Source: a virus. Taken from it: a stretch of 25,488 nt of DNA. The stretch's first letter is position 1, and every line of letters begins with the position of its first letter. A model generated the notes under the pieces. That model was not told the DNA's origin. It saw only the letters and a list, made by a program, of their open reading frames with translations, and did not search any database. Location of the stretch: IMG/VR virus record IMGVR_UViG_3300049595_000193, positions 1 to 25,488 of that record. One strand, given 5' to 3'. Shown one piece after another: positions 1 to 25,488 of the stretch. The translations under genes were made by a program, and so were the position numbers.

Positions 1-459
1 ACTGCGTGCCATCCAGTAGGCACCGTACGTGGGTGCCTCACCGAACTGCTCCAGCAACGCTGTCCTGTACACGGCCAGTTGCAGGCCAGACTTGGGTGGC
101 TGCCCGGTCTTCAAGTCCACGATCATGGTGCGACCGGAAACCTTGTCCACGAACACACGGTCGATGACGGACTTCATCAACACGTCACCGGGTAGCCTGA
201 CTGTGACACCGATTTCGATGGCGGGTACGCCTTGTTCGGTGTGCCAGATCTCCAGGTTCGGGTTGGTTTTGCGCCAGTTGTACCAGGCGTGAACCATGCT
301 TGGCCCTTCGGCCATCCACCAGGATTCGTCTTCCTTGCGGGGGTACTTTTTGGTGGCTCGTCCACCGGCACGCCAGGGTTTACCTTCGTTGTCGGCTTTC
401 GCTTTGGCGATGGATTCGCGGAATGCGACCATGCCTGCCTCGTAGGCTACGTCACTCAC
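1..459 (-). CDS. RecB/Cas4-like exonuclease, catalytic part (cut by window edge)
   Basis: A frame open from a GTG at 459 to the left edge gives 153 residues with no stop. It carries the core motifs of the PD-(D/E)XK RecB/Cas4 nuclease family: Asp100 in VIDRVFVD, the D-x-K triad in IVDLKTG (Asp115, Lys117) and the Q-x-x-x-Y motif in GLQLAVY (Gln127, Tyr131). Family knowledge: these enzymes are metal-dependent single-strand DNA exonucleases, common in actinobacteriophage DNA-metabolism regions, sometimes with an iron-sulphur cluster whose C-terminal cysteines would lie beyond this window. The N-terminal part of the same domain is encoded in another frame just upstream, ending at 456. The two frames overlap by four bases (GTGA), so this may be a second subunit, a frameshifted gene or a sequencing error. 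The nuclease call is firm; the gene boundaries are not. Confidence 0.8.
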   Translation of the reverse strand, partial: MSDVAYEAGMVAFRESIAKAKADNEGKPWRAGGRATKKYPRKEDESWWMAEGPSMVHAWYNWRKTNPNLEIWHTEQGVPAIEIGVTVRLPGDVLMKSVIDRVFVDKVSGRTMIVDLKTGQPPKSGLQLAVYRTALLEQFGEAPTYGAYWMARS

Positions 460-641
460 TTGCCCTCCAACAGTGCATGGTCGATGGCGTCAGCAGCAAA
501 ATGCACTGCTGTGCCACCAGCGAAGTACCAGGCTGGGTCTTCTTCCAGTTTCAGGATACGGGTCAAGCGGTACTTTTCCCCACACTGGAGCCAGGTGGTG
601 AGTTGACTGTACGAAATGTACGGTTCTGGTTGTTCTTCCAT
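456..641 (-). CDS. RecB/Cas4-like exonuclease, N-terminal part
   Basis: This 61-residue ORF starts at the ATG at 641; an in-frame TTG at 677 is possible but has no ribosome site. It begins EPYISYSQLTTWLQCGEKYR, typical of RecB/Cas4-like nucleases, with Cys20 in the position of the first iron-sulphur cysteine of Cas4-type enzymes. It contains the GTAVH motif (residues 43-47) that supplies the first catalytic histidine. The stop TGA overlaps the GTG of the next frame, which continues the same domain with no apparent missing residues. It is too short to fold as a nuclease alone, so it either pairs with the downstream product or is joined to it by a frameshift. No Shine-Dalgarno sequence precedes the ATG, and a promoter-like sequence ends six bases before it, which would fit leaderless translation. 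Confidence 0.7.
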   Translation of the reverse strand: MEEQPEPYISYSQLTTWLQCGEKYRLTRILKLEEDPAWYFAGGTAVHFAADAIDHALLEGK

Positions 642-647
642 GCGGGG

Positions 648-677
648 ATGGTAGGGCGTGTCGGGTTGCCGTGTCAA
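648..677 (-). promoter_or_regulatory. Candidate sigma70-type promoter for the exonuclease
   Basis: A perfect TTGACA (677-672) is followed after 18 bases by TACCAT (653-648), which matches four of six bases of the -10 consensus. The -10 ends six bases before the ATG at 641, so transcription would begin at or next to the start codon and give a leaderless message, a mode common in actinobacteria. The weak -10 makes this a candidate only. Confidence 0.35.
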
Positions 678-787
678 GGACGTGTGCTAGTGTGCGTGTT
701 GCGCGAGAGCGTGGGGCAGAAACTCCATTGACGGGCGACGGCAAAGACCGGGCCAGAAGAGGAGCCTACCTTACCACCCTGAGTCTT

Positions 788-804
788 GGGGGGGTAGGGG
801 GGGG
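788..804 (+). other. G-rich tract, potential G-quadruplex, in divergent intergenic region
   Basis: Seven G, then TA, then eight G lie in the gap between the exonuclease gene (minus strand) and the HNH gene (plus strand). Four G-triplets with loops of 1-2 bases can be drawn, so an intramolecular quadruplex is possible on the plus strand. The rest of the 642-870 gap shows no clear ORF; a short palindrome with arms GGCTT and AAGCC lies near 839-849. Confidence 0.4.
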
Positions 805-870
805 CATTTCTCTTTTCTGGGTTCCGGCAAGGAGCGAGGCTTAAAGCCGAGCGACTAGGTAGGGAATACT

Positions 871-1479
871 ATGGCTGTTGAAATGTTTATTAATTACGTT
901 CATCCAGACTACCCCGGTAGCGAGTGTGTCTACTGTGGCGAGACTGCTACCAGCGTGGATCATTTACTTCCTCGTGGTTTTACCGGGGAAGCCGACAGGC
1001 TTCGTGTCCCCGTGGTTCCGGCCTGTCAAGAATGTAACTCTACTTTGGGTGCTGTATTTATGCCAGACATTTTTGATAGGCGAGAGTATGTTCATCACAA
1101 AATGAAAATAAGGTACAAAAAGTACATGAACATTATCCAGTGGGGTGAGTATGATCTGGAGCAGTTCGGTCGCCAGTTACGAACCATGCTCCTGAAGCAG
1201 ATGGCCGAGGCCGATAGGCTCCGGGCGAGGCTGTCTTGGCCCCACAAAGCAACCTACGATTCAGACGCCTGGGGCGGTGCCTGGGAAGAGGTGGTCTGCG
1301 TGGATGAAAATGATCTCCCGTCGCCTCTCAGGGGCCTTAAATCGCCAGGAAACGGCACTCCAGAGGGTGTCTCAGACATGCAAAAAAGACCCCCCAATCC
1401 AGATTGGACCAGGGGGTCAATTTCACAAGTTCACAAACTACGGTTGGGGCTTAATCTTTCCGCTAGGGAGGATGCCTAA
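871..1479 (+). CDS. HNH endonuclease
   Basis: This 202-residue ORF is the only plus-strand gene in the window. Its N-terminal third is a zinc-ribbon HNH nuclease: Cys19 and Cys22 in CVYC, Asp30-His31 in the SVDHLLPRGF core, then Cys52 and Cys55-Asn56 in ACQECNSTLG. Such proteins cut DNA, either as free-standing homing endonucleases or with a role in packaging; here the gene is not next to the terminase and stands alone between two modules, which favours a mobile gene. The ATG at 871 follows AGGTAGGGA seven bases upstream. Composition is mosaic: bases 1081-1140 are about 32% GC, whereas 1261-1320 are about 62%. Its last 14 codons overlap the end of the convergent endolysin gene and the frame runs through that operon's terminator, so the natural C-terminus may have been altered. 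Confidence 0.85.
   Translation: MAVEMFINYVHPDYPGSECVYCGETATSVDHLLPRGFTGEADRLRVPVVPACQECNSTLGAVFMPDIFDRREYVHHKMKIRYKKYMNIIQWGEYDLEQFGRQLRTMLLKQMAEADRLRARLSWPHKATYDSDAWGGAWEEVVCVDENDLPSPLRGLKSPGNGTPEGVSDMQKRPPNPDWTRGSISQVHKLRLGLNLSAREDA
1382..1418 (-). terminator. Intrinsic terminator of the late operon
   Basis: On the minus strand, 20 bases after the endolysin stop, GACCCCC pairs with GGGGGTC, with an inner CCAAT/ATTGG pairing, followed directly by six T. This is a textbook rho-independent terminator closing the tail/lysis operon. It lies inside the coding frame of the convergent HNH gene. Read on the plus strand it lacks a T-tract. Confidence 0.88.
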
Positions 1480-1947
1480 CCGCTTCATCTCAGACTTAAC
1501 CAACTTCACATCAGGAGTATGAATAACCAGGTGCATCGGGTCATAGAACTTCTTGTAATCCCCACCCCACTCCAGCAGGCGGTACTTCCGCAACAGGGCC
1601 CTCATCTTCAGAGCCTTCACCGGATGCTTCTTCCACCACACATTCGACCGAGACTGGGAACCTTCCTTCGTGGCATTCAAATCAATAGCCACACCACCAC
1701 AATGATCCGACACCCGATCCGACGCACGACCCTTACGAGGAGGCGACCACGACCAGTCATCCATTGTGCCCTCGTCAATCGGGGCAATCTGGCTGTGGTA
1801 CTCCGACGCGAACGCCACCAGGTACGGACCCACATCCTTACGCAGCAGCAGTTTCCGATCCGTACCAGGGACAGTGAACCACTTCAACTTAGGGTCAGTT
1901 CCCCTCGGGATAACAGGCCAACCCTTAATAGTTAAACGTTCAACCAT
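1438..1947 (-). CDS. Endolysin, M15-type D-Ala-D-Ala peptidase
   Basis: A 169-residue protein with the zinc-peptidase signature of the M15 (VanY-like) family: SDHCGGVAID with ligands His82 and Asp89, then EWGGDY with the catalytic Glu126 and DPMHLVIH with ligand His139. Family members cleave peptidoglycan stem peptides, so its role would be host lysis. No signal peptide and no separate wall-binding domain is visible, so export would depend on the holin; the basic C-terminus (KRLGILPSGKIKPQP) may help wall contact. The ATG at 1947 follows the holin stop directly and has AAGGA in the holin's last codons as its ribosome site. It is the last gene of the operon, followed by a terminator. The function call is strong. 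Confidence 0.9.
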   Translation of the reverse strand: MVERLTIKGWPVIPRGTDPKLKWFTVPGTDRKLLLRKDVGPYLVAFASEYHSQIAPIDEGTMDDWSWSPPRKGRASDRVSDHCGGVAIDLNATKEGSQSRSNVWWKKHPVKALKMRALLRKYRLLEWGGDYKKFYDPMHLVIHTPDVKLVKSEMKRLGILPSGKIKPQP

Positions 1948-2130
1948 CTACTTGTCCTTCGGAGACAAATGCGACAAAGCAAGAGACGGGGCCAAGACAC
2001 TACCCACAAGGGCAATCCACAGGGGTGCAGCATCCTGCTCAATAATCCCATACGCAACCAGCAACGGAACCACCGTCAACGACACCCCATACAGCCACTT
2101 ACGCACTTCGCGATTAGCGAGAAACTTCAC
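1948..2130 (-). CDS. Holin (small membrane protein of the lysis cassette)
   Basis: A 60-residue protein with two hydrophobic segments, about residues 14-29 (YGVSLTVVPLLVAYGI) and 36-52 (PLWIALVGSVLAPSLAL), a charged N-terminus and a short charged tail ending SPKDK. Size, topology and position directly before the M15 endolysin fit a phage holin, which forms holes in the inner membrane and times lysis. It resembles small actinobacteriophage holins with an RKWLYG start, but no named family was verified. The GTG start at 2130 overlaps the previous stop in the form GTGA and has GAGGAG six bases upstream, so translation is probably coupled to the preceding membrane protein. Confidence 0.75.
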   Translation of the reverse strand: MKFLANREVRKWLYGVSLTVVPLLVAYGIIEQDAAPLWIALVGSVLAPSLALSHLSPKDK

Positions 2131-2372
2131 TGCAACTCCTCAATATCCTCTTCGATCTGCAATACTGCAGTCTTCAACATGGCAACATCCACAACCAGCG
2201 TGTCCACCTTGCGGTGCAAATCAGCAAGCGACTTACCACCATTCGTACCCGGTTGAATCTGATACGTCGCGGCCTTAATCTTCTGGTTAATCCACCAACC
2301 CAAAGCAGTCAGAAGGATACCCGTGATCGTAAGAACCGACAGAACCAAACCAGAAATCTCGTTCGGGCTCAC
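2127..2372 (-). CDS. Membrane protein with one TM and coiled coil, lysis cassette
   Basis: An 81-residue protein starting at the GTG at 2372, which overlaps the TAG of the tail gene upstream (TAGTG). An upstream in-frame GTG at 2399 would sit deep in that gene and is less likely. Residues 7-27 form one membrane segment (SGLVLSVLTITGILLTALGWW), followed by a hinge with PGTNGGKSL and a C-terminal heptad-like coiled coil (about 50-81) rich in Glu. The TM plus PNGG-like motif plus coiled coil is reminiscent of DUF2746-type proteins found beside actinobacteriophage holins. It is likely a second holin, holin regulator or spanin-like factor; the exact role is not known. Its stop overlaps the holin start. 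Confidence 0.72.
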   Translation of the reverse strand: MSPNEISGLVLSVLTITGILLTALGWWINQKIKAATYQIQPGTNGGKSLADLHRKVDTLVVDVAMLKTAVLQIEEDIEELQ

Positions 2373-4309
2373 TACACAGTCCTCAGAAGAACAGTACACA
2401 CACCGCCAGACCCCTTACGGGAACCAAGCGACGGCGGGGTAGTGCGGGAATAGTTCACTTCCTCCACGTACACTTCCTTCACCTCACCAGTAGTGAAATC
2501 AGTGAACGAAACCGTGGCACCCGTCTGCTCCATCTCCTTCAAAGCCTGGAACCTGTCATAAGCGTTACCAACCTTGCCGTACTTAGCGCCCTGCTTATCC
2601 GTCTCAAAATCAAACATCAACAGCGGCAACTGGATCAGTTCCGTCTTACGAGGTGAAGGCACCGCACGAACCTGGTAGCCCGTCAAACGGGCACTACAGC
2701 CACAATCAGGATCAGACTTCAAGTAGAACGCGAGCCACAAATCCGTGGCCGTACCCGGTGCGGCGACGTTCAGTTTCCCGTAGCCGTCAGTGAAACCATC
2801 CTGCAACGTCAACACAGTGTCCCACGTAGACGGGGCAGTCGTACCGAAAATAGAAGCCTTACCGATAATCTCGCCACTCAACGTGTTCGGGGCGATCATG
2901 CGAAGGTCACGCCACGCCTTCTGCTCCATCGTGCCCAAGCGGATACGGCCAGTCTCAATCCAGCCCTCAGACACAAACGTGTCCTGCTCCTTCACGATAC
3001 CGGCACCATCCACCGCGATCCACAGTTTCCCACCAGAAACCGTGACAGCCACAGCGGAACCATCAAAACCCACAGGGGCAACAAGGTCATTCGCCCACGC
3101 AAACTGCAACGGGTCATTATTCAGAATCTGGCCAAGGTTGATGCGGCGCAAACCAGCAGCCGTCACCCGGTTACCACGATTACCCTGATCCCGTGAAGTC
3201 ACATACAGGTACGACTCGAAACCGACAGCATCATCCACAGTCACACTGTTAAACACGAGCGGGCCAAGAGTCAGCGACCCGTCAGATTCGATACGTGCAA
3301 TACGGACACCCTTCGTGGTGCCGATCACAAGGAACGAACCCACATACGAGTACATGGACACGACCTCTTCACCGCGAGGCATATCCACCACAACAATCGG
3401 GACAGCCAACTCCACACCAGTCGTGTCAGATGTGACACCGATACGGTAAATCTGGGATGATTCCTTCGAGTAGCCAGCGGCATAGATACTGTTAGGTCCA
3501 TCAGCGAAATCAGTCCAACGCCACCCCGCGTTAGGGTTCTCAAAGAATGGGGTAGGTAGTGTCGCCGATGATGGCGACAAGTCAGTAATCTCCCAAATGC
3601 TCTGGTTCTCGGCGTACATGAGACGCGACTTCACCCACCGCAGAAGACTGTACGTGGGTGTACCGTAGTATTTGTTGTAAATCTTAGAACCGGCACTAGA
3701 CGGCAGAGTGCCTTTCCAAATACCCACAACGTCAGAAACCAAATACACTTGCCCCGTGTCCGAGAGGGAAAACACGGTGTTCGTGCCACCCCACGCGACT
3801 GACGAGACAACACCAGCGTTAGTGATATACGTGACCGATGCTGCCGCAGCAAGCAGCACACCCGTCTCTACGCCGATCATTTGCTGACCAGACGCAGACG
3901 ACTGCGCGTACACGGAAGCAGTCTTGTTCAACAACTGCACTTGGCCTGGTGTCCACGGGTCCACACCCCCAGACTGGTAGAACCGGAACCGTGCCTCGTT
4001 ACTGTTAACCTCCAACGGTTCAGCAGAAGACAAACCGGCACCGTAATGCCATGAGGCTTGCGAGCGAAGCCACAAGCCATTCTCCAGTGACTGCTCGCCA
4101 GGATCACGTTCCGTGTCGATACGTTCACGACGGAACTGTGCCGTCCTACGGATCATCGGGGACTGGTCGTTATTAGCGAACAAGAACTCCAGGCCACCGA
4201 TAGAACAATCCCAACGCAAGGCGTCAGGACCATACGACCCGACACCGCCAGGTGCCTCTAGTGTGGAACCTAGTTCCTCAACTACGTCATCACTAATATC
4301 AGTGGACAA
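2372..4309 (-). CDS. Large tail protein, nozzle/beta-propeller-like
   Basis: A 645-residue soluble protein made almost wholly of short beta-strand-like segments with recurring patterns such as SVYAQSS, QVYLVSD, SIYAAGY and YLYVTSR, suggesting a beta-propeller core between about residues 120 and 450. Its N-terminus includes RWDCSIGGLEFLFAN and a G-LWLRSQASWHYGAG stretch. The C-terminal ~70 residues contain a GEVKEVYVEEV segment and end in GGVCTVLLRTV. In short-tailed phages the tail nozzle (T7 gp12 type) is a similarly large beta-rich protein, and the position at the end of the tail genes fits; homology to a named family was not established. The start is a TTG at 4309 with GAGGGG eight bases upstream. 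The gene follows an intrinsic terminator, so it may depend on read-through or its own weak promoter. A minor tail protein of another type is the main alternative. Confidence 0.72.
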   Translation of the reverse strand: MSTDISDDVVEELGSTLEAPGGVGSYGPDALRWDCSIGGLEFLFANNDQSPMIRRTAQFRRERIDTERDPGEQSLENGLWLRSQASWHYGAGLSSAEPLEVNSNEARFRFYQSGGVDPWTPGQVQLLNKTASVYAQSSASGQQMIGVETGVLLAAAASVTYITNAGVVSSVAWGGTNTVFSLSDTGQVYLVSDVVGIWKGTLPSSAGSKIYNKYYGTPTYSLLRWVKSRLMYAENQSIWEITDLSPSSATLPTPFFENPNAGWRWTDFADGPNSIYAAGYSKESSQIYRIGVTSDTTGVELAVPIVVVDMPRGEEVVSMYSYVGSFLVIGTTKGVRIARIESDGSLTLGPLVFNSVTVDDAVGFESYLYVTSRDQGNRGNRVTAAGLRRINLGQILNNDPLQFAWANDLVAPVGFDGSAVAVTVSGGKLWIAVDGAGIVKEQDTFVSEGWIETGRIRLGTMEQKAWRDLRMIAPNTLSGEIIGKASIFGTTAPSTWDTVLTLQDGFTDGYGKLNVAAPGTATDLWLAFYLKSDPDCGCSARLTGYQVRAVPSPRKTELIQLPLLMFDFETDKQGAKYGKVGNAYDRFQALKEMEQTGATVSFTDFTTGEVKEVYVEEVNYSRTTPPSLGSRKGSGGVCTVLLRTV

Positions 4310-4337
4310 ACCAGTTACCCCTCAATAGTGGGTGGGC

Positions 4338-4375
4338 AAAGAAAAAGAGCCGTTTATAGCCATGCTCAGGGCTCT
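4338..4375 (-). terminator. Intrinsic terminator between tail-fibre genes and the nozzle-like gene
   Basis: On the minus strand AGAGCC (4375-4370) pairs with GGCTCT (4351-4346) and is followed by TTTTTCTTT. It lies just after the stop of the 75-residue gene at 4391 and before the TTG start at 4309. It separates the fibre genes from the nozzle and lysis genes, and could act as a partial terminator that lowers expression of the downstream group. Confidence 0.8.
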
Positions 4376-4390
4376 AATTAGTGGTTGTGG

Positions 4391-4618
4391 TTACGGCAGG
4401 ATCGCCGCAACCTCGGCCTCGGTCAAACCGAGAGCCGCCAACTTAGCCACGGCGGACGAACGGGCAGCCTCACGCTCCGCCTTCGCCTGCTCCTCCGTCA
4501 CACGCTGCGCCTCAGCAGCAGCGATATCAGCCTCCCGCTGCGCCACCTCCTCAGCGGTTGCCAAGCGTTCCTCGGTCCTACCGTCGGGGTAGGTGGTGGT
4601 GATCGTCCACGGTTCCAT
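4391..4618 (-). CDS. Small coiled-coil tail-associated protein
   Basis: A 75-residue protein: a short N-terminal beta segment (MEPWTITTTYPDGRTEER), a long Ala/Glu/Arg-rich helix (about residues 20-58) and a C-terminal LAALGLTEAEVAAIL motif. Short proteins of this build, with the GLTEAE ending, are common next to phage tail-fibre genes, but their function is not known; a fibre assembly or trimerisation role is possible. The ATG at 4618 is preceded by AAAGGAA at normal spacing. An intrinsic terminator follows directly. Confidence 0.7.
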   Translation of the reverse strand: MEPWTITTTYPDGRTEERLATAEEVAQREADIAAAEAQRVTEEQAKAEREAARSSAVAKLAALGLTEAEVAAILP

Positions 4619-4635
4619 GATTGTTCCTTTCAGGG

Positions 4636-5178
4636 TTATTGGCTAAGTCCATAAATAGTCAGCGTTCCCGTTAGCGTCCCTGAACTTGGAAGCAACGTGA
4701 TCCCGTCGTATGACGTAGAAAGCGAGTGAGTGCAAGCGTCATCAGCGATGCTCGCGCTGCCACCAGCCTCCGACGCGGAAGTCACCGCACGAGAAGCGGT
4801 AGGTTGTGCCAAATATGGACCGTACAAATACAGGTGCGAACCGTTGCGACCGCCGTCCAGCCAGCCGTTGAACCCTGTCGTCTGTGAGGTCGATCTGGCT
4901 CCAAATACGCTTGTTGATGTAGCGGCCAGATATTGGCGCGTGTAGTTGCTTCCCGATGCGTCGGTGCCACTCGCGCGAAGCCTGAACCATAGGTTTTGAT
5001 TGTTCGTTGATCCGACGACGTTCGTGACGCAGAGGTAGTTGTCATAAGTCGCGGAGAAGCAGCCGTTCACATTGACGGCTGTCGCCGCCGTGAACGTCAC
5101 CTTCCCCGACGCAGACACCGACACACCCGAACCAGCGACACTCGTCGGCACGATCAGTTTCAGACCTGCAATAGTCAT
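4636..5178 (-). CDS. Beta-rich tail protein, paralogue 3 of 3
   Basis: A 180-residue protein, third of three adjacent paralogues. Shared blocks include FSATYDNYLCV (about 42-52), LRASGTDASGSNYTRQYL, LYGPYLAQPTASRAV and CTHSLSTSYDGITL, ending in a TGTLTIYG strand. The pattern is that of an all-beta jelly-roll-like fold seen in phage tail-fibre and tail-tip proteins. The function is likely receptor contact or fibre decoration, inferred from position and fold only. It differs from the other two in its N-terminus (MTIAGLKLIVPTSVAGSG rather than the ITPTSIAHAG block). The ATG at 5178 has AGGAG six bases upstream, overlapping the preceding stop. Confidence 0.75.
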   Translation of the reverse strand: MTIAGLKLIVPTSVAGSGVSVSASGKVTFTAATAVNVNGCFSATYDNYLCVTNVVGSTNNQNLWFRLRASGTDASGSNYTRQYLAATSTSVFGARSTSQTTGFNGWLDGGRNGSHLYLYGPYLAQPTASRAVTSASEAGGSASIADDACTHSLSTSYDGITLLPSSGTLTGTLTIYGLSQ

Positions 5179-5181
5179 GCC

Positions 5182-5727
5182 CTACTCCTCATACCCGAAC
5201 ACGACGACGTTGCCGGTGAACGTATTCACGGTACTGGTCCGCAAAGTTAGACCGTCATAAGACGTTGACAAAGAATGTGTCGAAGCCCAATCGTTCAACT
5301 CCACCGTTCCGCCATACACATTCACCGACCTAGAAGCAGTCGGCTGCGCCAAGAACGGACCATAAATATGGAAATGCTCACCCGAATCGGAAGTAGCCCC
5401 ATATCCGAATCCCAAACCCTCTGTCTGCGAGGTCACCCGCTGGCCAGTAACAGAAGTTGAAGTAACGTACAGATACTGACGAGCGTAGTTTGATCCTGTG
5501 TCATCCGTTCCGGCAGCGCGAAGTCGCGCGTAAATAGACGTTGCAGTTGAAGTCTTATAGTTAGCGACGATCAGGTAGTTGTCGAACGAACTCGTGAACA
5601 CCCCATTCAACGACAACGAAGTCACCGCCGTGAAATCCACGCCACCATCACTGTTGATCGACGCCGACGTGCCAGCGTGAGCGATAGACGTTGGTGTCAT
5701 TATGACGAGACCATCACCAGCAGCCAT
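5182..5727 (-). CDS. Beta-rich tail protein, paralogue 2 of 3
   Basis: A 181-residue protein aligned along its whole length with its two neighbours: TPTSIAHAGTSASI and SLSLNGVF blocks at the N-terminus, LRAAGTDDTGSNYARQYL in the middle, IYGPFLAQPTASRSVNV, then STHSLSTSYDGLTL and a final VVVFGY strand. The middle segments between these blocks differ most, as expected if loops carry binding specificity. No enzymatic motif is seen. The ATG at 5727 overlaps the TGA of the upstream paralogue (TGATG), so the two are translationally coupled. The likely role is as a tail fibre or tail-tip subunit; the family name is not known to me. Confidence 0.75.
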   Translation of the reverse strand: MAAGDGLVIMTPTSIAHAGTSASINSDGGVDFTAVTSLSLNGVFTSSFDNYLIVANYKTSTATSIYARLRAAGTDDTGSNYARQYLYVTSTSVTGQRVTSQTEGLGFGYGATSDSGEHFHIYGPFLAQPTASRSVNVYGGTVELNDWASTHSLSTSYDGLTLRTSTVNTFTGNVVVFGYEE

Positions 5728-6347
5728 CAGGACCTCACCCCATAGACTTGAAGCGTCCCTGTAACATTGCCAGCACTAACCGAGATCGTGAACCCGTCGT
5801 AAGCGGTAGACAACGAATGAGTGCAAGCGAAGTCTGCGATGATTCCGCTATCGCGGCCAAGCACGTTCACCGTGCGCCACGCCGTCGGTTGCGCCAGATA
5901 CGGTCCATAGATTGCGATCGTTTCCCCGGAACGCTGAGTGTTGGCGGTGTACCCAAACACCGCTGATGTTTGGCTCGTGAAACGCGCTCCTGAAACCGTC
6001 GTGCTGTTTGCGACGAGATTCTGATAGGTGTAGTTGCTGCCAGAGGCGTCAGTACCGGAGGCGCGTAGTTTGGCATCCAAATAGTAATCGGCTGTGCTAT
6101 GCACGCTACGGATGCTCACCACATAGTTGTCGTAGGTTGCCGAGAACACCCCGTTCAGCGACAGCGACGTGACCGCCGTGAACGTAACTTGACCGTTAGT
6201 GCCGATACTCGCAGACGTACCAGCGTGAGCGATAGACGTAGGCGTGATAAGCACCATGCCCATAGTGGACGGGAACGTAGCCAAACGCAGCGAACGGTAC
6301 TTAGTGAAACCACCAAGCCCCGACTGCTTAACGGACCTAAGAGCCAT
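5727..6347 (-). CDS. Beta-rich tail protein, paralogue 1 of 3, with N-terminal extension
   Basis: A 206-residue member of the tandem trio. It has the same LITPTSIAHAGTSASI, SLSLNGVFSATYDNYVV, LRASGTDASGSNYTYQNL, IYGPYLAQPTAWRTVNV and CTHSLSTAYDGFTI blocks, but also an extra ~28 N-terminal residues (SVKQSGLGGFTKYRSLRL) that resemble the start of the glycine-rich tail protein encoded at 6711-7649 (KATDSGLKGKSSVRSL). The extension may anchor this member to the tail, which would make it the base of a hetero-oligomer; this is inference. The ATG at 6347 overlaps the preceding gene by 11 bases (ATGGCTCTTAG contains both the start and the upstream stop). Confidence 0.77.
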   Translation of the reverse strand: MALRSVKQSGLGGFTKYRSLRLATFPSTMGMVLITPTSIAHAGTSASIGTNGQVTFTAVTSLSLNGVFSATYDNYVVSIRSVHSTADYYLDAKLRASGTDASGSNYTYQNLVANSTTVSGARFTSQTSAVFGYTANTQRSGETIAIYGPYLAQPTAWRTVNVLGRDSGIIADFACTHSLSTAYDGFTISVSAGNVTGTLQVYGVRS

Positions 6348-6711
6348 CGAACACCACCCACGCTAGAGACCCCTCATCCCACACATACTGGTTACCGTCA
6401 CTGGGGTACGGGACAGGAGCACTCCACAAGCATGTGTCCTCATCCAAAACCCACGACGGGAACGGTTGCGGGGGAATAAACGCATCCCGCTCCTCATCGT
6501 AAACAAACCCGACACCCGCATAGTTCTTCCGTAGCGGTGTACCGCCGTTAGCGTGAACACCACCATGCGTGTTGTACGAGGTTTGCACCCAACGTCCACC
6601 AAGCCCCAAATCATCGGCAAGAAACTCATGCCCACGATGCTCCTCGCTATCATTCACAGCGAGAACACGAGTAACGGTGTTGAGGTCGTCTAGTTCAGCG
6701 AAGTAAGCCAT
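6337..6711 (-). CDS. Conserved virome tail-region protein
   Basis: A 124-residue acidic, aromatic-rich protein beginning MAYFAELDDLNTVTRVLAVN and containing WVQTSYNTHGG, KNYAGVGFVYDEERDAFIPP and PFPSWVLDEDTCLW blocks. I recognise this as a sequence type widespread in cyanophage and other aquatic phage tail regions, where it has no assigned function. The repeated W/Y/D pattern suggests a small beta fold that binds to a fibre. The ATG at 6711 overlaps the TAA of the glycine-rich gene (TAATG), so it is coupled to it. Confidence 0.8.
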   Translation of the reverse strand: MAYFAELDDLNTVTRVLAVNDSEEHRGHEFLADDLGLGGRWVQTSYNTHGGVHANGGTPLRKNYAGVGFVYDEERDAFIPPQPFPSWVLDEDTCLWSAPVPYPSDGNQYVWDEGSLAWVVFDGS

Positions 6712-7649
6712 TATTTACTCCAACTTACAGAGCCGCTAGCGTTGAACGTGAGGATCGTGTAGTTACCGCTCGTAGTTTGCGTCGGGCTGCCTGTCGTGCT
6801 TGCGGTAAGTCCTTCGGAAGTAAGCCAGCGAACAATCACGACACCGGAACCGCCAGTTCCACCGTTACCAGCGCCGCCCGCGTTTGAAGAACCACGCCCA
6901 CCGCCCCCTCCACCAGTGTTTGCGGTACCGTTGCCGGGTGTTCCCCCATTAGCGCTACCCGCGCCGCCCCCTCCAGATGCGGTACCAGCGGTTCGTGTTT
7001 CATATGCGCCACCGCCGCCGCCTCCGGCTCGCGTAACGCTTGATCCCGTTATCGACGATGCCACGCCGTTGCCGCCGTTTCCTGCTGCGCTGCCCGCGTT
7101 CTGACCAACCTGCCCAGCACCACCACCACCACCACCGCAGAAGTTTGGCGTACCAGAAGCACTTCCACCATTGAAGCCTTGATTAGCGGTACCTGTTCCC
7201 CGTGTTGTACCGCCCGCAGAAGTGGAACCCGCGCCACCTCCAGAGCCGCCGTTATCGCTTCCGTCAGTAACATCGCTGGAGTTCTCGCCGCAACCGCCAC
7301 CAGTTGAAGTGACTGTGCTGAATACCGAATCAGAGCCCTTGCTGCCCGCTAAACTACTAACGCCACCCGGCCCTCCACCTCCGACAGTAATGGTGTAAGA
7401 CTGACCGTTGCTCATGATTAGTGCAGATTCCGCGCTTGCTCCGCCACCCGAGGTTTCGCCCACAACTGAGCAGCGATACCCGCCTGCGCCTCCTCCACCG
7501 AATCCGCCTTGCCCGTTGCTGCAACCAGAGCCGCCGCCTCCGCCAGCGACAACAAGGTACTCAACCTGAAACCAGCCAGACGCTTCTTTCAGCGACCTAA
7601 CAGATGACTTACCTTTCAGGCCGCTATCCGTAGCCTTACTTAAAGTCAT
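6711..7649 (-). CDS. Glycine-rich tail adhesin-like protein
   Basis: A 312-residue protein with a short N-terminal attachment-like segment (ATDSGLKGKSSVRSLKEASG), then a VEYLVVAGGGGGSG start and a ~220-residue glycine-rich domain with many GGGGG runs, closing with GGTGGSGVVIVRW and a small C-terminal beta segment. The VEYLVVAGGGGG...SGVVIVR frame is the hallmark of glycine-rich domains of phage tails; related poly-glycine sandwich domains form receptor-binding tips (for example the S16 adhesin). The likely role is host recognition. Low-complexity coding makes this region prone to length change by recombination. The ATG at 7649 lies one base after the previous stop. Confidence 0.82.
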   Translation of the reverse strand: MTLSKATDSGLKGKSSVRSLKEASGWFQVEYLVVAGGGGGSGCSNGQGGFGGGGAGGYRCSVVGETSGGGASAESALIMSNGQSYTITVGGGGPGGVSSLAGSKGSDSVFSTVTSTGGGCGENSSDVTDGSDNGGSGGGAGSTSAGGTTRGTGTANQGFNGGSASGTPNFCGGGGGGAGQVGQNAGSAAGNGGNGVASSITGSSVTRAGGGGGGAYETRTAGTASGGGGAGSANGGTPGNGTANTGGGGGGRGSSNAGGAGNGGTGGSGVVIVRWLTSEGLTASTTGSPTQTTSGNYTILTFNASGSVSWSK

Positions 7650-7650
7650 G

Positions 7651-7983
7651 TCAGGTAATCTCCGTCAAAAACGCGCTAAACCCGACAGTCGAAGCAGAAG
7701 AAGAAACACGCAAATACTTCTGCGGATCAAGACACACACCAAGCGTCAAACACACGCTGTCATTCGCGGCAATAACAGCATCGTAAACAATGAACTCCTC
7801 ATTAGCGGGAGTACCAGCAGTGGTATCTGTTCCGATACGGTACGTCGCAGACGACGTGTTCCGGTTACACACCACGATAGAAGACACGACAGCCTCGGTG
7901 GAAGCGGGAGTCGTGTACAAAGTAGCGTACGTGCTAGTGCCGTTAGTGCCATTAATTTGTGAATACTTGTAAGCGTTAGCCAT
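7651..7983 (-). CDS. Small beta-sandwich tail/fibre accessory protein
   Basis: A 110-residue beta-rich protein with an alternating strand pattern: STYATLYTTPASTEAVVSSI, VVCNRNTSSATYRIG, EFIVYDAVIAANDSVCLTLG and YLRVSSSASTVGFSAFLTEI. Proteins of this length and pattern are frequent beside fibre genes in aquatic phages and are thought to be structural; no precise role is established. The ATG at 7983 follows the upstream stop by three bases. Confidence 0.72.
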   Translation of the reverse strand: MANAYKYSQINGTNGTSTYATLYTTPASTEAVVSSIVVCNRNTSSATYRIGTDTTAGTPANEEFIVYDAVIAANDSVCLTLGVCLDPQKYLRVSSSASTVGFSAFLTEIT

Positions 7984-7986
7984 GAA

Positions 7987-8490
7987 CTATGCTCCCATCA
8001 GAAAGAACGAACTGAAATCCCCGCCACCAGCGGCAGCGGCCCACGCAACCCCAGTGGTCGCGGTAGAGTCGGCAGTCAATACGAAACCGTTAGTGCCGAC
8101 AGCCACGTTATCCACCGCGCCATTACCGGTAGCGGCGATAAGGTCACCCTTAGCGGTGACAATGGACGGGGCGATAAACCCAGTGCCGTTAATGAAAGAG
8201 TTTGGTTCATCGAAGTCACGGGCAGACACGCCATGATTCACAGCAGCACCAGCGTCATGTGACACAGCCGTTGTGCCATCAACGCCACGAGTAACCGTCA
8301 ACGTCGTACCAGATCGATTGGTTACCTCAACGATCTCTTCGTTGATCGTGTCCTGGTCAATAATCAGCGTGTACGGGAACGACGCGGGCCAACCAGAAAC
8401 GGCAACAACACTAACAGTTGTCGTGCTATTATTTATACCCGACGCCAGCGTGGTTCGGGCTGCTGTAGACGAATAGTATCTACGTGCCAT
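7987..8490 (-). CDS. Tail fibre-like protein
   Basis: A 167-residue protein with two parts. Residues ~12-90 form a small beta domain (TTTVSVVAVSGWP, LIIDQDTINEEIVEV, TLTVTRGVDGTTAVSHDAG) that also occurs in the head-tail adaptor protein encoded next to it. Residues ~95-167 carry a KGDLIAATGNGAVDNVAVG and NGFVLTADSTATTGVAW pattern, a common repeat unit of phage tail fibres. It is likely a short fibre or fibre base. The ATG at 8490 has AAGGA at good spacing. Confidence 0.78.
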   Translation of the reverse strand: MARRYYSSTAARTTLASGINNSTTTVSVVAVSGWPASFPYTLIIDQDTINEEIVEVTNRSGTTLTVTRGVDGTTAVSHDAGAAVNHGVSARDFDEPNSFINGTGFIAPSIVTAKGDLIAATGNGAVDNVAVGTNGFVLTADSTATTGVAWAAAAGGGDFSSFFLMGA

Positions 8491-8503
8491 ATTTATTCCT
8501 TAC

Positions 8504-9397
8504 TCATCGGGTATAGTAACTACGGACTGGGAACAAGTTCTGCAAACCACGAGTCTCCTCAGCCAAACGAACCTGGTACATTTGCAGCAAGAACCGCGAC
8601 AGGGACGCTGCATTGTTTTGGTTACGTGGCTGACCTGAGTAATCCGCCTCAGCGGACTGACCCGACAAGTGAGCCGAATCGAAGTACGGTGTCAAACGGT
8701 ACGCTGCACCAAAACGCACAAGGTCCTCGCACGATGACGGCAAACCAGTCACAGTAGAAAACTGGTCACTGTCGTTCACCAACGCGGACGGTTCCTTCGT
8801 GAACACAATCTTCATCGAAGCACCAGGAACGATAGAGTCATACACGGATACCGTGACACCAGTGGAGAACACCGACGTGGCAGCATGCTTATCGACACGC
8901 AACCTGCGCACCGGCAGCCACTCCTTCGAAGGGCCAGTGGTACGCCACGACACCTGTAGCACATCAAGTGCCCCAGCGGGCAGAGCGTATGTGCTGATAG
9001 CGGGCTGGAACGTGATCGTCGTCTCACCCACCGCAAACAACTCAGGATAGACGGAAATGATAGCGTCATTGATTGCCTGCTTCACCATGCTGCGTGGGAA
9101 CATTGGGGACGACACGACACGGGAACCAGTGGAGTGTGCTACTGCAGTTGTGCCACGGAAACCACGACCATACGGGGGAACCGTCAACACACCATTCGTG
9201 GTGTTCAGCGAGTCAACCCAAATGATTTCGTCATCAATCTCAATGATGCCACGGGAGATAGCGGTCACATCATTCACAGACATGGTTGTTGCGCCAGACG
9301 CAACATCAGCAGTCAAATACGTGGCCTGATCCTGCAAGGTCGTGTAACCATACAGTTGCATCAACGTCTGGTCGGTCAACTGGCTGAACGTACTCAT
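8504..9397 (-). CDS. Head-tail adaptor / tail tubular-like protein
   Basis: A 297-residue protein. N-terminal ~15 residues (STFSQLTDQTLMQLYGY) are followed by an inserted beta domain (about 25-98) ending RGFRGTTAVAHSTGSRV. Residues ~100-297 have the mixed helix/strand layout of podovirus adaptor proteins that sit below the portal: FPRSMVKQAINDAIISVYPE, then strands, and a helical end including EDLVRFGAAYRL and SRFLLQMYQVRLAEE. The role as a T7 gp11-like or P22 gp4-like connector is inferred from layout and position. The ATG at 9397 follows the previous stop directly. Insertion of the beta domain between the N-terminal helix and the body is a notable feature. Confidence 0.7.
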   Translation of the reverse strand: MSTFSQLTDQTLMQLYGYTTLQDQATYLTADVASGATTMSVNDVTAISRGIIEIDDEIIWVDSLNTTNGVLTVPPYGRGFRGTTAVAHSTGSRVVSSPMFPRSMVKQAINDAIISVYPELFAVGETTITFQPAISTYALPAGALDVLQVSWRTTGPSKEWLPVRRLRVDKHAATSVFSTGVTVSVYDSIVPGASMKIVFTKEPSALVNDSDQFSTVTGLPSSCEDLVRFGAAYRLTPYFDSAHLSGQSAEADYSGQPRNQNNAASLSRFLLQMYQVRLAEETRGLQNLFPVRSYYTR

Positions 9398-9721
9398 CTA
9401 GTTGCTCGCATTCACGAAACGTGCCGTGTTCTTGTTCACAATCATCGACGCGGGGGGCATAGTATTTGCGTCATACGGGCGACCCAAAGCACGAGAAGCA
9501 GTCTCAGCCTGACGTACCTTGTCAATTGTTGTCCCCTCGGGTTGGATTCCGTTACGTCTTGCCGTCTCATACGCGGCAAGATCAGTCTTAGTTTTCGACC
9601 ACATAGACGCGAGACCGCTTGTGGCGGTTGCGTTAATGGTCGGGTTCGCTGCCTGCAAACATTCAGCGTACGTGGCGTGGTCTTTCGTTTTGCAACCTGT
9701 GCGGCAGTTACTGTGTGACAA
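9398..9721 (-). CDS. Small conserved protein with Cys-x-x-x-Cys N-terminus
   Basis: A 107-residue protein read from the TTG at 9721, overlapping the end of the upstream repeat-protein gene by 14 bases; the open frame extends further up, but that part is a shadow of the upstream gene. It begins MSHSNCRTGCKTKDHATYAECLQA, in which Cys6, Cys10, His15 and Cys21 could bind a metal. This start resembles small proteins seen in other actinobacterial and aquatic phages, always between capsid and tail genes, with no known function. The remainder is helical with a C-terminal NKNTARFVNASN. No better start codon exists in this frame before residue 40. Confidence 0.68.
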   Translation of the reverse strand: MSHSNCRTGCKTKDHATYAECLQAANPTINATATSGLASMWSKTKTDLAAYETARRNGIQPEGTTIDKVRQAETASRALGRPYDANTMPPASMIVNKNTARFVNASN

Positions 9722-10499
9722 TGTATTGTCCGTATCCTGCCGCCACCACGGCGGCCTCCGACTCGTCATCAAGAATGTTCGTTGCACCGCCACGGAAATA
9801 GTAGTCCGCGTCAGCGATAGCCTCTTGCGCCGGGAACGTGAGCAGTTCACCCGACGTGCCAGTGATCAAGAGTGCCTGACCGTTATCAATCGGGTAACGA
9901 CTCAACAGCACGTTGTCCGTGTACGCCAGTTCGATGGTGGGCAGGACAAGATACTTAGAAGGCACATACACCGTCGCAGTCAAATCGGAACCGAACACTA
10001 GCGGCCTAGCCTCAACCGGTGCCAAAATCAGCAACGTCGCTGTCAAGTTACTACTTGCCACCAGTGGGTTCGTGACGGCAATCCGCACAGCGACACCGTT
10101 AGCGACAAGGTTACTTGTGCCCACAATCAGTGACGCTGCCGCTGTCACAATGTTCGCCGCAACAGACAATGTTACTTCAGCGGACATTGCCGCTGCAGCG
10201 GACCAGTTCTGCTGCATACCGGCAGTCAAGTTAGACTCGGCAGATAGGGCAGACTCGGCCAACAGTGTCGCGGTAGCGGCAGCAACAAGGGCACTCTCGG
10301 CGGACAAGGACGAAGCCGCCACGAGAACGTTCGTTGCATCACTGACTAGGTTGCTTTCAGCAGACAGTGAAGCCTCAGCGGGTGCCACGACAATCACAGC
10401 CGACGTGAGATTACTTTCACCCGACAGTGCTGCAGCACCCTGTACCGTCAGACCGATACCAAGTAAACCAACTACCGGTTCGGTAATGTCAATGAACAT
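9708..10499 (-). CDS. 20-residue repeat protein, structural
   Basis: A 263-residue protein. Residues ~22-178 consist of eight units centred on L-S-A-E-S-N-L-T/V, starting at residues 25, 45, 65, 85, 105, 124, 146 and 167, so the first five have an exact 20-residue period and the last three drift. Between cores lie Ala/Val-rich segments. Such a regular pattern suggests a beta-solenoid or fibrous stalk. The C-terminal ~80 residues (YLVLPTIELAYTDNVLL to GYGQYIVTQ) form a separate domain. The position after the capsid and before the adaptor suggests a head fibre or neck/whisker protein, but this is inference. The ATG at 10499 overlaps the upstream TAA (TAATG). Confidence 0.72.
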   Translation of the reverse strand: MFIDITEPVVGLLGIGLTVQGAAALSGESNLTSAVIVVAPAEASLSAESNLVSDATNVLVAASSLSAESALVAAATATLLAESALSAESNLTAGMQQNWSAAAAMSAEVTLSVAANIVTAAASLIVGTSNLVANGVAVRIAVTNPLVASSNLTATLLILAPVEARPLVFGSDLTATVYVPSKYLVLPTIELAYTDNVLLSRYPIDNGQALLITGTSGELLTFPAQEAIADADYYFRGGATNILDDESEAAVVAAGYGQYIVTQ

Positions 10500-10882
10500 T
10501 ACGACAGGCTAAGAGTCACCGAAGAGATAGCGAACTGGACAGTATCACCGGAAGTGACAGTGCGGGAGTTAGTCAAAGCACCATAAGCGAGACGCTTCGG
10601 GGTGCCCGCATTGTCGTAAATCTCAATACCGACAACCGTGCACGACGGCATACCAGTGAACGAGATAGAAGCATTGTTTGCAATCTGACCAGACGAAGCG
10701 GCATCAAACGCGATAGTTTGACGTGCATACGATCCACCAGTCACCTCAGTGCCGGGAGTGGAGTCGTTGCCGTTCGCTGTCATTAGGGCCAACTTGATCG
10801 GCGTGGTGACAGTGTACGCGGACGTACCCACCAGCGCATCAAGCAACTGATTCTCAATAGTGTTAGGGAGATTGTCAGCCAC
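10499..10882 (-). CDS. Conserved phage fibre/decoration-like protein
   Basis: A 127-residue protein starting with GTG at 10882, with AAGGA six bases upstream. It opens MADNLPNTIENQLLDALVGT, followed by IKLALMTANGNDSTPGTEV, SYARQTIAFDAASSGQI, SFTGMPSCTVVGIEIYD and RLAYGALTNSRTVTSGDTV. This ordered set of blocks is a sequence type seen in many actinobacteriophages and other tailed phages, usually labelled tail fibre or hypothetical. Directly following the capsid gene, it could be a head decoration or head-fibre protein. The hairpin at 10923-10958 separates it from the capsid gene. Confidence 0.75.
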   Translation of the reverse strand: MADNLPNTIENQLLDALVGTSAYTVTTPIKLALMTANGNDSTPGTEVTGGSYARQTIAFDAASSGQIANNASISFTGMPSCTVVGIEIYDNAGTPKRLAYGALTNSRTVTSGDTVQFAISSVTLSLS

Positions 10883-10922
10883 GCTGAATCCTTATCTTTA
10901 TAGAAACAAAACCAGTAGTGCA

Positions 10923-10958
10923 GTGGAGGCCACACCCGCTATATGATGTGGCCCCCAC
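10923..10958 (-). terminator. Hairpin after capsid gene (possible attenuator)
   Basis: GTGGGGGCCACA and TGTGGCCTCCAC form a 12-bp stem with one G-T pair and a 12-base loop, starting 10 bases after the capsid stop. A run rich in T (GGTTTTGTTTC) comes 9 bases later rather than directly, so it may be a weak terminator, an mRNA processing or a stability element that lets capsid be made in excess. A TATAAA box at about 10900 could mark a weak restart promoter, but no good -35 is seen. Confidence 0.6.
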
Positions 10959-10968
10959 CAGCCATCAA

Positions 10969-11901
10969 CTAGGCGATGGACGAACCAGACTCAATCCGGT
11001 ACAGTGCATCGTTACGGTAGATGGACCAGCCCTGGAGGCTGTACCAGCCGACCGGACGGAACCTCATCAACTTGTCGACGACGGGACCGATAACGATACC
11101 CGGCTCAACAGCGGTCGCCTCAGCGAGCGCCTGCTGGCCTGCGATGATCGTACGGTACACCTTCGCGGACGAGGTGCCGTCATTCGCCGTGTACGCGCGA
11201 GGCGTCTCCACGACGTAAGCACCCCCGTACACACCGGTCGTCGCGTTGAGGATGTTCCCCACGTTCGGATCGGTGTACTTGCGGATGTCCTCAAACGAGA
11301 GGGAGCCGGTCTCTGCACGGAGGTCGTGTGCGACCTCGGGGTGCATGTAGGCGGCGTACAGCATTCCCTCGCGGGGGACAGCGTTCGCGGAACGCATCTT
11401 GGCGACAGCCTTACGGATGTACTCGCCCTCGATCACGTCGGTCGCGGTGATACCGGAAGTGGCAGTGTTGCCAGTTCCCGCGTAGATCACGTTGGTGCCG
11501 GTGATGAGAGTGGACACAACCAACTTGTCGATGCTGTCAGCGAGGTTGTAGGCCACGATGTTGGCGATAGCCGGGTCCACGTCACTGAACGCGAACTCAC
11601 CCAACTTGCGGGTGTTGAGGACGGTGTTGCCGTACTCGTTCAGCGTCACGGTGACAGTGTTAACGTCCGACAGGGCCACAGCGTTGGGGTCAACAGTCTC
11701 AGAGAGAGTGCTGGTCGCGGCTGCGAGATCCTGGTAGAGCGAGAACACCACGGACGAACCGGGCATTGCCTGCTGCACCGGGCGCTTGTCTGCGAGGTTA
11801 CGGAACAGCGGCTGCGAACGGAGAGCGAACTCAACGTAGCGGTCGTATGCTGCCTTAACCAAACCAGCCATAGCGGTGGTAGAAGTGTAAGCATTGCTCA
11901 T
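10969..11901 (-). CDS. Major capsid protein (HK97-like fold)
   Basis: A 310-residue protein with the layout of the N4-gp56-type branch of HK97-fold capsid proteins: an N-terminal helix (GLVKAAYDRYVEFALRSQPL), then DKRPVQQAMPGSSVVFSLYQ, VTVTLNEYGNTVLNTRKL, AYNLADSIDKLVVSTLITG, REGMLYAAYMHPEVAHDLRA and a C-terminal ALYRIESGSSIA. Length is usual for the family. The role is inferred from these blocks, from the scaffold gene directly upstream, and from the strongest ribosome site in the window (AAGGAGGTG) placed ten bases before the ATG at 11901, as expected for the most abundant virion protein. No prohead protease gene is seen nearby. A long open frame on the opposite strand is a by-product of its codon use. 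Confidence 0.9.
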   Translation of the reverse strand: MSNAYTSTTAMAGLVKAAYDRYVEFALRSQPLFRNLADKRPVQQAMPGSSVVFSLYQDLAAATSTLSETVDPNAVALSDVNTVTVTLNEYGNTVLNTRKLGEFAFSDVDPAIANIVAYNLADSIDKLVVSTLITGTNVIYAGTGNTATSGITATDVIEGEYIRKAVAKMRSANAVPREGMLYAAYMHPEVAHDLRAETGSLSFEDIRKYTDPNVGNILNATTGVYGGAYVVETPRAYTANDGTSSAKVYRTIIAGQQALAEATAVEPGIVIGPVVDKLMRFRPVGWYSLQGWSIYRNDALYRIESGSSIA

Positions 11902-11910
11902 AGTAGTGTT

Positions 11911-11925
11911 TCACCTCCTTGGTGA
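11911..11925 (-). promoter_or_regulatory. Shine-Dalgarno of capsid gene within a small hairpin
   Basis: The minus strand reads TCACCAAGGAGGTGA. The full AAGGAGGTG ribosome site occupies the loop and 3' arm of a TCACC/GGTGA five-base-pair stem. The stem could fold when not bound by ribosomes and thereby tune capsid translation. Confidence 0.6.
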
Positions 11926-11953
11926 ATAGATTGATTGGTTACCTGTTTTGAGG

Positions 11954-12436
11954 CTATACAGCCTGCGGACCCATAGAGTTCCCGAACAGCACCCGGTTAA
12001 GTTCTTCGGGTGAGGATGCTGCACGAATCAGCGCATCCAACTGGCCGGGATCACCAGAGTAGGTTTCACCAGACTGCTGGGTTGCAGCGATCCGGTTGAT
12101 TGCCTGCAGTTCTGGACTTGGAGCCGCAGGTGACTCCTCACTTGGGGCCTGGACACCGAACACGTCACCGTACTCGCTGACCCAAGCCTCAACCTCCTCA
12201 GCGGAGGTAACGTCCTCAGGGATGAACTTGGAGATCTTCTCCGGTAGCCCCTTGGATGCTAGTACGTCCTTGACTGAGCGTTCACGAAGGCTGTTCTTCA
12301 TGGACTGCAGTTGTTCCTGCAGTTCCTTCTTCTGCTTCTGTGCCTCCTTGTAGGCTTTCCGCAGTTCCTTCATAACGTTTGACTGATTCTGAGCGTCCCC
12401 AAAATTGTCGTCGTCGTCCCAGTCGAAATCGGACAT
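11954..12436 (-). CDS. Scaffolding protein
   Basis: A 160-residue acidic protein starting at the ATG at 12436 with GGGAG six bases upstream; the in-frame TTG at 12448 lies before that ribosome site and is rejected. Order: an acidic start (DFDWDDDDNFGDAQ), a long charged coiled coil (about 22-58, KELRKAYKEAQKQKKELQEQ), a helical part with KGLPEKISKFIPEDVTSAEE (about 65-90), a Pro/Ala/Ser linker and a C-terminal region that includes QLDALIRAASSPEELNRVLF. This is the usual build of phage capsid scaffolds, and it sits directly before the capsid gene. Sequence identity is low in this class, so the call rests on architecture and position. Confidence 0.82.
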   Translation of the reverse strand: MSDFDWDDDDNFGDAQNQSNVMKELRKAYKEAQKQKKELQEQLQSMKNSLRERSVKDVLASKGLPEKISKFIPEDVTSAEEVEAWVSEYGDVFGVQAPSEESPAAPSPELQAINRIAATQQSGETYSGDPGQLDALIRAASSPEELNRVLFGNSMGPQAV

Positions 12437-12475
12437 TGTAACTCCCAACTATTCATATAGGTGAATCGCTACCCA

Positions 12476-12501
12476 CACAACCCTCTGGGGGGAGGGTTGT
12501 G
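12476..12501. repeat. Perfect 10-bp inverted repeat between HNH and scaffold genes
   Basis: CACAACCCTC and GAGGGTTGTG flank a six-base loop. No T-tract follows on either strand, so it is not a standard terminator. On the minus strand it would lie in the leader of the scaffold-capsid message. A weaker ACCGG/CCGGT pairing lies beside it (about 12511-12537). Confidence 0.65.
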
Positions 12502-12573
12502 GCTGTAACTACCGGTCTTATACACTGATGGGGCCGGTGGGTCCATCTAGGAGTGGAGTGTGAGGCTTGACCC

Positions 12574-12975
12574 TCACGCCTTCTTACGGGCACTCCGTTC
12601 ATGCGTTCTTATTCTGTGGCAATTTGAACAGACAAGTTCGCACTTTTTTAACTCTTCTAAAAGTTTCTTTTTTCCACCCGAACCACGGGAAAGACGAGAT
12701 ATGCTTTGAATTTTTTCGCCAGTAACGTGGTCAAAATCCATGACGTAATATGGAAAAATATTTCCACAGTCCGCACATGGACTAGATTCTTTAATTTCCT
12801 TAATCCATTTACTAAGTGCTTTTCTACTTTTTCTTTGCCTTTCAAGGTTCTTTACTCTCGCTTCAACGTGAATATGGTGGTGCACTGTTGATTTTGAGCA
12901 ACCAAGTTGATTAGCAATTTGCTGCTGAGAAAAACCTTGTGAATGGAGTTCTCTAACCTTTTCCTTTAATGACAT
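12574..12975 (-). CDS. HTH-HNH endonuclease
   Basis: A 133-residue protein from the ATG at 12975; an in-frame TTG four codons earlier is less likely. Residues ~3-35 (LKEKVRELHSQGFSQQQIAN to KSTVHHHI) form a helix-turn-helix of the resolvase/sigma-region-4 type. Residues 64-125 form an HNH nuclease with zinc cysteines Cys67/Cys70 and Cys116/Cys119, the catalytic DFDH (His83) with TGEKI, and the CELVCSNCHRIRTH end. Proteins of this build are free-standing mobile or homing endonucleases that bind DNA through the HTH. Bases 12781-12840 are only about 28% GC, against ~55-60% in capsid and scaffold, a clear sign of recent transfer. It sits alone in a ~700-base gap between the ejection genes and the scaffold, in the same orientation as its neighbours. 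Confidence 0.9.
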   Translation of the reverse strand: MSLKEKVRELHSQGFSQQQIANQLGCSKSTVHHHIHVEARVKNLERQRKSRKALSKWIKEIKESSPCADCGNIFPYYVMDFDHVTGEKIQSISRLSRGSGGKKKLLEELKKCELVCSNCHRIRTHERSARKKA

Positions 12976-12993
12976 GGTGGAATCCAATCTATT

Positions 12994-13037
12994 GTGGTGG
13001 TATAGGGTTGGGTTAGACCACCACGACTAACCCAACC
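12994..13037 (-). ncRNA. Possible H-type RNA pseudoknot upstream of the HNH gene
   Basis: On the minus strand, GGTTGGGTTAG and CTAACCCAACC form a perfect 11-bp stem with a ten-base loop (13037-13006). The loop contains GTGGTGG, which is complementary to CCACCAC at 13000-12994, five bases after the stem. Loop-to-downstream pairing gives the order of an H-type pseudoknot, ending about 20 bases before the HNH start. Whether both stems form together is unproven. Confidence 0.45.
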
Positions 13038-13042
13038 TTTGT

Positions 13043-13130
13043 GGACGTGCCAGGAGTTGCACCTGGGTTAGGCAGAGCCACCGGCCAGTAATACTGGGAA
13101 ACGGTAGGGTACCTCTCGCTCGTCACGCCC
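13043..13130 (-). tRNA. tRNA-like element, degenerate (not a functional canonical tRNA)
   Basis: The minus strand has GGGCGTG at 13130-13124 that pairs with CACGTCC at 13049-13043 (seven pairs, one G-T), placed exactly next to a T-arm-like hairpin CCAGG-TGCAACT-CCTGG (five pairs, seven-base loop). The base after the 3' arm is A, suitable as discriminator. GGTA falls at canonical D-loop positions 18-21. The D-stem has only two of four pairs, however, and no five-pair stem with a seven-base anticodon loop can be drawn. The total length of ~89 fits a class II tRNA. It is probably a decayed tRNA or a tRNA mimic; chance similarity cannot be excluded. Confidence 0.3.
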
Positions 13131-13138
13131 GTATTCAG

Positions 13139-14245
13139 TTATACGCTCGGTGCCCTACTCAGGGTGCCGGTTGTCACACCGGACGTGCCACCGAACCGGG
13201 CACGTTCACGGGACTGCAAGCCGCGTACACGCCGCTGCGCCGCCTCGTCAAGTTCCAACTGACCAAGAGCAGTCTCCTCAGCGGTCAGTGTCCCGCCTTC
13301 CAGTTGTGCGAGCCTGCCAGTGGTGCGCTGCACCCCAGCGATCTGTGTCAACTGTGGCTCAATCTGTGTGCCAGTGATGTCCCGTTCGCCACCAAGGAAC
13401 TCACCGACACGCTCCGCGACACCCGCACCGAAGTCCAGTCCGGCACGGGTGGCGTAGCCACCGACGATGGCTGCGTTAGCGCGACGCTGAATCTCACCCG
13501 TAGTACGCTGCGGGTCTAGGACGTAGGAAGTGAGGGTCGCCGGGTCAACGTTGTAGAACCGCTGCAGAGAGTCGCGGACTTCCTGCGGTGTCTCAGCCAC
13601 GACACGCTGCGCGTCGGTGATGCGGTCACGGACCTCATTCACGGACAGAGAGAAGTCCCCAACAAGTTTACCGATAGCATCGTACTCTGCCTGCGTTCCG
13701 GCCTGTCCAAGATAGTCGCGTAGACCAGCCTCACGGAAAACCTGACGGTACTGTGTTTCTAGGTTGAGGTATTCTGCCTCATTGCGAATATCAGGGATAC
13801 CACGCTGCTGCAAAGACAACATGCCCTTGAACCGAACCTTGTAGGGTTCCGTCTGGCGTAGGCGTTCTGCGATAACATTGACGTTATTTCCCCACTGGTT
13901 AACTAGGGATTCAATCTGACCGCTGAGGGAACCAAGCCCGTACTGGTCAAGGATGCCGGAGAGGAAAGCCTTTGCACCTTCGCGTGCCTCACGCCGTGTG
14001 GCCTCTAGTTCCCCACGCAACGCATCATAGTAGGCAGCCATCGCTGCGTCAGCCGCAGAAGGTGCCGCTGGCTGTGCAGTTCCGGTTGGTGTTGGGGTAG
14101 GGGTTGGGGTGGTTTGCTGCGTCTGGGTTGGTTGCGGGGCAACAAGACCCATGTCCTGCAACTGATTGCGAGTGATCTGGGTGCGTTCCTGCTGACGCAT
14201 CTCAGCAAGAATCCGACCTTCACCTGAAACATAGCGAGGTGCCAT
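13139..14245 (-). CDS. Putative internal virion / ejection protein (368 aa)
   Basis: A 368-residue, mostly helical protein. After ~35 residues comes a Thr/Pro/Gln-rich linker (about 36-63, with TPTPTPTPTG), then a helical body with GLGSLSGQIESLVNQWGNNV, ERLRQTEPYKVRFKGM, GIPDIRNEAEYLNLETQYRQ and AGLRDYLG blocks, which I recognise from uncharacterised phage structural proteins encoded beside large ejection proteins. The C-terminus is Arg/Gly-rich. No catalytic motif or membrane segment is apparent. The ATG at 14245 shares its A with the upstream TGA (TGATG). It is the last gene of the ejection block and is followed by the structured HNH region. Confidence 0.68.
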   Translation of the reverse strand: MAPRYVSGEGRILAEMRQQERTQITRNQLQDMGLVAPQPTQTQQTTPTPTPTPTGTAQPAAPSAADAAMAAYYDALRGELEATRREAREGAKAFLSGILDQYGLGSLSGQIESLVNQWGNNVNVIAERLRQTEPYKVRFKGMLSLQQRGIPDIRNEAEYLNLETQYRQVFREAGLRDYLGQAGTQAEYDAIGKLVGDFSLSVNEVRDRITDAQRVVAETPQEVRDSLQRFYNVDPATLTSYVLDPQRTTGEIQRRANAAIVGGYATRAGLDFGAGVAERVGEFLGGERDITGTQIEPQLTQIAGVQRTTGRLAQLEGGTLTAEETALGQLELDEAAQRRVRGLQSRERARFGGTSGVTTGTLSRAPSV

Positions 14246-15231
14246 CAGCGGAATCCAAACATCTGCAACAACTGAGTACCCACATCCGTATATGTTGCGT
14301 AAGCATTATCCGTGTACTGCCAGCGGGGATCTTCACGGACCTGGCGCTCAAACTCGTACAACGGAACCACGCTAGGCTTACCGTCAGCACCGACACCCTG
14401 CAAACCCTTCTGCAAAAGAGGGTCGTTGAAGTCAATACTAGTATCGTCAACTTCCAGCAAACGAGCCATGCGCTCCCTGTACGGTGCTGCAATATCGGCA
14501 ATGTCGTAACCAGAATCAATCCTGTCAGACCACGCCGGGTACGCCCCCGCCATGTAGGTGCGGCGAAGATCCTGCAACACGTCAGCCTCAGTCATATCAC
14601 CACGTTGAATACGTCGAACATAGTCACTGACGAGATTGTCTGTCAGGCTCAAACCGTTACGACGCGACCACTCCCGCAGGCTCCGCTGCAACTCTCCAGT
14701 AGCCCCACGAAAATCACCAGACTTGGCAGTAGCCAAATCCGTGAGAGTGTTCCGCATCTGCGCATCGGTAAGACCAAAGCGCCGCTTCTGCTTCGCCAGT
14801 TCCCGAAGTTCATCCTCAGCAATGTCCGCACCGAACTGGACGGCCTCATCACGCAAAGCCTCAACGTCAGCGTTAAGTTGCTCGGCGTACAGTTCTGGAA
14901 ACTGGGCCTCCAGGTCCATGTCCTCGATAGCCTTGGAGTTGTACTTCTGCCTCCACGGCTGCGAGTTCATCTCCAGTTTAAAAGAGTCTGCACTCCAACC
15001 CGTAGGGTTGTCAATGTACTTGCGGACCTGACCGTCAAACCACTGCGCGAAAGACTGAGCATCAGGGTCGTCAGAGTTACGCAAAGAGGTAATCAGTGCG
15101 TAGGCCACACCCCACTTGCTGGCAACGGCCTGGGGTGCATTGCGGCGGAAAGCCTTACGCTCCTCGGGTGATACGCGCTTGTCACCGTTGGCATCCATCA
15201 ATTTTTCTTCAGGTGTGAGTTTAGGAGCCAC
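14245..15231 (-). CDS. Putative internal virion protein with EF-hand-like loop (328 aa)
   Basis: A 328-residue helical, charged protein. Near the start, residues 13-24 read DANGDKRVSPEE, matching a 12-residue EF-hand calcium loop (Asp1, Asn3, Asp5, Val8, Ser9, Glu12), with helices on both sides (EEKLM and RKAFRR). The rest is helical with few aromatic clusters (DSFKLEMNSQPWRQKYNSKA; ADVLQDLRRTYMAGAYPAWS). The GTG at 15231 overlaps the previous stop (CGTGGCTCCTAA holds both). The position between the giant protein and another helical structural protein points to a virion-internal role. No family name is known to me. Confidence 0.68.
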   Translation of the reverse strand: MAPKLTPEEKLMDANGDKRVSPEERKAFRRNAPQAVASKWGVAYALITSLRNSDDPDAQSFAQWFDGQVRKYIDNPTGWSADSFKLEMNSQPWRQKYNSKAIEDMDLEAQFPELYAEQLNADVEALRDEAVQFGADIAEDELRELAKQKRRFGLTDAQMRNTLTDLATAKSGDFRGATGELQRSLREWSRRNGLSLTDNLVSDYVRRIQRGDMTEADVLQDLRRTYMAGAYPAWSDRIDSGYDIADIAAPYRERMARLLEVDDTSIDFNDPLLQKGLQGVGADGKPSVVPLYEFERQVREDPRWQYTDNAYATYTDVGTQLLQMFGFR

Positions 15232-15988
15232 GCGGACCCTCGCTCAATGCGCCGTAGAAAGCATCCATCATGGTAGTTGCCATAGCAAACTCTTTAGCCT
15301 CTGGCCCCTTCATCAACATGTCAGTAATGAGATCCTTCTGACCTGTAACGTCAAGGCCACCATACGGTGCCTCTTCAGTTTCAGCGGATCTGATCTTTGG
15401 AAGAATCTTCGCCAATTCATCATCGGTGATAGCGCGACCAAGAACCTCGGATGCGATAGCGTCAGCAGTCGCACGGATGTCCCTCTCGCTGGAGCGGCTT
15501 ATCCGCCTTGACGCGGTTGTTCCACGGGCATTCGCGTTTGCGGCATCCGTTCCTGCCGTGTACTCACGCTCGTTGGCAAGATCAATCAAGTACTGCATGG
15601 GAGAAACTTTCACTCCCTGCTTTTCAAGCGCTTGACTTGCCTTGATGGCGTCGCCCCACAGTGAACTACCAGTTCTGCGGTAGTCAATAGACTTGGCAAG
15701 ACCATTAATCCAGGTCTTCCATTCCTTCGTCATAAACCTGTTGTACGCGTCAGGAGTAGTGTACGCGCTTTCAGCCTGGTCAATATCGACAGCAACAGGC
15801 CGTGGGCTTACGGCAAACGGAACATTCGGTGGTGCCTGCTGCCCCATGTACACGGTAGAAGGTGCATTACCGGGCCTAGTGGTCCCGATAGTTATGCCTT
15901 TCTTGCCCTTTTCCGTGGGATCTGTACCAGCGCCCTTACCGCGAGCGGAACCGTCATTTGAAGAATCAGTTCTAACTCCGTTAGCCAC
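15221..15988 (-). CDS. Putative internal virion-associated protein (255 aa)
   Basis: A 255-residue protein with a disordered Gly/Lys/Ser-rich N-terminus (about 1-65), then a helical body: TPDAYNRFMTKEWKTWINGL, SPMQYLIDLANEREYTAGTD, RSSERDIRATADAIASEVLG and RAITDDELAKILPKI. The segment around LGRAITDDELAKIL resembles a short helical module found in other phage structural proteins of unknown function. The GTG at 15988 overlaps the TAG of the giant gene (TAGTG), so its synthesis is probably coupled to that gene. The likely role is in the ejection apparatus with its neighbours. Confidence 0.66.
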   Translation of the reverse strand: MANGVRTDSSNDGSARGKGAGTDPTEKGKKGITIGTTRPGNAPSTVYMGQQAPPNVPFAVSPRPVAVDIDQAESAYTTPDAYNRFMTKEWKTWINGLAKSIDYRRTGSSLWGDAIKASQALEKQGVKVSPMQYLIDLANEREYTAGTDAANANARGTTASRRISRSSERDIRATADAIASEVLGRAITDDELAKILPKIRSAETEEAPYGGLDVTGQKDLITDMLMKGPEAKEFAMATTMMDAFYGALSEGPRGS

Positions 15989-18900
15989 TACTGCTCCCCA
16001 AACTCAGGTTCCCAATAAAGAACACGTTCGACAAACGACCTGACATTCTCATTCCTGGCCGCGACGGTTTCAAGATCGCGTTCCATCTCGTAGCGCAACT
16101 GACGTTTCAAGTCACGCTCCGCCTCAGTGCTTCCGGTGATCATGCGAATGTCCGTCATGTAATCTTCATAAGTGTAAATCGCAGACCGAATAGAAGAAGA
16201 AACGTCGGTTGCCTTCCCGCTTTCCTTCAATTCGTTAACCATAACTTTCGCCTCTGCGTATATTGTTGAGGCATAGTTAGTGGCCTGCATCCGATTGGAG
16301 TTCTCGGCACGGTTCTGGGCCCAATACGGGTCCTGGCTTTCAAGCCAGTTGACATCATCGGCACGCATATCCTCTAGGTCACTGATGCGCTTACGGTCAG
16401 CCTCAACCCTCGGGTCAAGTGCATCAATATCCTTGCGATAGTCGGCCAAAGTAGCCATGTACTGGTACTGTGTCTTTGCAGACAAGGCATCCAGCATGAA
16501 CTCGTTAACGTCCTTCGGGGTACGGATCTCCAAAGTTTTCGTTAGAAGATTCCACGAGTCAAACGAAAAGTCGCCAGTCTTCGGCGCAAGCAGTAAGGAC
16601 GCGTTCGGGTACTTCTTGTAAAGTTCCTTGTTGTCCTTGTACCACTGCTCCAGTCCAAGAACGGGGCGCACATCAGCGAACGAAGCGACCTTCTCCTTGG
16701 AAACCTCAGTGCGTGACACCGTAAACGGCATCAAGTCTCCGCCCTTGTTCAACCTCCACCACTGGCGGTAAGCCTTCTGGATGTCACCGTCGTATGCGCG
16801 GATAAGTTCAAGGAACGCGCTACGCATAGACTCGATGCCGTTTTCACGGGCGTAAGCGGTAGCGGTCTCGGAGTAAACTTGTGGGGATGCTGGCACAGCG
16901 AACCCCATTAGCAACTTGGTGATGACCGTTCCCCACGCAATGTTGCGGATTCCCTGCATCTCATCAGACTGGCTGATTTGGTCAATGTTGGTGAAGTCGC
17001 TTGGGATAAGATCCTCGGCAACACCGATAGCAAGGGCGTCCATTATGGCACTCCCGTACAGTGAGTACCGTTCATCCGTGGACATGGCACGCAAAACGCG
17101 TGCGGCTTGACCTGGGACAAGTGAATCATACCAGGAACCTTGTGCTGCGTACTCGCCCAGCACATACCGTTCAAACCTTTGTAGTTCTGGAAACTTAGCG
17201 AAAAGAACCTTAAACGGTATGACACCAACGGGCCCAGTCGGAGTGGGTGCAATCTGATTTATGTCAGATGAAGGTGCCAGCATGTTGACCTGACCACCGA
17301 AGAATGATGGCTTCAAGTCGAGGTGAATGTTATCACCCCACAGCCACGTTGTTGATGCACGTATTGCCGACTGAAGAATATCACTACCTGGGTAGGCAAA
17401 GTACTTGTTTCCGTTATCGTCTTCCATGATAACGCCAGTGTCATCAAGCAACTGGTACGTCAGCGCAGTCTTCCAGAACGCCACCGGGTAGTTCTTTGCT
17501 ACGCGGAAGAAGCGACGGTAAAAGTCCTCGGTCGCACGGTAGTAGCGGGAGAAGTTGCGAACCTTCCACGCCAACTGCGAACGGTTTGCCGGATTATCGG
17601 TGTAAGAAAGCGTGAAACCGATTGACCGCTCCACGGCCATCTTCTTAGTTATGTTGCGTGCCGCACTCTCACCAACAACTGCAGCGAGTTGCTGCTCGTA
17701 TGGGCGGAGAACATCACGCTGCTCTAGGTAGTTGGCAAAAACAATAGGTTCTTTCGAAATCCTATTGTACTGTTCACCAAGAACATTCCAAGCCCGGTCA
17801 ATCAGGTCGCCCTCAGTCTGTGGCATTGGGATCTCGTTTCGTCCCAGCACAAACTCCGGCGCATCGTCTGCATATGAGCGCATACCGGCAGGACTGATTT
17901 TCAGGATTTTTTCCCCGGCCTCGTCAATATCATAGATATCAACAATGCGGAATCCATCTTCGCCAACTGGCGCAACAAGGTCAACAAGTTTCTTGTTAAT
18001 CTTGCCGTCCTTGTTGGAGAACATGTTAACAACGTCTTCGTAGTACCTACGGGCAAACTCGTCAATAGACGTATCGCCCGTGTAAATCATGGAGAGACGA
18101 TCCTTGTAGCCGAACTCGGTATCGTTTCTAATTGCGTTGGCGATACGCTCAACGGCACGATCCTTATTGTAAATATCGGAAACCGCAATCTTCCCAATAG
18201 GACCATCAAGTTCAAGAATACCGTGAAGAGAATTAAACCAGTAAAGGTTGTAGTTTTTTGCACCCTTCGGAATGTCAACAAAGCCACCCAAAACGGTCTT
18301 TGCGTTATCTGGCACCGAAAACGTTTTGATGCCGGGAAGATCAGTCCCAGGAACGGAAAGATTTGGATTTGGAAGAGATCCACTATTTATCATAGCGCCC
18401 TGCTCCGTCACCTCATCAATCTGCTTCAACCCGATTCCGGTGTCAACAAGGTCAGAAAGGTCGTCCATGTTCTGCTGCGTCAAACCAGAAAGACGATAAC
18501 GACCCATTGACTTCATGTACAGCGCCTTCAGCGCTTCAGCGTCCCCGCTTTTAAACGCCGCATTCGCCGCAACAACCTCGGCCTCGTTAAGGTTTTCAAG
18601 AAACGCGACAGAAAGAATCTGTGAAGTCAGCGACGGCGAACCGTAATCTGTTGACTCATCAACCTTGTCACCAATCTTGCGGAACCGCTTTGCAAACATT
18701 CCAAGACGCGACTTGACGACAACCTTGTTATCTGCAACATCAACACCATTGCCGACAACGGCAATATTTGGCCTTGCCTCACGCAACGCCATAGCGGCCT
18801 TGCGACCCTTGTAAAGATAATCAAGGCGACCGCTAGTTACAACATAACCCCAGTAGTCCTCAATAGCGGCACGCTGACTAAACCGCCAACCATACAGTGT

Positions 18901-21300
18901 GCCAAGGGACCACATATCAGTAATGTGTTGAGGAAGATTCACGCCCTGCTGAAGCCACTCTGGACCAATATTTCGGTAGGTCTTTAGGTCTTCAATATCT
19001 TTCATGCTTGGTATGGCAACACCGTCAGCGGTCTGCCACAAGTGAAGAGCATGTTCACGACCGTTAACACTGGACGGTCGAATCATAACCATGTCATCAA
19101 CTTGGCCGACAACCTGCGGAGACAACTGTTCCGGCAGTGCGCCCTCTGGTGTCAACTTTTCGACACGAGCGGCAGCATACAACTCGTCTGCGGAATAGCC
19201 AGTAGCAAGATCATCAATCCTATGAAGAATTGTATCCTTGCTGAAATCAACACCACGCGACGCTGCAGCGGAACGAATCAAACCGGCAACAAGAAGACGC
19301 CTCTGGCCGGGATTAGATGCACGAAAAACGTCAGACAAATACGTTGCATGGTACTTTGTGAGGAATGACCTGGCAAACATGTAAAATGTTTTAGCGTCGC
19401 TAGCATCAGAAGTAACAATGTAGTTCTTGTTCGGAAGGCTGGCAAACTTCTGAAAAACCCTGTCAATGCCGCGACCAATATTGCCTTTGGCGAAAATTGA
19501 ACGCGACTGGTCCGCCGCACCAATAGCAAGACCGTTATCGAACATGATGCGAGACACGTCTTCGGCTGTAGCACCTGGTCCGTAAAACTTATCAATAACC
19601 TGCTTGGCACGCGCCTTCGGCATCACCGTTGCAGAAATTGCAATAGCACCCTGCTGCCGGAGGAAACGGCCAAGAGACATGCGTGGCATCATCGCCTGAC
19701 GTGTCTGAGGCAACGTAGTGTACAGTCGCTCAAACAGGTTCTTTTCAGCAAGAATTGACTGAGCAGCCCGGTTTGCTTCAGGAACAATACCGCCACGAAC
19801 AAGAATATTTGCCTGATTGGCCTGATTAATAAAGTCTGCAAAGTCGTCAACGTTCTTAAACTTCTGAACCTTGATCTCTGTTATTACCTCGTCAGGTACT
19901 TCCTTGTACTGTCTGGCAATAACTCCGCGAACTCTAGCCGCTTCCCCAGCATCCTTAATTCCGTCAAGATCCCTGAGGTCAGTTATTAACCTATCAAAGT
20001 ATGCACGGGCACGGTTGGTTTCAACGCCAGCAATAACCTTTGGTGCCAGCGCAACAGTAACATCCTGACCTGGGGCAATCTTTGTTAGCGCGTACTTGAC
20101 GCCACGCATGGCATTGATTGCCCTGCCAGCAAAAATGGTCGGGTCAATAAATCCGGCACCAATGCTCAGTGCGCCTGATGCCCTCTCACGCCAAACCGTG
20201 CCAGACCCAAGATCACCAAAAAACGAGTTGTAAAGAACCGGACCTGTAGTTCCAAGATTCGCCTCATCAATCTTTCTAGCAAGTTCCATCAACTGCGGGT
20301 TAGAATCTGCCGCGTAAAGAAGTTGACGGAAAATAAGCCCAGCATCGTCTGTGGCGTACTTGTCCATAGCCATGACTTCGCCAACGTGATCCTCGGCATT
20401 GTTTGCCTGCGCCTTGGCAATGTCAACCATGATGTCAACAGCGAGAGGATCGTACTCTTTCTTTAGCCGGTCAATGCTGTCCTGGTCGAAGTTTCCAGCC
20501 TCAAAGTTACCCCAGCCGATAACGTTTCTCTCGGACGGTGGGGTAAACGGGTTGACCTGCATGGAGAAGCGGATACCCTGCTGGCCCTCTTCCCAGATGG
20601 TTTGAAGTGCTTTGAGTGCGGCACCGCCACCAGCAGCAAGGGCGTTGATGAAAACGTTTCCCTCGCCCTCTTCAATTGTGGCAAGGCCGCTAGCAATCTT
20701 TTCGGCAACAATATCGCCAATCGCGGCACGCATAAGAGGATTCGCTGTAGCCATAATGTTGCGCTGACGAATCTCGTCACTTGTTGACAAGATCATTTCA
20801 GCAGCCTCATTGGCCGCAACATAGTCAACTAGGCGGGCAATGTCCTCTTCGTTGACATCCTCACCGTTCGCTTGTGCCTGGACTACAGCGTCAAGAAGAG
20901 TCGGGTACGTTCCAAGTTTACGTATCTTGTTCCGGTCAACACGCCTAGCAATAGACTTACGGACAGAATCCTCGGCCTCTTGTGACCAAAACTCAGACCC
21001 AAGTCTGCGCACAGCGGTCTGTGTAGTAGCGTCCTCGTACTGTGCCGCAAGTTCAGGGTTCTTCGCGTACTTCAGGAATCGAAGAACATTCTGTCCTTCA
21101 ATTTGACCCTCAACAAGTTCACGCTCGGCAATCGCCCTGTCGGAAAAGTCCTCTTCCGGCATGAGGTCAACGGGTGCCTGCTTGCGTAACTCTGAAGCAA
21201 ACTGCTCAACCCTAGGCCACGGATTCCTTGGACTGTACTTTGTGGGATTCTGCGCTTTGGCTTCTTGTTCAAGCCTGTCTGCGGACTTTGCCACTACCAT
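15988..21300 (-). CDS. Giant virion protein, putative DNA-ejection (internal virion) protein
   Basis: A 1770-residue protein, by far the largest here. It is mainly helical and soluble. Blocks seen: a charged N-terminus (1-200); a Gly/Ala-rich, weakly hydrophobic stretch near 385-420 (ASGALSIGAGFIDPTIFAGR); a domain with RNFSRYYRATEDFYRRFFRV and YPVAFWKTALTYQLLDDTG (around 1280-1330) that I recognise from large actinobacteriophage and aquatic podovirus structural proteins; and a charged coiled-coil C-terminus (~1580-1770). No transglycosylase, protease or polymerase motif was found. By size and the following three helical genes it best fits an ejectosome protein; a tape measure is the alternative. 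The ATG at 21300 is the outermost start, but a GTG at 21294 has GAGGA five bases upstream and may be the true one. Part of it is AT-richer than neighbours (18181-18300 about 42% GC). Confidence 0.72.
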   Translation of the reverse strand: MVVAKSADRLEQEAKAQNPTKYSPRNPWPRVEQFASELRKQAPVDLMPEEDFSDRAIAERELVEGQIEGQNVLRFLKYAKNPELAAQYEDATTQTAVRRLGSEFWSQEAEDSVRKSIARRVDRNKIRKLGTYPTLLDAVVQAQANGEDVNEEDIARLVDYVAANEAAEMILSTSDEIRQRNIMATANPLMRAAIGDIVAEKIASGLATIEEGEGNVFINALAAGGGAALKALQTIWEEGQQGIRFSMQVNPFTPPSERNVIGWGNFEAGNFDQDSIDRLKKEYDPLAVDIMVDIAKAQANNAEDHVGEVMAMDKYATDDAGLIFRQLLYAADSNPQLMELARKIDEANLGTTGPVLYNSFFGDLGSGTVWRERASGALSIGAGFIDPTIFAGRAINAMRGVKYALTKIAPGQDVTVALAPKVIAGVETNRARAYFDRLITDLRDLDGIKDAGEAARVRGVIARQYKEVPDEVITEIKVQKFKNVDDFADFINQANQANILVRGGIVPEANRAAQSILAEKNLFERLYTTLPQTRQAMMPRMSLGRFLRQQGAIAISATVMPKARAKQVIDKFYGPGATAEDVSRIMFDNGLAIGAADQSRSIFAKGNIGRGIDRVFQKFASLPNKNYIVTSDASDAKTFYMFARSFLTKYHATYLSDVFRASNPGQRRLLVAGLIRSAAASRGVDFSKDTILHRIDDLATGYSADELYAAARVEKLTPEGALPEQLSPQVVGQVDDMVMIRPSSVNGREHALHLWQTADGVAIPSMKDIEDLKTYRNIGPEWLQQGVNLPQHITDMWSLGTLYGWRFSQRAAIEDYWGYVVTSGRLDYLYKGRKAAMALREARPNIAVVGNGVDVADNKVVVKSRLGMFAKRFRKIGDKVDESTDYGSPSLTSQILSVAFLENLNEAEVVAANAAFKSGDAEALKALYMKSMGRYRLSGLTQQNMDDLSDLVDTGIGLKQIDEVTEQGAMINSGSLPNPNLSVPGTDLPGIKTFSVPDNAKTVLGGFVDIPKGAKNYNLYWFNSLHGILELDGPIGKIAVSDIYNKDRAVERIANAIRNDTEFGYKDRLSMIYTGDTSIDEFARRYYEDVVNMFSNKDGKINKKLVDLVAPVGEDGFRIVDIYDIDEAGEKILKISPAGMRSYADDAPEFVLGRNEIPMPQTEGDLIDRAWNVLGEQYNRISKEPIVFANYLEQRDVLRPYEQQLAAVVGESAARNITKKMAVERSIGFTLSYTDNPANRSQLAWKVRNFSRYYRATEDFYRRFFRVAKNYPVAFWKTALTYQLLDDTGVIMEDDNGNKYFAYPGSDILQSAIRASTTWLWGDNIHLDLKPSFFGGQVNMLAPSSDINQIAPTPTGPVGVIPFKVLFAKFPELQRFERYVLGEYAAQGSWYDSLVPGQAARVLRAMSTDERYSLYGSAIMDALAIGVAEDLIPSDFTNIDQISQSDEMQGIRNIAWGTVITKLLMGFAVPASPQVYSETATAYARENGIESMRSAFLELIRAYDGDIQKAYRQWWRLNKGGDLMPFTVSRTEVSKEKVASFADVRPVLGLEQWYKDNKELYKKYPNASLLLAPKTGDFSFDSWNLLTKTLEIRTPKDVNEFMLDALSAKTQYQYMATLADYRKDIDALDPRVEADRKRISDLEDMRADDVNWLESQDPYWAQNRAENSNRMQATNYASTIYAEAKVMVNELKESGKATDVSSSIRSAIYTYEDYMTDIRMITGSTEAERDLKRQLRYEMERDLETVAARNENVRSFVERVLYWEPEFGEQ

Positions 21301-21737
21301 CCTCTACGACGAGCAACTTCCAGCAGGTAACCCACTGAACCGTCACTGTCGTAAGGTAAAAGTTTCAAAAGCGTGTCAGAAAGATTCACGCTACGCATAG
21401 GGCTACGCATCGGCGGGGGTCCGTCGCCTGGACCAAACGGTGCACCGGCAGTCACTGGCTCATCTGGTCTCTGCGTGGGAGAAAACAGCGGCACCGGACC
21501 CTCACCACCACCACGCGGTTGACGTGGGCGAGGTGCACGAGCAGTCGTCTGACCAGCAGCCGACATCGGTGCAGCAGCCTGCATCGTGTTAAACTCAGCA
21601 TTCTCCCCATACGGCATACCAGTCATAGTTGCCTGAGTCTGCTGGGGGCCACCATCCGTGCGCTGCGACAACTGACCAGGACCAGAAACAGGAGCCGGGT
21701 TACGGGGAGTACGCTTACCACCCTGACCGTTAGCCAT
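21294..21737 (-). CDS. Pro/Gly-rich small protein preceding the giant gene
   Basis: A 147-residue protein from the ATG at 21737; the frame is open further upstream but that part overlaps another gene. It is disordered and basic for ~110 residues (Pro, Gly, Arg, Gln: GGKRTPRNPAPVSGPGQLSQ; ARAPRPRQPRGGGEGPVPLF), then has a short ordered C-terminus (NLSDTLLKLLPYDSDGSVGY). This build suggests a flexible linker or assembly protein. The start overlaps the previous stop (AATGGCTAA) and its own stop overlaps the start of the giant gene, so the three are translationally linked. No family is recognised. Confidence 0.7.
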   Translation of the reverse strand: MANGQGGKRTPRNPAPVSGPGQLSQRTDGGPQQTQATMTGMPYGENAEFNTMQAAAPMSAAGQTTARAPRPRQPRGGGEGPVPLFSPTQRPDEPVTAGAPFGPGDGPPPMRSPMRSVNLSDTLLKLLPYDSDGSVGYLLEVARRRGW

Positions 21738-21999
21738 TATCCTCATCCTCCACATAGACGATACGCGGGTCCACAAGTTCCTTCTCAGGAACCGGACCGA
21801 ACTCGTCTTCCTCTTCGTCATCTTCCACAAGAACACCGTACTGGGCCAAAGTCATCATCGACTGGTCCAGCAGTCTGTTCATGCGAGTGATCATGTCATC
21901 AGCAACATCAGGTGACCAAGCGACACCTTGGGCGACAATCGCCAAATGCAGGTCAAGGTAGGCAACATGCACACTCATATCCCTCGCTGGAATCTTCAT
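21730..21999 (-). CDS. Small acidic-tailed protein, unknown
   Basis: An 89-residue protein from the ATG at 21999; a GTG directly before it (22002) is an equal alternative, both with an AAAGG site upstream. Residues 1-60 are helical (VAYLDLHLAIVAQGVAWSPD and ITRMNRLLDQSMMTLAQYGV). Residues ~60-90 are strongly acidic (DDEEEDEF, KELVDPRIVYVEDEDNG). It is the only acidic product in a run of very basic small proteins and might bind one of them; this is speculation. Its last bases contain the start of the next gene. Confidence 0.66.
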   Translation of the reverse strand: MKIPARDMSVHVAYLDLHLAIVAQGVAWSPDVADDMITRMNRLLDQSMMTLAQYGVLVEDDEEEDEFGPVPEKELVDPRIVYVEDEDNG

Positions 22000-22020
22000 C
22001 ACGTTGCCCTTTCCCTTAAA

Positions 22021-22164
22021 CTACTTCGTTCCGCTACCCTTGGTTCCCTTGACGTGCACGCCCTGCTTGATCAGATCAGCGTTGGACGCCTTGCTGCCTG
22101 CTGCACCCTTAATCGGGGCTGAGACATGCGGCTTACCGTGCGTTCCCTTATTGGGCTGTGGCAT
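22021..22164 (-). CDS. Small basic Gly/Lys-rich protein (47 aa)
   Basis: MPQPNKGTHGKPHVSAPIKG opens a 47-residue protein rich in Lys and Gly, with a short helical part (SKASNADLIKQGVHV) and a TKGSGTK tail. A strong GAGGAG lies six bases before the ATG at 22164. No homologue is recognised. It belongs to the block of small basic genes between portal and giant protein. Confidence 0.65.
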   Translation of the reverse strand: MPQPNKGTHGKPHVSAPIKGAAGSKASNADLIKQGVHVKGTKGSGTK

Positions 22165-22174
22165 TACTGCTCCT

Positions 22175-22441
22175 CTACCATTTGACTTTATCAGCCCAAT
22201 ACGCGGCTGACATTTTACCTTTTTGAATGTTCTTAGCGTGACGTGCCTTAAATGATGCCTGCCGCTTCGTTGGCTGCCTGTCACCAGTGACACCTTGCTG
22301 CCCGAAACGGATCGTCTTAACCTGCGAACCCTCCTTAGCCACAACAACATGCGACTTAGTGGGGTGATTCGGTGTGCGCTTCGGCTTGTTGTAGCCAGAC
22401 ACACCGGCACGCTTCAAACGCGGGTCAGGCTTACTTGCCAT
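22175..22441 (-). CDS. Conserved small basic phage protein (88 aa)
   Basis: An 88-residue basic protein with SGYNKPKRTPNHPTKSHVVV, VKTIRFGQQGVTG and SFKARHAKNIQKGKMSAAYW blocks, ending WADKVKW. I recognise this block order from small proteins of unknown function in many aquatic and other tailed phages, usually near the portal or head genes. The TIRFGQQG strand and the Lys-rich helix might bind DNA, but this is untested. The ATG at 22441 lies within the end of the upstream gene (AATGGCAAGTAA). The open frame upstream of this ATG is a shadow. Confidence 0.78.
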   Translation of the reverse strand: MASKPDPRLKRAGVSGYNKPKRTPNHPTKSHVVVAKEGSQVKTIRFGQQGVTGDRQPTKRQASFKARHAKNIQKGKMSAAYWADKVKW

Positions 22442-22622
22442 TATGCGGCCTCTTCTTGTGATACGCCTTACTAGCCTTAATAGCCTCTTGCTTCGACTTC
22501 GCACCAGACTGCTTAGTCACGTTGATACGGCCACCCTTACCCTTAGGATGCTCCACAACGTAGTCACCGGACTTGTTCTTCTTGAACGTGTGCTTAACCC
22601 CGGTGATCTTCCTAACGGCCAC
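22431..22622 (-). CDS. Small basic protein (63 aa)
   Basis: A 63-residue protein with 18 Lys. It begins MAVRKITGVKHTFKKNKSGD, and contains RINVTKQSGAKSKQEAIKAS and YHKKRPHNGK at the end. A short beta hairpin followed by a Lys-rich helix is likely. Comparable proteins ending in a helix plus HK-x-x-PH occur in pelagic phages. The GTG at 22622 overlaps the previous stop (CGTGGCCGTTAG), and the gene's own end contains the next start. Confidence 0.7.
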   Translation of the reverse strand: MAVRKITGVKHTFKKNKSGDYVVEHPKGKGGRINVTKQSGAKSKQEAIKASKAYHKKRPHNGK

Positions 22623-22770
22623 GAGCAGCCCTCATGTTATCCACAGCATTCGGGTACTTACGTCCAGCCTTCTTCGCTGCAGCCTTAGCCTTAGCCTTCT
22701 GAGCGGGCGACAGTGGGGTGGACTTCTTCTTCGGGTTCGGCTTCTCCCACACGGGCTTCTTACTTGCCAC
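22612..22770 (-). CDS. Small basic protein with AGRKYPNAVDNMRAA motif (52 aa)
   Basis: A 52-residue protein: N-terminal KPVWEKPNPKKKS, then LSPAQKAKAKAAAKKAGRKY, PNAVDNMRAARGR. The SPAQKAKAKAAAK-AGR-YPN-VDN order is a recurrent small protein type in aquatic phages, with no known function. The Lys/Ala helix could bind nucleic acid. The GTG start at 22770 is within CGTGGCAAGTAA, which holds the previous stop. It is too short for many gene-calling settings, but the codon frame and overlaps are consistent. Confidence 0.72.
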   Translation of the reverse strand: MASKKPVWEKPNPKKKSTPLSPAQKAKAKAAAKKAGRKYPNAVDNMRAARGR

Positions 22771-22930
22771 GCTTCTTCGCCTTCTTCTTAGCCATGCCAG
22801 CCTCAGACATTGCGATAGCGACAGCCTGCTTGCGGGACTTCACGACCGGACCCTTCTTGCCGGAGTGCAGCGTGCCTTCCTTGAACTCCCGCATAACCTT
22901 GCGGACTTTCGCCTGCTTCTTAGCGGCCAC
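22760..22930 (-). CDS. DUF6496-like small basic protein (56 aa)
   Basis: A 56-residue protein with the conserved KVRKVMREFKEGTLHSGKKG and PVVKSRKQAVAIAMSEAG stretches of the DUF6496 type, followed by a KKKAKKRGK tail. This family is widespread in phages and bacteria; its function is unknown. The net charge is very high. The GTG at 22930 overlaps the preceding gene by 11 bases (CGTGGCCGCTAA). Confidence 0.8.
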   Translation of the reverse strand: MAAKKQAKVRKVMREFKEGTLHSGKKGPVVKSRKQAVAIAMSEAGMAKKKAKKRGK

Positions 22931-23084
22931 GACCTTTACCCTTCGGCTTGTTCTGGGGATTGGGTTTACCCCAAAGGCCAGCGAGATACTTCTCGTAATC
23001 AGCCGTACTCATAAACGGCTTCCCACCGCTAGGCTTCGGCTTTGGCTTGGGCTTCGGGTTACCCTTGGACATTTTACCAGGCAT
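22920..23084 (-). CDS. Small Lys-Pro repeat protein (54 aa)
   Basis: A 54-residue protein with a Lys-Pro run at residues 9-18 (NPKPKPKPKPSG), then FMSTADYEKYLAGLWGKPNP and a KGKGRGR tail. The Pro codons of the run differ (CCC, CCA, CCG, CCT), so the repeat is kept at protein level. The ATG at 23084 shares its A with the upstream TAA (TAATG). No family recognised. Confidence 0.68.
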   Translation of the reverse strand: MPGKMSKGNPKPKPKPKPSGGKPFMSTADYEKYLAGLWGKPNPQNKPKGKGRGR

Positions 23085-23221
23085 TACTGGTCCTTTGACG
23101 GCTTCGCCAGGGGCGACACGGTAGTCTTAACGTTAGGCATCACGGAAGAATCCTCAGGATGGTTACCGTCCCCACCGGCCTTACCAGTAGGGTCCATCCA
23201 GCAGCCACATGAAATGCACAT
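23084..23221 (-). CDS. Small Cys-rich protein (45 aa)
   Basis: A 45-residue protein with MCISCGCWMDPTGKAGGDGN at the start: Cys2, Cys5 and Cys7 in a C-x-x-C-x-C cluster, possibly metal-binding. The rest (HPEDSSVMPNVKTTVSPLAK) is polar. Short proteins with an N-terminal C-x-x-C-G-C occur in other aquatic phages; the function is unknown. The ATG at 23221 starts two bases after the upstream TAA; its end overlaps the next start. Confidence 0.62.
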   Translation of the reverse strand: MCISCGCWMDPTGKAGGDGNHPEDSSVMPNVKTTVSPLAKPSKDQ

Positions 23222-23223
23222 AG

Positions 23224-23325
23224 TTACTTCTTCTTCTTCTTGGCGGCAGCCTTCTTGACGGCCTTCTTCGGCATTTCCTTCATCATCGGCTTCATCGACT
23301 TGCCAGCCTTCTTACCGTACATCAT
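23224..23325 (-). CDS. Very small Lys/Met-rich protein (33 aa)
   Basis: MMYGKKAGKSMKPMMKEMPK opens a 33-residue protein with 13 Lys and 6 Met, ending KKAVKKAAAKKKKK. AGGAG lies five bases before the first ATG (23325) and eight before the second (23322), so either can be used. It starts directly after the portal stop. It could be a DNA-condensing peptide; this is inference from charge alone. Confidence 0.65.
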   Translation of the reverse strand: MMYGKKAGKSMKPMMKEMPKKAVKKAAAKKKKK

Positions 23326-23332
23326 GCTGCTC

Positions 23333-25207
23333 CTAGATAGGTAGGCGGCGAGAAATACCCGCCGACAACTGAGGTTGACCACCAGCGCCCAAAGACGCCA
23401 TAAGCATCTGCAAATCGGGGCGACCACCAGCAGCCATGCCAGCCTGACCAGCGGCAACACCACGAAGAAGCCCACTAGACGACAAGCCCTCTAGGTTTTC
23501 ACCTGGACCACCGGGGGGAGCCTCACCAGGGGTGCCGACCATCCCTGCGGCTTCCGCACCTAGGGACTCAACCCCCGGCGGTACAGGCATCTCCTCAGGC
23601 ATAAACGCCTCAGACACAACCTCTTCAATAGGTTTGCCCTTTTGACGGCCAAGGATAATCGCGGACAGGCGTGATAGAATCTCGCCAGGGTCTTGACCCG
23701 CTTGTGCGAGAACGGGAATAGCCTGGGCGTACCCGGCTACAGCCTGCTTCAATGCGTCGCGCATCTCTTCGATATCGACGCGCTGCTCCTCCTCGGATGC
23801 GTTCAAGGCGAATGGCATTTGTCGCCTGAGGAAGTCGCGCGAAATCAGGCGGTCACCGCGAGCCTGCAAACCAAACACCAGTGCACGGTTCGGGTCCAAA
23901 CCGGCCATGAGGCCATACTGGACATCAACCGTGTGGTCGCCCTTAATATCAGTATCGGGGCGGTAACGGATCTCGTACGGTGTGCCGTCAGCGTTTCCAC
24001 GCAACGTCTTTGTCTCGCTGCCGAAAAGTGCTTCGTCAACGAGGAAAGCCTTACGCACCAGGTTCTGCAACGTCTTAGCGAACATTGCCTGACCCGTGCG
24101 GATCTGGGTATCGAACCCTGACATGAGGGACTGCACGCCACGGCCAGTGACAATACTGCCCTCAACCTCACCCGTCCTAGCGTTCGGGTAGCGGGAGCCC
24201 TGACGCAACTCTTGGTCAAGGAGCCCCTGCTGGGCGAACGCGGCCTGCGGAACCTCAATCGGTACGCGGCGCACACGCTCACCATTAGCGGTACGGATAA
24301 CAGCATCCGGCCCTAGGGAGAGTTCCTGCGCGTCAGGCGGCAGAACGATAGGTGCCTGCACGCTCTTGGTTGCCGCCTCCAGTGACAGGAGGGCGAAACG
24401 TGCCTTGGCGACCTGTACGGCGAGAACGTCATCAAACTGCCCGTGCGACTGTGTATCGACACCGGGGCGTTGTGTCCATTCGATCAGGCATTCCCCGATG
24501 GGGTTCTTTGCCTGCTCCAGAATGATACCGTTGCGGGTCGGCAGGAACAGCATGTCCACGTCACGGTCGTGGTAGCGGACAACCTCAATCAACTCCAGCC
24601 CAGTGGAGGACTGTCGGATGATTGACTCTGCGTGCGGGTACATGGCGACAAGTTCGTCACGGTTCTTGTAGAACGAGAAGAACCCGGCCTTGCAGAAACC
24701 CCAACGGTCAAACACGGGGTATGCGCCCACGGAATCCATGAACGTGATGCGCGGCATACGGTCGTCGGCGTCAATCTCAATCATCGCCGGGACGAAACCG
24801 TACGTGAAATACCTGTCCGTCGCGGTGTACATTTGACGCTGCAGGTCAGAGAAGTCAATGTAGCCGTTCACGATCCTGGTGCGCTTCTCAGCGAACCGGC
24901 GACCGGAATCCGTGATCATCTTGGATGACGCACAGTTGAACGCGGGTAGCGGGGCAAGCACCTCGGCGAGGTCACGGGCCGCGACATCGACCATGTTCGC
25001 CACGATGCCCTGATCGAACGGGCCGTCAGGGAACAGGTCAGGGTACACGTCCCTCATGCGGCCTTGGCGGACAGCAAGAACCTGCTGCATCTTGCCGTCA
25101 CGTTCAGCGAACTGTGCCTTGATGCGGTTGTAGTGTGCGCTCACATCGCGGATACGCGCATTGGTGGGTTCACCAATCGCCGTAATGTCGCCGTAATTGA
25201 TACTCAA
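23333..25207 (-). CDS. Portal protein
   Basis: A 624-residue protein directly after the terminase gene. The N-terminal half includes HYNRIKAQFAERDGKMQQVL, GIVANMVDVAARDLAEVLAP and RIVNGYIDFSDLQRQMYTAT; the middle has ARFALLSLEAATKSVQAPIV and ELRQGSRYPNARTGEVEGSI; the C-terminus is Gly/Pro/Met-rich. Length and alpha/beta layout fit podovirus portals, the 12-mer through which DNA enters and leaves the head. The start is a TTG at 25207, seven bases after AGGAG in the terminase stop region; no ATG gives a better fit. The call rests on position and overall layout. Confidence 0.85.
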   Translation of the reverse strand: MSINYGDITAIGEPTNARIRDVSAHYNRIKAQFAERDGKMQQVLAVRQGRMRDVYPDLFPDGPFDQGIVANMVDVAARDLAEVLAPLPAFNCASSKMITDSGRRFAEKRTRIVNGYIDFSDLQRQMYTATDRYFTYGFVPAMIEIDADDRMPRITFMDSVGAYPVFDRWGFCKAGFFSFYKNRDELVAMYPHAESIIRQSSTGLELIEVVRYHDRDVDMLFLPTRNGIILEQAKNPIGECLIEWTQRPGVDTQSHGQFDDVLAVQVAKARFALLSLEAATKSVQAPIVLPPDAQELSLGPDAVIRTANGERVRRVPIEVPQAAFAQQGLLDQELRQGSRYPNARTGEVEGSIVTGRGVQSLMSGFDTQIRTGQAMFAKTLQNLVRKAFLVDEALFGSETKTLRGNADGTPYEIRYRPDTDIKGDHTVDVQYGLMAGLDPNRALVFGLQARGDRLISRDFLRRQMPFALNASEEEQRVDIEEMRDALKQAVAGYAQAIPVLAQAGQDPGEILSRLSAIILGRQKGKPIEEVVSEAFMPEEMPVPPGVESLGAEAAGMVGTPGEAPPGGPGENLEGLSSSGLLRGVAAGQAGMAAGGRPDLQMLMASLGAGGQPQLSAGISRRLPI

Positions 25208-25216
25208 ACGCTTCTC

Positions 25217-25488
25217 CTACGCTCCGATGGGGTTCCATGCCCCTGCTGCTTCAGCCTCCAACAGGCTGACGGTGCGCTGCTGGTCCCTATCCCACTTAGT
25301 CAAGAACGGGTTGTTTACGTGCGTGCGGGTGTAGTTCGATGCCAACATAACCCGGTCCCTGCAGGCAAGTTCAGCGAACCACAGGGCCATCACGATGTCT
25401 GTCTTCTGGTTCTTCGGCGCGTCAGGGTGCCACGTCACCAGTTGCTCCACGAGCGACTTCGCCGCCTCGTTGCCGTGCGTAGATGGAA
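25217..25488 (-). CDS. Terminase large subunit, C-terminal end (cut by window edge)
   Basis: A frame open to the right edge gives the last 89 residues: PSTHGNEAAKSLVEQLVTWH, then PDAPKNQKTDIVMALWFAEL and a C-terminal LEAEAAGAWNPIGA. The K-x-D-x-V-M-A-L-W-F-A-E sequence is the conserved end of the nuclease domain in phage terminase large subunits, in which the Asp belongs to the RNase H-like active site. The enzyme packages DNA into the head through the portal encoded next. The GTG at 25450 is internal, since the frame continues past it. Confidence 0.87.
   Translation of the reverse strand, partial: PSTHGNEAAKSLVEQLVTWHPDAPKNQKTDIVMALWFAELACRDRVMLASNYTRTHVNNPFLTKWDRDQQRTVSLLEAEAAGAWNPIGA

Follow-up and report, generated by a model that had tools for sequence, protein, structure and literature searches.

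The window, by which we mean the whole 25,488-base stretch of viral DNA analysed here, possibly represents a fragment of a virus. Its open reading frame list contains three adjacent genes on the minus strand, transcribed in the order C-B-A. Gene C (5727..6347) codes for 206 aa, an N-terminal leader followed by a domain, whereas gene B (5182..5727, 181 aa) and gene A (4636..5178, 180 aa) consist of the bare domain. The stop of C is overlapped by the ATG of B over 1 base, and three bases separate the stop of B from the start of A. In trees with their relatives, C, B and A fall into three distinct groups, hereafter positions 1, 2 and 3.

The original prediction saw at 4636-6347 three tandem paralogous genes for tail proteins, with conserved ends and variable middles. 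The coordinates are exact, and BLASTP gave identities of 54% (A-C), 49% (A-B) and 57% (B-C), with E values of about 1e-50 to 5e-55; between C, B or A and the next four genes, the best E value was 0.07 or worse for any pairing. The leader of C, the 75-aa gene downstream of A and the threefold pattern in relatives, all described below, were not part of that prediction. The shared blocks that had been named are all present: IYGP(Y/F)LAQPTA (LYGPYLAQPTA in A), HSLST(S/A)YDG, and SGTDASGSNY in A and C, which reads AGTDDTGSNY in B. The description of the ends holds as well, while that of the middle needed refinement, as hypervariable stretches alternate there with conserved ones. In B numbering, mean pair identity was 0.62-0.80 over residues 1-50, 0.35-0.43 over 51-150 and 0.49-0.59 over 151-181 (8 or 9 orthologs per position, with loci L003, L037 and L041 left out of groups I/II). 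The ortholog profile places the hypervariable segments of B at residues 55-66 (5530..5565, minus strand), 103-114 (5386..5421, minus) and 163-168 (5224..5241, minus); residues 1-50, 121-132, 151-162 and the C-terminus are conserved. This profile is closely similar across the three positions (rho 0.75-0.95).

As transcribed, the minus-strand order is a glycine-rich protein (PF21722, phrog_2295; 6711..7649), a 124-aa protein (6337-6711), C, B, A, and a 75-aa "YPDGR" protein (4391..4618). The first 24 residues of the glycine-rich protein resemble the leader of C. Elsewhere the window codes for a portal (phrog_104), a major head protein (phrog_1357) and an SU10-type adaptor (PF24175). None of the 15 window proteins searched against PHROGs matched a tape measure, and the 1770-aa protein matched nothing in the PHROG search; from its gene content we read the phage as podovirus-like. 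An open reading frame at 871-1479, on the opposite strand, has a weak HNH endonuclease match (PF14279, 6e-5, under the Pfam cut-off). Positions 1438-1947 code for an M15-type D-Ala-D-Ala carboxypeptidase domain (PF13539, 1.8e-9), likely a cell-wall enzyme, and a 263-aa protein with repeated LSAESNL motifs (9708-10499) sits between head and tail genes. A host search of genome contigs found a single remote relative, belonging to an uncultured bin, and we claim no host.

Fold and tail-protein relatives of the domain

The structure of B was predicted with AlphaFold from a 114-row family alignment (111 of 130 prepared domains plus the three of the window). The model is an all-beta domain of 13 strands forming a beta-sandwich (pLDDT 92.7, pTM 0.89). 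B being the one chain modelled alone, C and A are assigned the same domain by homology. Against viral predicted structures (BFVD, Foldseek), the B model gave 216 matches at E ≤0.001, with TM up to 0.91. The top ones were phage proteins; some of these carry the names tail fibre, collagen triple helix or lambda Stf repeat, and one is the minor tail protein of phage Kieran. Collagen-repeat and lambda Stf-repeat fibres of uncultured Caudovirales share the fold with E values of 1.9e-15 and 1.2e-14, respectively. These fibres carry stem and head within one gene, unlike B and A, which are bare domains, and C, which has a short leader only. The trio thus shares the head fold of single-gene trimeric tail fibres, and its genes code for no stem or hub of their own. 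Collagen-repeat and Stf-repeat stems are trimeric, and the single-gene fibre relatives are presumed to be homotrimers.

PHROG 30994, "minor tail protein", was matched by A (3.8e-6) and B (1e-5), partially, over profile positions 484-583 of 668, and by 32 of the 114 family members at 0.001; C had no match to it at E up to 1. When 17 proteins were searched with a profile built from triplets only, the domain was recognised in CaptainRex gp21, Kieran gp17, Sharkboy gp17 and Cece gp85 of Microbacterium phages, and in Pan2_22 of the Pseudanabaena phage Pan2 (2.6e-8 to 6.6e-17). In these phages each gene neighbourhood searched has a single copy, which forms the C-terminal end of a longer protein (in Sharkboy gp17, one that also includes a Sipho_Gp37 part), while the window has three genes. 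By tblastn of a phage collection with B, C, A and the position 3 domain of L024, Pan2 was matched and the Microbacterium phages weakly; A itself found nothing there at E up to 1. Pfam left A, B and C unmatched at E up to 1 and gave scattered single-member matches across the family.

The family profile had no sequence match among solved structures at E up to 10, and the B model gave weak matches of mixed fold there (best VIA-align Z 8.1, Foldseek E 5e-4 or worse): a levanase C-terminal sandwich, lectins, carbohydrate-binding modules and the Douge baseplate chain 8zdo_a. We draw no claim of sugar binding from these lectin and carbohydrate-binding-module matches. That the trio codes for tail proteins is supported both by homology with the C-terminal domain of Microbacterium minor tail proteins (and, for A and B, with PHROG 30994) and by fold. 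From fold, relatives and loop variability, we infer that the trio binds a receptor.

Copy number, gene positions and the leader in related phages

Relatives were collected by IMG/VR scans with B, with the family alignment and with the 75-aa protein; distant relatives are undersampled, the family-alignment scan having supplied the best 80 of 285 relatives. At least 76 distinct clusters were obtained, of which 57 were uncut by a contig end: 29 single, 5 double, 22 triple and 1 sextuple (15 duplicate loci, matches below 60 bits, identical clusters and loci from L110 onward being excluded from this count). Two further IMG/VR scans returned mostly the same contigs, with four new ones (L118, L119, L127 and L128) that stand outside it.

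We called a cluster window-type if a later gene starts no more than 3 residues ahead of its domain. Among the clusters listed, 19 uncut ones are of this type: 18 are triple, and the remaining one, L035, is sextuple. The other 38 uncut clusters listed comprise 29 single, 5 double and 4 triple; the distant relatives listed have between 1 and 3 tandem copies, which are extended at the N-terminus, and when dispersed copies are considered, 1 to 5 per locus. In six whole records (17.8-99 kb), total copies were 3, 3, 3, 3, 3 and 6. Successive genes in the 19 window-type clusters are mostly placed between a 1-base overlap and a 6-base gap; the remaining pairs overlap by more, and automatic starts give L033 and L040 longer overlapping second genes. 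Every window-type triplet found lies on an uncultured contig. In L035 (4797-8247), two complete triplets stand in tandem, each opening with a leader-bearing gene, and one 75-aa gene follows the second; its six genes group as 1-2-3-1-2-3 in a quick tree. Copy-number change, which the original prediction had proposed looking for in relatives, was therefore not found among window-type clusters, and copy-number variation as an engine of diversity was rejected for them (18 of 19 triple, plus one 3+3). Of the two features that together were to speak against the prediction, constant copy number and uniform divergence, the first is nearly present and the second is not, the divergence being uneven. Since all window-type triplets may share one triplication, this threefold rule is one of conservation, not of 19 independent events.

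The three positions are mostly, though not perfectly, kept apart. Over 20 window-type sets (L045, L047, L080 and L059 left out as another type, L026, L012 and L013 as cut), the best foreign match of a domain lay at its own position in 54 cases out of 60; the six exceptions were in L025, L032, L037 (two) and L041 (two). A paralog of the same genome was closest in 2 of the 60, at position 2 of L025 and of L030. In a quick tree of 57 domains (without L003), position labels required 6 changes, against a mean of 27.4 after shuffling, and 0 of 200 shuffles went as low; in one of 134 domains, each window gene fell into its own position group (13, 13 and 11 rows; supports 98, 96 and 98). The last residue of the matched domain is G or S at position 1 (19/20), E, K or N at position 2 (20/20) and Q at position 3 (18/20). 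Mean between-genome identity is 43.4, 43.1 and 43.8% at the three positions. On these comparisons, the positions are anciently separate.

Within the trio, C alone carries some 24-29 extra N-terminal residues, and the first gene of each window-type set has 14-37 residues before its domain (for L032, 22 residues entered the comparison in place of the 115 that follow from its automatic start), while later genes have essentially none. The leader of C (residues 1-29; 6261..6347, minus strand) is proposed to be a peptide that docks on the virion; it is similar to the first residues of the glycine-rich protein, at about 0.005 by 200 shuffles. When 25 leaders, including the near-duplicates L011/L012/L013 and L002/L003 and excluding L026 and L059, were each compared with protein starts of their own locus, 5 matched the nearby phrog_2295 protein, at 0.005-0.01 per test (200 shuffles): those of the window, L025, L037 and both sets of L035. 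The remaining 20 had no convincing likeness to any neighbour's start in their own locus; in L029 a phrog_2295 neighbour is present and the leader is not in common. The L041 leader (shuffle value 0.045) was set aside, as it matched an internal repeat rather than a protein start. A motif listing over the loci found one non-triplet protein with the leader motif in each of the window, L035 and L037, and a DNA pattern for one leader class had the L040 contig as sole match in the viral contigs searched. Leaders can differ between close domains: the position 1 domains of L011 and L014 are sisters in the tree and their leaders differ. The leader would dock on the virion, probably where the glycine-rich protein attaches as well.

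The 75-aa gene directly follows the last adhesin gene in 17 of the 19 uncut window-type clusters. It was not found in L041, and in L029 (4126-4176) a stub of 15 codons is left of it at the edge of a block common with L019, the footprint of an exchange. Weaker relatives also lie behind several fibre genes, single-domain ones and others. L020 (1198-2811) has two adjacent fibre-like genes, and behind each lies an 89-aa gene weakly matching the fourth-gene profile (about 1e-7), which suggests one small partner per fibre gene. The 75-aa protein received no credible name from PHROGs or Pfam; it is a candidate assembly factor.

Transfer of the cassette and exchange of single genes

The whole window was compared by blastn with seven loci of siphovirus type. 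L011 was typed by a PHROG tape measure match, L004, L005 and L021 by similar genes, L019 by a tail gene, and L002 and L003 by a first gene that is the same as in L004 and L005 (100 and 99.5% aa identity). All matches lay within 4389-6260 (minus strand). The upper edge was 6260 in 7 of 7 loci, which corresponds to codon 30 of C, just past the leader. In contrast to these loci, L014 had five matches with the window outside the cassette. As judged from the alignments, then, the three chains and the 75-aa gene are shown to move between phages as a unit, without the leader.

Single genes are also replaced. L002 and L003 have 98 and 95% amino acid identity at positions 1 and 2, and 58% at position 3. 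Conversely, L019 and L029 have 53 and 43% at positions 1 and 2, and 91% at position 3, where their main common DNA block (639 nt, 88%) takes in the end of position 2, position 3 itself and part of the 75-aa gene. Such mosaics show exchange of single subunits between phages. Within a genome, the longest identical runs are 6-22 nt, compared with a mean of 10.8 nt and a 99th percentile of 23 between different positions of different genomes; gene conversion on a large scale between the three genes within a genome was not seen. Position 2 of L025, which groups with position 3 of its own genome, is a possible local case.

Covariation was examined in groups I and II, without L003, L037 and L041. Genes of the same genome in group II were more alike than after shuffling of genomes (1 of 2000 shuffles as high), with the excess in residues 1-40 (z of 2.9, 6.3, 3.7 and 4.7 per ten residues); in group I the effect was mild (26/2000) and scattered. 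Contacts between chains, short-range gene conversion or a shared history might each account for this covariation. The idea that tandem copies give scope for recombination thus stands for exchanges between phages, position by position, and shrinks within a genome to at most a short N-terminal patch. Likewise, the conserved gene ends do frame exchange, between phages and by position, not among the copies of one genome.

Proposed assembly of the three chains and comparison with known systems

Tail adhesins are usually treated as homotrimers made from one gene. The domain being normally threefold, and occurring here as a fixed set of three distinct copies with one leader per set, the simplest reading is that a single 1:1:1 heterotrimeric tail adhesin is built from C, B and A, each providing a different chain. 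We give this reading a probability of slightly under 0.6. A model of the joined position 1-2 pair of L019 (AlphaFold, 9 rows; pLDDT 78.1, pTM 0.58) had no confident interface. The suggestion that the paralogs might form hetero-oligomers has indirect support and is narrowed to one copy of each chain; any mixed specificity of such oligomers is hypothetical.

Alternatively, the genes could specify three separate homotrimeric adhesins, co-expressed and each with its own receptor, so that one virion would have three specificities. Each gene does code for a whole domain, the fold being confident for B, the domain occurs as a single gene in distant relatives, and single subunits are exchanged independently. 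Genes 2 and 3 would however be left without leader or stem for attachment, and number and order are fixed as 1-2-3 even in the doubled set of L035; we consider this unlikely. Somewhat less probable again is a stacked fibre, in which C, B and A, as homotrimers or monomers, would be placed end to end with C at the virion, A at the tip, and their position-specific ends as joints. Position-specific C-terminal residues and N-termini, as well as a leader on the first gene only, are what such a fibre should have, yet one would expect its tip to be more exposed than the units further in, and the same loops are hypervariable, with equal divergence, at all positions. Ordinary tandem duplication kept by descent, giving three partly redundant paralogs and no joint complex, fares worst: a single origin of all window-type triplets and a layout preserved by between-phage exchange would suit it, but the number stays at three at ~43% ortholog identity, when dispersed distant relatives vary from 1 to 5, and each position keeps its own ends.

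If the heterotrimer is correct, its history and working could be the following. The single-gene domain of the relatives, with its stem or tail-hub part, probably forms homotrimers. It would have been triplicated long ago, each copy becoming a distinct chain with its own ends. Chain 1, which alone keeps an N-terminal leader, would hook the whole trimer onto the virion, at a site probably common to the glycine-rich protein. With the same loops varying in all three chains, the composite head could change one chain at a time. Finally, the three chains and their 75-aa putative helper would travel as a unit, the leader being matched to the receiving virion. We hold the odds to be even for the complete scheme, namely a mobile four-gene cassette for an obligate heterotrimer, plugged through one chain matched to the receiving virion, and with chains swapped singly across tail types. 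The rule that we offer is that each set of three has a single leader, suited to its virion, and domains that can move freely. A strict three-gene adhesin would imply that mixed-face heads evolve as individual chains are replaced, and that the host range of these phages cannot be predicted from one adhesin gene.

Heterotrimers of tail proteins are a known principle. A paralogous, mobile form with one leader was not found in the open-access literature searched, and tblastn of the phage collection with B, C, A and the L024 position 3 domain matched no mycobacteriophage record. As described in the accessible part of a 2026 preprint (PMC13252515), gp35, gp36 and gp37 of the mycobacteriophage Mysterious, consecutively numbered tail proteins, form a 1:1:1 heterotrimer with a beta-sandwich-like domain, attached via its N-terminal part and present in six copies per baseplate; baseplate hubs are stated there to be trimeric. 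Compared by description, not by sequence, the two systems differ on two points. The accessible text does not term the Mysterious trio paralogs, which the window genes are, and it describes an N-terminal groove formed by all three chains, whereas only one chain of the window trio has a leader. As in Mysterious, three adjacent genes of the window code for beta-sandwich tail proteins, B according to its model, C and A by homology.
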